From: Burkholderiales bacterium
GTDB taxonomy: Bacteria; Pseudomonadota; Gammaproteobacteria; Burkholderiales; Casimicrobiaceae
NCBI GenBank assembly: GCA_020851235.1
Contig: JADZDD010000035.1
Location: forward strand, 310,001-374,000
Length of the DNA: 64,000 bases
Reading direction: 5' to 3'
Shown in pieces: positions 1-64,000 of the stretch. Made by a program: the position numbers and the translations under genes. The notes beneath the pieces are model-generated. The model made no database searches, had not been told where the DNA came from, and saw only the letters and a list, made by a program, of their open reading frames with translations. Positions within the stretch are counted from its first letter, which is position 1; each line of letters starts with the position of its first letter.

Positions 1-771
1 CGGCGCTCGTCGCTCTTCGGCGGACCGTGGCAGCGACGCACGCTCCTCGTCGTGTTTGCCGCGTACTGCGTGTGGTCGGTGCGCGACCTGCCGATCGACT
101 ACACGCGGGTATGGCGCGGCTTCGGCCGCGCCGCCGACATGCTCGCGCGCATGTGGCCGCCGGACTTCGGCCGCTGGCAGATCCTGGGCAAGGGCATGCT
201 CGAGAGCGTGCAGATGGCGATCGCCGCGAGCGTCGCCGGGGCGCTGCTGTGCGTGCCGCTCGCACTGTGCGCCGCGCGCAATCTCGTGCCCGCGCCGATC
301 TACCTCACCGCCCGCGCGCTGATCGTCGTCGGCCGCACCTTCCACGAGGTGATCGTCGCGATCCTCTTCGTCAAGCTCTTCGGCTTCGGCGCCGTGGCAG
401 GCATGCTGACGCTCGCCTTCTCCTCCGCGGTGTTCCTCGCCAAGATGATCGCCGAGGACATCGAGAACGTGCGGCCGGGTCCGGTCGAAGCGATCCGCGC
501 CACCGGCGCCCGCTTCGGCCAGGTAGTCGTCTTTGCCATCGTGCCGCAGGTCGTCGTGCGCGCGCTGGGCGTGTTCATCTACCGCATCGACGCCAACCTG
601 CGTCACTCCACGGTGATCGGCATCGTCGGCGCCGGTGGCATCGGCCAGACGCTGGCAGCGTCGTTCACCCGCTACGACTACGATTTCAGCGCGGCGATCC
701 TGCTGTGCATCGCGGCGCTGGTGGCGCTCGGCGAATGGTTCAGCGACTGGGTCCGGCGGCGGCTGCGATGA
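1..771 (+). CDS. phnE: PhnE-type ABC permease (5' end outside window)
   Basis: Inner-membrane permease of a phosphonate-type ABC importer (PhnE family). The reading frame is open from the first base of the window, so the true start lies upstream; 256 residues are visible. Several hydrophobic helices are present, and the EAA-type cytoplasmic loop that contacts the ATPase is seen as EAIRATGA followed by VPQV. A late VGAGGIGQTL segment is typical of PhnE. The stop overlaps the start of a second PhnE-like gene (ATGA), so the two are translationally coupled and probably form a heterodimer. The expected ATPase (PhnC) and binding protein (PhnD) would lie upstream of the window. The substrate could be a phosphonate, phosphite or phosphate ester; the sequence does not decide. 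Confidence 0.85.
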   Translation, partial: RRSSLFGGPWQRRTLLVVFAAYCVWSVRDLPIDYTRVWRGFGRAADMLARMWPPDFGRWQILGKGMLESVQMAIAASVAGALLCVPLALCAARNLVPAPIYLTARALIVVGRTFHEVIVAILFVKLFGFGAVAGMLTLAFSSAVFLAKMIAEDIENVRPGPVEAIRATGARFGQVVVFAIVPQVVVRALGVFIYRIDANLRHSTVIGIVGAGGIGQTLAASFTRYDYDFSAAILLCIAALVALGEWFSDWVRRRLR

Positions 772-1580
772 GCAACGCCGCCCCCCCGGACGCCGCGCGC
801 CGCCGCTGGCAGCGTCACTCACCCGCAGCAACGCTGCGGGCCTGGCTCGCCTTTGCCGCCGCCGCCTTCGTCACCGCGTGGTCGGTGTCGGCGCTCGACA
901 TCGAATGGGCGTTCTTCCGCGACGCGCACACCCAGGCCGCCGACCTCCTCGGTCGCATGTGGCCGCCGCGCTGGTCGTACTTGCCCAGGATCGTGAAGCC
1001 GCTCGTCGAGACGATCCACATCGCGACGCTCGGTACCGCGATCGCCGTGGCCCTGTCGCTGCCCGTGGCCTTCCTCGCCGCGCGCAACACCACCGCCAAC
1101 CGTTTCACGTGGCTCGTCGGGCGCGGCATCCTCGTGCTCTCGCGCTCGGTCAATACGGTGATCTGGGGGCTCATCTTCGTGGCTATCTTCGGGCCGGGCC
1201 CGGTCGCGGGCATCTGCGCGGTCGCCGCGCGCTCGGTGGGCTTCCTCGCCAAGCTCGTCGCCGAGGCGATCGAGGAGGTCCAGGTCGGACAGGTCGAGGC
1301 GATCACGGCCACCGGCGCGCGCACGTCGCAGGTGTGGGCGATGGCCGTGCTGCCGCAGGTCCTGCCCGTCCTCGTCGGCACCGCCGTCTACCGCTGGGAC
1401 ATCAACGTGCGCGAATCGAGCGTGCTGGGCTTCGTCGGCGCGGGCGGCATCGGCTTGTACCTCTACGCATCGATCAACCAGTTCGCGTGGCAGCAGGTCA
1501 CGGTCATCCTCGTCGCCACGTCGGTGATCGTGCTGGCGAGCGAGGCGCTGTCGGCGTTCGTCCGCTCGCGGATCTCCTGA
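768..1580 (+). CDS. phnE: Second PhnE-type ABC permease
   Basis: A 270-residue permease paralogous to its upstream neighbour: similar length, an EAA loop reading EAITATGARTSQ, and a C-terminal FVGAGGIGLYLY segment. The ATG lies inside the stop region of the preceding permease (ATGA overlap), and its own TGA overlaps the ATG of the following HAD gene, so three genes are coupled. Tandem PhnE genes are common in phosphonate transport operons, where two permeases pair in one transporter. The N-terminus is extended and basic before the first membrane segment. Inner-membrane location is inferred from the hydrophobic profile. Confidence 0.85.
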   Translation: MSNAAPPDAARRRWQRHSPAATLRAWLAFAAAAFVTAWSVSALDIEWAFFRDAHTQAADLLGRMWPPRWSYLPRIVKPLVETIHIATLGTAIAVALSLPVAFLAARNTTANRFTWLVGRGILVLSRSVNTVIWGLIFVAIFGPGPVAGICAVAARSVGFLAKLVAEAIEEVQVGQVEAITATGARTSQVWAMAVLPQVLPVLVGTAVYRWDINVRESSVLGFVGAGGIGLYLYASINQFAWQQVTVILVATSVIVLASEALSAFVRSRIS

Positions 1581-2533
1581 TGGGTGCACGCTCGACCGGC
1601 CGCGAGCGCGGTGACGCCACCGCCACGCCACCGCGCGAGAAACGCGCGGCGGCGCAACGCACGCAAACGCTCGCCGGAATCCACGAACTCGCCGCACGCT
1701 ACGACGCCTTCCTCCTCGACCAGTGGGGCGTGCTGCACGACGGCGCGCACGCGCTGCCGGGCGCGCTCGACTGCCTCGCGCGGCTTCGAGCCGCGGCGAC
1801 GCGCGTCGTGATCCTCTCCAACTCCGGACGCAGCGGCGAGACGAATGCGCGCGCGATGCGCCGCTTCGGCATCACACCCGACCTCTACGATGCGGTGGTG
1901 ACCGCCGGGGACGACGCCCGCGCAGCCTTTGCCGCGCGCCGTGACCGCTTCCACCGCGCGCTGGGTCGCCGTGCGCTGGTGATCGCGCGCCACGGCGACG
2001 AGAGCCAGGTCGCCGACTTCGGTCTCGTTGCCACCACCGACGTCGCCTGCGCCGACCTCGTCTTCGTGCTCAGCGTCGACGCCGCGGGGCACACGGTCCG
2101 CGATTGCGAGCGATCGCTCGTCGCCGCGCGTGCCCGCGACCTGCCGCTGGTCTGCGCCAATCCCGACGCGACCGTCGTCTCGCACGGCCGCGTCATCGCC
2201 GGACCGGGCGCCATCGCGCAACGCTACGCGGCGCTTGGCGGGCGCGTGCGCTACCACGGCAAGCCCGACCGCGGCATCTACACGCTCGCTCTTGCCGCCC
2301 TCGCCCGCCTCGGGGTGGCCCCGGAGCGCACGGTGGCGGTGGGGGATTCGCTTCCCAACGACATCGCCGGCGCGCGCGGGGCGGGGCTTGCCAGTGCGCT
2401 CATCGCCGGCGGCATCCATCGCGAGGCCCTCGGCGTCACGGGAGGCACGCTGCCGGATGCGGCGCGCTGGGCGGCCTTCATGACCACATCCGAGGTGACA
2501 CCGCAATACCTCCTCGCCGCGTTCGTCTGGTGA
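1580..2533 (+). CDS. HAD-superfamily class IIA hydrolase (TIGR01459-like)
   Basis: A 317-residue predicted cytoplasmic phosphatase. The first HAD motif is seen as FLLDQWGVLHDG, in which the leading Asp would be the nucleophile; this DxWGVLHDG form is typical of the TIGR01459 branch. The second motif is VILSNSGR, the substrate-side lysine is in YHGKPDRGIY, and the acidic fourth motif is VAVGDSLPNDIAGA. The ATG overlaps the permease stop (TGATG), so production is coupled to the PhnE pair. The context suggests that it dephosphorylates what the transporter brings in, but the substrate is unknown. The first about 35 residues are low-complexity and basic, so an internal start is possible. A tandem 26-base repeat begins at the stop codon. 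Confidence 0.8.
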   Translation: MGARSTGRERGDATATPPREKRAAAQRTQTLAGIHELAARYDAFLLDQWGVLHDGAHALPGALDCLARLRAAATRVVILSNSGRSGETNARAMRRFGITPDLYDAVVTAGDDARAAFAARRDRFHRALGRRALVIARHGDESQVADFGLVATTDVACADLVFVLSVDAAGHTVRDCERSLVAARARDLPLVCANPDATVVSHGRVIAGPGAIAQRYAALGGRVRYHGKPDRGIYTLALAALARLGVAPERTVAVGDSLPNDIAGARGAGLASALIAGGIHREALGVTGGTLPDAARWAAFMTTSEVTPQYLLAAFVW

Positions 2534-2581
2534 GCGAGCCCGCCGCGCTCGTCGGGTGAGCAAGTCCGCCGCGTTCGCCGC
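2530..2581. repeat. Tandem imperfect 26-bp repeat at the end of the HAD gene
   Basis: Two directly adjacent 26-base units, 2530-2555 and 2556-2581, differ at about five positions. The first unit contains the stop codon of the HAD gene. Both start with GTGAGC and share CCGCCGCG. It may be a small local duplication; no function is visible. Confidence 0.5.
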
Positions 2582-2703
2582 GCGCAGTGTCATAATCGCT
2601 TGCGCTTGCACCGACGCCGGGTTCCCGGCGCGTCATCGAGGCGACGGCTGTCAAGGGGAGGCACGACCGTCGACCCCGTTTCGTATCCCCAGTGGAGAAC
2701 GTC

Positions 2704-3744
2704 ATGATTCGCCGTGTGTGTTCGATGGTCACCGCGGTGGCCGCCGTCGCCGTTCTTGCGGCCTGCTCGGATAGCGGCAAGCCGGCGCAGACCGCGCAAA
2801 CCACGCCCGCCGCGCCACCGGCGGCGCCAGCGGCAACCAAGTCGCTCGTGCTCTACGCCTCGCATCCCACCGAAATGGTCGACTTCTTCATCAAGGCGTT
2901 CGAGAAGGAGAACCCTGGCGTGAAGGTCGAACTCATCACCGGCGGGACCGGCGATCTCCTGGGGCGCGTCAAGGCGGAAAAGGATCGGCCGCAGGGCGAT
3001 CTCCTGTGGGGCGGCAGCTCGACCACCGGCGGCAGCGCGCCGGATCTCTTCGTGAAGTACGACGCGCCGGTGCTCAAGGACATCAGCAAGGAATTGCAGG
3101 ATCCGGCGGGCTACAACGCGCCGTTCGATGCGTTCGCCATGGTCATCGTCTACAACAAGGACCTCGTGCCCGAGGCCCAGGTGCCGAAGTCCTGGGCCGA
3201 CCTCGCCGATCCCAAGTGGAAGGGCAAGATCCGTTTCGCCAATCCAACGTCGTCGAGCTCGTCGTACGCCGCGCTCGTCAACTGGAAGCTCATCGGTGAC
3301 TGGCCGTTCATCGAGAAACTCGCCAGGAACATGATCATCGACGAGAGCTCGAGCGCGCCGTTCACCGCGGTGGCGCAAGGGGAAGCGCCGCTCGGCGTCG
3401 CCTACGAGGAAGGCGCGTACCGCGTGCAAAAGACCGGCAAGGTCGGCATCGTGTACCCCTCCGACGGCGTCATCATGCTGCCGGGCGGACTCTTCCTCAT
3501 CAAGGGTGGCCCGAACCCGGTGAACGCCAAGAAGTTCGCCGACTTCGTGCTCGCCACGCCGCAGGAGCAGGCGCTCGTCGACAACTTCGCCGGTCGGCGG
3601 CCCGCGAATACCACGGTCAAGTTCCCCGCGGGCATGCCCGCCGCGGCCGACCTCAAGGTGCTGCCGTATCCCGCCGACGAGGCCAAGTCGCAGCAGAAGG
3701 ATTGGCTCGCCAAGTGGAAGGAGATCATGATCGCCACCCGCTGA
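2704..3744 (+). CDS. Extracellular substrate-binding lipoprotein, FbpA/AfuA-like
   Basis: A 346-residue ABC binding protein. An ATG at 2704 preceded by GGAG at a good distance is preferred over a GTG at 2692. The N-terminus carries a lipoprotein signal with lipobox LAAC, followed by an Ala/Pro-rich linker. The mature part begins SLVLYASHPTEMVDFF and belongs to the fold shared by FbpA (ferric iron), AfuA (hexose phosphates) and the 2-aminoethylphosphonate binders. I do not see the adjacent tyrosine pair that FbpA proteins use for iron, so an anionic organophosphate or phosphonate ligand is at least as likely as iron. It is followed after seven bases by its ATPase and then the permease, giving a complete importer. 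Confidence 0.8.
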   Translation: MIRRVCSMVTAVAAVAVLAACSDSGKPAQTAQTTPAAPPAAPAATKSLVLYASHPTEMVDFFIKAFEKENPGVKVELITGGTGDLLGRVKAEKDRPQGDLLWGGSSTTGGSAPDLFVKYDAPVLKDISKELQDPAGYNAPFDAFAMVIVYNKDLVPEAQVPKSWADLADPKWKGKIRFANPTSSSSSYAALVNWKLIGDWPFIEKLARNMIIDESSSAPFTAVAQGEAPLGVAYEEGAYRVQKTGKVGIVYPSDGVIMLPGGLFLIKGGPNPVNAKKFADFVLATPQEQALVDNFAGRRPANTTVKFPAGMPAAADLKVLPYPADEAKSQQKDWLAKWKEIMIATR

Positions 3745-3751
3745 GCGCGCG

Positions 3752-4891
3752 GTGGCCTCCGTGGCAACGGCGTCCACGACCGCCGCCGGTGTCGAGCTCG
3801 TCGGCGTCGGTATCCGCTTCGACGACGTCGTCGCGGTGCGCAATGCGACGCTCGATATCGCCGGCGGCGAGTTCTTCACGCTCCTCGGCCCGTCGGGCTG
3901 CGGCAAGACGACGCTCCTGCGCGCGATAGCCGGATTCAACCGGCAGACCGAAGGAACGATCCGCATCGGCGGCAGCGTGGTCGACGACATCCCCGCGTGG
4001 CAGCGCGACACGGGGATGGTGTTCCAGAACTACGCGATCTTTCCGCACCTCGACGTGTGGCACAACGTCGCCTACGGTCTTGCGAATCGACGCGTGACCG
4101 GCGCCGCCGCCGCACAGCGCGTCGCCGAAACGCTCGCGATGGTCGACTTGACCGGCCTCGAGAAGCGCATGCCGAAGCAGCTCTCGGGCGGGCAACAGCA
4201 GCGCGTGGTCATCGCCCGCGCGCTCGCCGTGCGTCCGCGCGTGCTGCTCATGGACGAGCCGCTCGCCAATCTCGATGCAAAGCTGCGCGTGCGCCTGCGC
4301 AACGACCTGCGGCGCCTGCAGCGGCGCCTCGGCATCACCACGGTGTACGTCACGCACGACCAGGAGGAGGCGTTGAGCCTCTCCGATCGCATTGCGGTCA
4401 TGAGCGGCGGCGCGATCCTGCAGGTCGGCACGCCGGAAGCGGTCTACACGCAGCCTTCGGCGTTGCGCGTCGCCGAATTCATCGGCGAAGGCAACTTCCT
4501 GCGCGGGCGCCTTGCCGACGGCGTCGTGACGCTCGCCAACGGCGCGCGCCTTGCAACGCGGACGCCGGGCGCGGCGGCGAGCGGTGAGGTCTGGATCGGC
4601 TTTCGGCCGCAGGATGTCGAGCTCGCCGCGGTGCACGCGAACGGCAACACCGCGACGGCCGCTTCGTCCGCCGACTCGCGGGGCGTGCTCATCGGCGTGG
4701 TCCGCGGCCGCACGTATCTCGGTTCGCAGGTCCGCTACGAGATCGACTGCGGACTCGATCGCACGCTGGCCGCGCAAGTGGCGGCGACGGGTGCCGCCGG
4801 TCGCTTGCCCGAAGGCATCGACGTGCAACTGACAGTGGCGCCGGACGAGGTCATGCTCTTTCCGGGCGACGACACGAGCGTCGAGCTGTGA
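3752..4891 (+). CDS. ABC transporter ATPase, FbpC/PotA-like
   Basis: A 379-residue ATPase of the iron/spermidine/phosphonate importer class. The Walker A is GPSGCGKTT, the signature is LSGGQQQR, the Walker B is VLLMDEPLANLD, and the switch histidine is in VYVTHDQEEAL. About 130 residues follow the ATPase core and correspond to a TOBE-type regulatory domain. The GTG at 3752 lies seven bases after the binding-protein stop; a second GTG three codons later is an alternative. The stop overlaps the GTG of the permease (GTGA). It powers the importer encoded by the flanking genes. Confidence 0.88.
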   Translation: MASVATASTTAAGVELVGVGIRFDDVVAVRNATLDIAGGEFFTLLGPSGCGKTTLLRAIAGFNRQTEGTIRIGGSVVDDIPAWQRDTGMVFQNYAIFPHLDVWHNVAYGLANRRVTGAAAAQRVAETLAMVDLTGLEKRMPKQLSGGQQQRVVIARALAVRPRVLLMDEPLANLDAKLRVRLRNDLRRLQRRLGITTVYVTHDQEEALSLSDRIAVMSGGAILQVGTPEAVYTQPSALRVAEFIGEGNFLRGRLADGVVTLANGARLATRTPGAAASGEVWIGFRPQDVELAAVHANGNTATAASSADSRGVLIGVVRGRTYLGSQVRYEIDCGLDRTLAAQVAATGAAGRLPEGIDVQLTVAPDEVMLFPGDDTSVEL

Positions 4892-6573
4892 CGAGCGCAA
4901 GGGGCGTCACGCCCGCCGCGCGCCGAGCGCGCTGGCGTTTCGACTTTTGGGGCGTCGTCACCGTCGCGGCACTGCTCGCCTTCCTCGTCCTCCTCGTCTA
5001 TCCGCTGGCGTGGCTGCTCATCGCCAGCATGACCGGCGCCGAAGGCGGTGGCGCGGTCGTGCTGCGCACCTACACCGAGTTCTTCACGCGCCGCTACTAC
5101 TACGAGACGCTCATCCACAGCATCGCGGTGAGCGCGCTCGTCACCGTGATCGCCACCCTGGTCGGTGCGCCGCTCGCCTACCTCGTCGCCCGCTTCGACA
5201 TTCCCGGCAAGCTCCTCATCCGGGCGCTGGTGGTGCTGACCTTCGTCTCGCCCCCCTTCATCGGTGCGTACGCGTGGATCCTTCTCCTCGGCCGCAACGG
5301 CGTCATCACCGGCTGGTTCGCCGATCTCGGACTGCGCCTGCCGTCGATCTACGGGGTGACCGGCGTCGTGCTGGTATTCACGCTGCAGGCGCTGCCGTTC
5401 GTCTTCCTCCTGGTCAGCGCCGGCCTGAGGACGGTCGACCAGAGCATCGAGGATGCGGCGATCAATCTCGGCAAGCGGCCGGCGGCGGTCGCGCTCACGG
5501 TGATCGCGCCGCTCATCGTGCCGTCGCTGGCCACCGGCGCGTTGCTGGTGTTCGTCACGTCGCTCTCCGATTTCGGCACGCCGATGATCATCGGCGAGAA
5601 CTTTCGCGTGCTCGCGAGCCAGATCTACACCGAGTTCGTCAACGAGCACGGCGGCAATCCGGCGGTGGCGAGCGCGCTGTCGCTCATCCTGCTCGTCATC
5701 ACCGTCGGCGCGCTGCTCTGGCAGCGGGCCTGGGTCCGGAAGCGCGCGTACGGCCAGGAGACCGTGCGACCGCTCGCCATGCGCAGCCTCAGGCCGCGCG
5801 CGCGCCTCGCGGCGACGCTCTACGTCTACGCCGTCGTCCTCGCGGCCAGCCTGCCCATCGTCACCATCGTCGTCTCGTCCTTCCTCCGGGCCAGGGGCCC
5901 GCTCATCACCGGCGAATTCACGCTCGACGGCTACGCCAACGCGCTGCGCCTGCCGCATGCGCTCGTCAATACCGTGGTGCTGTCGACGGTGTCGACGATC
6001 CTTTGCGTGGTCGCCGGTGCGCTCGTGGGATACGTCGTCGTGCGCCAGCGCGGGCGGCTCGCCGGCGCGATCGACGCCTTCTCGATGGTCCCGTATGCCG
6101 TGGCCGGCGTGGTCATGGGCATCGCGATCGCCGTCGCCTTCGGCGGCGCGCCGTTCTATCTCGGCGGAACGGCGGCGATCCTCGTCATGGTGTACTTCAT
6201 CCGCCGCCTGCCGTATTCGATCCGTTCGGTGTCGGGCATGCTGAGCCAGATCGGGACGCAGGTCGAGGAGGCATCGATCAACCTCGGCGTGCCGCCCGGC
6301 CGCACTTTCTGGCGGGTGACGGTGCCGATGCTCACGCCGGCGCTCTTGTCGGGCGCGCTGCTCACCTTCGCCACCATCGCGCGCGAATTCAATTCGACGG
6401 TGATCCTCTACAGCGGGGCGACGCGCACCTTGCCGGTGGAGGTCTTCGCCCAGGTGCTGCAGGGCAATTTCGCCAACGCCTCGGTAGTGGGCACGGTGCT
6501 CATCGGCGTGAGCCTCGTTCCCATCGTCGTCCTGTTTCGCTTCATGGCGCGCGACGACGACGTCCTGGTGTGA
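4888..6573 (+). CDS. ABC transporter permease, two fused domains (FbpB-like)
   Basis: A 561-residue inner-membrane permease made of two homologous halves. Each carries a BPD_transp_1 domain with an EAA loop: EDAAINLGKRPAAVALTVIAP in the first half and EEASINLGVPPGRTFWRVTVP in the second. This duplicated form is usual in ferric and 2-aminoethylphosphonate-type (PhnU2/AepW-like) importers, so no second permease gene is needed. The GTG start overlaps the ATPase stop by four bases. The operon of binding protein, ATPase and permease ends here, ahead of the FNR-type box of the cbb3 locus. Confidence 0.87.
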   Translation: MTSARGVTPAARRARWRFDFWGVVTVAALLAFLVLLVYPLAWLLIASMTGAEGGGAVVLRTYTEFFTRRYYYETLIHSIAVSALVTVIATLVGAPLAYLVARFDIPGKLLIRALVVLTFVSPPFIGAYAWILLLGRNGVITGWFADLGLRLPSIYGVTGVVLVFTLQALPFVFLLVSAGLRTVDQSIEDAAINLGKRPAAVALTVIAPLIVPSLATGALLVFVTSLSDFGTPMIIGENFRVLASQIYTEFVNEHGGNPAVASALSLILLVITVGALLWQRAWVRKRAYGQETVRPLAMRSLRPRARLAATLYVYAVVLAASLPIVTIVVSSFLRARGPLITGEFTLDGYANALRLPHALVNTVVLSTVSTILCVVAGALVGYVVVRQRGRLAGAIDAFSMVPYAVAGVVMGIAIAVAFGGAPFYLGGTAAILVMVYFIRRLPYSIRSVSGMLSQIGTQVEEASINLGVPPGRTFWRVTVPMLTPALLSGALLTFATIAREFNSTVILYSGATRTLPVEVFAQVLQGNFANASVVGTVLIGVSLVPIVVLFRFMARDDDVLV

Positions 6574-6666
6574 GCCCAGGCCGGCGGGCGCCGGGCGTGC
6601 CTGCACCGTCGGTTTCGGGGCGTGGAGCGGGAGGCCGTGCGCCTTGCGCCCGTTCACGCAGCGCGC

Positions 6667-6680
6667 TTGACCTGGATCAA
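6667..6680. promoter_or_regulatory. FNR/ANR-type box upstream of ccoN
   Basis: TTGACCTGGATCAA matches the FNR consensus TTGAT-N4-ATCAA at nine of ten conserved positions. It lies about 165 bases before ccoN. A class II promoter would place transcription start near 6715. Oxygen-limited activation of cbb3 genes by FNR/ANR/FixK regulators is well established. Confidence 0.75.
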
Positions 6681-6842
6681 GCGCCCGGCCGATCCGGGAC
6701 CGCAACCCTTGATGGAAGGCAGGCAATGCGGTGAAAATGCGCGTTGATGCCGGCGGCGAGCGGGCGTACGGCCGCGACCCGGCCCGGCGCGACGATTGCC
6801 CCGCGCGCCCCGCCCACCGGCCGACCTCGCCCCCGTCCCTCC

Positions 6843-8318
6843 ATGCAGCCCACGTATCCCAAGGAAACCTACAACGACCAGATCGTGCGGTTGTTCCTGC
6901 TCGCGGCAGCGGTGTGGGGCATCATCGGCATGTCGATCGGCGTCTACGCGGCAGCCGAGCTCGCGTGGCCGGAGCTGAACCTCGGCGTCCCGTGGCTGAC
7001 GTTCAGCCGCATCCGGCCCAATCACACTTTCGGCGTGATCTTCGCCTTCGGCGGCTCAGCGCTGATCGGCACCTGCTACTACGTCGTGCAGCGCACGGCG
7101 CATGCGCGCCTTGCATTCACCGCGCTTGCCAACGTCACGTTCTGGGGCTGGCAGCTGGGCTGCATCCTGGCGATGGCGACGATGCCCTTCGGCATCACGC
7201 AGAGCAAGGAATACGCCGAGCCGGAGTGGTTCATCGACATCGCGGTCGCCGCGGTATGGGTGAGCTTCGGCGTCGTGTTCTTCGGCACGCTCGCGCGCCG
7301 GCGGATCCGCCACATCTACGTCGCCAACTGGTACTACGGCGCGTTCATCATCGCGGTCGGCCTCCTGCACATCGTCAACAACATCGCGCTGCCGGTGTCG
7401 CTCGACAAGTCGTACATGGTGTACTCGGGCACGGTCGATGCGATGGTGCAGTGGTGGTACGGCCACAATGCGGTCGCCTTCTTCCTCACCGCGGGCTTCC
7501 TCGGGATGATGTACTACTTCGTCCCGCGCCAGGCGCAGCAGCCGCTGTGGAGCTATCGCTTCTCGATCGTCAACTTCTGGGCGCTGATCTCGATCTACAT
7601 GTGGGCGGGGCCGCACCATCTCATGTTCACCGCGCTGCCCGACTGGGTGCAGTCGGTCGGCATGGCGTTCTCGCTCGTCCTCCTCATGCCGAGCTGGGGA
7701 TCCGCCGCCAATGGCCTGCTCACCTTCAACGGATCATGGCATCGGCTGCGCACCGACCCCGCCGCCAAGTTCATGGTGCTCTCGCTCGTCTTCTACGCGG
7801 CGTCGACGTTCGAGGGATCGCTCATGGCGGTGAAGACCGTCAACGCCTTGTCGCACTACACGGACTGGACCGTCGCGCACGTGCACTCGGGTTCGCTCGG
7901 GTGGGTCGCGATGATCACCATCGGGTCGCTGTACGCGATGGCGCCGCGTGCGCTCGGCCGGCCGGCGATGCATTCCAACGGCGCGATGGAACTGCACTTC
8001 TGGCTGCACACGGTGGGCACGCTGCTGTACGTCGTCTCGATGTGGGCGGCCGGCGTCACCGCGGGCCTCATGTGGCGTGCCACGTACCCCGACGGCTCGC
8101 TCGTCTATCCGTTCATCGACAGCCTGATCGCGATCAAGCCGCTGTACGTCGTGCGCTGGTTCGGTGGCGTGCTCATCCTGACCGGCATGGTGGTGATGGC
8201 GTGGAACCTGTGGCACACCGCCGCCGACGCGCGGGCGCGCCTCATCAAGCCGATCCCGGTGCCGATCCCCGAGCCGGAACCGCATCAGGTCCCGGCCCCG
8301 TTGCCGGCGCACGGCTGA
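6843..8318 (+). CDS. ccoN: cbb3-type cytochrome c oxidase subunit I
   Basis: Catalytic subunit of the high-affinity C-family oxidase, 491 residues, with many membrane helices. The helix-VI motif [13 protein letters not shown] is the cbb3 form, with the CuB His but no Tyr on this helix. The CuB His pair is in [12 protein letters not shown], and [11 protein letters not shown] carries the heme-ligand His-x-His. The start at 6843 gives the usual MQ...YNDQIVR N-terminus; an ATG at 6744 in the same frame would add an Ala/Pro/Arg-rich extension and is less likely. It heads ccoNOQP behind an FNR-type box. The enzyme reduces oxygen at low tension using electrons from CcoO and CcoP. Confidence 0.96.
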
Positions 8319-8328
8319 GGAACCCGCG

Positions 8329-9018
8329 ATGGCCCGTGGCTACAAGTATTTCGAGGCGATCGAGAAGAACGCCGCACTGCTCGGCGTACTGACGCTCGTC
8401 ATGGTGTCGCTGGGCGGGCTCTCCGAGATCACGCCGATCTTCGTCGAGGCGCATAGCGTGGCGGCGCCGCAGGGTGTCAAGCCGTACGACGCGTTGCGCC
8501 TCGCCGGCCGCGACATCTACGTGCGCGACGGCTGCTATCTGTGCCACTCGCAGATGATCCGCTCGCTGCGCGCCGAGACGCAGCGCTACGGCGCGTATTC
8601 CGTGGCGAGCGAGTCGGTGTACGACCGTCCGTTCCAGTGGGGATCGAAGCGCACGGGACCCGATCTCGCGCGCGTCGGCGGCAAGTACTCCGACGAATGG
8701 CAACGCCAGCACCTCATCGATCCGCGGCGCTTCGTTCCCGAGTCGAACATGCCGCCGTATCCGTGGCTCGTCGATGCGAAGATCGACGGGGCGACGATCA
8801 CCGAGCGCATGCGCGCGCTGCGCGCGCTGGGTGACCCGTACACCGACGCCGACATCGCGGGGGCAGCCAAGGCGGTCGAAGGCAAGACCGAAATGGATGC
8901 GATCGTCGCGTACCTGCAGGGTTTGGGCGTCCTCAACGTGGCGAAGGCCGCCGAGGCGCCGGCCACGAGCGGGGCGCCGGCAAGCGACAACCAATCCGGC
9001 GCAGGCGGCAAGCGATGA
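8329..9018 (+). CDS. ccoO: cbb3 oxidase monoheme cytochrome c subunit
   Basis: A 229-residue membrane-anchored cytochrome c. It has an N-terminal helix (about residues 15-35), a single heme site CYLCH, and the conserved [16 protein letters not shown] and [11 protein letters not shown] segments, whose Met is the probable axial ligand. The C-terminal tail is rich in Ala, Ser and Gly. It passes electrons from CcoP to CcoN. It lies ten bases after ccoN, and its stop overlaps the ccoQ start. Confidence 0.95.
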
Positions 9019-9173
9019 ATCCGCTCTGGGGGCACCTCGCCGGCGTCATCACCGTGATCCTGATGCTCGTGTTCATCGGCATCTGGATCTGGGCCTGGCT
9101 GCCGTACCACCGGCCCACGTTCGACGCCTTGGCCCGCCTGCCGATGGAAGACGAGGGCGAACAAACGCCATGA
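9015..9173 (+). CDS. ccoQ: cbb3 oxidase small subunit
   Basis: A 52-residue protein overlapping ccoO at its start (ATGA) and ccoP at its end (ATGA). It has one hydrophobic segment, [20 protein letters not shown], then an acidic tail with [12 protein letters not shown]. Size, position between ccoO and ccoP, and topology match CcoQ, which stabilises the cbb3 complex. It is easily missed because of its length. Confidence 0.85.
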
Positions 9174-10081
9174 CAACCTTCTGGTCCGCGTGGGTCATCG
9201 CACTCATCGTCATCAATCTGGGCATCACGTTCTTCCTGTTCCTGTGGGGTCCTCGCGTCGAGATCCCGACGCAGCCCGACGGCACGACGGGCCACGTCTG
9301 GGCGCACGGCGTGCTCCGCGAAGGGCTGCACCGACTGCCCACGTGGTGGATCGTGATCTCCGCCCTGATGTTCGCGAGCGGCTTCGCCTACCTGGCGCTC
9401 TATCCGGGGTTCGGCGCCTCCAAGGGCATCCTGGGATGGACGTCCGCGGGCGAGCATGCCGCAGACACCGCGGCCAACGCGGCGCTCGAGGCGCCGATCC
9501 GCGCCCGCGTCGCGAGCCAGCCGATCGAAACGCTGGCGACCGATGCCGAGGTGCGGCGCATCGGCGAGCGCATGTTCGTCGACAACTGCGCGTCGTGCCA
9601 CGGCCGTCAGGGCCACGGGATCGCCGCGCTCGGCGCCCCCAACCTCACCGACGGCGACTGGCTCTATGGCGGCGACGGCAAGGCGATCCTGACCTCGATC
9701 CTCGATGGCCGGCAAGGCGGCATGCCGGCGTTTGCGGGCGTGCTGCCCGACGAGTCGATCGCGGACGTCATCCAGTACGTGCGCAGCCTGTCCGGGCGAC
9801 CGCACGATGGCTTGCGCGCGCAGGTCGGCAAGCCGATCTTCAAGGCGAACTGCGCGGTCTGCCACGGCGCGGACGGCAAGGGGAGCACCGCGGTGGGTGC
9901 GCCGAACCTCACCGATGCGACCTGGCTCTACGGGGGTGAGCAGGCGCAACTCCTGCACACGGTCCGTGGCGGCCGCACGGGGGTCATGCCGGCGTGGCGT
10001 GGCCGGCTCTCGGACGACGACGCGCGGATGATCGCGGCGTACGTCTATTCCCTCTCGCACCCCGATGCCACGCGACGATGA
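9170..10081 (+). CDS. ccoP: cbb3 oxidase diheme cytochrome c subunit
   Basis: A 303-residue diheme subunit. Two N-terminal helices are followed by two cytochrome c domains with heme sites CASCH and CAVCH. Each is followed by GAPNLTD and a WLYGG segment, and later by a Met-Pro (MPAF, MPAW) that would supply the axial ligand. CcoP takes electrons from soluble or membrane cytochrome c and hands them to CcoO. The ATG overlaps the ccoQ stop. Two helices at the N-terminus rather than one are common in this family. Confidence 0.95.
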   Translation: MTTFWSAWVIALIVINLGITFFLFLWGPRVEIPTQPDGTTGHVWAHGVLREGLHRLPTWWIVISALMFASGFAYLALYPGFGASKGILGWTSAGEHAADTAANAALEAPIRARVASQPIETLATDAEVRRIGERMFVDNCASCHGRQGHGIAALGAPNLTDGDWLYGGDGKAILTSILDGRQGGMPAFAGVLPDESIADVIQYVRSLSGRPHDGLRAQVGKPIFKANCAVCHGADGKGSTAVGAPNLTDATWLYGGEQAQLLHTVRGGRTGVMPAWRGRLSDDDARMIAAYVYSLSHPDATRR

Positions 10082-10310
10082 GCGTGCCACGACAACGGCA
10101 CGCACGCTTCGCGGCGCACCACCCCTGCTCGTCGGGCTCGGCGCGGCGATCCTCTTCGCCTCGCTCGCCGGCTGTGTCTGGCTGATCGTTCTCGCCACGC
10201 GACACGCCGACACCGACGTCGCCCAGCACAGCGCTCGCGTCCTCAAGGTCCCGCTCGAACGCGCCCCCGCGGCGCCAGCGACGGAGGGCGGAGCCGCCGC
10301 GCCGCGCTGA
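10065..10310 (+). CDS. Small single-helix membrane protein, FixH-like position
   Basis: An 81-residue ORF whose ATG lies inside the end of ccoP. It has a basic N-terminus, one transmembrane segment around residues 20-43 (VGLGAAILFASLAGCVWLIV), and a short tail ending in an Ala/Pro/Gly-rich stretch. In many cbb3 loci a FixH/CcoH protein sits between ccoP and ccoI. This ORF has that place and topology but is shorter than typical FixH (about 150 residues), so the family is not certain. A role in oxidase assembly is an inference from position. Confidence 0.55.
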   Translation: MPRDDERATTTARTLRGAPPLLVGLGAAILFASLAGCVWLIVLATRHADTDVAQHSARVLKVPLERAPAAPATEGGAAAPR

Positions 10311-10337
10311 ACGGCGGCCGGCGGGGAGCGCGACACG

Positions 10338-12791
10338 GTGAGCGGCAACGGCGACGGTTGCTGGCACTGCGGCGAGGCGTTGCCGCGCGATCCTCCGCTC
10401 GCGCACGTCGCCGGCGAAGCGCACCCGGTGTGCTGCCCCGGTTGCCGTGCCGCCGCCGAATGGATCGCGGCGCTCGGGCTCGCCGACTACTACCGCCTGC
10501 GCGAGCACGCGGCGGCGCGCCCGCCGGACGTGGACGAGACCGCGCGCGCCGCGCAGGCGTTCTCCCGGCCGGAACTCGCGCGGCATCTCGTGCACGACCG
10601 CCCCGACGGCAGCGCTGAAACGCTCGTCGTGGTCGAGGGCCTGCGCTGCGCGGCATGCTCGTGGCTCATCGAGCACGGCGTCGGTGCGCTGCCCGGAGTC
10701 GGGCAGGTCGCCGTCAACGGCAGCGCGCGGCGCGCGCGCATCACGTTCGATCCCGCCCGCGTCGCGTTGCCGGCGATCGTCGACGCCTTCGCTCGCCTGG
10801 GCTACCGCGCGCTCCCGCTCGATGCCGCCGCGCTCGACGATGCGCGCGGCCGCGAAGCGCGCACCGCGATGAAGCGCCTGGCGGTGGCGGGCTTTGGCGC
10901 CATGCAGGCGATGATGTACGCGAGCGCGCTGTACTTCGGCGCGCTGGACGACCTTGATCCCGTCGCGCGCGAACTCTTCCGCTGGCTGGGATTTGCCGTC
11001 GCCACCCCCGTCGTCGTCTACGCCGGGGTGCCGTTCTTCGCGGGGGCGTGGCGCCTCCTGCGTGCGCGACGGCTCGGCATGGACGTGCCGGTCGCGCTCG
11101 CGATCATCCTCATCTACGCCGGCAGCGTCGTCGAGGTGCTGCGCGGCACCGGCGAGGTGTACTTCGAGTCGGTGAGCATGTTCGTCTTCTTCCTGCTGAT
11201 CGGGCGCTATCTCGAGATGCGCGCGCGGCACCGCGCCGGCGACCTGACCGACGCGCTCGCGCGCTCGGTCCCGCAGGTCGCCCTGCGCCTTGCCGCCGAC
11301 GGTTCGACCACGCGCGTGGGCGCCTTCGAACTCGCGCCGGGCGATCGCGTGCTGGTTTCGGCGGGCATGCTCGTGCCCGCGGACGGCGTGCTGGAAAGTG
11401 CAGCGTGCCGCGTCGACGAGTCGCTACTCACCGGCGAATCGACACCGGTGGGCAAGCGAACGGGGGATGCGCTGTGCGCCGGCAGCAGCGTCGTCGATGC
11501 GGCGGCCGTCGTGCGCGTCGAGCGCACCGGCGCCGACACGGTCATCTCATCGATCGTCGCACTCGCGGCGCGTGCGGCAAGCGAGCGGCCGCGCATCGCA
11601 CAGGCGGGTGAGCGCGCGGCCGCGCGCTTCGTCGCGCGCGTGCTGACGCTCGCCGCGTTGACCGCGCTCGGCTGGCTCGTGATCGATCCGTCGCACGCCT
11701 TCACCGCGACCGTCGCCGTCCTGGTGGTGTCGTGCCCGTGCGCGTTCGCCCTCGCCGCACCCGCGGCGGTGACGCGCGCGCTCTCGGTGCTCGCCGCGCG
11801 CGGCGTGCTCGTGGTCCGGCCCGACGCGCTCGAAGCGCTCGCCGGCGCCACGCATGTGATGTTCGACAAGACGGGGACGCTCACCGAGCCCTGGCTCGAA
11901 GTCGACCGCGTGGAGACGGGCGCGGGCATCGCGCGCGACGAGGCACTCGCGCTCGCCGCGGCACTCGCGCGCACGAGCACGCATCCGGTGGCACGCGCGA
12001 TCGCCACCGCGCTGCCCGCGACCACGCTCGCCGTGCTCGATGCGACGAGCGAGGCGGGCGCCGGAATCACGGGCCGCGTCGGCGAGCGCGAATTGCGCCT
12101 CGGCCATGCCGGCTTTGCGCTGCGCGATCCCGCCGCTCGCGACGCGACGACGTACGGCGACGACGCCGTCGTCCTCGCCGACGCGCGCGGCGTCGTCGCC
12201 GTGCTGCACGTCCGGGAGCGTATCCGCGAGGGCGCGCGCGCGGCCGTCACCTCCCTGCGCAGCGCGGGGCTCGAGGTGATGCTGGTCAGCGGTGACACCA
12301 CCACGAAGGTTGCGGCGCTCGCCGGTGCACTCGGCATCGAGGCGTGGCGCGCACGCGTCGATCCCGCAGGCAAACTCGCGTGGCTCGATGCCTTGCGCGG
12401 CGAAGGAGCGCGCGTCGTCGCGGTCGGCGACGGCATCAACGATGCGCCGATCCTCGCCGGCGCCGACGTCGGGGTGGCGATGGCATCCGGAGCAGCGATC
12501 GCGCAAACGGCAAGCGACATCGTGCTCGCCCGCGACGACCCGCGTGCGCTCGCCAGCACGCACGCGCTCGCGAAGCGCACGCTTGCCACGCTCCTCGTCA
12601 ACCAGCGCTGGGCGCTCGTCTACAACCTCACCGCGGTTCCGCTCGCGGCGCTGGGCTTCGTGCCGCCGTGGCTCGCGGCGCTCGGCATGTCGGCAAGTTC
12701 GCTCGTGGTCGTCCTCAACGCATTGCGCCTCGGCCGCGAGCCGCCGATCGCACCGCCCGTGGTGCCGGTGCCGGCGCAGGCAACACCGTGA
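10338..12791 (+). CDS. ccoI: Copper-exporting P1B-type ATPase for cbb3 assembly
   Basis: An 817-residue heavy-metal P-type ATPase of the FixI/CcoI (CopA2) class. The N-terminus has a Cys-rich metal site (CWHCG, then CCPGC) and an HMA domain with CAACSW. The actuator loop has TGES, the metal site in the membrane is CPC (VVSCPCAFALAAP), the phosphorylated Asp is in FDKTGTLT, and the hinge is GDGINDAP. It delivers copper across the inner membrane for the CuB site of the oxidase rather than for general detoxification. Its position after ccoP and before ccoS supports CcoI. The start is a GTG at 10338. Confidence 0.93.
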   Translation: MSGNGDGCWHCGEALPRDPPLAHVAGEAHPVCCPGCRAAAEWIAALGLADYYRLREHAAARPPDVDETARAAQAFSRPELARHLVHDRPDGSAETLVVVEGLRCAACSWLIEHGVGALPGVGQVAVNGSARRARITFDPARVALPAIVDAFARLGYRALPLDAAALDDARGREARTAMKRLAVAGFGAMQAMMYASALYFGALDDLDPVARELFRWLGFAVATPVVVYAGVPFFAGAWRLLRARRLGMDVPVALAIILIYAGSVVEVLRGTGEVYFESVSMFVFFLLIGRYLEMRARHRAGDLTDALARSVPQVALRLAADGSTTRVGAFELAPGDRVLVSAGMLVPADGVLESAACRVDESLLTGESTPVGKRTGDALCAGSSVVDAAAVVRVERTGADTVISSIVALAARAASERPRIAQAGERAAARFVARVLTLAALTALGWLVIDPSHAFTATVAVLVVSCPCAFALAAPAAVTRALSVLAARGVLVVRPDALEALAGATHVMFDKTGTLTEPWLEVDRVETGAGIARDEALALAAALARTSTHPVARAIATALPATTLAVLDATSEAGAGITGRVGERELRLGHAGFALRDPAARDATTYGDDAVVLADARGVVAVLHVRERIREGARAAVTSLRSAGLEVMLVSGDTTTKVAALAGALGIEAWRARVDPAGKLAWLDALRGEGARVVAVGDGINDAPILAGADVGVAMASGAAIAQTASDIVLARDDPRALASTHALAKRTLATLLVNQRWALVYNLTAVPLAALGFVPPWLAALGMSASSLVVVLNALRLGREPPIAPPVVPVPAQATP

Positions 12792-12994
12792 GCATCCTCG
12801 TCTTCCTGATCGGCCTTTCGATCGTCGTCCTGATCGGCGCCGGCGTCGTCCTCTTCTGGGCGGTCGATCACGGCCAGTTCGACGACATGGAGACGCCGGG
12901 GCTGTTGCCGCTCGCCGACGCCGACGCGGTGGTGCCGCCCGACCAGGCGCGCGCGGCGACCCCAGCGCACGCGGCGCCGGACGAGGCGCGATGA
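12788..12994 (+). CDS. ccoS: cbb3 oxidase maturation protein CcoS
   Basis: A 68-residue membrane protein overlapping the ccoI stop (GTGA) and the next gene's ATG. One N-terminal helix is followed by the family hallmark FWAVDHGQFDDMETPG, then an acidic, Ala/Pro-rich tail. CcoS is needed for cofactor insertion into CcoN. Confidence 0.92.
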   Translation: MSILVFLIGLSIVVLIGAGVVLFWAVDHGQFDDMETPGLLPLADADAVVPPDQARAATPAHAAPDEAR

Positions 12995-13725
12995 CCGGCA
13001 ACCTGACGCTTCTCGCGGCGCTGCTCCTGGGGCTTGCGGCGGGCGGGCACTGCGTCGTCATGTGCGGCGGCATCTCGGCGGCGCTCGGGCTCGCCACCGA
13101 GCGCGCGGCCAACGGACGGCCGCGCTTGCGCTTCGTCGTCGGCTACCAGGTCGGCCGCGTGCTCGCGTACGTGCTCGTCGCGCTCGCACTTGGCGGCGCA
13201 CTGGGCGCGCTCGCCGACACGCTCGCGGCCGAAGCGGTGCGCCACGCGCTGCGCGTCGTCGCCGCAGCCGCCCTCGCGGTCGCAGCCCTCGTCGCCTTCG
13301 GTCGCTTGCGCGACGTCGGCACGGGATTCGTCGGCCGCAGGATCTGGCCCAAAGTGGCGCCGCTCGGGCGTCGTCTGCTGCCCGTGACGAATCTGCCACG
13401 CGCGCTGGGCTTCGGCATGGTCTGGGGATTCATGCCATGCGGCTTCGTCTACACGGTGCTCACGCTCGCCGCGCTGCAACTCGACGCGCTGCGCGCGGCA
13501 GCGACGATGCTGATGTTCGGCCTCGGCACGGTGCCCGCGATGCTTGCCACCGCCTTCGGCGCGCGCTGGCTCGCGGCGCTGGGCTCACGCGCGACGTTGC
13601 GCCGGGGTGCCGGCGTCGTGCTGGTGGCCAGCGCCGCGCTGACGCTCACCGGCCCCTGGCTCGTCACGGCGGTCCCGGCGCTGCATCCCTTCATGCCGTA
13701 CCTGTGCAGCGTCCCTCCGCCGTAG
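12991..13725 (+). CDS. DsbD_2 / SafE-like membrane protein of cbb3 locus
   Basis: A 244-residue polytopic membrane protein with the hallmark GGHCVVMCGGI near residue 20 and a matching MPCGFVYT segment near residue 150. This pattern belongs to the DsbD_2 (cytochrome c biogenesis transmembrane region) group, often labelled sulfite exporter TauE/SafE family. The two half-motifs with Cys suggest thiol or copper handling. It is coupled to ccoS (ATGA) and ends the cbb3 run, so a role in oxidase maturation or copper supply is likelier than sulfite export. The downstream gene is convergent, 18 bases away. Confidence 0.75.
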   Translation: MTGNLTLLAALLLGLAAGGHCVVMCGGISAALGLATERAANGRPRLRFVVGYQVGRVLAYVLVALALGGALGALADTLAAEAVRHALRVVAAAALAVAALVAFGRLRDVGTGFVGRRIWPKVAPLGRRLLPVTNLPRALGFGMVWGFMPCGFVYTVLTLAALQLDALRAAATMLMFGLGTVPAMLATAFGARWLAALGSRATLRRGAGVVLVASAALTLTGPWLVTAVPALHPFMPYLCSVPPP

Positions 13726-13743
13726 CACCGTGCGCATCGGCCG

Positions 13744-15663
13744 CTACGCCGGCGCGGCACTCCCCGGCTCGGCGCCACCCGCCGGCGTGAACGCGTCGGA
13801 GTAGCACGCGTCCTCGTGCAGCCCTTGCGTCACGAAGGCCGGGCGCGCTGCCGCGACCATGCGCACCGAGCCGCAGGCGTACACGGAGAAGCCGGACAGG
13901 TCCGGAAAGTCGGCGAGGATCGCCTCGTGCACGAGTCCGGTGCGCCCGGACCAGGCATCCTCCGGTGCGGCTTCGGAGAGCACCGGGACGAAGTGGAAAT
14001 TGGGATGCTCGCGCGCCCAGCGCTCGGGCAACTCGGTCAGGTACAGGTCGCGCCGCTGGCGCACCCCCCAGTACAGATACAGCGGCCGCTCGATGCCCAT
14101 GCGAAACGCCTGCTCGAGCAGGCTCTTCACCGGTGCGAAGCCGGTTGCGCCCGCGACGAAGATGAGCGGCTTCTCGCTCGGCTCGTGCAGGACGAACGAA
14201 CCCACCGGCCCTTCGAGCGTGAGGCGATCGCCCACCTTCATCGAATCGAAGACGCGTGAGGTGAACAGCCCTCCCGGCATGCGTCGCACGTGCAGTTCGA
14301 TGAGACCGGTCGTGCCCGACGGGGTCGTGAACGAATAGCTGCGGCGCGCGCCGTCTTCGAGCACGACGTTGACGTACTGCCCGGCCTCGAAGGCGATCTC
14401 GCGCCCGTCGACCAGGCGCAGCGCCACGAGCATCACGTCGTGCGCGAGCGGGGCGAGCCGCTCCACCTGCGCCTCGTAGGTGTCGATCTGCGTGCCGCGA
14501 GCGGCCGCGTCCTGCTCGTACTCGAACTCGACGTCGGACAGGGCGCGCGCGCAGCACAGCAGGATGCGACCCGCGCGACGCTCTTCGGCGGACAGCGCGC
14601 TCGGTTGATAGCCCGACATCTCGACCTCGCCGCCGATCATCGTCGCCTTGCACACGCCGCAGCCGCCCGAACGGCATTCGTACGGCAAGGGGATGCCGGC
14701 ACGCAGGCCGGCATCGAGCAGCGTCTCGCCGACGCGCACCGGCGCCCCCTGCCGACCCGGGTGCGCGGTCAGGTGATACGCGCGACCCTTGCCGGTCCGC
14801 GCGGGCGGCAACCACGGCAGCGCGAGCAAGAGCGCGGTGACGCCGGCGCAGAGGATCCACAGCTTGAGCGGATCCCAGGCGTAGATGAGCGGGTAGACGA
14901 GGAGGTAGAACCAGTCGAAATCGAGGTTCGTCGGCACCGTGGAGAAGTCCGCGGGCGCCTGGCTCACCACCGGCTTGACGACGGACAGGACGAGGAGCAT
15001 CGCCACGAGCCCGTACGCGAGACGCCGCGGCGGCATCTGCGCCGCACGCGGCACGCGCTGCGTGTGGATCCACAGCGCGAGCATCACGACGAGCGGGATG
15101 CCGATGTGCAGGAACGACAGGAGCGAGAAGAGGCGGTCGGTGATCGCGTCGGGCGTGATGAAGTTCCGCGTCAGGATCCCGTTGAAGACCGGCAACGAGT
15201 CGAGCCATTCGGTGGTCCCGATCACGACGAACTGGGCGAGCTTGTCCCAGGGCAGCATGAAGCCGTTCACGCCCGACGCGTAGACGAGCCAGAGCACGAC
15301 GACGCCGGTGACCCAGGAGAAGGCGCGGAAGCTGCGATAGCGGTCGAAAGCGAAGTGCCGCAGCATGTGCAGCAGCATCGTCAGCACCATCGCGTCGGAC
15401 GCGTAGCGATGGATGCTGCGCATGATGCCGCCCGCGAACCACTGCCCGTGCGTGATCGCCTCCATCGACGCGTACGTCTTGTTGACGCCGGTCTCGTAGA
15501 ACGCGTAGACGTACAGGCCGCTCGCGACGACGATCCAGAACATCCAATAGCTCGTCGCGCCGAGGTAATACATCGGATTCAGCCGATCGCCGAACACCCG
15601 ATTGCCGACGGCCTCCATCCGCAGGAAGAACCACTGCAGGAAGCCTTGGACGATCTTGAGCAA
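13744..15663 (-). CDS. Cytochrome b - [2Fe-2S] - flavin reductase fusion
   Basis: A 639-residue three-part redox protein. Residues 1-285 form a membrane cytochrome b of the b/b6 N-terminal type: His85/His99 and His186/His200, both 14 apart, would bind two b hemes. Residues 295-385 are a plant-type [2Fe-2S] ferredoxin (Cys330, 335, 338 and about 370). The remainder is a ferredoxin-NADP+ reductase-type module with FAD motif RRSYSFTTPSG, nucleotide segment FVAGATGFAPVKSL and C-terminal YACGSVRM. A TTG at 15663 with GGAGG six bases upstream is preferred; a GTG at 15714 has no ribosome site. It could link NAD(P)H to quinone through the membrane hemes. It diverges from the heme-copper operon, and its cytochrome part is paralogous to that at 20245-21879. 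Confidence 0.85.
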   Translation of the reverse strand: MLKIVQGFLQWFFLRMEAVGNRVFGDRLNPMYYLGATSYWMFWIVVASGLYVYAFYETGVNKTYASMEAITHGQWFAGGIMRSIHRYASDAMVLTMLLHMLRHFAFDRYRSFRAFSWVTGVVVLWLVYASGVNGFMLPWDKLAQFVVIGTTEWLDSLPVFNGILTRNFITPDAITDRLFSLLSFLHIGIPLVVMLALWIHTQRVPRAAQMPPRRLAYGLVAMLLVLSVVKPVVSQAPADFSTVPTNLDFDWFYLLVYPLIYAWDPLKLWILCAGVTALLLALPWLPPARTGKGRAYHLTAHPGRQGAPVRVGETLLDAGLRAGIPLPYECRSGGCGVCKATMIGGEVEMSGYQPSALSAEERRAGRILLCCARALSDVEFEYEQDAAARGTQIDTYEAQVERLAPLAHDVMLVALRLVDGREIAFEAGQYVNVVLEDGARRSYSFTTPSGTTGLIELHVRRMPGGLFTSRVFDSMKVGDRLTLEGPVGSFVLHEPSEKPLIFVAGATGFAPVKSLLEQAFRMGIERPLYLYWGVRQRRDLYLTELPERWAREHPNFHFVPVLSEAAPEDAWSGRTGLVHEAILADFPDLSGFSVYACGSVRMVAAARPAFVTQGLHEDACYSDAFTPAGGAEPGSAAPA

Positions 15664-15974
15664 CGTCAACCTCCGTGATGCCGAGCGTCCGACCCGGCCC
15701 GGCGCCGGTGGCACGCGACACGCGCCGCACGCAGCGCGCGAAAAGATGTGGAAACTAGCGACAACGCGCCATCATTGCAAGGCGGCGCGGCAAAACGATG
15801 CGAAAGCGACACTTCGGGCGGATGCCGTTGCGCCCTGTTCCATTGTGCATTGCCGCGGCACCACAACCGGGTTACCTTTGATGCAGGTCAAGGCGGGCAT
15901 GGGCCGTGCCCAACCATGATGCCCGGTGTTGCCGATTCCGTTGCCAATCTTTCGACAAGAAGGGGGGAGCCGCC
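15664..15974. other. Divergent intergenic region of the heme-copper cluster
   Basis: A 311-base region without a convincing gene between the cytochrome b-reductase fusion (leftward) and the small membrane subunit (rightward). It is less GC-rich than its surroundings and holds an FNR-type box at 15878-15891. Promoters for both directions are expected here, but I cannot place the -10/-35 elements reliably. Confidence 0.6.
15878..15891. promoter_or_regulatory. FNR/ANR-type box upstream of the heme-copper operon
   Basis: TTGATGCAGGTCAA matches TTGAT-N4-ATCAA at nine of ten conserved positions. Its centre is about 90 bases before the start at 15975, compatible with a class II promoter with transcription starting near 15926. 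The same kind of box precedes ccoN, so both terminal-oxidase loci appear tied to low-oxygen control. Confidence 0.72.
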
Positions 15975-16154
15975 ATGGCTGACCATACTCGAACGCAGCC
16001 CGAAAACCAAGAAGAGGACATCCCCGTGATGCAGCGGATCCTCGACAATCCTTTCCTGTTGCTGTTCCTCGGCGTGGTGATCCCCACCGTCCTGTATATC
16101 CTCTGGGGCGTCATGGAAATCGCGACCGTGCCGGTCACGCCGCTCGCCAAGTGA
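15975..16154 (+). CDS. Small membrane subunit preceding the CuA subunit
   Basis: A 59-residue protein starting at an ATG with a strong GGGGGAG ribosome site; in-frame codons upstream lack one. A polar N-terminus precedes one hydrophobic helix, NPFLLLFLGVVIPTVLYILW. Position directly before subunit II and I of a B-family-like heme-copper enzyme suggests an accessory subunit, comparable in place to the short helix subunit of ba3 oxidases. The similarity is one of topology only. Confidence 0.65.
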   Translation: MADHTRTQPENQEEDIPVMQRILDNPFLLLFLGVVIPTVLYILWGVMEIATVPVTPLAK

Positions 16155-16182
16155 ACGATCCGCGAGCCATCAGGAGAGAACC

Positions 16183-16722
16183 GTGAGTGCCATACTGCCC
16201 CCGCAGCATCGTATCTGGTGGAAGCAGCCGGTCGACAAGATCGAGATCGTCTGGATCGTCATCGCCTTCGTGTGGTGCATGATCATGTTCTTCATGATGC
16301 CGTACTGGCACGTGTTCGGTAAGCAGAACCTCTCCACCGAGACGTACCGCGTCAAGCCCGAGCTCTTCGCGAAGGCCACGCAGGAGATGGTCGACAAGTA
16401 CACCGTGCGTACCGAGGGTCCCAACAAGGTGCCGGTCGTGGCGCCGCCCGCGGGCAGCGACGTCTACCTCATCGCGCGCCTCTGGGACTGGTGGCCGATC
16501 CTCGAGCTCGAGAACGGCAAGAGCTACCGGCTCAACCTGACCTCGATGGACTACCAGCACGGCTTCTCGCTGCAGCCGGAGAACATCAACATCCAGATCC
16601 TTCCGGGGTACCAGCACGTGGTGACGGTGACGCCAAACCGCACCGGCCAGTACGCCATCGTCTGTAACGAATTCTGCGGCATCGGCCATCACAAGATGGT
16701 GTCGCGGCTCTACGTCAAGTGA
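16183..16722 (+). CDS. Heme-copper oxidoreductase subunit II with CuA site
   Basis: A 179-residue subunit II: one membrane helix (about residues 22-42) and a periplasmic cupredoxin domain. The CuA ligands are present: His in MDYQHGFS and the CNEFCGIGHHKM cluster (Cys, Cys, His, Met). A single N-terminal helix and short length resemble ba3-type CbaB and sNOR NorS rather than aa3 CoxB. A GTG start at 16183 has AGGAGAG upstream. CuA implies electron delivery from a cytochrome c or cupredoxin to the catalytic subunit encoded 11 bases downstream. Confidence 0.87.
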   Translation: MSAILPPQHRIWWKQPVDKIEIVWIVIAFVWCMIMFFMMPYWHVFGKQNLSTETYRVKPELFAKATQEMVDKYTVRTEGPNKVPVVAPPAGSDVYLIARLWDWWPILELENGKSYRLNLTSMDYQHGFSLQPENINIQILPGYQHVVTVTPNRTGQYAIVCNEFCGIGHHKMVSRLYVK

Positions 16723-16733
16723 TCGGGGGGACC

Positions 16734-18440
16734 ATGGCAACCGCCGCTGCGCAGTATCGTATTTGCCCCCGCACGGGGCTGCAGTTCCACAAGTCGGCCG
16801 AGGCGCTCATCAAGGTCAACGCCGTCGCGGGCGTCGTTGCGCTGCTGCTAGGCGGCGTGCTCGCGCTCCTGATCACCCTCACCCGGTGGCAGGCAGTCCA
16901 TCTCATCGACGCGAACGAGTTCTACCTGATCCTGACCGCGCACGGTCTCGACATGCTCGTGGTCTGGATCATCTTCTTCGAGATGGCGATCCTGTACTTC
17001 TGCTCGTCGACGCTGTTGCGTTGCCGGCTCGCGACGCCCAGGCTCGCGTGGTTCGCCTTCGCGCTGATGGTGATCGGCACGGTCACGTTCAACGTCGTGA
17101 TCTTCACCGGCGATGCGACGGTGATGATGACCTCGTACCCGCCGATGCCCGCGCATCCGGCGTTCTACCTGGGCCTCATCCTCTTCGCGGTCGGCGCGCT
17201 CATCGGCTGCTTCATCTTCCTCGGCACGCTCGTCGTCGCCAAGGCCGAGAAGACGTATGAGGGCTCGGTGCCGCTCGTCACCTTCGGCGCGATCACGGCG
17301 TGCATCATCGCGATCTTCACCATCGCCTCGGGCGCCATCATCCTGATCCCGACCTTCCTGTGGTCGGCGGGCTACATCAGCCACATCGACCCGGCGATGT
17401 ACCGCGTGATCTGGTGGGCGTTTGGCCACTCGGCGCAGCAGATCAACGTCGCGGCGCACATCGCGGTGTGGTACGCGATCGCGGCAATCGTCTTCGGCGC
17501 GAAGCCCATGTCCGAGCGCGTGAGCCGCTTCGCGTTCCTGCTCTACATCCTGTTCCTGCAGCTGGCCTCGGCGCACCACATCCTCGCCGATCCGGCGGTC
17601 GGAACCGAGTGGAAGGTGTTCAACACGAGCTACGCGATGTACCTCGCGGTGCTCGCGTCGATGCTGCACGGCCTCACCGTGCCGGGCGCGATCGAGGCGG
17701 CGCAGCGTGCCAAGGGCTACACCAAGGGCCTGTTCGAGTGGCTGCGCAAGGCGCCGTGGGGCAATCCCGTGTTCTCGGGGATGTTCATCTCGCTCATCGG
17801 CTTCGGCTTCCTGGGCGGCATCTCGGGCGTGATGATGGGCACCGAGCAGCTCAACATGATCATCCACAACACGATCTACGTTCCTGGCCACTTCCACGCC
17901 ACGGTCGTGATCGGCACCACGCTCGCGTTCATGTCGCTCACGTACTTCCTGTTGCCGACGCTGTTCAACCGCGAACTGATCCTGCCCGGTTGGGCGAAGT
18001 TGCAGCCGTACGTCTTCGGCCTCGGGATGGGCGCGTTCACGCTCGCGATGATGGGTGCGGGGACGCTCGGCGTGCCGCGCCGTCACTGGGACATCACGTT
18101 CGCCGGTGCGGCGCTGCCGTACGAGTTCCCGGGCACGGCGCTGCTCATGATCGCGATCTTCGGCATCGCCGGCGTCATTGCGGTGATCGGCGGAGCGATG
18201 TACATCGTGGTCACGGTGGGCACGATCCTCTTCGGCAAGAAGCTCGATGCCGGCGCCTACTCGACGAAGGTCACGCCGCTGCGCCTGCCCGTCCAGGTTT
18301 CGCTCGTCGAGGACGGCGGTCACGGTGGCGGCTGGGGCGTGCCGGGGACCTTCGTGTTCGCGATGGTGTTCCTGGTCGCTTTCGTGCTGTACTACTTCGT
18401 CAACTGGAAGTACCTGTCCACGGTCTGGGGCTTGAGCTAG
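16734..18440 (+). CDS. B-family-like heme-copper subunit I, NO-reductase-like active site
   Basis: A 568-residue catalytic subunit with about 12-14 helices. Candidate ligands: low-spin heme His70 (TAHGLDML) and His388, high-spin heme His386 (VPGHFHATVV), CuB His232, His281 and His282 (SAHHILAD). On helix VI the sequence is WWAFGHSAQQINV: the residue four after the CuB His, Tyr in A- and B-family oxygen reductases and Glu in cNOR/qNOR, is Gln236. That argues against ordinary oxygen reduction and for an NO-reductase-like enzyme. CuA subunit II + subunit I + SCO recalls norSY-senC (sNOR) of ammonia oxidisers. The ATG at 16734 after GGGGGG is preferred over a GTG at 16719. A divergent oxygen reductase remains possible. 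Confidence 0.85.
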   Translation: MATAAAQYRICPRTGLQFHKSAEALIKVNAVAGVVALLLGGVLALLITLTRWQAVHLIDANEFYLILTAHGLDMLVVWIIFFEMAILYFCSSTLLRCRLATPRLAWFAFALMVIGTVTFNVVIFTGDATVMMTSYPPMPAHPAFYLGLILFAVGALIGCFIFLGTLVVAKAEKTYEGSVPLVTFGAITACIIAIFTIASGAIILIPTFLWSAGYISHIDPAMYRVIWWAFGHSAQQINVAAHIAVWYAIAAIVFGAKPMSERVSRFAFLLYILFLQLASAHHILADPAVGTEWKVFNTSYAMYLAVLASMLHGLTVPGAIEAAQRAKGYTKGLFEWLRKAPWGNPVFSGMFISLIGFGFLGGISGVMMGTEQLNMIIHNTIYVPGHFHATVVIGTTLAFMSLTYFLLPTLFNRELILPGWAKLQPYVFGLGMGAFTLAMMGAGTLGVPRRHWDITFAGAALPYEFPGTALLMIAIFGIAGVIAVIGGAMYIVVTVGTILFGKKLDAGAYSTKVTPLRLPVQVSLVEDGGHGGGWGVPGTFVFAMVFLVAFVLYYFVNWKYLSTVWGLS

Positions 18441-18516
18441 GCGACAGCGCCGTGCCCATGCAATCCAAACCGGCGGCGCCGGGCTGCGATCCGCGGTCCG
18501 GCGCTGGAGTCCTGGC

Positions 18517-19383
18517 ATGAAGGCGTTGCTCAATCTCTTCAAGCTGCGCATCGGCGTGGCGATCGCGCTCACCGCGGTCGCCGGCCTGATGATCTCGCCG
18601 GGAGGCACGCTGTCCGCGTGGCAGAGCGTGATCCTGACGCTCGCGGTGCTCCTCTCGTCGGCTGCGGCGGGCGCGTTCAACCAGTTCTACGAGGTCGACC
18701 TCGACGCGCGGATGGCGCGCACCCGACGCCGCCCGTTCGTGAGCGGGCAGATGCGGCACCATCGCGGCTGGCTCGCGCTCATCGTCGCGCTCACCGGGAT
18801 CGCGGTGGCCGCCGCCTGGCTCGCCACCAACGCCACCGCCGCGCTGTACACGTTCCTCGGCGCCTTCTTCTACGCCATCGTCTACACGGTGTGGCTCAAG
18901 CGCCGCAGCCCCTGGAACATCGTGATCGGGGGATTGGCCGGCAGCTTCGCGGTGCTCGCGGGCGCCGCGGCGGTCTCGCCGCAGCTGTCGCCGGAAGCGC
19001 TCGTTCTCGCTTTGGTCCTGTTCCTCTGGACGCCCCCGCATTTCTGGAGCCTCGCGATCGTGTGTCGCGACGACTACGCGAGCGTGGGGGTTCCGATGCT
19101 GCCGGTGGTCAAGGGCGATCGCTTCGCGGCGTGGACGATTTTCTGGCACTCGATCGCCATGGTCGGGTGCTCGCTGGCCCTCGGGTTCCTGGGTCCGGGC
19201 TGGATCTACCTCGCGAGTGCCGCCAGCGGTGGCGCGCTCTTCATCTGGAGGGCCTGGCTCCTCGCGCGCACGCCGAATCGCGCCAATGCCGCAGCGAGCT
19301 TCCACGCGTCGCTCATCCAGTTGTCGCTGCTTCTCCTGGGAACCATCGCCGACGGGTGGATGAGGGCCTCGCTCGGGGCCTGA
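18517..19383 (+). CDS. ctaB: Heme O synthase (protoheme IX farnesyltransferase)
   Basis: A 288-residue UbiA-type prenyltransferase that adds a farnesyl chain to heme B to give heme O. The allylic diphosphate site is NQFYEVDLDARMARTRRRP near residue 62, and the second conserved loop is YTVWLKRRSPWNIVIGG. Several hydrophobic helices are present. It sits in the heme-copper operon, so the adjacent enzyme probably carries heme O or A; a CtaA-like gene lies at the other end of the same run. The gap to subunit I is 76 bases. Confidence 0.93.
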   Translation: MKALLNLFKLRIGVAIALTAVAGLMISPGGTLSAWQSVILTLAVLLSSAAAGAFNQFYEVDLDARMARTRRRPFVSGQMRHHRGWLALIVALTGIAVAAAWLATNATAALYTFLGAFFYAIVYTVWLKRRSPWNIVIGGLAGSFAVLAGAAAVSPQLSPEALVLALVLFLWTPPHFWSLAIVCRDDYASVGVPMLPVVKGDRFAAWTIFWHSIAMVGCSLALGFLGPGWIYLASAASGGALFIWRAWLLARTPNRANAAASFHASLIQLSLLLLGTIADGWMRASLGA

Positions 19384-19387
19384 CGTC

Positions 19388-20239
19388 GTGGCCGGTCGCG
19401 CGCTGCGCCGCTTCCCCGTCACGCGCGCGACGGCGGCTTGGCTCGTTGCCGGCGCGCTCGTGCTCGTTGCGCCGACACCGGCAGCGACGGCGGCAGCCGA
19501 GGCGACGACCACGGATCGATCCCGCGATTACCAGCAGGTGATCGCGACGAGTCAGGCAGCGATCGGCCGGCCCCTGCTCGATGTGCGCCTTCGCGACACC
19601 GCCGGCAAGGACGTGCGTCTGCGGGACTTCCAGGGTCGCCCGCTGCTCGTGAGCCTCGTCTACACCGGCTGCTTCCAGGCCTGCCCGGTGACGACGCAGT
19701 TTCTCGCGCAGGCGGTGCGCGAGGCGCGCCGCGCCTTGGGCGAAGACAGCTTCACGGTCGTGTCGATCGGCTTCAACCAGCCCTTCGACACCCCCGCCGC
19801 CATGGCCGCGTTCAAGCGCCAGAACCGCATCGACGAGGCCGACTGGCACTTCCTCAGCCCCGACCCGACGCAGGTCGACGCGCTCACCGCCAATCTGGGC
19901 TTCGTCTACGAAGCCACGCCCAAGGGCTTCGACCACGTGACGCAGGTGACGATCGTCGACGGCGAAGGCGTCATCTATCGCCAGGTCTACGGCGAGACGT
20001 TCGACCTGCCGATGCTCGTGCAGCCGCTCAAGGAGTTACGCCAGGGCGAAGCCTCGCGCGCGGTCACGCTCGACAACGTCTGGGAGAAGGTCGTGCTCTA
20101 CTGCACGGTCTACGACCCGCAAACCGGCGCCTACCGCGTCAACTACTCATTGTTCTTCGAGATCTTCGCAGGCCTCACCACCCTGGGGGCGGTCGCCTGG
20201 TTCACGCTGCGGGAGCTACGACGGACGAAGCGTGTCTGA
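19388..20239 (+). CDS. SCO/SenC-family copper chaperone with C-terminal helix
   Basis: A 283-residue thioredoxin-fold protein. It has an N-terminal membrane/signal segment (about residues 15-36), the copper-binding CFQACP motif and the distal His in KGFDHVTQV, the complete Cys-x3-Cys/His set of SCO proteins. Unusually, a second hydrophobic helix (ALTTLGAVAWFTLRE region) ends the protein, after a region resembling the extended SCO proteins encoded with ba3-like enzymes. It would build the CuA centre of the adjacent subunit II. The GTG start lies four bases after ctaB, and a five-base gap leads to the next gene. Confidence 0.88.
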   Translation: MAGRALRRFPVTRATAAWLVAGALVLVAPTPAATAAAEATTTDRSRDYQQVIATSQAAIGRPLLDVRLRDTAGKDVRLRDFQGRPLLVSLVYTGCFQACPVTTQFLAQAVREARRALGEDSFTVVSIGFNQPFDTPAAMAAFKRQNRIDEADWHFLSPDPTQVDALTANLGFVYEATPKGFDHVTQVTIVDGEGVIYRQVYGETFDLPMLVQPLKELRQGEASRAVTLDNVWEKVVLYCTVYDPQTGAYRVNYSLFFEIFAGLTTLGAVAWFTLRELRRTKRV

Positions 20240-20244
20240 GTCGC

Positions 20245-21879
20245 GTGGCTCGACCTGTCACCGATCTGCGCCGGGAGCTTCGCCCGCACTCCGCCCTCCC
20301 GCCGCTTGCCTTGCCCGCGCCGACGGGGAGCGCCGGCGCGCCCGCGGCGCTCTGGCGTGCGGCGGAGTCCGCGCTCGATCGCCTGTGCGGCGTGGACGAC
20401 AATCCCCTGCGCCAGCTGGGGGCGATCGGCTTCTACCTTTTCTGGCTCATCGCCGTGACGGGGGGCTATCTTTACATCTTCTACGAAACGAGCGTCGCCG
20501 GCGCGCACGCCTCGGTCGAAGCACTCACGCACGGCCAGTGGTGGGCGGGCGGCGTGATGCGAAGCCTCCACCGCTATGCCTCGGATGCCTTCATCGCCGT
20601 GATCGTCCTGCACCTCGTGCGCGAGCTCATGCTCGGGCGCTTTCGCGGCTTCCGCTGGTACAGCTGGGTGAGCGGCGTGCCGACGTTGTGGCTCGCGGTG
20701 GCGGCCGGCGTCGTCGGCTACTGGATGGTGTGGGACGACCTCGCGCTGTTCGTGGCGACCGCCACCACCGAATGGTTCGGCGCGCTTCCCGGGTTCGGTG
20801 CGGCGCTCGTGCGCAACTTCATCGCCGAGGGGGCGGTGTCGGATCGCCTGTTTTCGTTGGTCGCCTTCCTCCACATCGGCCTGCCGCTCGTGTTGCTCCT
20901 CGTGATGTGGATGCACGTGCAGCGGCTGACGCGGCCGCAGACGGGAACGACGCGCCGCGTGGCCCTCACGGGACTCGCCGCGCTCGTCGCGCTGTCGCTC
21001 GTCGCGCCGGCGGTCTCCGGGCCGCCGGCCGACCTCACGCGGATCGCGACGAGCCTGCCGATCGACTGGTTCTACCTCGCCCCGCTGCCCGCGCTGTACA
21101 CCGCCTCGCCGGAAGCGGTCTGGGTCGCAAGCGTCGGTGCGACGCTGCTTCTGGTCGTGGCGCCGTGGCTCGGACGCACGCCGCGGCCGCGGCCGGCGGT
21201 GGTCGAGCCGGCGCATTGCAACGGTTGCCGGCGCTGCTTCGACGATTGCCCCTACGCCGCGATCGCGATGGCGGCGCACCCGAGCGGCAAGGGCGAGATC
21301 GCCGTGGTCGACGCCGACCGTTGCGCCTCATGCGGGATCTGCGCGGGGTCGTGCCCCTCGGCCGTCCCCTTCCGCTCGACCGCAACGCTCGCAAGCGGCA
21401 TCGACCTGCCGCATTTCACGGTCGACATGCTGCGTGCCGCCATCGACGCGACGCTGCGGCCTGCCGGCACGGCCGGGACCACGCTCGTCTTCGCCTGTGG
21501 CCACGGCGCCGCACCCACACCTCAGCCCGGGCTCGCCATCTTCACGCTGCCCTGCGCGGGCCTGCTGCCGCCGACCTTCGTCGAGTACGGCCTGCGCCTG
21601 GGCGCGACCGGTGTCGTGGTCGTAACGTGTGCTCCGGGCGATTGCGAATACCGCTTCGGGTTACGATGGACGCTCGAGCGGCTCGAGGGCACGCGTCCGC
21701 CGCGTCTGCGCCGCAGCGTCGACCGGTCGCGGCTCGCGGTGATCCAGGCCGGCCCCGGGAGTCGAGCGGCCCTCGATCGCGACATCGAAGCATTCCGCGC
21801 GCGGCTTGCTGCCCGCGCAACAGGTTCGGCAGCCGGCGGCACGAGCCGCCCCACGCTTGGAGAAACGACCCATGGCTAA
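20245..21879 (+). CDS. Cytochrome b - 2[4Fe-4S] - MvhD-like fusion
   Basis: A 544-residue fusion. Residues 55-310 form a cytochrome b N-terminal module with His109/His123 and His210/His224 as bis-His ligands of two hemes. Residues 322-375 hold two [4Fe-4S] motifs (HCNGCRRCFDDCP; RCASCGICAGSCP). The C-terminus resembles the delta subunit of methyl-viologen-reducing hydrogenase (MvhD), with Cys418, Cys437 and CAPGDCEY (Cys462, Cys467). MvhD-type domains carry electrons to heterodisulfide-reductase-type partners. No hydrogenase or Hdr gene is in the window, so the partner is unknown. The GTG at 20245 is the only start codon fitting after the SCO stop; the ribosome site is weak, suggesting coupling. 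Its cytochrome part is clearly paralogous to the 13744-15663 product. Confidence 0.85.
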   Translation: MARPVTDLRRELRPHSALPPLALPAPTGSAGAPAALWRAAESALDRLCGVDDNPLRQLGAIGFYLFWLIAVTGGYLYIFYETSVAGAHASVEALTHGQWWAGGVMRSLHRYASDAFIAVIVLHLVRELMLGRFRGFRWYSWVSGVPTLWLAVAAGVVGYWMVWDDLALFVATATTEWFGALPGFGAALVRNFIAEGAVSDRLFSLVAFLHIGLPLVLLLVMWMHVQRLTRPQTGTTRRVALTGLAALVALSLVAPAVSGPPADLTRIATSLPIDWFYLAPLPALYTASPEAVWVASVGATLLLVVAPWLGRTPRPRPAVVEPAHCNGCRRCFDDCPYAAIAMAAHPSGKGEIAVVDADRCASCGICAGSCPSAVPFRSTATLASGIDLPHFTVDMLRAAIDATLRPAGTAGTTLVFACGHGAAPTPQPGLAIFTLPCAGLLPPTFVEYGLRLGATGVVVVTCAPGDCEYRFGLRWTLERLEGTRPPRLRRSVDRSRLAVIQAGPGSRAALDRDIEAFRARLAARATGSAAGGTSRPTLGETTHG

Positions 21880-22378
21880 CTTGACGCTGCGCTACGGTGG
21901 ACAGGCGATCCTCTACGTCCTGTTTGCCGCGTTCGTCGGCTACTTCTCGACCTCGCCGCCGTACCAGCACCTGCCCCCGGACCAGGCGCTGCTGCGGCTG
22001 TCGTTCCGCGCCCCGGGGCAGCTCACCACCGACTGCCGTCCGCGCAGCCCCGAAGAGCTCGCCAAGATGTCACCCCAACTGCGCGCGCAGATGGACTGCC
22101 CGCGCGAGCGCTCGCCGGTGCACGTGCGGGTCGACCTCGACGGCAAGCTCATGCTGGACGAGACCTTCGCCCCGGCGGGGCTGCGCCGCGACGGTGCCGC
22201 GAGCGGCTACCGCCGTCAGCCGATCCCGGCCGGCGAGCACCTCCTGCGCGTGCAGGTGAACGACAGCGTTCGCGTCAAGGGCTTCACGCACGAGGCGGAA
22301 CGGCGCCTCACGCTCGCGCCCGGACAGGTGGTCCTGATCGACTTCCTTCCCGACCAGGGCGGGGTGGTGATCCGTTGA
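21872..22378 (+). CDS. Membrane-anchored protein of unknown function
   Basis: A 168-residue protein of no family I recognise. The ATG at 21872 overlaps the end of the previous gene and follows TTGGAG. One N-terminal helix (about residues 9-27) is followed by a soluble domain, probably periplasmic. This contains two Cys (in LTTDCRPRSPEEL and AQMDCPRERSP), an acidic VRVDLDGKLMLDETF strand and a repeated beta-like pattern ending VVLIDFLPDQGGVVIR. The position between the MvhD-fusion cytochrome and the second heme-copper subunit suggests a subunit or assembly factor of that complex. Confidence 0.7.
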   Translation: MANLTLRYGGQAILYVLFAAFVGYFSTSPPYQHLPPDQALLRLSFRAPGQLTTDCRPRSPEELAKMSPQLRAQMDCPRERSPVHVRVDLDGKLMLDETFAPAGLRRDGAASGYRRQPIPAGEHLLRVQVNDSVRVKGFTHEAERRLTLAPGQVVLIDFLPDQGGVVIR

Positions 22379-22385
22379 GTCGAGG

Positions 22386-23858
22386 ATGGCAACGGCAGGC
22401 GACCCGGTGCGACGCATCGGCGCGGCGGGATCTCCGGTGAGCAACGCGCCACCGGCCGGCTCCGCGCGCACGTTCGAGCGTGCCGCGGAGGTGCTGCGCG
22501 CGGCTCGCTTCGACATTCCCGTCCCCGCCGCGGGCCAGCGTGCCATCGCCACCGGCTGGCTGCTGCTCGGCGTCGCGGCGCTCGTCGGCGCCGGCGTGTT
22601 CTCGATCCTGCTCGTGCTCGCCCGCACGCCGTTCTTCGCCGGATTCGTTCCTGCCGGTGACTTCTTCCGCGTGGCCCTCGTCGTCCACGTCGACCTGTCG
22701 GTCCTCGTGTGGTTCGTGTCGATGGCGGGCGTGCTGTGGACGCTCGACACCTCGCCCCGGCTCGTGGGCCTGGGCTGGCTCGCGCTGGGTGTCACCGGGG
22801 CAGGAACCGCGCTCATGGCGGCGGCACCGTTCACCGGAGCCGCGACTCCGGTCATGTCGAACTACGTGCCGGTCCTCGACAACCCGACGTTTCTTGCCGG
22901 GCTCATCGTGCTCGGGGGCGGATTCACGCTGCTCACGCTGCGCTCGTTCGTCGCCCCGGCGCGCATGAGCCTCACCCTCGACGGCACCGACGCGCTGCGC
23001 TTCGGCCTCAAGGCCGCGGCGGTGTCGAGCGCGCTTGCGCTGATGGCGCTCGTGTGGTCGCTCGTCGAGGTGCCACGCGAGCTCGACGCGCTCACCTATT
23101 ACGAACTCCTCTTCTGGGGACCGGGGCACGTCGTGCAGTTCACCTGGACGCTGCTCATGCTGGTCGCCTGGGCGTGGCTTGCCACCCTCGCGAACTCGCC
23201 GCTGCCGCTGTCCTCCCGCGTCGTCGCGCTCATCTATGCGATCGGGCTCGTCTCGGTGTTCGTCGCCCCGCTCATCTATCTCAACTGGACCGTGGTTTCG
23301 GTCGAGCATCGGCGCATGATGACCTGGCTCATGCGCTTCGGCGGCGGACTCGCGATCCTGCCGATGGTACTGGCGCTCGCGGTGGCCCTGGTGCGCCAGC
23401 GCAGCACCACCCCGACGACGCGCCCGTTGCGAGCGGCGCTCGTCGCATCGCTTTTGCTGTTTTCCGCCGGCGGCCTCATCGGCTTCCTCATCAAGGGCTC
23501 CGACGTGCGCATTCCCGCGCACTACCACGGCTCGATCGTCGGCGTGACGCTCGCACTCATGGGACTCGCCTACGCGCTGCTGCCACGACTGGGCTTTCGC
23601 GAGGTCGAGGGCCGCATCGCCGACTGGCAACCGTGGCTGTACGGCGGCGGGCAGTTGCTGCACATCCTGGGCCTGTTGTGGTCCGGTGGTTACGGCGTGC
23701 AGCGCAAGGTGGCCGGCGCCGAGCAGACGCTGCGCAGCACGCAGGAAGTCCTCGGCATGGGCTTGATGGGGCTCGGTGGGCTCCTCGCCATCGCCGGCGG
23801 CATGTTCTTCGTTTGGGTGGTGCTCGACAGTGTCCTGCGCACCCGCGCCGCCCGATGA
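22386..23858 (+). CDS. Divergent heme-copper subunit I-like protein
   Basis: A 490-residue membrane protein with the PF00115-type layout of about 12 helices. Candidate ligands: low-spin His101 (VVHVDLSVLVWF) and His381, high-spin heme His379 (IPAHYHGSIVG), CuB His248 (WGPGHVVQFTW). The usual CuB His-His pair reads EHRRMM here: His308 is present but the second position is Arg309. The residue four after His248 is Phe, not Tyr, Glu or Gln. The active site therefore differs from oxygen reductases and from the subunit at 16734-18440. It may be an unusual NO reductase branch or an electron-transfer subunit. Starts at 22386 or 22437 are possible. It is coupled to the CtaA-like gene (ATGA). Confidence 0.75.
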   Translation: MATAGDPVRRIGAAGSPVSNAPPAGSARTFERAAEVLRAARFDIPVPAAGQRAIATGWLLLGVAALVGAGVFSILLVLARTPFFAGFVPAGDFFRVALVVHVDLSVLVWFVSMAGVLWTLDTSPRLVGLGWLALGVTGAGTALMAAAPFTGAATPVMSNYVPVLDNPTFLAGLIVLGGGFTLLTLRSFVAPARMSLTLDGTDALRFGLKAAAVSSALALMALVWSLVEVPRELDALTYYELLFWGPGHVVQFTWTLLMLVAWAWLATLANSPLPLSSRVVALIYAIGLVSVFVAPLIYLNWTVVSVEHRRMMTWLMRFGGGLAILPMVLALAVALVRQRSTTPTTRPLRAALVASLLLFSAGGLIGFLIKGSDVRIPAHYHGSIVGVTLALMGLAYALLPRLGFREVEGRIADWQPWLYGGGQLLHILGLLWSGGYGVQRKVAGAEQTLRSTQEVLGMGLMGLGGLLAIAGGMFFVWVVLDSVLRTRAAR

Positions 23859-24856
23859 TCCGCCTCCTCGCCGTCGTTGCCGCGCTCGCGACGGTGTGCA
23901 TCACGGCGTCGAGCGCCTTCATCCGCCACGCCCAGAACGGCGTGGGCTGCGCGGATTGGCCCGCGTGCTACCGCGCGATGGCGACGGCGCCGCACGGGCC
24001 CGGACCCGCCGCTACCGTCGGGCACGCGGGCAGCGATGTGGCGAGCCCGGCGCAGCGCGCGACGGCGACGACCGACCTGCCGGGCGTGCGTGCGGCGCGG
24101 GCGCTGCATCGGGCCAGTGCAACGCTCGTCGGCGTCGTCGTCCTCTTTGTCGCGGTACTCGGCTGGTCGGCGCTCGCGGCCGCGGGGCGTGGGGTGGCTG
24201 CGGCGGCCGTGGTCGTCACCGCATTCCTCGCCTGGCTCGGCCGCTACACGCCACACGATCTGCCGCTCGTCACGCTCGGCAACCTCCTGGGCGGGCTCGT
24301 GCTGACCGCAGCGCTGGCGTGGGTTGCCGCGGCACTGCGGGTGAAGAGCAAGGCGACCCCGCCGCCGGCCGCAACCGCGCCCGCCGCGCGTACCGGACCT
24401 CCCGTTGCCGCGGCCGCGATCCGGCGCGGCGCCCTCGCCGCACTCGCGCTGCTCGCGCTCGCTGCGTGGACCGGCACGATGATCGGTGCCCGCCACGCGA
24501 TCGACGCCTGCGGGGCGGCGCCGTGTGCAAGCGGCGTGCAGTGGGTAGCGGCAGCCTTCGACCCCTTCCAGGCGTTGGCTCCCGTCGAGGCCGGCGCGGG
24601 GCGGGGGCTCCACGTGGCGCACCGGGTCGTGACGCTCGCCTTCGCCGTCGTGGTGGGGCTCGTGGCGTGGCGGCTGCGCCGGGTGCAGCGGGGACTCGCC
24701 GTAGCGCTGGCGCTGCTCGTCGTCGCCCAGGTGCTCATCGGCGCGGCGACCGTGCAAGGCGCCCAGCCGCTCGTCTCGACGACGCTGCACAACGCGGTGG
24801 CCGCGCTCCTTGCGCTGGTGCTGGGATTCGCCGCCGGACGCGCCACCCGGGCGTAA
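23855..24856 (+). CDS. COX15/CtaA-family heme A synthase-like protein
   Basis: A 333-residue polytopic membrane protein. The early segment HAQNGVGCADWPACYR corresponds to the conserved region after helix 1 in COX15/CtaA, and heme-ligand His candidates occur in RALHRASAT, HVAHRVVTLA and TTLHNAVAAL, matching the paired helical-bundle design of the family. Two Cys (CGAAPCASG) between the halves recall the redox-active Cys loop of bacterial CtaA. Together with CtaB it suggests heme A production for this cluster, but related proteins lacking that activity exist. The ATG overlaps the previous stop. Confidence 0.8.
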   Translation: MIRLLAVVAALATVCITASSAFIRHAQNGVGCADWPACYRAMATAPHGPGPAATVGHAGSDVASPAQRATATTDLPGVRAARALHRASATLVGVVVLFVAVLGWSALAAAGRGVAAAAVVVTAFLAWLGRYTPHDLPLVTLGNLLGGLVLTAALAWVAAALRVKSKATPPPAATAPAARTGPPVAAAAIRRGALAALALLALAAWTGTMIGARHAIDACGAAPCASGVQWVAAAFDPFQALAPVEAGAGRGLHVAHRVVTLAFAVVVGLVAWRLRRVQRGLAVALALLVVAQVLIGAATVQGAQPLVSTTLHNAVAALLALVLGFAAGRATRA

Positions 24857-25001
24857 GTCCGCGCACCACGTCGTGGAGGCGGCCAACGCCGATGGGACGC
24901 AACCCTCGCCGGCGGGCGTAAGCCGCGCCGGCGTGTGCATGTTCGAGGACGGCAGCGCCTGACGCCTGCGTCTGGCGAAGCAGCGGCGGATTCGCGCCGC
25001 C

Positions 25002-25343
25002 TCAGGAGGCAGCGGGGCAGCGATACGCGCGTGCGCTCGCCTCGCCCAAGCCGGCGACGCCGGAGATTCCCGCCTTGAGCATCAGGATGTGCGTCGCACC
25101 CATCGCGGCCGCCTTCTCGCGCGCGTCCTTGACCGCGCCCTGGATCTTCGCGTCCTCGGAAAGTCCGCCGAAGATGCTGCGGCCGTTGACGGTGCCCAGG
25201 AGCTTGCACTGGCGGTTGAGGTACTGCGCATCGGCCTCCAGGAGCTTCTGGGGATCCTTCCCGGGTGCGCTCGCGCATCCGGTAAGGATCAATGCGGCCA
25301 CGAGGGACGCGGCGAGGGCGAGGGGCAACCGAAGCACGGGCAT
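25002..25343 (-). CDS. Small lipoprotein, DUF4156-like
   Basis: A 113-residue predicted outer-membrane lipoprotein. The signal peptide ends in lipobox LTGC. The mature part has two further Cys (RQCKLLGTVNG and AYRCP) and a helix with AREKAAAMGATHIL, the pattern of DUF4156/RcsF-like small lipoproteins. It faces the end of the CtaA-like gene convergently, with 145 bases between, and diverges from the kinase gene. Function is unknown. Confidence 0.7.
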   Translation of the reverse strand: MPVLRLPLALAASLVAALILTGCASAPGKDPQKLLEADAQYLNRQCKLLGTVNGRSIFGGLSEDAKIQGAVKDAREKAAAMGATHILMLKAGISGVAGLGEASARAYRCPAAS

Positions 25344-25449
25344 GGCGGCATTCTAAGGCCACGGACCCGTTACGACAGCCGAACACGATCGGTATAGACT
25401 GCCACGTTGCACCGCGGTATTGCCACCACCGCGGGCGTGCTGGCACCCC

Positions 25450-26868
25450 GTGAAGCTCGTTCTCCCACTGAAGCTCGTCGCTCCGCTCGCGCTCGGCATG
25501 GTCGCGTCGCTCGCCATCGCGCTCTATGCCGAACTCGGGTATCGCCGACTCGAGGTCGCCAATCGACAGATGGCCACCGCACTCGAGCTGCAGGCGTCGC
25601 TGCACGAGGCGCTGGCGCTGGTCGTCGACGCCGAGACGGGACAGCGTGGCTACCTGCTCACCGGCAAGAAGGAGTATCTCGCCCCGTACGAGAATGCGCT
25701 GCCGAAGATCGGCAGCACCTTCAACCGCCTGCGCGAGATGCTCGTGACCTACGGCACGCCGGAGGAGCGGCACGCCTTGGGCCGGCTCAACAGCCTCGTC
25801 GGCCAGAAGCTCGCGGAGCTCGAGACGGCGCTCGCGCTGTACCGGCGCAGCGGCGATACCGCGGCGCAGGCGCTGCTCGACACCGGCATCGGACGGCGCG
25901 CGATGGACGACATCCGCCTCGAGGTCGATGCCATGACGGCGGCGCAGCAGGCGCAACTCACCGCCGCGATGCACCGCTGGTCCGACGACGTCGCCTTCGC
26001 GCGCCTCGGCATGCAAATCATGACGGGGTTCACCATCGCGCTCCTGCTCGTCGTCTGGCTCCTCGCCCGGCGCGACGCGCAGCAGCGTGAAGCGCGGCGC
26101 CGCACGATGGTCGAGGACAAGCGCCGGCTCGAAAGCGAGGTCGAGCAGCGCACCGCCGAACTCTCGGAGCTATCGAGCTACCTGCAACGGGTGCGCGAGG
26201 ACGAGAAGTCGAAGCTCGCCCGCGACATCCACGATGAATTGGGCGGCATCCTCGTCAGCGCGAAGATGGACGTGGCGTGGGTGGAGGATTACCTGCGCAA
26301 GCGCAAGGATCCGCAGATCACCGCCAAGCTCGAGCGCGCGCTGCAAGCGCTCGACGACGGCGTGCAGATCAAGCGGCGAATCATCGAGGACCTGCGCCCG
26401 ACGATGCTCGACAACCTCGGCCTGTCGGCCGCCCTGGACTGGCAGGTTCGCGAGGTCTGCGACCGCGCCGGTCTCGTCTGCACGATCGACACGCCCGCCG
26501 ACGACAGCGGGATTCCGTCCGAGATCGCCATCGCCTTGTACCGGATCCTGCAGGAGGCACTCACCAATATCGTGAAGTACGCGCAGGCGAAGACGGTTCG
26601 TGTCGATCTCGGCGTGACGTCAACCGACATCACGCTGTTGATCGAGGACGACGGGATCGGCATCCCCGACGACGCGCAGGCCAACCTGCTCTCGCACGGG
26701 ATCGCCGGGATGCGCCAGCGCGTCCGCGCGCTTCACGGCGAGTTCGCGATCTCCCGCCGTCCCGAGCGCGGGACCCTCATCGAAGTCAACGTGCCGCTTC
26801 CGGCGCCGCGGACCGGGCATCCTGCACCGGCCACGGCCGACGCGCCGGCGGGAATCACGCCGCCTTGA
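25450..26868 (+). CDS. CHASE3 sensor histidine kinase, NarX/DegS type
   Basis: A 472-residue membrane sensor kinase. Helix 1 (about residues 8-27) and helix 2 (about 197-215) enclose a CHASE3 sensor domain with the hallmark DAETGQRGYLLTGKKEYL. A coiled linker leads to a HisKA_3 domain with phospho-acceptor His261 in ARDIHDELGG, then an HATPase domain with NIVKYAQAKTV and DDGIGIP / GIAGMRQR boxes. The GTG at 25450 is preferred over a TTG at 25420. HisKA_3 kinases pair with NarL-type regulators, and one lies at 27996-28628. The ligand is not predictable from CHASE3. The 3' end overlaps the convergent hemerythrin gene by 14 bases. Confidence 0.88.
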   Translation: MKLVLPLKLVAPLALGMVASLAIALYAELGYRRLEVANRQMATALELQASLHEALALVVDAETGQRGYLLTGKKEYLAPYENALPKIGSTFNRLREMLVTYGTPEERHALGRLNSLVGQKLAELETALALYRRSGDTAAQALLDTGIGRRAMDDIRLEVDAMTAAQQAQLTAAMHRWSDDVAFARLGMQIMTGFTIALLLVVWLLARRDAQQREARRRTMVEDKRRLESEVEQRTAELSELSSYLQRVREDEKSKLARDIHDELGGILVSAKMDVAWVEDYLRKRKDPQITAKLERALQALDDGVQIKRRIIEDLRPTMLDNLGLSAALDWQVREVCDRAGLVCTIDTPADDSGIPSEIAIALYRILQEALTNIVKYAQAKTVRVDLGVTSTDITLLIEDDGIGIPDDAQANLLSHGIAGMRQRVRALHGEFAISRRPERGTLIEVNVPLPAPRTGHPAPATADAPAGITPP

Positions 26869-27367
26869 GCTTCATCGACAGGCGCGCCTTGGTCGCGTTG
26901 AAGCGGCGACCCATCGCGTTGCGCTCGTCATCGTCGAAGATCTCCTCGATGGCGGGCAGCAGGTGCGTGCGCTCCTCCTCGATGTGGCGCTCGAGGATGT
27001 CGAAGAGGACCTTCGCGTGCGCCTTCCACTCGTCGGTCTCGGTCTTGCGGCTCTTGACGAGCTTCTCCAGGAGATCGTCGACCACGCCGTGCTTGACGTA
27101 GCCTTCGTAGGCGAGCGAACGCAGGCCATCGTCGCCCCGCGCGAGCAGCGGGTCGTAGACATCGCGCTCCTGCGCGCGCGCGTGCAGCGCCATCGCCGGC
27201 CGCAACTGGCGCAGCAGCGCGCGCCGCTCGTCACCGCTTTCGGATTCGTACATGTCGCGGGCGAGGATGAGGATCTCGTCGTGGTCGCTGCGCACGAGCG
27301 TGCGGATGTCGAGCGCGTTCATCGTGGGCGCTTCGAGCAGGAGCTTGATTTCGTCGACTAGGGTCAT
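26855..27367 (-). CDS. Hemerythrin-like HHE domain protein
   Basis: A 170-residue all-alpha protein with the HHE pattern: His in RSDHDEIL, His in MALHARAQERDVYDPLL, and His-x3-Glu in LERHIEEERTHLLPAIEE, with another His in EGYVKHGVVDDL. These would form a non-heme di-iron site that can bind oxygen or NO. It is convergent with the kinase gene and 30 bases upstream on its own strand is the stop of the lone receiver, so it may be co-transcribed with the regulators. An internal ATG at 27322 is an alternative start. A sensing or stress role is inferred. Confidence 0.82.
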   Translation of the reverse strand: MTLVDEIKLLLEAPTMNALDIRTLVRSDHDEILILARDMYESESGDERRALLRQLRPAMALHARAQERDVYDPLLARGDDGLRSLAYEGYVKHGVVDDLLEKLVKSRKTETDEWKAHAKVLFDILERHIEEERTHLLPAIEEIFDDDERNAMGRRFNATKARLSMKLKAA

Positions 27368-27397
27368 GATCGGAACCGTTACGTTGGAGGTCGATAA

Positions 27398-27817
27398 TCA
27401 ATGCGTCGCCGCCGAGCCTCCGGCGGCAAGGGAGCTCAGGATTTCGCGCACCCGGTGGAACTCCCGCGCCTTGTCGAAGAAGTAGTCCGCACCGAGTGCG
27501 AGACTCCTCTCGCGATACTGTGGAAACGCAAAATTGGTGAAGACAATGACCGTCGCATTCGGCGGCCGGACACCTTGCGCCAGTGCCTTCAGCACGCCGA
27601 GTCCCGTGCCCTGCTTCAACTGGAGGTCGAGCACGACGGCGTCCCAGCCCGTCTCGCGCAGCATGGCGATCGCCGCCGCCTCATTCTCGACCTGACCGAC
27701 GATCGTGAGATTGGGGATCTCATCCAGCGTCTCGGTCAGGCGCGCGCGGATGCGCGCGGAATCCTCGACGATCACGACGCGCAGGCCGGAGCAATCCGAC
27801 GACACGCTGTGCTGCAT
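27398..27817 (-). CDS. Single-domain response regulator (receiver only)
   Basis: A 139-residue CheY-like receiver without output domain. The acidic pocket is in VVIVEDSARIR, the phospho-Asp in WDAVVLDLQLKQGTG, the switch Thr/Ser in VIVFTNFAFP, and the conserved Lys in YFFDKAREF. The ATG at 27817 follows AAGGA at a good distance; upstream in-frame codons produce a basic, non-conserved extension. It lies between the hemerythrin and the NarL-type regulator and may act as a phosphate sink or act on the kinase. Confidence 0.82.
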   Translation of the reverse strand: MQHSVSSDCSGLRVVIVEDSARIRARLTETLDEIPNLTIVGQVENEAAAIAMLRETGWDAVVLDLQLKQGTGLGVLKALAQGVRPPNATVIVFTNFAFPQYRERSLALGADYFFDKAREFHRVREILSSLAAGGSAATH

Positions 27818-27995
27818 CGTTACGCTTTCCTTCGTCGTCACGAAACGGGTCAGGTTCATGTGCGGTTCGGGCGCCGCAATCACGCGCCCGACGGTGACGA
27901 GCGGCAAGCGCGGTTGCGGACCGCGCACCACGCGGCGCCGCCGGGCGATGCCGACCCGGGTTGAGATGCCGCCATGTGCTGCGGTCGGGGCGCGC

Positions 27996-28628
27996 TCAAT
28001 CGATGAGCCCGTTCTTGATGGCGTAGTAGGTGAGGTCCGCATTCGACTTCATCCCCATCTTCTCGAGGACGCGGGTCCGGTACGTGCTGACGGTCTTGAC
28101 CGACAGGTGGAGCTCGTCGGCAATGCGTGACACCGCCGCGCCGGCGGCGATCTTGCAGAAGATCTGGAACTCGCGTTGCGACAGCTCGCCGTGCAAAGGC
28201 TTGTCGGCATCGCCCGCGACGCCGGCGGCGAGGATCTGTGCGAGCCCCGGACTCACGAACTTGCGACCCAGCACGACCGTGCGGATGGCCCCGACGAGCT
28301 GGGTCGACGCCGCCTCCTTGCCGAGATAGCCTGCGGCTCCGGCCCGCAACAGGTTGACCGCGTACTGATCCTCGGCGTACCCGGAGAGCATCAGCACCGG
28401 CAAGGTCGGGCGCATCTGCTTGAGCGTCTTCAACGTGTCGATGCCGTTCTTGTCGGGCATCGAGATGTCGAGGAGCACGACGTCGTAATCGCCGGTGCGC
28501 ACGAGTTCGATGCACTGGCTGCCCGTGGCCGCCTCGCCCGCGACTTCCATGTCCGCCTGGTCGGCGATGAACTGCCGCAGACCCGCACGAACGATCGCGT
28601 GGTCATCGGCGATGAGGATCCGGATCAC
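27996..28628 (-). CDS. NarL/FixJ-family response regulator
   Basis: A 210-residue regulator: receiver (IRILIADDHAIVRAGLRQF, phospho-Asp in DVVLLDISMPDKNG, Lys in GYLGKEAAS) plus LuxR-type helix-turn-helix (LSQREFQIFCKIAAGA and LHLSVKTVSTYRTRVLEKM). The GTG at 28628 gives the typical start; an ATG at 28682 would add 18 residues. It is the natural partner of the HisKA_3 kinase at 25450-26868. Its targets may include the adjacent respiratory genes, an inference from location. Confidence 0.88.
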   Translation of the reverse strand: MIRILIADDHAIVRAGLRQFIADQADMEVAGEAATGSQCIELVRTGDYDVVLLDISMPDKNGIDTLKTLKQMRPTLPVLMLSGYAEDQYAVNLLRAGAAGYLGKEAASTQLVGAIRTVVLGRKFVSPGLAQILAAGVAGDADKPLHGELSQREFQIFCKIAAGAAVSRIADELHLSVKTVSTYRTRVLEKMGMKSNADLTYYAIKNGLID

Positions 28629-28868
28629 GGTCGTGGGGTGATAGCGCGCCTCGATGGCGGCGCGGGAGATCGCAGCTTCCATGGTCGTCGCGTCGACGTG
28701 CGACCGCTCGCATCCGGACACGCAGGCTCGCTGCCGCCTTGCGGTGAGGTCGTCGCTGCCGGCTTCGTGTCGCGTGGTCGGGTGGGAACGGTCTCGAACG
28801 CATTCATGTTAGGCAAAGCACCAGGGGGTCCGCATCGGCGCGTGGCGGAAAGCCCTGTCGGACGGATC

Positions 28869-29720
28869 CTACAGCGTCCGGCAGGACGAGACCCCTCCGT
28901 GTCCTACACCGACAGCATCGGTGGCGGCCGCCGTGGCGATGAGGATTCCCCCCGTGATCGGGTGGCGCAGCACCTGCGCCGCAACGCCGAAGCCCGCGGC
29001 GATCGTCGCAGGCTGCAGGACAGCGCCGGGTGCGCCTTGCGCGAGCACCCGACCCTGGTGCAAGACGACGACGCGATCGGCGTACGTCGCCGCGAGATTG
29101 AGATCGTGCAGGATGGCGAAGATGCCAACGTTGCGCTGGGCGGCGAAGGCGCGCGCGGTGACGAGCAGCGCGTGCTGGTGCGCGAGATCGAGCGCCGCGG
29201 TCGGCTCGTCGAGGAGCAGGAAGCGCGGGTGCGGAAAGTCCGCCTCCCAGAGCTGGGCGAAGGCCGCCGCCAGATGCACGCGCGCCTGCTCGCCGCCCGA
29301 CAGCGTGGTCACCTCGCGCCCGGCAAGATGCGTCGCGTCGGCGAGCGCCAGCGCAGCATCGACGATCTCGCGGTCGCGCCGGTCGTGCCAGCCGGTCGAC
29401 ACCGGGTAGCGGCCGAAAGCGGCGACCTCGCGCGCGGTGAAGGCGAAGGCGAGTTCGGGCCGCTGCGGCAGCACCGCGCGCAGGCGCGCGCGCGCGGCGA
29501 GCGGCCATGCGGCAAGCTCGCGCCCCGCGACGCGCACGCGCCCCTCGGTGCGTGCCCGTGCCGGCAGGCGATCACCGGCGAAGAGCTTGAGCAGCGTCGA
29601 CTTGCCCGCGCCGTTCTCACCGACGATGACGGCCGTCTCGCCCGTGTGCACCGACAGTGACACGCGATCGAGGAGCTTGCGCGTGCCGATACGGACGGTG
29701 ACGTCGATCGCCTCGAGCAT
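28869..29720 (-). CDS. hmuV: Hemin/FecE-type ABC ATPase
   Basis: A 283-residue ATPase of the HmuV/FecE group: Walker A GENGAGKST, Q-loop PQRPELAFAF, signature LSGGEQARV, Walker B FLLLDEPTAALD, switch His in ILHDLNLAA. HmuV-like features include the FGRYPVSTGW segment. It lies three bases after its permease. The last about 20 residues are rich in Gly and Ser and not conserved. Hemin is the likely cargo by similarity, but there is no periplasmic binding protein or TonB receptor next to it. Confidence 0.82.
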   Translation of the reverse strand: MLEAIDVTVRIGTRKLLDRVSLSVHTGETAVIVGENGAGKSTLLKLFAGDRLPARARTEGRVRVAGRELAAWPLAARARLRAVLPQRPELAFAFTAREVAAFGRYPVSTGWHDRRDREIVDAALALADATHLAGREVTTLSGGEQARVHLAAAFAQLWEADFPHPRFLLLDEPTAALDLAHQHALLVTARAFAAQRNVGIFAILHDLNLAATYADRVVVLHQGRVLAQGAPGAVLQPATIAAGFGVAAQVLRHPITGGILIATAAATDAVGVGHGGVSSCRTL

Positions 29721-29723
29721 GGC

Positions 29724-30794
29724 TCAAAGTCCGATCTGGCCGCGCCGGCGCAACAGCAGCACGAGGAAGAACGGGCCGCCCAGGGTCGCCGTCAGGATTC
29801 CGATCGGCAGCTCCGCGGGGGCGACGAGGGTGCGCGCAAGGGTGTCGGCGAGCACCACCAGGACGGCGCCCAACAACGCGGCGCCGGGCAGGACGATGCG
29901 ATGGTCAGGGCCGCAGGCAAGCCGGATCGCGTGCGGTGCGACGAGTCCGATGAAGCCGATGACACCGGTGGCGGCGACGAGCGACCCGACCGCAAGCGCG
30001 GTCAGCAGGATGGCAGCACGCTTGACCGCGACCACGTCGATGCCGATGTGCGTGGCCTGCGTCTCGCCCAGCGCGAGCGCATTGAGCGGCCGCGCAAGCA
30101 GGCTCCCCGCCACGGTGGCGATGAGCGCGAGCGGCGCCACCGCCTTGAGCACCGGCCACGTGGCCCCGCCGAGCGAGCCGAAGCTCCAGAAGGTGAGGTT
30201 GCGCAACTGCTCGTCGCTTGCAAGGTACGACAGCAGGCCGACCCCGGCCATCGCGAGCGCATTGAGCGCGATGCCCGCGAGCAGCACCGACGGCAGCGAC
30301 AGGAAGCCGCCGGCCGCGCCGATGCGATAGACGAGCAGCGTCACCGCCAGCGCGCCGGTGAAAGCGGCAAGCGGCAACGTCCAGGCTCCCAGGAGTTTCG
30401 ACACGCCAGGCAGCCACGTCGCGCCGAGCACGATGACGAACGCGGCGGCGAGTGCGCCACCCGACGACACGCCGATGAGCGTGGGATCGGCGAGCGGATT
30501 GCGGAAAAGACCCTGCATCAGCGCGCCGGCCACCGCCAGTCCCGCGCCGGACACGATGGCGAGGAGCACCCGCGGCAGGCGGATCGCGTTGAGCACGGCC
30601 ACCTGGCGCGCATCGATGTCACCCGCGTCGATCCCGGTGTTGCTGACGAGAACGCGCAGAACGTCCGCCGGCGGAATGCGAAACGCGCCGTGACCGATGG
30701 CGAGGACCGTGACCGCCACGAGCAGGAGGGTGAGCCCCACGAGGACCGCGACACCGGGAATGCGGCGGGACGCGGCGGCCAGCCGTGCCGTCAA
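29724..30794 (-). CDS. hmuU: FecCD-family permease, hemin type
   Basis: A polytopic permease of about 356 residues with the FecCD/BtuC pattern: RLPRVLLAIVSGAGLAVAG, NPLADPTLIGVSSGGALAAA, FWSFGSLGGATW and GVIGFIGLVAPHAIRL. These segments resemble HmuU. A TTG at 30794 overlaps the upstream stop (TTGA) and has AAGGA six bases before it, so it is preferred over the GTG at 30818, which would add eight residues inside the previous gene. It is translationally coupled to the SRPBCC gene upstream and the ATPase downstream. Confidence 0.83.
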   Translation of the reverse strand: MTARLAAASRRIPGVAVLVGLTLLLVAVTVLAIGHGAFRIPPADVLRVLVSNTGIDAGDIDARQVAVLNAIRLPRVLLAIVSGAGLAVAGALMQGLFRNPLADPTLIGVSSGGALAAAFVIVLGATWLPGVSKLLGAWTLPLAAFTGALAVTLLVYRIGAAGGFLSLPSVLLAGIALNALAMAGVGLLSYLASDEQLRNLTFWSFGSLGGATWPVLKAVAPLALIATVAGSLLARPLNALALGETQATHIGIDVVAVKRAAILLTALAVGSLVAATGVIGFIGLVAPHAIRLACGPDHRIVLPGAALLGAVLVVLADTLARTLVAPAELPIGILTATLGGPFFLVLLLRRRGQIGL

Positions 30795-31456
30795 GGGCAG
30801 TCCTTGGTCGCGAGGCACGCGGGGCGCGGGGTCCCGGTCTGGCGGCGCAGGATCTCGTCGCGCAGTTCGGTGTACTGCCGCCCGACCTGCACCGCCACGT
30901 TGTCGGTGCCAAGCACCGTCCCGGCAAGCAGCGTCGGCACGAAGGTCCCCCGCACGTCCACCCGTACGAGCGCACCCTCGGGGACGAGGTGCGTGGTGAA
31001 GTCCGACGCCTTCAGATTGGCGCTGCGCAGCAGATGCGAGCGAATCTCGGTTTCGGGGACGAGAGTCACGTGGCGCAGGCTCTCGGTCGCAAGATGCAGC
31101 GGCCCCGCGTTGGCGTGACTGCGCTGCTCGACGTCGAACTCGTTGCCGCGGCGATTGACGATCCGGCTGACATCGACACTCGACAGGATCTCAGCCATGT
31201 GATCGAAGTCGACGAGCACCGCCCAGACGAGGTTCAGCGGTGCGGCGACCGTGAACGAGGCGGTCACCGCGTAGCCGCTCGCGTCCTTGCGCGCGCGTGC
31301 AGCCACGGCCGGCGGCGGCGCCTCCGCCGCCGGTGCAGCACCGAGCGGGGCCAGCGCGACGCGGTCGGCGATGTACGCACCCCCGGCGAGCGCGACCAGC
31401 ACCGCGACGAGCGAGCCGCCCACGAGATGGCGCCGTTCGAAGAGCACGTGACTCAC
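30791..31456 (-). CDS. Membrane-anchored SRPBCC (START-like) protein
   Basis: A 221-residue protein. An N-terminal helix (about residues 8-26) is followed by an Ala/Pro-rich linker and a SRPBCC/polyketide-cyclase-like domain (VTASFTVAAPLNLVWAVLVD, then DFDHMAEILSSV and a C-terminal RVDVRGTFVPTLLAGTV). This fold binds hydrophobic ligands in a deep cavity. The GTG start overlaps codA (GTGA) and the stop overlaps the FecCD permease. If the importer carries heme or another tetrapyrrole, this protein could handle the ligand on the outer face of the inner membrane; this is speculative. Confidence 0.75.
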   Translation of the reverse strand: MSHVLFERRHLVGGSLVAVLVALAGGAYIADRVALAPLGAAPAAEAPPPAVAARARKDASGYAVTASFTVAAPLNLVWAVLVDFDHMAEILSSVDVSRIVNRRGNEFDVEQRSHANAGPLHLATESLRHVTLVPETEIRSHLLRSANLKASDFTTHLVPEGALVRVDVRGTFVPTLLAGTVLGTDNVAVQVGRQYTELRDEILRRQTGTPRPACLATKDCP

Positions 31457-32745
31457 CTCGCCCCGGCGGCAGGCGGCAGGCGCCAATCGACTTCGTGCGG
31501 GCGCCCCGGGAGGTCGAGCACTGCGGTTGCCGGTGGCGTGCGTGCGATCTCGCGGCCGGCACGAAACACGCGCAGCCGCGTTGCGCGCAGACGGATCGCC
31601 TCGATCGGATCGCGCGCCTGGAGCAAGACGAAGTCGGCGCGACGGCCGGCGGCGATGCCGTAGTCGTCGAGATGCAGGATCTTCGCCGCGTTGACGGTGA
31701 CGGCATCGAAGCACGCCCGCATCGCGTCGACTCCGGTCATCTGCGCCACGTGCAGGCCCATCGCCGCGACCTCGAGCATGTCGGCGCTACCGAGTGGATA
31801 CCACGGGTCGAGCACGCAATCGTGGCCGAAGGCCACCGTCACGCCGACGGCCATGAGCTCGGGCACGCGCGTCATGCCGCGCCGCTTGGGATAGGTGTCG
31901 TGGCGACCCTGCAGCGTGATGTTGATCAGCGGATTGGCAATCGCGGCGACGCCCCCTTCGACCAGGAGCGGGATCAGCTTCGAGACGTAATAGTTGTCCA
32001 TCGAATGCATCGACGTCAGATGCGATCCGGTGACGCGGCCTTGCAGGCCGAGGCGCACGCTCTGCGCGGCCAGCGTCTCGACGTGTCGCGACTGCGGATC
32101 GTCAGACTCGTCGCAGTGCAGGTCGACGAGCCGGCCGTGGCGCGCGGCAAGCTCGCAGAGCAGGCGCACGCTCTCGGCGCCGTCCGCCATCGTGCGCTCG
32201 AAGTGCGGAATGCCGCCGACGACGTCGACCCCCATCGTAAGTGCACGCTCGACCCGTGCGAGCGCGCCGGCGCTGCGCAAGACGCCGTCCTGTGGAAATG
32301 CGACGAGCTGCAAGTCGAGATACGGCGCCACGCGCTCTTTCACGTGCAGCAACGCCTCGACGGCAAGCAGGCGCGGATCACAGACATCGACGTGGGCACG
32401 AATGGCGAGAAGCCCCTTGCCCACCGCCCAGTCGCAATAGGCCAGGGCCCGCTCGACGATCTCCTCCTGCGTGAGCCGGGGCTTCAACTCACCCCACAGC
32501 GCGATCCCTTCGAGCAGCGTGCCGCTGCGATTCACGCGCGGGATGCCGTAGGACAGCGCCGCGTCGAGGTGGAAGTGCGCATCGACGAACGGGGGTGCAA
32601 GCAAGAGGCCGGCGGCATCGACCGTGCGTGCCGCGGTCGCGTCGATGCGCGGCGCGACGTCGACGATGCGGCCCGCGGCGACGAGCACGTCGATTCCCGT
32701 GCGGCCGTCGGCGAGCGTGGCGTTGGTGATGTGGAGGTCGGCCAT
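31453..32745 (-). CDS. codA: Cytosine deaminase
   Basis: A 430-residue amidohydrolase, close to the family length. Metal ligands are seen in PFVDAHFHLDAAL, HCDESDDPQSRHVETLA (with the His and catalytic Glu) and VAFGHDCVLDPWYPLGSADML. The segments NPLINITLQGRHDTYPKRRG and LQLVAFPQDG match CodA closely. It deaminates cytosine to uracil, which the upstream upp product converts to UMP. Related enzymes can act on isoguanine or creatinine, so the substrate has some uncertainty. The ATG at 32745 starts 59 bases after upp. Confidence 0.88.
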   Translation of the reverse strand: MADLHITNATLADGRTGIDVLVAAGRIVDVAPRIDATAARTVDAAGLLLAPPFVDAHFHLDAALSYGIPRVNRSGTLLEGIALWGELKPRLTQEEIVERALAYCDWAVGKGLLAIRAHVDVCDPRLLAVEALLHVKERVAPYLDLQLVAFPQDGVLRSAGALARVERALTMGVDVVGGIPHFERTMADGAESVRLLCELAARHGRLVDLHCDESDDPQSRHVETLAAQSVRLGLQGRVTGSHLTSMHSMDNYYVSKLIPLLVEGGVAAIANPLINITLQGRHDTYPKRRGMTRVPELMAVGVTVAFGHDCVLDPWYPLGSADMLEVAAMGLHVAQMTGVDAMRACFDAVTVNAAKILHLDDYGIAAGRRADFVLLQARDPIEAIRLRATRLRVFRAGREIARTPPATAVLDLPGRPHEVDWRLPPAAGAR

Positions 32746-32804
32746 CGATCGGCGCGGTGAGCGGGGCAGCGTGGCGACGGGATCGCGCGATGCGAGCGCG
32801 AGCG

Positions 32805-33437
32805 TCACTTCGTCCCGAAGATGCGATCGCCGGCGTCGCCCAGCCCCGGCAGGATGTAGCCGTGGTCGTTCAGCTGGCGATCGATCGCTGCGGTGTGGAT
32901 CGGCACGTCGGAATGCGCTTCCTGCAGGGCACGCAGGCCTTCCGGCGCGGCGACGATGCATACGAAACGGATCGAGCGTGGACGCGTCTGCTTCAGCCGC
33001 GCGATGGCCGCGACGGCCGAATGGCCGGTGGCCAGCATCGGGTCGAGCACCACGGCGTCGCGCTCGGGCATCTCGCCGGGCATCTTGAAGTAATACTCGA
33101 CCGCGCGCAGCGTCGCCGGGTCGCGGTAGACGCCGATGTGCCCCACCCGCGCTGCCGGAACGACCCCGAGGAAGCCGTCGAGCAGTCCCAGGCCCGCGCG
33201 CAGGATCGGCACGAAGACGACCTTCTTGCCGTCGATGAGCCGGCCCACCATCGTCTCGAGCGGCGTTTCGATGGCGACGTCGTGCAGCGGCGCGTCGCGC
33301 AGCACGTCGTAGGCCATGAGCGCGCCGATCTCGGTGAGCAGGCGGCGGAAGCTCGCCGTGCTGGTCTCCCGCTTGCGCAGGAGGGTGAGCTTGTGCTGGA
33401 TGAGCGGATGATCCAGGACGTGCGGCTCGGTACGCAT
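32805..33437 (-). CDS. upp: Uracil phosphoribosyltransferase
   Basis: A 210-residue enzyme of usual length that makes UMP from uracil and PRPP. The PRPP-binding motif is [14 protein letters not shown], and the uracil-binding C-terminus is [20 protein letters not shown]. The N-terminal [18 protein letters not shown] is characteristic. It begins the codA-SRPBCC-hmuUV direction of transcription and forms the second step of the pyrimidine salvage pair. Confidence 0.96.
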
Positions 33438-33609
33438 GGCGGACGGTGCGATCCCGGACGTGAGCCGGGTCGAAGGCGGCGGTGGCGCAGACGCCGAAGC
33501 CTAGACCACTCCGCGCCGGCTGTCGACGGCGCCCGGAATGCGGCGCCCTACCGCGCACCGGCCCACGGCGCGCGTTCCAGCCGACGCGCGCCGTGGCAAG
33601 GTGCAGGCG

Positions 33610-35403
33610 CTACTTCGCTGCGGTCGACTTGTACTTGGCGAGGTGCCGCGTCGGCAACGCGAGCGCATCGCGCCGGAACGGGTCACCGAGCTCGCGCGTG
33701 ACCATCATCTCCAGCACCGTCGTCTTGCCTTCCTTCTGCGCGGCCGCTGCCGCGCGCAGTGCGGGACCGACGTCGGAGAGCTTCTCGACGCGCAGGCCCT
33801 CCGCCCCCATCGCCTTCGCCACCGCCGCCCACGACGGCTGCTTGTCGAGGTTCACGCCGACGAAGCGATTGGCGTAGAAGTCGACGTGGTTCTTCTTCTC
33901 GGCGCCCCACTGCCCGTTGTTGAACACGACCGCGGTCACGGGGATCGCCTCGCGCACGCAGGTCTGCAACTCGCAGAAGCTCATGCCCCACGCGCCGTCA
34001 CCGACGTACGCGATCGCCGGCCGATCGGGCGCGGCAACCTTGGCGCCGATGATCGTCGGGAAGGCGTAACCGCAGTTGCCAAAGCTCATCGCGGCGAACA
34101 TCGACCGCGGCTGGGCGAAGCGCAGGTAGCTGTTCGACACCGAGCAGATGTTGCCGATGTCGGTCGACACCATGGCACCTTCGGGCATCGCGCGCTCGAG
34201 TTCGCGCAGCATCTGGCGCGGGTGCATCGCGGTGCTGCCCTGGGACACCTCGATCGACCACGGATCCTTCTCGTGCGTCCAGCCGTCGAGCTCACTTTCC
34301 CAGGCGGTCTTCTCGGCCTTGACCTTGGCCAGCCGCTCGGCCTGATTCGCCTGGCAGGCGAGCGCCTTGCCCTTGAGCCGCGCGACGAGCGCGGCGGCGC
34401 TGGCCTTGGCGTCGCCACAGATCCCCACCGAGATCGGCTTCACGAGGCCCAGCATCTTCGCATCGGCATCGATCTGGATGATCTTCGCCTGCTTCGGCCA
34501 GTAATCGAGCCCGTACTGCGGCAGCGTGCCGAAAGGCCCGAGCCGCGTGCCGAGCGCGATGACGACGTCGGCCTGGCTGATGAGCTTCATCGCCGCCTTG
34601 CTGCCCTGGTAGCCGAGCGGACCGCACCACAGCGGATGCTGGGCCGGGAAGGCATCGTTGTGCAGATACGAGCAGGCCACCGGCGCCTGCAGGAGCTCGG
34701 CGAGCGCGATCGCTTCGCGCTGGCCGTTGGCCATGATGACGCCGCCGCCGGCGAGGATCACCGGGAACTTGGCGCTCGCGAGGAGTTCGGCCGCATCGGC
34801 GAGACTCTTCTCGCCGCCCGCGCCCCGCTCGATGACGATCGGCTGCGGAATCTCGCACTCGATGTCACCGTAGAAGAAGTCGCGCGGAATGTTGAGCTGC
34901 GTCGGTCCGAGCTCGAGGTGCGCGCGATCGAAGGCGCGGCCGGTCAGCTCGGCCATGCGTGCCTTGTTGTTCACGTGCGCCTGGTACTTGGTGATCTTGG
35001 TGAAGATCGGCAGTTGCTCAGTCTCCTGGAAGCCGCCGAGCCCCAGCGTCATCGATCCCGTTTCGGGGGTGATGCAAACGACCGGCGAATGCGCCCAGTA
35101 CGCCGCCGCGACCGACGTCACGAAGTTGGTGATGCCCGGGCCGTTTTGCGCGATGCACACGCCATGGCGGCCCGACACGCGCGAGTAGCCGTCGGCCATG
35201 TGCCCGCCGCCCTGCTCGTGCGCAACCGAGATGAAACGGATGCCCGCGAGCGGAAACATGTCGAGGGCGTCCATGTACGCCGAGCCGACGATGCCGAAGA
35301 CGTATTTCACGCCCTGCGCGACGAGCGTCTCGACGAACGCTTCGGACGGGGTCATCTTCTGGCGGCCGACGACCGCGGCAGGCAGATCCACTGGCTTGTT
35401 CAT
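33610..35403 (-). CDS. xsc: Sulfoacetaldehyde acetyltransferase
   Basis: A 597-residue thiamine-diphosphate enzyme that converts sulfoacetaldehyde and phosphate to acetyl phosphate and sulfite. The N-terminal catalytic-Glu region reads ISVAHEQGGGHMADGYSR; the ThDP motif is GDGAWGM...NNGQWG; ITPETGSMTLGLGGFQE and RDFFYGDIECEIPQP are typical of Xsc rather than acetolactate synthase. The ATG at 35403 has GAGGAG eight bases upstream; the longer open frame upstream has no support. It is divergent from an IclR regulator and serves both the taurine and isethionate genes nearby. Confidence 0.95.
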   Translation of the reverse strand: MNKPVDLPAAVVGRQKMTPSEAFVETLVAQGVKYVFGIVGSAYMDALDMFPLAGIRFISVAHEQGGGHMADGYSRVSGRHGVCIAQNGPGITNFVTSVAAAYWAHSPVVCITPETGSMTLGLGGFQETEQLPIFTKITKYQAHVNNKARMAELTGRAFDRAHLELGPTQLNIPRDFFYGDIECEIPQPIVIERGAGGEKSLADAAELLASAKFPVILAGGGVIMANGQREAIALAELLQAPVACSYLHNDAFPAQHPLWCGPLGYQGSKAAMKLISQADVVIALGTRLGPFGTLPQYGLDYWPKQAKIIQIDADAKMLGLVKPISVGICGDAKASAAALVARLKGKALACQANQAERLAKVKAEKTAWESELDGWTHEKDPWSIEVSQGSTAMHPRQMLRELERAMPEGAMVSTDIGNICSVSNSYLRFAQPRSMFAAMSFGNCGYAFPTIIGAKVAAPDRPAIAYVGDGAWGMSFCELQTCVREAIPVTAVVFNNGQWGAEKKNHVDFYANRFVGVNLDKQPSWAAVAKAMGAEGLRVEKLSDVGPALRAAAAAQKEGKTTVLEMMVTRELGDPFRRDALALPTRHLAKYKSTAAK

Positions 35404-35496
35404 GACGGGCTCCTCGGGGTATTCGGGGGATGGGTGACGGCCGCGCAGTGTCGCACAATTTCCCGGTTCCGGCAAGCGAACTAATCGGAATTTGGT

Positions 35497-35525
35497 TTGC
35501 TGGATTCCATATTTCGATATAAACT
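35497..35525. promoter_or_regulatory. Candidate operator shared with the GMC/TRAP intergenic region
   Basis: An AT-rich block directly before the IclR gene, containing ATATTTCGATATAAACT (35509-35525) preceded by TTGC and TGGATTCCAT. A close relative occurs on the opposite strand at 37959-37985. It overlaps the only promoter space of the IclR gene and the divergent xsc. The recurrence suggests a binding site for the neighbouring IclR regulator. Confidence 0.55.
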
Positions 35526-35531
35526 CCCTAC

Positions 35532-36305
35532 ATGCCCGACAAGCGAGATCGTACGCCGCCACTGCTGCGTGTCTTCGGACTGCTCGAACACGTCGCCCGC
35601 GCCGACGGGCCCGGCACGCTGCAAGACCTCGCCGCAAGCGCGGGCCTGCCCAAGCCCACCGTCTACCGCATGCTCGCCATGCTCGAGTCCGCGGGGCTCG
35701 TCACCCGCGAGCCCGACGGCAGGCGCATCGCGGCGGGGCCGCGGTTGCTCCGCTTCGCGCTCGACGTGCAGCTCTCGGCAACGGTGCGTGCACCGCGGCG
35801 CGCGATCCTGCAGCGGCTCGCGCACGAGGTGGGCGAGACGGTGAACCTCACGATGCTCGAAGGCAGCGAGGTGGTCTATCTCGACCGCGTCGAGACCGAG
35901 TGGCCGCTGCGCATGACGCTGCAGCCGGGCTCGCACGTGCCGCTGCATTGCACCGCGAGCGGCAAGCTCCTGCTCGCACTGCTGCCGGCGGCGCAGCGGC
36001 GGCGCATCGTCGCCGAACTCGCGCTGCCGCGCTACACCGACAACACGATCACCGACCGCAAGGTGCTCACCGCCGAGCTTGCCGCGATTCGCCGCAACCG
36101 GTGGGCGACCGACAACGAGGAGTATCTCGCCGGCCTCGTCTGCGTCGGGGTTCCGGTCGGCGCGCCGGGCGGGCGCAGCGTGGCCTGCGTCGCCGTGCAC
36201 GCGCCGGTGGCACGGATGACGCTCGACCGCGCGCTCGCGCACGTGCCCGCGCTCACGCGGGCGGCCGACGCGCTCGCATCCACGTTCGGCGTCGGCACGC
36301 ACTGA
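35532..36305 (+). CDS. IclR-family regulator, probable IseR
   Basis: A 257-residue regulator. The N-terminal winged helix reads TLQDLAASAGLPKPTVYRMLAMLESAGLV, and the effector domain carries NLTMLEGSEVVYLDRVET, GSHVPLHCTASGKLLLA and EEYLAGLVCVGVPV, typical of IclR. It is divergent from xsc and 26 bases from the convergent end of a GMC dehydrogenase. In Cupriavidus necator an IclR-type protein (IseR) controls isethionate dissimilation with an IseJ dehydrogenase and Xsc, so that role fits here. Confidence 0.85.
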   Translation: MPDKRDRTPPLLRVFGLLEHVARADGPGTLQDLAASAGLPKPTVYRMLAMLESAGLVTREPDGRRIAAGPRLLRFALDVQLSATVRAPRRAILQRLAHEVGETVNLTMLEGSEVVYLDRVETEWPLRMTLQPGSHVPLHCTASGKLLLALLPAAQRRRIVAELALPRYTDNTITDRKVLTAELAAIRRNRWATDNEEYLAGLVCVGVPVGAPGGRSVACVAVHAPVARMTLDRALAHVPALTRAADALASTFGVGTH

Positions 36306-36331
36306 CGGCTGCCGATCGACGCGCGAGTGCG

Positions 36332-37927
36332 CTACCGCGCATCCTCGAGGATCATGTCGGATGCCTTCTCGGCGATCATCACCACCGGGGCGTTGGTATT
36401 GCCCGACACGAGCGTCGGCATGATCGAGCAGTCGACGACGCGCAAGCCGGCCACACCGTGCACCCGCAGCCGGTCGTCGACGACGGCCAAGGGATCGCTC
36501 CCCATCTTGCAGGTCCCCGACGGGTGGAAGATCGTCGCGCCGTACGCCCGCGCGAAGGCGAGCAGCTCGTCGTCGCTTTGCGTCGCGGCGCCCGGGCGGA
36601 GCTCCTCGACGATGTAGGGCGCCACCGCCTTCGTCGCCGCGAGCTTGCGCGCGAAGCGCAGCGCGGCCACCGCGCAGGTGCGGTCGTCGGCGGTGGACAG
36701 GTAATGCGGTTGCAGCGACGGGGCGGCCAGCGGGTCGGGCGAGGCGAGGCGCACGCGACCGCGCGAGGTCGGACGCAACTGGCACACGCTCATCGTGAAG
36801 CCGGAGAACGGATGCGGCTTCGCGCCGGCGAGATCGGCCGAGAGCGTCGCGAAGTGAAACTGGATGTCGGGAGTCGTCGACGCCGGCAGCACGCGCGTGA
36901 AGAGCCCTCCCTGGTTGATGCCGATGGCAAGCGGCCCCTTGCGCGCCACGAGCCAGCGCAGCCCGATCTTCAGCGACCGCCACCACGAGGCGAGATCGTC
37001 GTTGGTGGTGATCGGCTTCGAGCAGCGAAACAGGAGCCGCAGCTGCAGGTGGTCTTGCAGGTTCTCCCCGACGCCGGGCAGGTCGCGCACGACGCCGATG
37101 CCGTGCTCGGCAAGCTGCGCTCCCGGGCCGACACCCGAGAGGAGCAGCAGTTGCGGACTCTGCAGCGCACCGGCCGCGAGGATCACCTCGCGGCGCGCCT
37201 GCACCGTGCGCGTCTCGCCTGCACGGCGATACTCGACGCCAACCGCGCGACCCTCTTCGAAGCGCACGCGCGTGACCTGCGCGTCGGTCTCGACCGCGAG
37301 ATTCGCGCGCTTTCGCGCCGGCTTGAGGTAGCCGACCGCGGTGCTGCAGCGCCAGCCGTGGTGCGTGAACAGCTGGTAGTAGCCAACGCCTTCCTGGACA
37401 CCCGCGTTGAAGTCGTCGTTGCGCGGCACGCCGAGCTCACCGGCGCCGGCGATGAGCGCTTCCATGAGCTCGTGCTTCTCGCCGATGTCCGAGCACTTGA
37501 GCGGACCATCGACACCGTGCAACGGCGACGCGCCACGCTCGTTGCCTTCGCTGCGGATGAAAAACGGCAACACGTCGCGCCAGCCCCAGCCGCGATTGCC
37601 GGCTGCGGCCCAGCGATCGTAGTCCTCGGGTTGGCCGCGTACGTAGATGAGACCGTTGATCGAACTGCTCCCACCCAGGCCGCGCCCACGCGGCCAGTAG
37701 ATGCTCCGGCCGTCCATACCGGGGTCGGGGTCGGTATGGAAGCCCCAGTTGTACGCGGGATGGAACATCGTCTTGCCGTAGCCGATCGGGATGTGGATCC
37801 ACAGATAGCGATCCTCGGGCCCGGCCTCGAGGAGCAGGACACGGTGACGACCGTCCGCGGACAGGCGATTGGCGAGCACGCATCCGGCCGTTCCTGCACC
37901 GACGATGACGTAGTCGTGAGCGTCCAT
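36332..37927 (-). CDS. iseJ: GMC-family FAD dehydrogenase, probable isethionate dehydrogenase
   Basis: A 531-residue choline-dehydrogenase-like flavoprotein. The FAD-binding fold is DYVIVGAGTAGCVLANRLS with LLLEAGPED; GMC signature 1 is GRGLGGSSSINGLIYVRG, signature 2 is GALQSPQLLLLSGVG. The C-terminal catalytic region has GATIFHPSGTCKMG and SGNTNAPVVMIAEKAS. The ATG at 37927 follows GGAGG. Neighbours (IclR, TRAP transporter, xsc) match the isethionate dissimilation locus in which IseJ oxidises isethionate to sulfoacetaldehyde. Another alcohol or choline substrate cannot be excluded from sequence alone. Confidence 0.8.
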   Translation of the reverse strand: MDAHDYVIVGAGTAGCVLANRLSADGRHRVLLLEAGPEDRYLWIHIPIGYGKTMFHPAYNWGFHTDPDPGMDGRSIYWPRGRGLGGSSSINGLIYVRGQPEDYDRWAAAGNRGWGWRDVLPFFIRSEGNERGASPLHGVDGPLKCSDIGEKHELMEALIAGAGELGVPRNDDFNAGVQEGVGYYQLFTHHGWRCSTAVGYLKPARKRANLAVETDAQVTRVRFEEGRAVGVEYRRAGETRTVQARREVILAAGALQSPQLLLLSGVGPGAQLAEHGIGVVRDLPGVGENLQDHLQLRLLFRCSKPITTNDDLASWWRSLKIGLRWLVARKGPLAIGINQGGLFTRVLPASTTPDIQFHFATLSADLAGAKPHPFSGFTMSVCQLRPTSRGRVRLASPDPLAAPSLQPHYLSTADDRTCAVAALRFARKLAATKAVAPYIVEELRPGAATQSDDELLAFARAYGATIFHPSGTCKMGSDPLAVVDDRLRVHGVAGLRVVDCSIMPTLVSGNTNAPVVMIAEKASDMILEDAR

Positions 37928-37958
37928 CGATTCCTCCCGTGAATCCCGCAATCTGCGC

Positions 37959-37985
37959 AGTTTTTATCGAATTATGAATCTGCAA
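37959..37985. promoter_or_regulatory. Candidate operator, second copy
   Basis: Read on the minus strand this block contains ATAATTCGATAAAAACT preceded by TTGCAGATTC. Allowing two single-base gaps it differs from the block at 35497-35525 at only about three positions. It lies between the GMC dehydrogenase and the divergent TRAP operon, 32 bases before the dehydrogenase start. Confidence 0.55.
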
Positions 37986-38115
37986 TTTCCGGATTCGACG
38001 AGAAAGTATTGCCATTCGCAACGGATATGTCTACATTGTCCGCAGCGCGGTGCCTGCGCAAGACAGGAACGTGCCAACGACGCCGCGCTGTCGCGGCCCA
38101 CACGGAGGAAGACTC

Positions 38116-39258
38116 ATGAAGCGTTCAGCGTACGCCCGCGCGGCGGTCGCCATCGGCGCCCTCGCGCTCGCCTGCACGACGGCGCTCGCGCAGACCGCGC
38201 AGCAGCCGGCCAAGCTGCGGATCCAGACGGCCGTGCCGTCGGCGAGCATCTATTTCGAACTCCTGAAGCGATTCGGCGATCGCGTCGACCGGATGTCGGG
38301 AGGCCGCATCAAGATGGAGATGCTGCCCGACGGTGCCGTCGTGCCCGCGTTCGAGATCCTCGACGCGGTCGACAAGGGCATCGTCGAAGGCGGCTACGCG
38401 TGGACGCACTACTGGTCCGGCAAGAACGCCGCGGCGGGCCTCTTCAGCAATCCGATGGCCGGTGCCGGCGTCGGCCTCGACCAGCTCTCGCACGTCGCCT
38501 GGATCTTCGAAGGCGGCGGCTACGAGCTGTACCGGAAGCTCTACAGCGACGTGCTCAAGGTCAACGTCGAGCCGTTCTACATCCAGCCGATGGGACCGGA
38601 TCCGCTCGGCTGGTTCCGCGCACCGATCAACTCGACCGCCGACTTCAAGAAGATGAAGTACCGCTCGCCGCCAGGGATCACGGGCGAGATCTTCAAGGAG
38701 ATGGGGATCTCCGCGGTCGCGCTGCCTGGCGGCGAGATCGTCCCGGCCGCGCAGCGTGGCGTGATCGACGCCGCCGAGTGGATCGGACCGGCCGACGACC
38801 TCAATCTCGGCCTGCAGACCGTGTGGAAGCACTACTACCTGCAGGGGCTGCACCAGTCGACCGACATCGGCGAGCTGATCCTCAACAAGACGACGTGGAG
38901 CAAGCTCTCGCCGGACCTGCAGGACATCTTCCGCACGGCGGCAATGGCGTCGATGATGGAGACGTACACCTTCAACGTCTACCGCAACGCCCAGGCGATC
39001 GTGAAGCTGCGCAACGAGTTCAAGGTGCAGATCCACGACACGCCGAAGGACTTCTATCCCGAGTTCGTGCGGGCGACCACGGTCGTGCTCGACCGCTACG
39101 CGGCGAAGGATCCGTTCTTCAAGCAGGTTCTCGACTCGCAGCGCAATTTCGCTCGCGTCGTGGTGCCGTACTGGACCAAGATCCTCGACCTGTACGCGAG
39201 CCTCGGCAACGCGGCGATCGCCGCCGAGCAGACGGCACAGCCAGCCGCGAAGAAGTGA
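38116..39258 (+). CDS. iseK: TRAP transporter substrate-binding protein (DctP-type)
   Basis: A 380-residue periplasmic binding protein. A signal peptide of about 26 residues ends near ALAQ; the ATG at 38116 follows GGAGG. The mature part starts KLRIQTAVPSASIYFELLKRF, with GGRIKMEMLPDGAVVPAFEILDAV and GGYAWTHYWSGKN, which resemble the TakP-like branch for small carboxylates or sulfonates. The conserved Arg region is PLGWFRAPINSTADFKKMKYRSP. It precedes DctQ and DctM subunits and diverges from the putative isethionate dehydrogenase, so isethionate is the probable ligand (IseK). A strong hairpin follows the stop. Confidence 0.83.
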   Translation: MKRSAYARAAVAIGALALACTTALAQTAQQPAKLRIQTAVPSASIYFELLKRFGDRVDRMSGGRIKMEMLPDGAVVPAFEILDAVDKGIVEGGYAWTHYWSGKNAAAGLFSNPMAGAGVGLDQLSHVAWIFEGGGYELYRKLYSDVLKVNVEPFYIQPMGPDPLGWFRAPINSTADFKKMKYRSPPGITGEIFKEMGISAVALPGGEIVPAAQRGVIDAAEWIGPADDLNLGLQTVWKHYYLQGLHQSTDIGELILNKTTWSKLSPDLQDIFRTAAMASMMETYTFNVYRNAQAIVKLRNEFKVQIHDTPKDFYPEFVRATTVVLDRYAAKDPFFKQVLDSQRNFARVVVPYWTKILDLYASLGNAAIAAEQTAQPAAKK

Positions 39259-39265
39259 CCGCAGT

Positions 39266-39296
39266 CCCCGCCGGCCGCAGTGCGTGGCCGGCGGGG
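39266..39296 (+). terminator. GC-rich hairpin between binding protein and membrane subunits
   Basis: CCCCGCCGGCC at 39266-39276 pairs perfectly with GGCCGGCGGGG at 39286-39296 around a nine-base loop. Few T residues follow, so it is more likely a partial terminator or an mRNA-end stabiliser than a full stop. Such hairpins let the binding protein be made in excess over the membrane subunits. Confidence 0.65.
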
Positions 39297-39355
39297 GTTG
39301 CCCCTTTCCGGTACGCGCGGCCGCGCCGTACCCGCGCTTCCCCCTGGAATCCGAC

Positions 39356-39931
39356 ATGACATCCGATACGCGCGGAGCCGTGCGCCTCGCCGGAGCCATC
39401 GACGCCGTCACCCGTTTCACCGGCAAGGCGATCGCATGGCTCATCATCCCGATGGTCCTCTCGCTCGTCTGGGAGGTCGTCGCGCGATACTTCTTCGACG
39501 CCCCGACGGTCTGGGCGTACGACATGACGTTCATGCTGTACGGGACGTTCTTCATGATCGGCTCGGCGTGGACGCTGCAACGCGGCGGCCACATCCGGAC
39601 CGACGTCTACTACGGACGATGGTCGAAGCGCACGCAGGCGCGCGTCGACCTCGTCTGCTACGCGATCCTCTTCTTCCCGGCGATGATCGTCTTCGCCGAC
39701 TTGACCTGGGATTACTTCTGGAAGTCGTACCAGCAAGGCGAGCGGATCGTGACCAGTCCGTGGATGCCGATCGTGTGGCCGTTCAAGTTCACGATGCCGC
39801 TGTCGGCCGTGCTGCTGCTGCTGCAGGGGATTGCCGAGTCGATCCGCTGCTGGGGTCGGGCCTTCGGCCCCGATCAGGATAACGGGGCGAACGATTCGGC
39901 CGATGCCGCCGACGGCGAGGTGGTCCTGTGA
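39356..39931 (+). CDS. iseL: TRAP transporter small membrane subunit (DctQ-type)
   Basis: A 191-residue protein with four hydrophobic helices, typical of DctQ. Conserved features include VVARYFFDAPTVWAYDMTFMLYGTFFM and the RGGHIRTDVYY segment. The ATG at 39356 is chosen although no strong ribosome site precedes it. The stop overlaps the start of the large subunit (GTGA). It joins the DctM protein to form the membrane part of the secondary transporter. Confidence 0.83.
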   Translation: MTSDTRGAVRLAGAIDAVTRFTGKAIAWLIIPMVLSLVWEVVARYFFDAPTVWAYDMTFMLYGTFFMIGSAWTLQRGGHIRTDVYYGRWSKRTQARVDLVCYAILFFPAMIVFADLTWDYFWKSYQQGERIVTSPWMPIVWPFKFTMPLSAVLLLLQGIAESIRCWGRAFGPDQDNGANDSADAADGEVVL

Positions 39932-41244
39932 GCCCGGAATGGTTCGGTCTGCTGCTGCTCGCGGCGCTCTTCATCGCGATCTTCATCGGCTTCCCCATCG
40001 CGTTCACGCTGATCGCCGTCGCGGCGATCGGCGGCTGGATGGCGCTCGGCCCGATCGCCATGCACCTCATGACGCTGCAGTTCTTCTCGGTCATGCGCGA
40101 TCCGACGCTCGCCGCGGTGCCGTTCTTCCTGTTCATGGGGTACCTCCTCGAGCAATCCGGCCTCATGGAGCGATTGTTCCGCGGCGTGCAGCTCGCGCTC
40201 GCGTCGATCCGCGGCTCGCTGTACCTCGCCGTCCTGCTCACCGCGACGATCTTCGCCGCGGCGACCGGCATCGTCGGCTCGTCGGTCACGCTGCTCGGCG
40301 TGATGGCGGCGCCGGCGATGAAGCGCAGCGGCTACGACGTGCAGTTGTCGGCAGGTGCGATCACCGCCGGCGGCACGCTCGGCATCCTCATTCCGCCGTC
40401 GGTGATGCTGATCGTGATGGGCCCTGTGGTCGGCGTTCCGGCGACCGACCTCTTCGCCGCGGCCGTCATCCCGGGCCTGCTCCTCGCATTGCTCTACATC
40501 GTCTACGCGATCGGCCGCAGCTACATGAATCCGAAGCTCGGACCCGCGCTGCCGCCGGAAGAGCGCGCCGAGTCGGTCGGGCACGTCGTGCGCGAACTCG
40601 TCTTCGGCATCGCACCGGTCGTCGTCATCATCCTGGCGACGCTGGGCGTGATCCTCGCGGGGATCGCCACACCGACCGACGCCGGCGCGATGGGAGCCTT
40701 CGCCGTGCTCATCCTCACCCTCGCCTACCGGCGGATGAGCTGGAAGAACTTCCGGACCGCGGTGTACTCGACGCTGTTGACGAGCTGCATGATCCTGCTC
40801 CTCGTCGCCGCTTCGAACTACTTCGGCGCGGTGTTCTCGCGCCTGGGCAGCGCGTCGCTCATCGCCGAATCGCTGCTGGGGCTCGACCTGCCGCCGACGC
40901 TCATGCTGCTCGTCATCCTCGGCATCATCTTCGTGCTCGGCTGGCCGCTCGAATGGGTGCCGATCGTGTTGATCGTCGTGCCGATCCTGCTGCCGCTCGT
41001 GCAGAAGCTCGGCATCGACATCGTGTGGTTCTGCACGCTGGTCGCCGTCTGCCTGCAAACCGCGTGGCTGTCGCCACCGGTGGCGCTGTCCGCCTACTTC
41101 CTCAAGGGCGTCGTACCCGAGTGGAAGCTGGGCGACATCTACAAGGGCATGATGCAGTTCATGGTGTTGCAGGTGATCGGCCTCCTGCTCGTCCTCTTCT
41201 TCCCGCAGCTCGCCCTGTGGCTGCCCGCCGTGCTGCGCGACTGA
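39928..41244 (+). CDS. iseM: TRAP transporter large membrane subunit (DctM-type)
   Basis: A 438-residue permease with about 12 helices. DctM hallmarks are PFFLFMGYLLEQSGLMERLF, AATGIVGSSVTLLGVMAAPAM, GGTLGILIPPSVMLIVMG and the C-terminal QTAWLSPPVALSAYFLKGV. It catalyses sodium-driven uptake with ligand handed over by the binding protein. It is coupled to the small subunit. An IclR-type gene follows after 23 bases on the same strand. Confidence 0.86.
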   Translation: MSPEWFGLLLLAALFIAIFIGFPIAFTLIAVAAIGGWMALGPIAMHLMTLQFFSVMRDPTLAAVPFFLFMGYLLEQSGLMERLFRGVQLALASIRGSLYLAVLLTATIFAAATGIVGSSVTLLGVMAAPAMKRSGYDVQLSAGAITAGGTLGILIPPSVMLIVMGPVVGVPATDLFAAAVIPGLLLALLYIVYAIGRSYMNPKLGPALPPEERAESVGHVVRELVFGIAPVVVIILATLGVILAGIATPTDAGAMGAFAVLILTLAYRRMSWKNFRTAVYSTLLTSCMILLLVAASNYFGAVFSRLGSASLIAESLLGLDLPPTLMLLVILGIIFVLGWPLEWVPIVLIVVPILLPLVQKLGIDIVWFCTLVAVCLQTAWLSPPVALSAYFLKGVVPEWKLGDIYKGMMQFMVLQVIGLLLVLFFPQLALWLPAVLRD

Positions 41245-41249
41245 CGGCA

Positions 41250-41281
41250 GCGTCTGCGCCCGCTGCGGTGGGTGCAGACGC
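41250..41281 (+). promoter_or_regulatory. Inverted repeat across the start of the second IclR gene
   Basis: GCGTCTGC (41250-41257) and GCAGACGC (41274-41281) form a perfect 8-bp stem around a 16-base loop containing the GTG start at 41268. It could restrict translation of the regulator or act as an operator. It may also be chance in this GC-rich sequence. Confidence 0.35.
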
Positions 41282-42026
41282 TCCCGCCCGCCTCCTCACG
41301 CGCGTCTTCGCGACGCTCTCCTCGATCGCGGCATCGCCGCGCCCGCTGTCGGCCACGGCGATCGCCGCGAAGGTCGGCCTTGCGGCATCGTCGGCGCATC
41401 GCGTCCTGGGTCAGCTCGTCGCCGCCGGCCTCGTCGTCCGCGAGCCGGGCTCGCGCGGGTTTCGCGTCTCCTCGCAACTCGCGGCGTTTGCCCGCGAAGT
41501 GCTCCTGGGCGATCCGGCGCAGGCGGAGCGACACGCGATCCTCGACGGCCTCGCCACCCGCATCGGCGAGACCTGCAACCTCACGATGCTCGACCGGGGT
41601 CGCGTCGTCTATCTCGACCGCGTCGAATGCCAGTGGCCGCTGCGCGTCAATCTTGCGCCGGGCTCGCACGTTCCGATCCATTGCACGGCGAGCGGCAAGC
41701 TCTTCCTCGCGACGATGCCGAAGGCGCGGCGCACGGCACTGCTCGCCGCCGCACCGCTCGAGCGCTTCGCCCCCACGACGATCGTCGATCGCGCCGCGCT
41801 CGAGCACGAGCTCGAGCGCCTGCGCAAGCGCGACCTCGGCATCGACGACGAGGAGTACATGGCCGGGCTCATCGCGGTCGCGGTGCCGGTGCGCGACCCC
41901 CGCGGCCGGGTCGTCGCAGCACTCGCGGTGCACGCGCCCGCCGCCCGCATGCCGCTCACGGCGGCGCTCGACCACGTCGACGCGATGCGCGCTGCCGCGG
42001 CGCGGATCGCGTCGACGCTCAAGTGA
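41268..42026 (+). CDS. Second IclR-family regulator
   Basis: A 252-residue IclR protein with winged helix (LSATAIAAKVGLAASSAHRVLGQLVAAGLV) and effector domain (NLTMLDRGRVVYLDRVECQWPLRV, GSHVPIHCTASGKLFLATM, EEYMAGLIAVAVPV). It is clearly paralogous to the protein at 35532-36305 in the effector part, which hints at related ligands. The GTG at 41268 is the first usable start after the TRAP stop, without a clear ribosome site. It ends convergently with tauC, 51 bases apart, so it may act on either sulfonate operon. Confidence 0.82.
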   Translation: MGADAPARLLTRVFATLSSIAASPRPLSATAIAAKVGLAASSAHRVLGQLVAAGLVVREPGSRGFRVSSQLAAFAREVLLGDPAQAERHAILDGLATRIGETCNLTMLDRGRVVYLDRVECQWPLRVNLAPGSHVPIHCTASGKLFLATMPKARRTALLAAAPLERFAPTTIVDRAALEHELERLRKRDLGIDDEEYMAGLIAVAVPVRDPRGRVVAALAVHAPAARMPLTAALDHVDAMRAAAARIASTLK

Positions 42027-42077
42027 CGCTGGAGGCGGTGCCGCGCGTTGCGGCCCTTGCGTGCCACCGCGTGCGCC

Positions 42078-42971
42078 CTAGACCTTGCCCTTCCACGGCA
42101 CGAGGATGCGCTCGATGCGGCGCATGAGCAGGTCGAAGCCGAAGGCAAACAGTCCGATGACGACGATGCCCATGATCACGGTGTCGCTTTGCAGGTACTG
42201 CGCGGCATTGAGCACCATGAAGCCCAGGCCGCGGTTGGCTGCGATCATCTCGGCGGCCACCAGCGTCGTCCAGCCGAAGCCGATGCCGATGCGCATGCCG
42301 GTGAGGATCTCGGGCGTGGCGGCGGGAAGCACGACGCGCGAGATGATCTGGAACTTCGATGCCCCCATCGTGTACGCGGCGTGGATCTGCTCGATCCCCA
42401 CGGAGCGTACGCCGGCCCGCGCCGAGATCGCCATCGGCGCGAAGACGGCGAGGAAGATGAGCAGCGTCTTCGACAGCTCGCCGATGCCGAACCAGATGAT
42501 CATCAACGGCAGGTAGGCGAGCGGCGGCAGCGGACGATAGAACTCGATCGGCGGGTCGAAGATGCCGCGCATCACCCGGTTGGTCCCCATCAGGATGCCG
42601 ATCGGGATCGCTGTCACGCACGACAGCAGGAATGCGCCGAACACGCGCATCAGACTCGTCGTCGTATGCTGGAGCAGCGTCGAGTTCGCCACGCCTTCGG
42701 TGGCGGCGATGATGAACTTCTCCCACACCGCCTGCGGGGTCGGCAGGAAGAGCGGCTTGATCCAGCCCATGTTGGTGATGAGGAACCACAGCGCGAAGAG
42801 CACGATCGTCGTGACCACGCTGATCGTCGTGCTGCTGCCCTGGCCGGGCGAGCCGTAGACCTGGCCGGGGACCGCCGCTCGGCTTGCGAACCAGCGCGGC
42901 TTGCCGCCGGCGGGGGCGGGGGTCGCCGGCGGGGTCGAGCGTGGCGACGAATCCGGCGGCGCGCTAGGCAT
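42078..42971 (-). CDS. tauC: Taurine/sulfonate ABC permease
   Basis: A 297-residue inner-membrane permease of the TauC/SsuC group. After a proline-rich N-terminus come about six helices. Conserved segments are [29 protein letters not shown] and [30 protein letters not shown] (EAA-type loop), and [19 protein letters not shown]. The ATG at 42971 overlaps the ATPase stop. It is the third gene of tauA-tauB-tauC and imports taurine under the adjacent TauR-type regulator. Confidence 0.88.
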
Positions 42972-43797
42972 GCGCCACCTCGCCGGCCTGGCCTTCGGCG
43001 CGCTCGTCACCGTAGATGATGCCGAGCACGGTCTCGCGCATGCGGATGAAGTCGCTGCTCGACTTGATCGCGCGCGCGTCGCGGCACTCGAGAAAGCGTC
43101 GATTGAAATCGACGTCGTAGGTGTTGGTGATGCGCCCGGGCCGCGGTGACATCACGATGACGCGGGTGGCGAGGAAGAGCGCTTCCTCGACGCTGTGCGT
43201 GATGAAGAAGACCATCTTGCCGGTCTTTTGCCACACGTCGAGCAGGAGCTCCTGGATCGTCTCCCGGGTGAGCGCGTCGAGCGCTGCCATCGGCTCGTCC
43301 ATGAGCAGCGTGGCCGGGTTGCAGGTCAACGCGCGCGCGATGCCGACGCGCTGCTGCATGCCGCCGGAGAGCTCGTAGATCATGTGATCGTGGAAATCCT
43401 GCAGCCCGACCAGCGCGAGGTTGTGCGCGGCGATCTCGTGGCGCTGGCGCGAGTCGACGCCCTGCAGGCTCAGGCCGAACTCGGTGTTGCGGATGACGTT
43501 GAGCCACGGCAGCAGCGCGTGCTTCTGGAACACGACGCCGCGGTCCGGCCCGGGGCCCGTGATCGTGCGTTGCCCGAGGCGCAACTCTCCCTGCGACGGC
43601 GACAGGAAGCCTGCCATGAGGTTGAGCAGCGTCGTCTTGCCGCAGCCCGAAGCTCCGAGCGCCACGACGAAGTCACCCGGGTTGATCGTCAGATTGATGT
43701 TGTCGAGCGCCTGGACCTCTTCGCCCGGCCGGCGGCCCGGGAAGACCACGCTCACCCCGGTGATGCTGAGCGCTTCGGTTTGGACCACCATCGCCAT
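42964..43797 (-). CDS. tauB: Taurine ABC ATPase
   Basis: A 277-residue ATPase of the TauB/SsuB group: Walker [11 protein letters not shown]-loop [11 protein letters not shown], signature [10 protein letters not shown], Walker [12 protein letters not shown], switch [14 protein letters not shown]. Two ATG codons two triplets apart are possible; the second (43791) is better spaced from a GAGG ribosome site. A strong hairpin separates it from tauA. The stop overlaps the permease start. Confidence 0.9.
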
Positions 43798-43830
43798 CCT
43801 CGCTGCGTCGAACCTGCGGCGCACCGCCTC

Positions 43831-43863
43831 GCGGCCGGCCGGAGCGCCGCTCCAGCCGGCCGC
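43831..43863 (-). terminator. Strong hairpin between tauA and tauB
   Basis: GCGGCCGGC (43831-43839) pairs with GCCGGCCGC (43855-43863); after one mismatch GGAGC pairs with GCTCC around a three-base loop. There is no T run on the transcribed side, so partial termination or protection of the tauA transcript is more likely than complete termination. Confidence 0.7.
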
Positions 43864-43879
43864 AAGCCAGGGTGATCGA

Positions 43880-44896
43880 CTACTTCGCCGCGGCGTCGGC
43901 GTACTTCGACGTCACGTACGCACTGTAGTCGGGCAACAGCTTGTTGATCTGCCGCTGCGTCTTCAGGAACTCGGCGCTTTGCGTGACGGCACCCAGCGCC
44001 TTGCCTGCCTTGCCACCGCCCAGCCACTCCGCGGACGCCTGCTGCTTCGCATCCGGGAAGGTCAACAGCTTGAGCGAATCGGCGTTGTCCGCCGCGTCGC
44101 CGCCAATGAGCTTGGTCATCGCCTTCACCTCGGCCGAGCTCGCCGTCCACTTCGCGTGGTTCGCGTTGTAGTCCGCGTAGGTGGTGGCGAGCGCCTTGGT
44201 GAACGCCGCCATGAATGCGCCGTTCTTCGCGGCCCACGCCTTGTTCACGACGAGACCGTCGAAGGTCGGCACGGTCTTGGCGCCGATTTCCTCGGACGTC
44301 GCGATCGTCGTGCCGTTCTTGAGGAGCGTCGTCAGCGCCGGCGGCCACACGTAGGCGGCGTCGATGTCGCCGCGCGACCACGCCGCGACGATCTCTGGCG
44401 GCTTCATGTTGAGGATCTGCACCTTCGACGGCGCGATGTTCCAGATCTTCTCCAGCGCCAGCAGCAGGTGGAAGTGCGAGGTCGAGACGAACGGCACGGC
44501 GACCTTCTTGCCGACGAGATCCTGCGGCGCCTTGATGCCGGACCCGTTGCGGGCGACGAGTTGCTCGGAGCGCCCGATGTTGTCGAGGATCCAGAAGAGC
44601 TCGAGATCCACGCCATTGCTCGTCGCCGCCGCGATGCCGGTGGAGCCGATCACGCCGATCGGCACGTCGCCGGAGGCGAGTGCTGCGCTGATGTCACCCG
44701 CCGACGTGAACTGTCGCCAGTTGATCTTGTATCCCGTCGCCTTCTCGAACACGCCGTTGGCGATGGCCGTCGGGAACGGCCCGACGATCGTCTGGTAGCC
44801 GATCGTGACCGTCTTGTCCTGCGCCTGCGCGAGCGCGCCGCCGAACAGCAGTGGCAGTCCCAGCGCGACCGCGAGCGTCCTCCATATGCGTTTCAT
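43880..44896 (-). CDS. tauA: Taurine ABC substrate-binding protein
   Basis: A 338-residue periplasmic binding protein with a signal peptide ending near ALAQA. The start of the mature part, [21 protein letters not shown], together with [34 protein letters not shown] and [14 protein letters not shown], matches TauA. The ATG at 44896 has GGAGGAGG upstream. It is first in its operon and divergent from the MocR-type tauR. Other sulfonates could be alternative ligands, but tauX, tauY and xsc favour taurine. Confidence 0.9.
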
Positions 44897-45206
44897 GTTC
44901 CGATCCTCCTCCGAAGAGCCTGCTGTGAAAGTACGGGCCCCGACCGTCGATGGTACGCGAATGATCGGCGAGCCGGCGTCGCGTCTTGCCACGATACGCC
45001 ATCACGAGTGTGCCGGCCCGCGCGCGCGCGGCACTAGTGCCAGTTGGCCGCAATCGCTTGCGCCAAGCGCCGCCGCGGCGCCATCCCGTACCCTGCCACC
45101 GGTCGCGATGCCGATCCATGCAGCGCCGCGCGGCGGCGGGGGTCGCGAACGGGGAAAACAGGCCGATTCGCGGCGATAATGACTTCTTTGCAAGAAAAGG
45201 GTCGCA
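44897..45206. other. tauA-tauR divergent intergenic region
   Basis: A 310-base region with no credible gene between tauA (leftward) and tauR (rightward). It should contain both promoters and the TauR operator. I see no confident direct-repeat operator or -10/-35 pair by eye. Confidence 0.6.
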
Positions 45207-46727
45207 ATGACGACGTCGACCAGGCCGGGAGCGACCATCTGGGAGCCGCTGTTCCAGCGCTCCGCGCATGGCGGCATCAGCCTGCAGGGGCGAATCCGGC
45301 AGATGCTCGTCGCCGCCGTGCTCGACGGCCAGCTTCCCGTCGGCGCGCCGATTCCGTCGAGCCGCGAGCTCGCGTTGCACCTCGGCGTCGCGCGCAATAC
45401 CGTGGTCATCGCCTATCAACAGCTCGTCGACGAGGGCTTCCTCGTCTCGCGCGAGCGCAGCGGCTTCTTCGTCCACCCGGAAGCGCTGGCGAGCCGGGTG
45501 CGGCACACGCCGAGTGACGAGAGTGCACTGCGCGGTCCGGCACCGGATTGGCATCGCCGCTTTCGCTTCGCGCCGTCGATGCAGCGCAACATCGTCAAGC
45601 GCGCCGACTGGCAGAAGTATCCGTATCCCTTCCTGTACGCGCAGTTCGACGCATCGCTGTTTCCCACCGCCGAGTGGCGCGAATGCTCGCTCAAGGCGCT
45701 GAGCGTGCTCGATATCCGCGAGTGGGCGCCCGACCTCATCTTCAGCGACGACGCGTCGCTCATCCAGCAGGTCCAGGCGCGCGTGCTGCCGCGCCGCGGC
45801 GTATGGGCGCTGCCGGAGGAAATCGTGGTGACCGTCGGCGCGCAGCAGGCGCTGTATCTCCTCGCCGACCTGCTGATGACCGCGCGAACGACCGTGGGCA
45901 TGGAGGACCCCGGCTATCCGGACGCCCGCAATGCCTTTGCGAGCCGCGATGCGCGCCTCGTGCCGCTGCCGGTCGACGCGACGGGGCTCGTTCCCGGTGC
46001 CGCCTTGCGCGGCTGCGATTACGTCTACGTCACGCCCAGTCACCAGTGCCCGACGACGGTCACGATGCCTCTCGTACGCCGGGAGGCGCTGCTCGCCGCG
46101 GTGCAGGAAGGCGACGCGATCGTGATCGAGGACGACTACGAGAGCGAGAACCTCTTCGTCGGGACGCCGACGCCGGCGCTGAAGAGCCTCGACCGCAACG
46201 GCCGCGTCATCTACGTGGGGAGCCTGTCCAAGACGTTCGCGCCGGGCTTGCGCCTTGGCTACATCGTCGGCCCCGCCGACCTCATCGCCGAGTTGCGCGC
46301 GCTGCGTCGACTCGTGCTGCGCCATCCGTCGACGTACGTCGCGCGCGCGTTTGCACTCTTCCTCTCGTTGGGCCATCACGACGCGCTCCTGCGCCGGCAG
46401 CGCATCGTCTATCACGAGCGGTCGAGCGCCCTGTCAGCAGCCATCACGCGGCATCTCGCCGATCTCGACGTGGTGCACGCGATCGGCGGCAGCGCGTGCT
46501 GGGTGGTCGGCCCCCATTGGCTCGACGCCACGCTGCTCGCGCGCCAGGCCGAAGCCGACGGCGTCCTGATCGAGCCGGGGGATGTCTTCCACATGGTCGC
46601 GGGCAGTGGCCGCAACACGTTTCGCCTCGGGTTTTCCTCGATCCCGGCCGAGCGCATCGACGCCGGGATTCGCGCCCTCGCCGGCGTCATGCGGCAGATG
46701 CGCCCGACACTCGTCGGCGCCTCGTAG
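45207..46727 (+). CDS. tauR: MocR-type regulator of taurine genes
   Basis: A 506-residue fusion of a GntR winged helix (about residues 25-95: RIRQMLVAAVLDGQLPVGAPIP and LHLGVARNTVVIAYQQLVDEGF) with a fold-type I aminotransferase domain. The PLP lysine is in YVGSLSKTFAPGLRLGY, and supporting residues are in VEDPGYPDARN-like MEDPGYPDARNAF and EDDYESENLF. TauR in Rhodobacter is such a MocR activator of taurine use. The ATG at 45207 follows AAAAGGG. Divergence from tauABC and proximity to tauXY support the assignment. Confidence 0.88.
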   Translation: MTTSTRPGATIWEPLFQRSAHGGISLQGRIRQMLVAAVLDGQLPVGAPIPSSRELALHLGVARNTVVIAYQQLVDEGFLVSRERSGFFVHPEALASRVRHTPSDESALRGPAPDWHRRFRFAPSMQRNIVKRADWQKYPYPFLYAQFDASLFPTAEWRECSLKALSVLDIREWAPDLIFSDDASLIQQVQARVLPRRGVWALPEEIVVTVGAQQALYLLADLLMTARTTVGMEDPGYPDARNAFASRDARLVPLPVDATGLVPGAALRGCDYVYVTPSHQCPTTVTMPLVRREALLAAVQEGDAIVIEDDYESENLFVGTPTPALKSLDRNGRVIYVGSLSKTFAPGLRLGYIVGPADLIAELRALRRLVLRHPSTYVARAFALFLSLGHHDALLRRQRIVYHERSSALSAAITRHLADLDVVHAIGGSACWVVGPHWLDATLLARQAEADGVLIEPGDVFHMVAGSGRNTFRLGFSSIPAERIDAGIRALAGVMRQMRPTLVGAS

Positions 46728-46904
46728 GCGTCGCCGGCAACATTTCGCGCCGCCACGTGAGGGTCGCGCGGGCCGGCGCCGCTGGTCCATGCAGTTCCGA
46801 TGATCTGGTGCTACGGGTCGCGCGATCCCCGTCGTACGCTACGTGGCGTGGACGCGACGCGAACCCGTGCGGATCGCGAGCGCGTGTCGACAGGAGAGAC
46901 GAGC

Positions 46905-47315
46905 GTGGCCAACGAGCATGACACCCGCGGCGCAACGGTGGATGAGGCGTTCCTGCAGGCCTTCACCGATGCCTGGAACCGGCACGACATCGAGGCGCTG
47001 CTGCGCTTCGTCACCGACGACTGTGTCTTCGATGCGGTCGGCGGGCCCGACGCCTGGGGAACGCGTTACGCCGGGAAGGACGCCTTGCGCAAGGGTTTCG
47101 CGCAGGCCTGGACCACGTTCCCCGACGCGCAGTGGACGAACGGACGCCACTTCGTGTGTGGCGATCGCGGCGTATCCGAGTGGACGTTCATCGGCACCAA
47201 GGCCGACGGAACGCGCATCCACGCCAACGGCTGTGACGTCTTCACGTTCCGCGACGGACGAATCGCCGTGAAGAACGCGTTCCGCAAGGACCGCCCGCCG
47301 CTTCCCAAGGCATGA
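46905..47315 (+). CDS. tauX: Taurine dehydrogenase small subunit, NTF2-like
   Basis: A 136-residue SnoaL/NTF2-like protein (FLQAFTDAWNRHDIEALLRFVTDDCVFDAV; WGTRYAGKDALRKGFAQAW; SEWTFIGTKADGTRIHANGCDVFTFRDGRI). A GTG at 46905 with AGGAGAG upstream is preferred over the upstream in-frame ATG at 46800. Its stop overlaps the ATG of the FAD oxidoreductase. A small protein of this type precedes tauY in known taurine dehydrogenase operons, so the pair is read as TauXY. On its own the fold would only justify an NTF2-family name. Confidence 0.78.
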   Translation: MANEHDTRGATVDEAFLQAFTDAWNRHDIEALLRFVTDDCVFDAVGGPDAWGTRYAGKDALRKGFAQAWTTFPDAQWTNGRHFVCGDRGVSEWTFIGTKADGTRIHANGCDVFTFRDGRIAVKNAFRKDRPPLPKA

Positions 47316-48760
47316 GCGGGTCGTCCGTCGTCGCGACCATGGACACCAAAGTCGACGCGGCCACCGCGGCGCTCACCGCGTACGACCCGCGCTACGATCC
47401 GCTCGTTGCTGCCCATCCCGGGCGCGGCACCGAGTACGCGCCGACGTATTGGGTGGCCTCGGCCGGCACACCCCCGGCAGACGACGGCCCCATCACGCAG
47501 GACGTCGACGTCGACGTCGCGATCGTCGGATCAGGCTTCACCGGTCTTGCGACCGCGCTCTTCCTCGCCCGCGAGCACGGGATTCGCGCGACGGTGCTCG
47601 AGGCGAACCGGTCGGTGTGGGGCTGCACGAGCCGCAACGGCGGCCAGGGCCAGAACGCGAGCGGTCGCCTGTACCGATCGCAATGGATCGCCCGCTGGGG
47701 CAAGGCGACCGCGATCCGGCTCGATGCCGAGATCCGCAGCGGCTTCGAGACCTTCAAGAGCCTCGTTGCCGAGATCGATTGCGATCCGCAGCCGGGCGGG
47801 CACCTCTACATCGCGCACCGCGCGAAGAAGCTGCCGTTCCTCGAGAACGAGGCGCGCGTGATGCGCGACGTCTTCGGCTACGACGCCCGGATGCTCACGG
47901 CCGAGGAGGTGCGCCGCGACTACGTCAACGAGGCCGAGGCGGTCGGCGCGCTGCACGAGCCCGACGGCATCGGCGTGCATCCTTTGAAGCTCGCCTACGG
48001 CTACCTTGCCAAGGCGCGCGCGCTCGGCGCGAAGGTGCACCCGGCGAGCCCGGTGGTGGGCTGGGAGCTTCGTAACGGCGTGCATCACCTGCGCACGCCC
48101 GGCGGGATCGTGCGCGCCCGCGCAGTGGGCTTCGCGACGGGAGGCTATACCTCGAACGGACTGCATCCGACGCTCGATTCGCGGATCATGCCGATCCTGT
48201 CGAACTCGATGGTGACGCGACCGCTCACCGCCGACGAGATCGCGGCGACGAACTTTCGCACGATGCAGATCGTCACCGATACGCGCACGTTGCGCTTCTA
48301 TTACCGGCGTCTGCCGGACAACCGCGTGCAGATCGGCAGCCGCAGCTCGATCACCGGCGCCGATGCCCCGCACCCGCGCCACATGAAGGTGCTGGTCGAC
48401 GGATTGCATCGCAAGTTTCCCGCGCTCACCGGAATCGACATCGATTACTCGTGGTGGGGTTGGGTCGACGTCTCGCACGACATGATGCCGCGCATCGTGC
48501 AGCCCGATCCGCGGCAGACGGCGTATTACGCGCTGGGCTACGGCGGCAACGGCGTGTCGTTCTCGGCGCACGCCGGGCGGCGGCTCGCCGAGCGCATCGC
48601 GGGCAAGCGCGATCCCGCATTCGATCTGCCGATCTACGCCTCGCCGCTCCCGTTGCCGATCGCCTTCCATCGCTTCGAATCGCGTTTCTTCGCGCCGTTT
48701 CGCCGCCTCGGGCAGCGTGCGCTCTACCACTGGTACTACCTCAAGGACGAGAAGCTGTAG
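47312..48760 (+). CDS. tauY: Taurine dehydrogenase large subunit (FAD oxidoreductase)
   Basis: A 482-residue DAO-type flavoprotein: dinucleotide motif VAIVGSGFTGLATALFLA, then LEANRSVWGCTSRNGGQGQNASG, and a C-terminal ALGYGGNGVSFSAHAGRRLAE segment near the FAD. It would oxidise taurine to sulfoacetaldehyde and ammonia, passing electrons to cytochrome c or the quinone pool. The ATG overlaps tauX; pta follows. Related amine oxidases such as PuuB share the fold, but the tauR-tauX-tauY-pta order and xsc nearby support TauY. Confidence 0.83.
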   Translation: MSGSSVVATMDTKVDAATAALTAYDPRYDPLVAAHPGRGTEYAPTYWVASAGTPPADDGPITQDVDVDVAIVGSGFTGLATALFLAREHGIRATVLEANRSVWGCTSRNGGQGQNASGRLYRSQWIARWGKATAIRLDAEIRSGFETFKSLVAEIDCDPQPGGHLYIAHRAKKLPFLENEARVMRDVFGYDARMLTAEEVRRDYVNEAEAVGALHEPDGIGVHPLKLAYGYLAKARALGAKVHPASPVVGWELRNGVHHLRTPGGIVRARAVGFATGGYTSNGLHPTLDSRIMPILSNSMVTRPLTADEIAATNFRTMQIVTDTRTLRFYYRRLPDNRVQIGSRSSITGADAPHPRHMKVLVDGLHRKFPALTGIDIDYSWWGWVDVSHDMMPRIVQPDPRQTAYYALGYGGNGVSFSAHAGRRLAERIAGKRDPAFDLPIYASPLPLPIAFHRFESRFFAPFRRLGQRALYHWYYLKDEKL

Positions 48761-48891
48761 CCCCTTCGGGCGCGGCCTTCGAGGTCGCCGCAGGCACGGC
48801 GTGATAACGTTGCCGGTCATGGCACCCGGTGCCCCGGGTGTATCGCTGTCCATCCCGGGCGCGCACCGCGCCACGATCTCGCACGAACGAC

Positions 48892-49896
48892 ATGGCAACG
48901 ACCGATCGCAGGAAGAAGGCGGGTGCGCGCAGCGCGCACCGCCCCCCGGGCCGCACCACGGCGGCACCCGCCCGACCGCATCTCGACCACATCGTGGCCA
49001 CGGCGCAGCGCGCCGGCCCCGCACGCATCGCCGTCGCCTATCCGTGCAGCGCCAATGCGCTGGAAGCGGCGGTCACCGCGCATCGCCTGGGCCTCGCCGA
49101 CCCGATCCTCGTGGGGCCGCCGCGACGGATCGGCGCACTGGCGCGCGAGCACGGCCTCGACCTTGGCGGCATCGCCATCGAGGAAACCGACGCCGATCCG
49201 CACGTTGCCGCGCGGGCGAGCGTCGCGCTGTGCCAGGACGGGCGCGCCAACGTCATCATGAAGGGGAGCCTGCACACCGACGAGCTCCTCGCGGCGGTCG
49301 TCGCACGCGACAGCGGGCTGCGCACCTCGCGGCGCATGAGCCACGCTTTCGTCTTCGACCTGCCGGGCGAAGCGCGGCCGCTCTTCATGGCCGACTGCGT
49401 GGTCAACATCGAGCCTGGCCTCATGGACAAGCGCGACATCGTCCAGAACGCGGTCGATCTCGTCCATGCCCTCGGCATCGAGCGTCCGTACGTCGCCGTC
49501 CTCTCCGCCGTCGAGACGATCAATCCCGCCATTCCCGGCACGATCGAGGCGGCAGCACTCGCCAAGATGGCCGAGCGCGGGCAGATCACGGGCGCGATCG
49601 TCGACGGCCCGCTGGGGTTCGATGCCGCCATTTCACCGGAAGCGGCGCGCATCAAGGGTCTCGACCTGCAGGGTCGGGGGCGCCCCGACGTCTTGATCGT
49701 CCCCAATCTCGAGGCGGGCAACATGCTCTACAAGGAGCTCGTCTACCTCGCGCACGCGGAATGTGCCGGCCTCATCCTGGGGACGAAGGTCCCCGTCGTG
49801 CTGACGAGTCGAGCCGATTCCCCGCAGGCGCGCGTGGCGTCGTGCGCGCTCGCGGTGCTCCAGGCGAAGGCGACGGGACGCGCCGGCAAGGCGTGA
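48892..49896 (+). CDS. pta: Phosphate acetyltransferase
   Basis: A 334-residue PTA_PTB-family enzyme without the long N-terminal domain of E. coli Pta. Conserved segments are RIAVAYPCSANALEAAVTAHRLGLADPILVGP, NVIMKGSLHTDELLAAVV, GPLGFDAAISPEAARIKG and VLIVPNLEAGNMLYKELVYL. It converts acetyl phosphate from Xsc to acetyl-CoA, which completes taurine and isethionate dissimilation. Phosphate butyryltransferase is an alternative on sequence, but the context favours Pta. The ATG at 48892 is preferred over the upstream ATG at 48829; about 30 low-complexity residues precede the domain. Confidence 0.85.
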   Translation: MATTDRRKKAGARSAHRPPGRTTAAPARPHLDHIVATAQRAGPARIAVAYPCSANALEAAVTAHRLGLADPILVGPPRRIGALAREHGLDLGGIAIEETDADPHVAARASVALCQDGRANVIMKGSLHTDELLAAVVARDSGLRTSRRMSHAFVFDLPGEARPLFMADCVVNIEPGLMDKRDIVQNAVDLVHALGIERPYVAVLSAVETINPAIPGTIEAAALAKMAERGQITGAIVDGPLGFDAAISPEAARIKGLDLQGRGRPDVLIVPNLEAGNMLYKELVYLAHAECAGLILGTKVPVVLTSRADSPQARVASCALAVLQAKATGRAGKA

Positions 49897-49985
49897 CGGG
49901 GAGACGAGGCGGCGCCGCACGCCGCGTCGCGACCCGTCCCGAGACGAGTGCCGCCCGGTGCGTCAGGTGGCGGGCGCCGTAACGG

Positions 49986-50600
49986 TCAGGCCGCGCGCGC
50001 CGTCGCCACCGCGACCCCGGCCTGCGCATCGCGCAGCCGGCTCGTTCGCGGCACGCCGGCCAGCAGGTATTCCATCTGGTCGGCGAGGATGCGCCGATTG
50101 CGCAGGATGAAGTGCTCGTGCCGGTTCGGCACGTACGGCACGTACAGCAACGGCATGTGCGCCTGCTCGGGCGAGCGACCGCCCTTGCGCGTGTTGCAAC
50201 TGCGGCACGCGGTCACGGTGTTCGTCCACGAATCGCGGCCACCGCGCGAGACGGGCACGACGTGATCGCGCGACAGCTCGCGCATGAGGAAGCGCTTGCC
50301 GCAGTAGGCGCAAAGCTGGCGGTCGCGCGCGAAGAGCATCGGGTTGGTGAGGCTCGGCGCGTGCCGATGCGCCCCCATGCCGGTGCCCTTGATGGCGAGG
50401 ATCGATTTCGTGGCGAGGCGCGATCGCTCGCCGCTGCGCTGCCAGCCACCCCGGAATTCGCGCACTTCACCACCCACCGACCAGGCGACCATCTGTTTCG
50501 CGTGATAGGTGATGGCTTCTTCGAGCGCCACCCACGCCTGCGGGAGGCCGGCCATGTCGACAGTGAGTACGAGCGGGTCCATGGAAGGGGCGGGCGGCAT
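49986..50600 (-). CDS. HNH endonuclease family protein
   Basis: A 204-residue protein with an HNH domain in its second half: CAYCGKRF, SRDHVVPVSRGGRDSWTNTVTACRSCNTRKG, giving two zinc-type CxxC pairs and the His-Asn-His set. The N-terminal part (VLTVDMAGLPQAWVALEEAITYHAKQMV) is common in chromosomal bacterial HNH proteins of unknown role. No restriction or phage genes are adjacent, so it is probably a housekeeping HNH rather than a defence nuclease. ATG codons at 50600 and five codons further are both possible. Confidence 0.82.
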   Translation of the reverse strand: MPPAPSMDPLVLTVDMAGLPQAWVALEEAITYHAKQMVAWSVGGEVREFRGGWQRSGERSRLATKSILAIKGTGMGAHRHAPSLTNPMLFARDRQLCAYCGKRFLMRELSRDHVVPVSRGGRDSWTNTVTACRSCNTRKGGRSPEQAHMPLLYVPYVPNRHEHFILRNRRILADQMEYLLAGVPRTSRLRDAQAGVAVATARAA

Positions 50601-51007
50601 GGTGCTGCGCCGCAATAGCACAAAGTATGCATCAATGCCGAGCCGTTCGTCACGGCCCGGCGGGAGTCTCCCGCCGGGTTGCCCGTAACGCGTGACCCCT
50701 GCCGGACACGAGGCCCGCAGGGGCGGCGATCCCGATCGTCGGTTGGGAAGGCCGCGCACAGCCTTCGAAATCGCCGGTATTGCCCGGTGCTAGCACCGTT
50801 GTCGTGATGCACTCATGAAGGTCACCTCCCCGCCTCGCGTCGGCGGCGGATGCGAATGCGGTGACCGCATCCGGTATCCGTTTCCCGTTCGTGTTCCGCC
50901 GCGCCACATGGCGCACCGGTCCTGCTCACCCGAGGCGCCGGTACGGCGGAGGATTCCGTCGTGCCGGTGACTCGGGCGCCCTGCCCTCCGCGTGCCGGCG
51001 GGCAGGG
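50601..51007. other. Gene-free stretch with one hairpin
   Basis: About 400 bases in which I see no convincing gene. It contains a perfect hairpin, CCCGGCGGGA at 50656-50665 with TCCCGCCGGG at 50669-50678 and a three-base loop, that has no T run on either side. Confidence 0.5.
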
Positions 51008-51235
51008 CTACTGCCCGGCCGCGTCGCGCACCGCGAGATCGAGCAACGCACGGGCCGTGACTTCGGCCTCATGCGCCGACTCGACCGTCGCGAGGCGTAC
51101 GATCAGGCCGTCTGCCGTCTGCCGATACAGGCCCTGCGGCCCTGCCCTCACCCGACTCCCGCCATCCACGCGACGCGGGTGCTGGGGCTCTTCGAGAACC
51201 CCCAGTCCATTGCGTGCCATTTCGTGTGTCTCCAT
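51008..51235 (-). CDS. Small hypothetical protein
   Basis: A 75-residue ORF of no recognised family. The second half (GLYRQTADGLIVRLATVESAHEAE and ARALLDLAVRD) reads like a folded helical protein with GC-rich third codon positions; the first half is less convincing. An internal start near 51190 would give a shorter product. It sits alone in a gene-poor block, so it may be spurious. Confidence 0.35.
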   Translation of the reverse strand: METHEMARNGLGVLEEPQHPRRVDGGSRVRAGPQGLYRQTADGLIVRLATVESAHEAEVTARALLDLAVRDAAGQ

Positions 51236-51548
51236 GCCGTCTCTTGTTGTGGTTCAAGGCACACGAGTCCACGTCGATTGCGACCGGCTCCCTCTTGCGC
51301 GATGGCTGCGGCGCGTTGCGTCATGGCGCCTTGCGCGTTCGCGACGCGAGGTTGCCCCCGTGCCCCTGGTCCCTGTTCGTGTTTCGCAGCGTCATGCCGT
51401 CGGCCTCCTTTCCCTGTCAGGCGCGCCCGAATGGACGCGCGTCAACGCTCGCACGCGGTCGGCGTGAACATCGGAGGGATCGGGAACTGCGACGACCTTC
51501 CGAGTGTTCCGCCCATCCTCCCGGCGGAACCTCATCCGGTCGGAGGGA
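51236..51548. other. Gene-free stretch
   Basis: About 310 bases between two doubtful small ORFs. Several short open frames exist in all frames but none has a credible protein-like sequence. Composition is slightly less regular than in the surrounding genes. Confidence 0.4.
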
Positions 51549-51728
51549 CTACGGGGTCGGCAGCACGCCGGCGATCGCCGGCGAAGCGTTGGGCGGGTTG
51601 CCGACCCCGTTGGCGAACGTGCAATCGACCCCGTGCGACGCGAGGCCCGCGATGCCGACGCGCATGGCGACGCCGCTCGCGCCTGCGGCGCGGCGAATGC
51701 CATCGAGGTGTCGGACGGAGCTGGTCAT
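51549..51728 (-). CDS. Doubtful small ORF
   Basis: A 59-residue frame starting at an ATG (51728) with about 85-90% G or C in third positions, as in real genes here (MTSSVRHLDGIRRAAGASGV...). No ribosome site is visible and no family is recognised. It is listed because nothing else explains the codon pattern. Confidence 0.25.
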   Translation of the reverse strand: MTSSVRHLDGIRRAAGASGVAMRVGIAGLASHGVDCTFANGVGNPPNASPAIAGVLPTP

Positions 51729-51813
51729 GGGAGCGAAGCGTGTTACGCCGATCGAGGGAACGAGCTTGCAATGATAGACTTGGCGCGCTGCGCGACGCAA
51801 GCGCGGGATGCGT

Positions 51814-51829
51814 CGTGACCGCGGTCACG
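51814..51829. promoter_or_regulatory. Perfect 16-bp palindrome upstream of the XRE gene
   Basis: CGTGACCGCGGTCACG is its own reverse complement and lies about 150 bases before the XRE-type gene. A second palindrome, GTCACGTGAC, overlaps it on the right (51824-51833). XRE-type repressors usually bind such sites, so autoregulation is plausible. Confidence 0.5.
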
Positions 51830-51979
51830 TGACGAAAATGCAACACACAAGATCTGACGAGTCTGCGCTCGAGACCGCGCGCTGCGCTGCGGACGTGCGC
51901 GGCGTGGCGCGGGACCCGTCCCGAGCGCATCGGTTCGCGCCGTCGCGGCATCCGCGTGGGCCGAAGGCATGACACAGGC

Positions 51980-52417
51980 ATGAGACTCGGTGAACGCTTG
52001 CGCCTCGTGCGCGGCGGCGAGACGCAGAAGGCGTTTGCCGCCGCCCTCGGCGTCCACGAGAACACGGTCGCCAACGCCGAACGCCGCGACTCGACGACGC
52101 AGGACTATCTGTTGCGCATCGCCGAAATGCGCCACATCAACCTGCACTGGCTGCTCACGGGACAAGGCGCGATGCGCCTCGACGAGCCGGCGGGATCGTG
52201 GCTCCAGGAGAAGCTCGCGCTTGCCCTCACCGACGCCCTGCGCATCGCGTACGGGGCGCGCTACGCCACGGTCCCCGTCGAAACCCGCGCCCGCGCGCTG
52301 CGGGCGGGCGCGACGTACCTGCGAGCCATCGGTGTCACCGAGAACACGATTCCCGAGCCCGACGCGCTCGCGCGCCTCCTCAAGCTCACGATCGAGGTGA
52401 TGGGCAAGGCGCCCTGA
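51980..52417 (+). CDS. XRE-family helix-turn-helix regulator
   Basis: A 145-residue protein with an N-terminal Cro/CI-type helix-turn-helix (LGERLRLVRGGETQKAFAAALGVHENTVANAERRDS), then IAEMRHINLHWLLTGQGAM, a phrase frequent in phage-derived repressors. The C-terminal half (about residues 70-140) is helical and has no peptidase motif, so it is not a LexA-like self-cleaving repressor. The ATG at 51980 is preferred over the GTG at 51956. It could be a relic of a mobile element, since a gene-poor block lies upstream. Confidence 0.82.
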   Translation: MRLGERLRLVRGGETQKAFAAALGVHENTVANAERRDSTTQDYLLRIAEMRHINLHWLLTGQGAMRLDEPAGSWLQEKLALALTDALRIAYGARYATVPVETRARALRAGATYLRAIGVTENTIPEPDALARLLKLTIEVMGKAP

Positions 52418-52481
52418 GCGGCCGCGGCTTCGCCGGCACTCCCACCCGATGCGCCGTACCTTGGCATGCCGCCAAGCCGCA

Positions 52482-53222
52482 CTACACGAGCGTCACCTTC
52501 CCCGTGGCGATGTCGTAGACGCCACCGACGATGTCGATCTTCCGCTCGCGATGGAATTTCCGGACGATCGGCGGCGAGGCCTCGAGCCGCGCGACCTGCC
52601 GGCGCACGTTCTCGGCAATCGCGTAGTCGAGGGGCGCGTGCGGCGCCAAGCGTGTGGCGACGACGGCCGCCGGCCTGATCGAAGCGATGAGCTCGGGCAG
52701 ATGCCCCGGCAAGACGAGGTTCGACTGCGTGACCTTGAGCGCGGCGTCCACCGCACCGCAGGCCGAGTGCCCCAGCACGACGATGAGGGGGATGCCGAGG
52801 AACTGCACGCCGTATTCGAGCGAGGCGAGCAGGTCCATGTCGACGACATTGCCCGCCACCCGCGTCACGAAGAGGTCGCCTGGCGCCTGATCGAAGACGA
52901 GCTCGGGGGCCACCCGCGAATCGGCGCAGGAGAGGATCGATGCGATCGGATGCTGGCCACGAGCCCGGGCCGCGCGCCCGGCAGCGAAATCGCGGGTCCG
53001 TGGCGCATTGGCGACGTAGCGCGCGTTGCCCTCCATGATGCGGGCGAGCGCCGTGGCAGGCGGGATTGCATTGGGGGCAGGCGCCGCGCCGGCGGGAGCG
53101 ACGTCTGCGGCCCGCACGACGGATGGTGCCAGGAGCGAAACCGCGGCAGCCGCGCCCGTCGCAAGGAAGCCTCGGCGCGTCCGCGTCGGGCGATGGTCGG
53201 CATGCCCACAGACGTTGCACAT
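52482..53222 (-). CDS. Tat-exported beta-carbonic anhydrase
   Basis: A 246-residue enzyme with a twin-arginine signal (TRTRRGFLATGAAAAVSLL) ending near VVRA. The zinc site of the beta class is complete: Cys and Asp/Arg dyad in LSCADSRVAPE, then His and Cys in VLGHSACGAV. It would interconvert CO2 and bicarbonate in the periplasm. A start at 53222 gives MCNVCGHADHRP, a Cys-rich leader seen in related Tat proteins; the longer frame upstream is less likely. Confidence 0.88.
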   Translation of the reverse strand: MCNVCGHADHRPTRTRRGFLATGAAAAVSLLAPSVVRAADVAPAGAAPAPNAIPPATALARIMEGNARYVANAPRTRDFAAGRAARARGQHPIASILSCADSRVAPELVFDQAPGDLFVTRVAGNVVDMDLLASLEYGVQFLGIPLIVVLGHSACGAVDAALKVTQSNLVLPGHLPELIASIRPAAVVATRLAPHAPLDYAIAENVRRQVARLEASPPIVRKFHRERKIDIVGGVYDIATGKVTLV

Positions 53223-53355
53223 GGGGTCGATCCGTTCCGGAAGGGATGGGGTACCGGCAAGCAAGCCGCATGCCGTGCCCGGCCGGAAGTCCTGCCGGCG
53301 CCGGCTGCGCGGTCACTGTCGCGCCTGCACCGCGGAGGCGGATGCCGGCGGCGCG

Positions 53356-57391
<4,036 letters not shown>

Positions 57392-57573
57392 GGGATCTGG
57401 GCGTTGCGGCAGGAACGGAACCGGCTCATCTTACCTGCGTCGCCGGTCCGACCGCGCCCGCTCCGCACGTCGGGCGACGCGTATCCGCCCAAGCCGGCCG
57501 ATCGTCCCCCGGTAGGCCGGGCGACCGGCGCAGCTCTGGCACACTGTCGTCCGTCATCCGTGCCCACCCCACG

Positions 57574-58293
57574 ATGTCCCCAATCTTCCATCGCCTCGTC
57601 CTCGCGTTGCTCTCGCTCGCCCTCGCAGGCATCACACCCGCGGCACGCGCCGCGGATCCCGTCAAGCGCATCCGCATCCAGGTGCTGCCCTACTACCAGG
57701 CCGCGCACCACCCGGACGATCCCCCCCTCATTGCGGTGGCGCCGCGCCTGGACGCGATCCTCGCCTCCACCCGCGCCGACGACATCAAGCGCGCCCGCGA
57801 CGAGATCGAGCGCGATCCATCGCGCATCACGCCGATGACGATGATGGTGCTCGCCATCCGCCTCTACGACGTCGGAATGCGCGACGACGCGGTGTTCTGG
57901 TTCTACGCGGCCAAGAACCGGTACTACCTGCTCACACGCGTCGCCGACATGAAATCGCCGCAGCTCGCGTCGGTGTCGCCGGCGATGAACGCCTTCGTGC
58001 GGCTGGCCGGCCCGACGATCAACGGTTACGCCTTCTGCGACGTCGAGCAGCAGCGAAAGATCGCTCTCGCCGCCGCGGACTGGACCGCGCGCCACCCGTA
58101 CGAGGCGTTGCTTCTGCCCGAGGTCCCGGGACTCTTCGGCAACCGGCAGGAGAATTACCAGAAGGGATTGACCGACCTCTTCGCCGCCGTGAAGCGTGAG
58201 CGCGACCTTCTCGCCGCCCCGGCGAGCGTCGAGCGGCTGAAGGCGTTGCGGGCGAAGAACGGGGCCGACGAGCGTTACTGCTGGAAGCCGTGA
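57574..58293 (+). CDS. Secreted protein of unknown function
   Basis: A 239-residue protein with a clear signal peptide (MSPIFHRLVLALLSLALAG, cut near ARA). The mature part is helical, with repeated Asp/Arg-rich segments, a WFYAAKNRYYLLTRVADM phrase and two Cys (GYAFCDVEQQRK and ERYCWKP near the end) that could form a disulfide. I recognise no family. The ATG at 57574 is supported by the signal peptide only; upstream open frame is low-complexity. It faces the pirin gene convergently, 22 bases apart. Confidence 0.7.
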   Translation: MSPIFHRLVLALLSLALAGITPAARAADPVKRIRIQVLPYYQAAHHPDDPPLIAVAPRLDAILASTRADDIKRARDEIERDPSRITPMTMMVLAIRLYDVGMRDDAVFWFYAAKNRYYLLTRVADMKSPQLASVSPAMNAFVRLAGPTINGYAFCDVEQQRKIALAAADWTARHPYEALLLPEVPGLFGNRQENYQKGLTDLFAAVKRERDLLAAPASVERLKALRAKNGADERYCWKP

Positions 58294-58315
58294 CGCGAGG
58301 CCCGCAGCGCGCGCG

Positions 58316-59197
58316 TCACGCGCCGAACCTCCCCGCCTGATAGTCGCGCACCGCCTCGAAGATCTCCTCCTGCGTATTCATCACGAACGGGCCGTACTGC
58401 GCGATCGATTCGTGCAGCGGCTTTCCCGCGATGACGAGTGCCTGCGCCGCCGTCGGCGCGAAGATCTCCACCCCGTCGGTCCCGGGCTCGTTGCCCAGAA
58501 TCGCCATGCGTTGCGCCGGCACGTCGACGCCGGCGATCCGCACGCTGCCGCGATAGACGTAGACGAACGCCGTATGCACCGGCGAGAGCGCCTGCCGGAA
58601 CAGTCCACGCTCCGGCAAGGCGACGTCGAGATAAAGCGGATCGGTGACGTCGCGCTGCATCGCGCCGGCCACGCCGTGGCTCTTGCCCGCGATCACCTTC
58701 ACGTGCACCCCCTCGGCCGTCGTGAACTCGGGAATCTCCGCGGCGGCGATGTCGCGATACCAGGGCGCGCGCATCTTGTCCGCGGCGGGCAGGTTCAACC
58801 ACAGCTGGAAGCCCTCCATCCGGCCGTCTTCCTGCTCGGGAAGCTCCGAGTGGACGATGCCGCGGCCTGCCGTCATCCATTGCACGCTGCCGTTGGTGAG
58901 CAGGCCCTCGTGGCCCGCATTGTCGCGATGGCGCATGCGGCCCGCGATCATGTAGGTGATCGTCTCGAAACCGCGGTGCGGATGATCCGGAAATCCGGCA
59001 ATGTAGTCCTGCGGATCGTCGGTCCCGAATGCATCGAGCAGGAGGAAGGGGTCGAGACGCCGCTGCAGGGTTTGCGTCAGCACGCGCGTGAGCTTCACGC
59101 CGGCGCCATCACTCGTCGCCTGACCGGCGACGACGCGCTCCACGCCGCGCGAGATGCCGACGACATCGTTGTGGGTGGGATCGAGGATCATCATCAT
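58316..59197 (-). CDS. Pirin family protein
   Basis: A 293-residue bicupin. The metal site of the N-terminal cupin is in FPDHPHRGFETITYMI with GSVQWMTAGRGIVHSE downstream; the second cupin holds the C-terminal domain ending NTQEEIFEAVRDYQAGRFG. Pirins act as redox-dependent co-regulators or quercetin 2,3-dioxygenases; neither can be chosen here. Three ATG codons occur in a row; the first, at 59197, is placed best behind GGAGAG. It is divergent from a winged-helix regulator. Confidence 0.9.
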   Translation of the reverse strand: MMMILDPTHNDVVGISRGVERVVAGQATSDGAGVKLTRVLTQTLQRRLDPFLLLDAFGTDDPQDYIAGFPDHPHRGFETITYMIAGRMRHRDNAGHEGLLTNGSVQWMTAGRGIVHSELPEQEDGRMEGFQLWLNLPAADKMRAPWYRDIAAAEIPEFTTAEGVHVKVIAGKSHGVAGAMQRDVTDPLYLDVALPERGLFRQALSPVHTAFVYVYRGSVRIAGVDVPAQRMAILGNEPGTDGVEIFAPTAAQALVIAGKPLHESIAQYGPFVMNTQEEIFEAVRDYQAGRFGA

Positions 59198-59430
59198 GAT
59201 TGGCTCTCCGCGTGGCCGCCGATGTCGAGCCGGCGCGTGCGCAGCGACACTGCGCCACGGACCGGGAACGCCCCGGCTCGGGTGGACAATGGCCGTTATA
59301 TTGGGGCATCGGCGGCGAATTTCGAGGGGAAGGGAGGCAAGATGGTTGGAGGGAAGCGGATTCATGGTTCGCGATGCGTCACGCTCGGCTCTGCACTGAC
59401 GGCAGCACCCGCAGATCGCGCGAGGATCGC

Positions 59431-60105
59431 GTGACGCGGCCGCGGCGCCCGAAGCGCGATGTCGGCCAGCCCGGGCCGAAGGCCGGAAGCGCCAGGCCGC
59501 CGGCCAGGACGCCGCCGTCGGTACTGCACCACACGACGCGCGGTCTGTATCCCAGGTCGGATCTTCCCGACGATCCCGACCGATCCTTCCATCCCAGCCC
59601 ATCGAGCCAGGATTTGAGCGAGTTCGAGTATGGACTCATCATCCTCGTGTACGGCTTCCAGCGCTGGGTGCAAAGCTGCATGGCGGCGGCCAACGTCAAC
59701 GGTCTCAATGCTCTCGACATCCTCGTGCTGCACGCCGTGAACCACCGCGCCCGCGGTCGGCGCCTCGCCGACATCTGCATGGTGCTCAACATCGACGACA
59801 CGCATCTCGTCGCATACGCGCTGAAGAAGCTCACTGCAGGCGGCCTCGTCCTCATCACGCCACAGGGTCGCGAGCGCCATTACGAAACCACCGACCGTGG
59901 CGAGCGCGCGTGCCTCGGTTACCGTGAGGTTCGTGAGCACTTTCTCGTACCGAGCCTCACGTGGGTGAGTGGTCACGAGGGTGCCGTCAAGGAGGCCGCC
60001 GGCTTCCTGCGGACGATGACCGCGCTCTACGATCAGGCGAGCCGCTTCGCCACCGCCGCGACAGCGATGCAGCCGAAGACAGCGCCGGTGCACACCAAGC
60101 GATAG
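59431..60105 (+). CDS. Winged-helix (MarR-like) regulator
   Basis: A 224-residue DNA-binding protein. A disordered basic N-terminus of about 65 residues precedes a MarR-like domain: SEFEYGLIILVYGFQRWVQSCM, LNALDILVLHAVNHRARGRRLADICMVL, then a wing with GGLVLITPQGRERHYETTDRGE. The GTG at 59431 follows GAGGA. It lies 120 bases before a TRAP operon on the same strand, with a perfect inverted repeat between (60129-60150), so it probably regulates that transporter. Confidence 0.8.
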   Translation: MTRPRRPKRDVGQPGPKAGSARPPARTPPSVLHHTTRGLYPRSDLPDDPDRSFHPSPSSQDLSEFEYGLIILVYGFQRWVQSCMAAANVNGLNALDILVLHAVNHRARGRRLADICMVLNIDDTHLVAYALKKLTAGGLVLITPQGRERHYETTDRGERACLGYREVREHFLVPSLTWVSGHEGAVKEAAGFLRTMTALYDQASRFATAATAMQPKTAPVHTKR

Positions 60106-60128
60106 CGGCGTCACGTGCCCCGACATCC

Positions 60129-60150
60129 CGCAAATCGCTGGCAATTTGCG
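60129..60150. promoter_or_regulatory. Perfect inverted repeat before the second TRAP operon
   Basis: CGCAAAT at 60129-60135 and ATTTGCG at 60144-60150 are exact inverted repeats separated by eight bases. The dimension fits a dimeric winged-helix operator, and the gene just upstream encodes such a regulator. Confidence 0.55.
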
Positions 60151-60225
60151 CGATTGCAACGGCGCACGGTCCCCTCGTAGCATTGCTCCGCCGCTGCCGT
60201 CGCAGCGATCGATCGGGGAGGACGT

Positions 60226-61239
60226 ATGCGCACCACACATTGGATCCGCACCACCTTGCTGCGTACCGCTGTCGTCGCATGCGCGATGACAGCCGGAGTC
60301 GCGGCTGCCCAGGTTACGGAGTGGAAGTTCTTCACGTATTTCCCACCCAATGACAAGCCCGCGCAGCTCAATCGCGCCTTTGCGGAGGATGTCGCCAAAG
60401 CCACGGGAGGGAAGCTCAAGATCACGGTGCTTGCCGCTGGCGAGTTACCGTACAAGGCCGCCGACGTGGTGAAGGCCGTCGCCAACAACCAGGTGCAGAT
60501 GGGCGACGTGGCGGTCGGCTTTGCGGCAGGTGACGTCCCGGATCTCAATGTCCTCGGGCTGCCATTCCTGTGCACGAGCTACGACGAGTTCCACAAGGCG
60601 CTGCCCGCCGTCGCCGCCGCCGCAGACGCACAACTCGCGAAGAAGTTCGGCCTGACGGTGGGCATACACTGGACCATGCCGCCGCAGAATTTTTGGCTCA
60701 ATCGACCGGTGGCGCGCCTCGAGGACCTCAAGGGACTCAAGGTGCGCACATGGAACCCGGAACAAGTCGAGATGATGAAACTGCTGGGCGGAAGCGCCGT
60801 CTCGATCACCTCGGCCGAAGTCATCCCGGCGCTCGAGCGCAAGGTGATCGACGGAGCGATCACGTCGGCGCTGTCGGCCAACGACTGGAAGGCCTATGAG
60901 ATCGTGAAAACCGGCTACATGGTCAACATGACGATGGGACATCAGGTGATGCTCGTGAATTCCGCCGAACTCGCGAAGCTCGCCCCGGATGTCCGCGCAG
61001 CGTTGCAGGCCAAGATGAAGGAATACGCACCGCGCTACCGGACGATGTCCGAAGATGGTGACAAGGCGGCGCGAGCGAATCTGGTGGCCAACAAGGTCAA
61101 CCTCGTCGACCCCACCGCTGACGACCGCAAGCGCGCGCGGACGATCATGCGTCCGATGTGGGACGCCTGGGCGAAGAAGCATGGCGCCGTCGGCCAGCAA
61201 CTCCTGGACGGCGCAATGAAGGCCTGCGGCGCGAGCTGA
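60226..61239 (+). CDS. TRAP transporter substrate-binding protein, second system
   Basis: A 337-residue DctP-type binding protein. The signal peptide ends near GVAAA; the ATG at 60226 follows GGGGAGG. Conserved features are WKFFTYFPPNDKPAQLNRAFAEDV, GGKLKITVLAAGELPYKAADVVKAV, and the Arg region LEDLKGLKVRTWNPEQVEMM. It is distinct from the isethionate-type protein at 38116. The substrate is unknown; the coupled PLP enzyme downstream hints at an amino acid or hydroxy amino acid. Confidence 0.85.
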   Translation: MRTTHWIRTTLLRTAVVACAMTAGVAAAQVTEWKFFTYFPPNDKPAQLNRAFAEDVAKATGGKLKITVLAAGELPYKAADVVKAVANNQVQMGDVAVGFAAGDVPDLNVLGLPFLCTSYDEFHKALPAVAAAADAQLAKKFGLTVGIHWTMPPQNFWLNRPVARLEDLKGLKVRTWNPEQVEMMKLLGGSAVSITSAEVIPALERKVIDGAITSALSANDWKAYEIVKTGYMVNMTMGHQVMLVNSAELAKLAPDVRAALQAKMKEYAPRYRTMSEDGDKAARANLVANKVNLVDPTADDRKRARTIMRPMWDAWAKKHGAVGQQLLDGAMKACGAS

Positions 61240-61326
61240 GTTCGCGTTCGCGGCCCCTCCGGGCGTCGTGCCCATCAGGGCGGCGCCTGGAATCCTCCTT
61301 GCCTCCCACACACTCGGAGCATCCTC

Positions 61327-61842
61327 GTGACGCACGATGATCGCGCTCCACCGATGTGGCTTGCGCGCCTCGCCACGATCGGCTGCGACGTCGCGGGGCT
61401 CATGCTGGTGGCGATCGCGGTACTCGTCAACGTCGAGATCGTCAGCCGCAGCCTCTTCGACGTCTCGACCTTGATCGCCGATGAGTACTCCGGTTACTTC
61501 TTCGCGTGGCTCACGCTCCTGGGGTTCGGCCACGCGCTGCAGGATGGGGCCTTCCTGCGCGTGGAAGCGGTCATCGATCGATTCTCGCCGTGGTGGCGTG
61601 GCTGCGCCGACGTGGTTTCCGCATGCGTGGGTCTGGTCGTCGCTGCGGTGTGCACGTACGCGATGACATTGCTCGCACTCTCGAGCTTTCGCTACGACAC
61701 GGTTTCGATTCAGCCGTCGGCGACGCCGCTGTGGATGATCCAGGTGTTCATGCCCATCGCGTTCGCCTTCCTCACCACGCTATACGCCGCCCTCCTCGTT
61801 TCCGGCATCCGCCGCCTGACCAGGCGAGGCCCAGCAGCATGA
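61327..61842 (+). CDS. TRAP transporter small membrane subunit, second system
   Basis: A 171-residue DctQ-type protein with four helices and the conserved phrases VNVEIVSRSLFDVSTLIADEYSGYFFAW and GHALQDGAFLRVEAVID. The start is a GTG at 61327, 87 bases after the binding-protein stop. The stop overlaps the DctM ATG (ATGA). Confidence 0.83.
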   Translation: MTHDDRAPPMWLARLATIGCDVAGLMLVAIAVLVNVEIVSRSLFDVSTLIADEYSGYFFAWLTLLGFGHALQDGAFLRVEAVIDRFSPWWRGCADVVSACVGLVVAAVCTYAMTLLALSSFRYDTVSIQPSATPLWMIQVFMPIAFAFLTTLYAALLVSGIRRLTRRGPAA

Positions 61843-63146
61843 GCTGGCAAGTCGCTCTCGCCCTCTACGGCACGGTTCTTGTCGCGTTACTCGTGTTTGG
61901 CGTGGGTATCGGCTCGGTGATGGGGTTGGTCGGCATCATGGGTGTGACGGCAGCGTCCGGGCTTACCCTCTGGCCCACCCTCGGCGACCTCGTCTGGAAC
62001 ACGACCAACTCGTTCACTCTCGTCGCGGTACCCCTGTTCGTCCTGATGGGCGAGATCATCCTGCGCAGCGGCGTATCCAAGCGCTTCTACAGTGCACTCT
62101 CCACGCTGACGTATGGCGTACGCGGGGGGCTTGCGCAATCGAACGTGGTCGGCAGCGCGATCTTCGCCGCGGTCTCGGGCTCGTCGACCGCCACGGCGCT
62201 TACGATCGGAACGGTCGCCCTGCCCGAGATGCGCAAGCATGGCTACGATGATCGCCTGACCCTCGGCACCCTCACCGGGGGTGGCTGCCTCGGGATCCTC
62301 ATTCCACCGTCGATTCCGATGGTCATCTACGCTGCCGTAGTGCAGGAATCGGTCATCGATCTGTTCATGGCCGGGGTGCTGCCGGGCCTGCTGCTTGCCG
62401 GGATGTTCATGGCCTGGGTCGCGTTCCTCGTGGCACGCCATCCCGCGTGGGTGCCACCGAAGCGTACGCGACCACCCCTCTCCCTCGCATTGCGCGCACT
62501 CCGGGACTGCATCCCGGTGACGCTCCTCCTCCTCGCCATTCTGGGCGGCATGTACTTCGGGATCGTAACTCCGACGGAAGCCGCCGCGTTCGGCTGTGCC
62601 ATGGCGGCACTGCTCGGTCTCGTCTACCGGGAAATGACGCTGGCGGCGTTTCGCACCGCGCTGCGCAATTCGATCGTGACCAATGCCGTCATCATGTTCA
62701 TCATCATCAACGCGCAGATCCTGAGTTTCGCATTCACGACGGCGGGCATCGGCCGTGGCGTCGCGACCGCCCTGGGCACGCTCGGTGTCGCCCCATTCGT
62801 GTTCTTCTGCATCCTGGTCGCGGTCTACCTCATCCTGGGCATGTTCGTGGACGGCATCTCGATGATGCTGCTCACGGTACCGCTCCTCTATCCGACCATC
62901 CAGGCCATGGGATTCTCAGGCGTCTGGTTCGGGGTCGTCCTCGTGGTCCTGATCGAGCTCGGGCAACTCACGCCTCCCATGGGGCTCAACCTCTTCGCCG
63001 TCCACTCGATCGCCGCGCCATCATCGATCGGGACGATCGCCCGATCGTCGCTGCCGTACGCCGCCATCATCGTCCTGCTCTGCTTCATCCTGTACTGGAT
63101 GCCAGCGATCGCGCTGTGGTTGCCCGCCACGCTGAAGGGGACGTGA
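61839..63146 (+). CDS. TRAP transporter large membrane subunit, second system
   Basis: A 435-residue DctM-type permease with about 12 helices: PLFVLMGEIILRSGVSKRFYSAL, SAIFAAVSGSSTATALTIGTVA, GGCLGILIPPSIPMVIYAA and the C-terminal LGQLTPPMGLNLFAVHS. It overlaps the small subunit at its start and the following PLP enzyme at its stop (TGATG). The operon imports a substrate that probably feeds that enzyme. Confidence 0.87.
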   Translation: MSWQVALALYGTVLVALLVFGVGIGSVMGLVGIMGVTAASGLTLWPTLGDLVWNTTNSFTLVAVPLFVLMGEIILRSGVSKRFYSALSTLTYGVRGGLAQSNVVGSAIFAAVSGSSTATALTIGTVALPEMRKHGYDDRLTLGTLTGGGCLGILIPPSIPMVIYAAVVQESVIDLFMAGVLPGLLLAGMFMAWVAFLVARHPAWVPPKRTRPPLSLALRALRDCIPVTLLLLAILGGMYFGIVTPTEAAAFGCAMAALLGLVYREMTLAAFRTALRNSIVTNAVIMFIIINAQILSFAFTTAGIGRGVATALGTLGVAPFVFFCILVAVYLILGMFVDGISMMLLTVPLLYPTIQAMGFSGVWFGVVLVVLIELGQLTPPMGLNLFAVHSIAAPSSIGTIARSSLPYAAIIVLLCFILYWMPAIALWLPATLKGT

Positions 63147-64000
63147 TGGCAGTGATCGATCTGCGCAGTGACTTCCTTTCGCACAGCTCGGACGCGATGG
63201 CAGCAGCCGCACGCGACGCTGCGCAATCCCGCCATTTCGGGCTGCGCGAGGACCCCTGGCAGCGCAAACTCGAGGCTCGGATAGCCGGCCTCCTTGGCCA
63301 GGAAGACGCACTGATCTTTCCGACCTGCACGATGGCCAATACCGTCGCGCTTCTGCTGCACACGGCACCCGGCGAGACCGTCGTGACCCAGCATGACGCG
63401 CACGTTCTCGTGTCCGAGGCCAATGCCGGCGCCGCATTGGGCGGCGTTCGCATGACGACGGTCGATGTCGAAGGCGCGCTTCCGCCGCTCCCCTCGTGGG
63501 AGCGTGCCGTCGGCATCGAGCCCGATGCGCAGCGCTCGCGCGTGGCCCTCGCCGTCGTGGAGAACACGCACATGCGCGCGGGCGGCATCGCGCTACCGGC
63601 GAACTACGTCGACGACGTGATCACCTTGGTGCGGGCGCGAGGCTGCGCGCTCCATCTCGACGGCTCCCGTATCTTCTACGCCGCATCCGCGCTCGGCACG
63701 ACACCCGCACGACTTGCCAGCGCGTTCGATACCGTCTCGGTCAGCCTCAACAAGACGTTCGGCGCACCGATCGGCGCCGCGCTCGCGGCAAGCGCCGTCT
63801 ACATCGATCGCGCGCTGGTTCTGCGCCAGCGTCTGGGGGGTGGCCTGCGCCCGATCGGCGCTGCAGCAGCGGCGACGCTCGCGGGGCTCGACGATCTCGC
63901 GCACATCGCGCAGTGCAACGCCCTCGCGGCGCGGCTCGCGTCCGGTCTCGCCGGCCTCCCCTGCATCGCACCGCAGGCGCCCGCGGAACCGACGAACATC
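63146..64000 (+). CDS. Threonine aldolase-like PLP enzyme (3' end outside window)
   Basis: Partial: 285 residues are visible and the frame stays open to the last base. It is a fold-type I PLP enzyme of the beta-eliminating lyase/L-threonine aldolase group: start VIDLRSDFLSHSSDAMAAA, GQEDALIFPTCTMANTVALL, the Asp pocket ALHLDGSRIFYAA, and the PLP lysine in SVSLNKTFGAPIGAALA. Such enzymes cleave threonine or 3-hydroxy amino acids to glycine and an aldehyde. The ATG overlaps the TRAP permease stop, so uptake and cleavage are coupled. Exact substrate is open. Confidence 0.83.
   Translation, partial: MAVIDLRSDFLSHSSDAMAAAARDAAQSRHFGLREDPWQRKLEARIAGLLGQEDALIFPTCTMANTVALLLHTAPGETVVTQHDAHVLVSEANAGAALGGVRMTTVDVEGALPPLPSWERAVGIEPDAQRSRVALAVVENTHMRAGGIALPANYVDDVITLVRARGCALHLDGSRIFYAASALGTTPARLASAFDTVSVSLNKTFGAPIGAALAASAVYIDRALVLRQRLGGGLRPIGAAAAATLAGLDDLAHIAQCNALAARLASGLAGLPCIAPQAPAEPTNI

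Follow-up and report, generated by a model that had tools for sequence, protein, structure and literature searches.

What does a bacterium gain from setting a CuA protein and a heme-copper subunit beside two cytochrome b fusions and a second protein of the heme-copper fold? This question is raised by a window of 64,000 nucleotides of Burkholderiales DNA (contig JADZDD010000035.1, positions 310,001 to 374,000), in which each of the genes named in an earlier note was found at the coordinates listed here. That note had missed the small peptide gene and the regulatory box, which are included.

13744-15714, minus strand: cytbFNR, a fusion of a b6-type cytochrome b with a plant-type [2Fe-2S] domain and an FAD/NAD(P) reductase (Pfam PF00033, PF00111, PF00970, PF00175)
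15878-15891, plus strand: FNR/DNR-type box TTGATGCAGGTCAA between the divergent units, with one mismatch to TTGATN4ATCAA
15975-16151, plus strand: 'tiny', a 59-amino-acid single-helix membrane peptide (no Pfam match)
16183-16722, plus strand: CuA subunit II (PF00116)
16734-18440, plus strand: HCO1, predicted eNOR-type subunit I (PF00115; start at 16734 or 16719)
18517-19383, plus strand: ctaB, heme O synthase (TIGR01473, 271 bits against a cut-off of 210)
19388-20239, plus strand: SCO-type copper protein (PF02630)
20245-21879, plus strand, start uncertain: cytbMvhD, a fusion of a b6-type cytochrome b with 2[4Fe-4S] and MvhD/FlpD domains (PF00033, PF12838, PF02662)
21872-22378, plus strand: anchU, one membrane helix and a beta domain with two invariant cysteines (no Pfam or NCBIfam family)
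22386-23858, plus strand: HCO2, a heme-copper-fold protein (PF00115, 52 bits)
23855-24856, plus strand: divergent CtaA/COX15-like protein (PF02628, 61 bits)

The tight packing that had been described from ctaB onward is borne out, with gaps and overlaps of -8 to +7 bp: the successive intervals between ctaB, SCO, cytbMvhD, anchU, HCO2 and the CtaA-like gene are +4, about +5 (given the uncertain cytbMvhD start), -8, +7 and -4 bp. In this locus, accessory genes occur among the assembly genes.

Several sequence characteristics identify the core enzyme. The closest solved relative of HCO1 is ba3 oxidase, and that of the CuA protein is ba3 subunit II (E 5e-19). The CuA ligands are present in 62 of 62 sequences, and HCO1 retains its three CuB histidines and heme histidine in 61 of 61. 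Opposite Tyr237 of ba3, the catalytic, cross-linked tyrosine, HCO1 carries Gln241, and glutamine occupies this position in 60 of the 61 sequences as well as in the subunit I copies of Thermus, Thermomicrobium and Defluviimonas. This residue is neither the cross-linked tyrosine that marks B-family oxygen reductases, nor the glutamate of cNOR and qNOR, nor the asparagine of sNOR and bNOR; sNOR, our initial lead for the identity of the core, was discarded on this ground. Glutamine at the catalytic tyrosine position is the residue listed for eNOR (Table A4 of PMC8756737), and the CuA gene lies directly upstream of the subunit I gene, as is characteristic of eNOR. These sequence characteristics argue strongly that the CuA-HCO1 pair, together with the small helix peptide, is an eNOR-type nitric oxide reductase. 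In a tree built without a verified eNOR sequence, subunit I groups with the Thermus and Thermomicrobium copies (89/85).

We examined how often this arrangement recurs by using the best 80 of at least 531 loci from other genomes, selected by the presence of HCO2, so that the occurrence of HCO2 in 80/80 is by construction. Within this sample the MvhD-type fusion is found in 74 loci, the reductase-type fusion in 64 and 'tiny' in 60, and CuA, subunit I, SCO and HCO2 occur together in 62; both Cys54 and Cys75 of anchU are conserved in all 80. Cultured carriers include Simplicispira hankyongi, Comamonas granuli, Quisquiliibacterium transsilvanicum and Zeimonas arvi. The earlier note had named, as results that would refute its reading, a gene order unique to this genome and fusions that are assembly artefacts, and both proved false: the same set is present in the loci of other genomes, and the fusions recur with conserved cofactor ligands. 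The adjacent cbb3 genes were also considered as part of the set and rejected, because they adjoin it in only one of the same 80 loci within the flanks fetched. The peptide 'tiny' is also found beside the eNOR copies of Defluviimonas, one Thermus and Thermomicrobium, and in position and size it is reminiscent of the small subunit found in enzymes of the ba3/CuA type. Of 61 loci, 35 show an FNR/DNR-type box with at least 9/10 matches ahead of their first gene, compared to a mean of 0.55 for shuffled sequences; this count and that of 62/80 cover the window and loci L056-L135, loci L036-L055 being set aside because some of them come from the same genomes.

Unbiased counts come from 180 genomes of the order, 16 with this eNOR and 164 without. 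HCO2 is present in 16/16 and 0/164 of these, respectively, anchU in 16/16 and 1/164, cytbMvhD in 15/16 and 0/164, and the other fusion, counted as the second cytochrome b, in 15/16 and 1/164, with at most seven candidates scored per genome in the counts of the two fusions. NirS, counted as a PF02239 match of at least 476 bits (49 of 180 genomes, with some match in 107), occurs in 16/16 eNOR genomes and 33/164 others (p=1.1e-10, ignoring kinship). Among genomes with NirS, c/qNOR-like genes are absent from 8/16 with eNOR versus 3/33 without it (p=0.003), where a NorB-like match of at least 80 bits was counted (64 genomes, with some match in 80). NirK was counted only above its curated cut-off (20/180, with some match in 123). 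A search for ammonia monooxygenase in six genomes gave no match, and its controls likewise gave none, so that this result carries no information. Outside the order, cytbMvhD occurs in 17 of 18 eNOR genomes, and neither HCO2 nor the reductase fusion was seen at the 17 loci read; Defluviimonas and nine of these 17 carry eNOR, cytbMvhD and anchU without HCO2. Some copies of the cluster include UbiU/UbiV-like genes, which point to anaerobic quinone use. Because such unusual membrane redox proteins are inherited with eNOR in many denitrifiers, our data suggest a supply of electrons, or an assembly machinery, dedicated to this enzyme.

Reduction of NO is a well supported prediction for the core because glutamine replaces the catalytic tyrosine, NirS is present in all 16 eNOR genomes of the order, and FNR/DNR-type boxes precede the genes. 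The earlier note had proposed a reductase of NO or O2 in a system without a name. The first alternative has been strengthened by these observations, and the second is disfavoured. The core does have a name, since it matches eNOR, which is often overlooked; the claim of novelty holds for the accessory set, for which we found no description in the literature open to search. The source genome also carries a cNOR-type NorB, so this cluster is not its only means of removing NO.

Both cytochrome b fusions appear fit to carry electrons. All four heme histidines and four Fe-S cysteines of cytbFNR are conserved in 54/54 sequences; in cytbMvhD the four heme histidines and four MvhD cysteines are conserved in 71/71, and the eight cluster cysteines in at least 70/71. 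The electron-carrier domains are therefore intact, as judged from these ligands, and loop charges place them in the cytoplasm. The 2[4Fe-4S]-MvhD part gives a match to HdrA2 of 64 bits, against a cut-off of 1100, and a search of the neighbouring genes revealed no donor to the MvhD domain. It is reasonable to suppose that NAD(P)H and donors of the Fe-S kind supply the electrons. For anchU, whose structure model has a pLDDT of 96, a fold search led nowhere (best E 0.015).

Of the two heme-copper subunits originally recognized, HCO1 stands as described, and HCO2 appears to lack the CuB histidine pair of helix VII. Its structure model (pLDDT 90) resembles ba3 (TM 0.7), and a search of solved structures with the HCO2 profile gave no match. 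Histidines 101, 248, 379 and 381 are present in 78/78 sequences, Glu307 in 77/78 and His308 in 76/78. An alignment with HCO1, cbb3, aa3 and NorB places Ile297-Tyr298 at the position of the CuB pair, leaving one of three CuB histidines, whereas a profile alignment pairs Glu307-His308 with it, leaving two of three. We rank the profile alignment second because the alignment with the four other heme-copper families is gap-free through helix VII. Two of the three CuB histidines thus appear to be lost, and HCO2 is therefore probably not a second reductase, although one alignment disagrees.

Taken together, these observations lead us to favour, tentatively and at somewhat short of an even chance, the hypothesis that the fusions feed cytoplasmic electrons to NO reduction. 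Part of the electrons would then travel by a private route, from the cytoplasmic NAD(P)H-reductase and 2[4Fe-4S]-MvhD domains through two b hemes to quinone, HCO2 or eNOR. HCO2, with its heme-copper fold and incomplete CuB site, would serve as a heme relay or docking subunit, the two-cysteine protein anchU would cooperate with the MvhD fusion, and eNOR would finally convert NO to N2O, such that the cell could clear NO without depending fully on complex III. We consider unlikely the bolder proposal of a membrane supercomplex, in which two eNOR-specific b cytochromes would oxidise NAD(P)H and Fe-S donors of low potential, and a CuB-less HCO2, as a pseudo-oxidase that has become a heme relay, would hand the electrons on to eNOR, giving a dedicated NAD(P)H/ferredoxin:NO oxidoreductase able to bypass quinone and complex III. 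Two points argue against any feeder: neither fusion accompanies the eNOR-like copies of Thermus and Thermomicrobium, and cytochrome c is the reported electron donor of ba3-a1/eNOR (PMC8879329); the chemistry therefore does not require one. The interleaving of accessory and assembly genes, the location of HCO2 relatives near cytochrome c maturation genes, the cNOR-type NorB of the source genome and the lack of an MvhD donor among the neighbours also speak against electron supply.

Some of these same observations suit the main rival, a doubtful but serious possibility, in which the four accessory proteins build the eNOR core: the fusions would power heme A synthesis or keep periplasmic copper, thiols or heme reduced, anchU would be a chaperone, HCO2 would handle heme, and the finished enzyme would be fed by cytochrome c. 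The accessory genes lie between SCO and ctaA with gaps or overlaps of a few bases, and the reductase half of cytbFNR resembles the oxygenase reductases BenC and MmoC. Heme A synthesis is itself an oxygenase-like reaction, fed in yeast by a ferredoxin system. Furthermore, the nearest relatives of HCO2 adjoin cytochrome c maturation genes, and a distant one with a TPR tail (locus L055) has a CcsA/ResB pair on one side and Ccm genes on the other, an order also recognized by eye in L192. However, two large Fe-S/flavin reductases are much to spend on an assembly step, the Thermus and Thermomicrobium copies manage without them, and we know of no assembly factor with such an architecture.

It is quite improbable that HCO2 itself catalyses NO reduction, as a second such enzyme with a His-Glu-His metal site that would receive its electrons from the cytochrome b fusions or from quinol. 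The invariance of its heme histidines and one CuB histidine, the near invariance of Glu307 and His308, and the profile alignment would suit such a site, but the four-family alignment puts Ile297-Tyr298 there, and Defluviimonas and the nine loci noted above dispense with HCO2 while keeping eNOR, cytbMvhD and anchU. Highly improbable is a core that acts as a high-affinity B-family O2 reductase, as a paper on Nitrosomonas sNOR proposed. Its kinship with ba3 oxidase, the adjoining cbb3 cluster and the argument (PMC6967387) that B-type enzymes named NORs reduce O2 are outweighed by the replacement of the tyrosine needed for O2 reduction, the constant company of NirS and the unconserved cbb3 neighbourhood.

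Denitrification yields N2O through NO reductases, and surveys limited to cNOR and qNOR would miss such bacteria because half of the eNOR genomes (8/16) have NirS and no cNOR/qNOR-like gene of at least 80 bits. The nearly invariant accessory set to which proteobacterial eNOR is tied offers marker genes. It also raises the question of why an NO reductase should have its own cytochrome b-Fe-S protein, and a heme-copper fold with an apparently incomplete CuB site is relevant to the evolution of the superfamily.

Among known systems, sNOR/bNOR (CuANOR) shares CuA, a B-type subunit I, SCO and a small membrane peptide, but its diagnostic residue is asparagine rather than glutamine, and the accessible part of the source mentions no b-cytochrome fusions (PMC3475470). 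The best NCBIfam matches to the halves of cytbFNR, far below curated cut-offs, are ExtP-type cytochrome b and BenC-type reductases; the fusion itself is not a listed family. cytbMvhD may resemble the QmoABC and Hdr-MvhD complexes in combining a membrane cytochrome b with 2[4Fe-4S] and MvhD domains, but here the parts form one polypeptide with a b6-type cytochrome, and no HdrA-type flavoprotein is among the recurrent neighbours as found by crude gene calling. The eNOR (ba3-a1, B-family) is alike in gene order, retained CuB histidines and glutamine; what sets the present cluster apart from the Thermus and Thermomicrobium plasmid copies is its possession of cytbMvhD, anchU, HCO2 and cytbFNR.

All of the parts that the earlier note had named in this cluster were borne out at the locus by open reading frames and domain searches. 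The same examination added two features that the note had lacked, a short single-helix peptide and an FNR/DNR-type box upstream of it, and the resulting arrangement is as follows.

Gene order of the cluster in the window
13744-15714, divergent from the + strand run: cytbFNR, a cytochrome b-[2Fe-2S]-FAD/NAD reductase fusion
15878-15891: FNR/DNR-type box TTGATGCAGGTCAA
15975-16151: 59-residue single-helix peptide, ahead of CuA
16183-16722, +: CuA
to 18440, +: HCO1, heme-copper subunit I
between HCO1 and cytbMvhD, +: CtaB, then SCO
to 21879, +: cytbMvhD, a cytochrome b-2[4Fe-4S]-MvhD fusion
21872-22378, +: anchU, an anchored protein
22386-23858, +: HCO2, a second heme-copper-like protein
23855-24856, +: CtaA-like protein

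A second FNR/DNR-type box, TTGACCTGGATCAA, lies ahead of the cbb3 genes (window 6667-6680). Downstream of the cluster (window 25420-28042) are genes for a CHASE3 histidine kinase (+), a hemerythrin-domain protein (-) and a response regulator (-).

The core of the cluster is very probably of the eNOR type, a B-family nitric oxide reductase. HCO1 aligns with the Thermus ba3 oxidase (E-values of 1e-49 to 5e-47) and CuA with subunit II of that enzyme (5e-19). All 61 sequences of the HCO1 family retain three histidines for CuB and three for heme, and in 60 of these the cross-linked tyrosine of ba3 is replaced by glutamine (Gln241). In the residue table of PMC8756737, Y marks oxygen reductases, E cNOR and qNOR, N sNOR and CuANor, Q eNOR, and D gNOR. 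The enzyme type is also named ba3-a1, for which PMC8879329 reports NO reduction with cytochrome c, and its earlier label, as used in PMC6431628, was degenerate B-family oxidase. Copies with the same glutamine, 44-63% identical, reside on plasmids of Thermus, Thermomicrobium and Defluviimonas. Both Thermus copies (L167 and L168) have an Rrf2 regulator gene and one for a DUF542 protein as neighbors, and one of the two also adjoins cytochrome P460; such neighbors point to nitrosative stress.

Helix X of the Thermus subunits I (L167:11983-13665, L168:11983-13668) reads HFK, placing lysine at the expected position of the low-spin heme histidine. Two other B-like heme-copper proteins (L171, L172), whose genes neighbor those for a CuA protein and a P-type ATPase, carry YH as the CuB pair and YFH as the HxH motif of helix X, and are apparently another degenerate oxidase.

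Within the order Burkholderiales, the presence of eNOR (HCO1 at 592 bits or more) coincides with NirS. Sixteen of 180 genomes, spread over 12 families, carry HCO1, and NirS (PF02239, at least 476 bits) is present in all 16 vs 33 of 164 others (Fisher p=1.1e-10, kinship ignored); by coordinates, NirS lies within ~16 kb of HCO1 in six. NirK exceeded its cut-off in none of the 16 and in 20 of 180 overall (p=0.22). Across the 180 genomes the presence of eNOR is unrelated to that of c/qNOR-like genes (NorB-like matches of at least 80 bits; 8/16 vs 56/164, p=0.27). Among the 49 NirS genomes, such genes are absent from 8 of 16 with eNOR and 3 of 33 without it (p=0.003). One of these three, G178, is a fragmented assembly in which a short contig carries SCO, cytbFNR and anchU, so its eNOR may have been lost. 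The window's genome itself encodes a NorB that is of the cNOR kind by motif (L004, G000:C11:195115-196776), which counts against eNOR being its sole NO reductase. This NorB-type gene shares at most 36% identity with its matches in the other 179 genomes.

An FNR/DNR-type box with at least nine of ten matches precedes the first gene at 35 of 61 loci, centered a median of 90 bp ahead of the start. Shuffled controls gave a mean of 0.55 and a maximum of 3 loci, and control stretches inside HCO1 gave none in 68. Among the best 80 of at least 531 loci, picked by HCO2, recurrent neighbors include a Crp/FNR-type regulator (27 loci), a NirD/L-like siroheme decarboxylase (8), NnrS (6) and two U32 proteins (6 and 5). 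By Pfam matches, the eNOR clusters at L047:11286-13697 and L054:3476-5462 include two U32 genes, flanked by SCO and cytbFNR, a pair that presumably resembles UbiU/UbiV.

The two fusions, anchU and HCO2, hereafter the accessory set, are almost invariant companions of eNOR in this order. HCO2 (at least 371 bits) occurs in 16 of 16 eNOR genomes and none of the 164 others; in the latter group, G170 encodes a more remote relative that scores 232 bits. The counts are 16/16 and 1/164 (G178) for anchU, 15/16 (not G058) and 0/164 for full-length cytbMvhD, and 15/16 (not G047) and 1/164 (G178) for a second cytochrome b, which was cytbFNR wherever the locus was inspected. The closest named HCO2 relatives listed are from Burkholderiales MAGs and isolates, and records nearest the window's genome may be omitted from that list. 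CuA, HCO1, SCO and HCO2 occur together at 62 of the best 80 loci (of at least 531). At 55 of these 62, cytbFNR is divergent in front (19), inside (20) or after HCO2 (16), and this change of place without leaving the vicinity is good evidence for a shared function. Five named loci, some from gammaproteobacterial MAGs, are otherwise alike and lack cytbFNR.

Each fusion contains a b6-type domain whose four heme histidines never vary, and a crude reading of loop charges places their C-terminal domains in the cytoplasm. The [2Fe-2S] cysteines of cytbFNR are conserved in 54/54 sequences; all 71 cytbMvhD sequences retain the MvhD cysteines, and at least 70 retain the eight [4Fe-4S] cysteines. The anchU protein combines one helix with a beta domain and has two cysteines conserved in 80/80; a structure search with it gave no significant match. 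The HCO2 model has a full heme-copper fold (pLDDT 90, TM ~0.7 to ba3), and H101, H248, H379 and H381 are conserved in 78/78. In an alignment with HCO1, cbb3, aa3 and NorB, however, Ile297-Tyr298 occupies the position of the helix VII CuB pair, whereas a profile alignment sets Glu307-His308 there instead, so a His-Glu-His metal site is a less likely possibility. In a tree, HCO2 falls beside subunit I of eNOR, but its branch is long and weakly supported (86/67) and drew a long-branch warning.

We tentatively favor the cytochrome b fusions as an electron feed for eNOR. Under such a scheme, cytbFNR and cytbMvhD would oxidize NAD(P)H and an Fe-S or flavin donor, and pass the electrons across the membrane to quinone, HCO2 or eNOR itself. 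The main rival, which we consider only somewhat less likely, is that the accessory set serves maturation. In its favor, ctaB, SCO and ctaA are intermingled with the genes of that set. Distant HCO2 relatives, 39-46% identical (L055:7296-9407, L192:7220-9343, L193:7397-9316), bear on the same idea. The protein at L055 carries a TPR tail, and its gene sits between multiheme cytochrome c and ResB/CcsA-type genes on one side and an ABC transporter/CcmF-type cluster on the other; by eye, L192 has the same order and L193 a CcsA-like neighbor.

Enzymes of the eNOR type are present in published surveys. We found no description of the accessory set in the text of the literature searched, although a published gene map may already show part of it. 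A sample of 328 genomes drawn from across the phylum contained 20 with HCO1 above 770 bits, 18 of them outside the order. Of these 18, 17 encode cytbMvhD somewhere in the genome, the exception (G280) having an eNOR locus truncated by a contig end. At the 17 inspected loci outside the order, cytbMvhD and anchU adjoin the core in nine, and HCO2 and cytbFNR in none. Thus the core stands alone on the Thermus and Thermomicrobium plasmids; Defluviimonas and genomes outside the order combine it with cytbMvhD and anchU, and HCO2 together with cytbFNR accompanies it within the order Burkholderiales.
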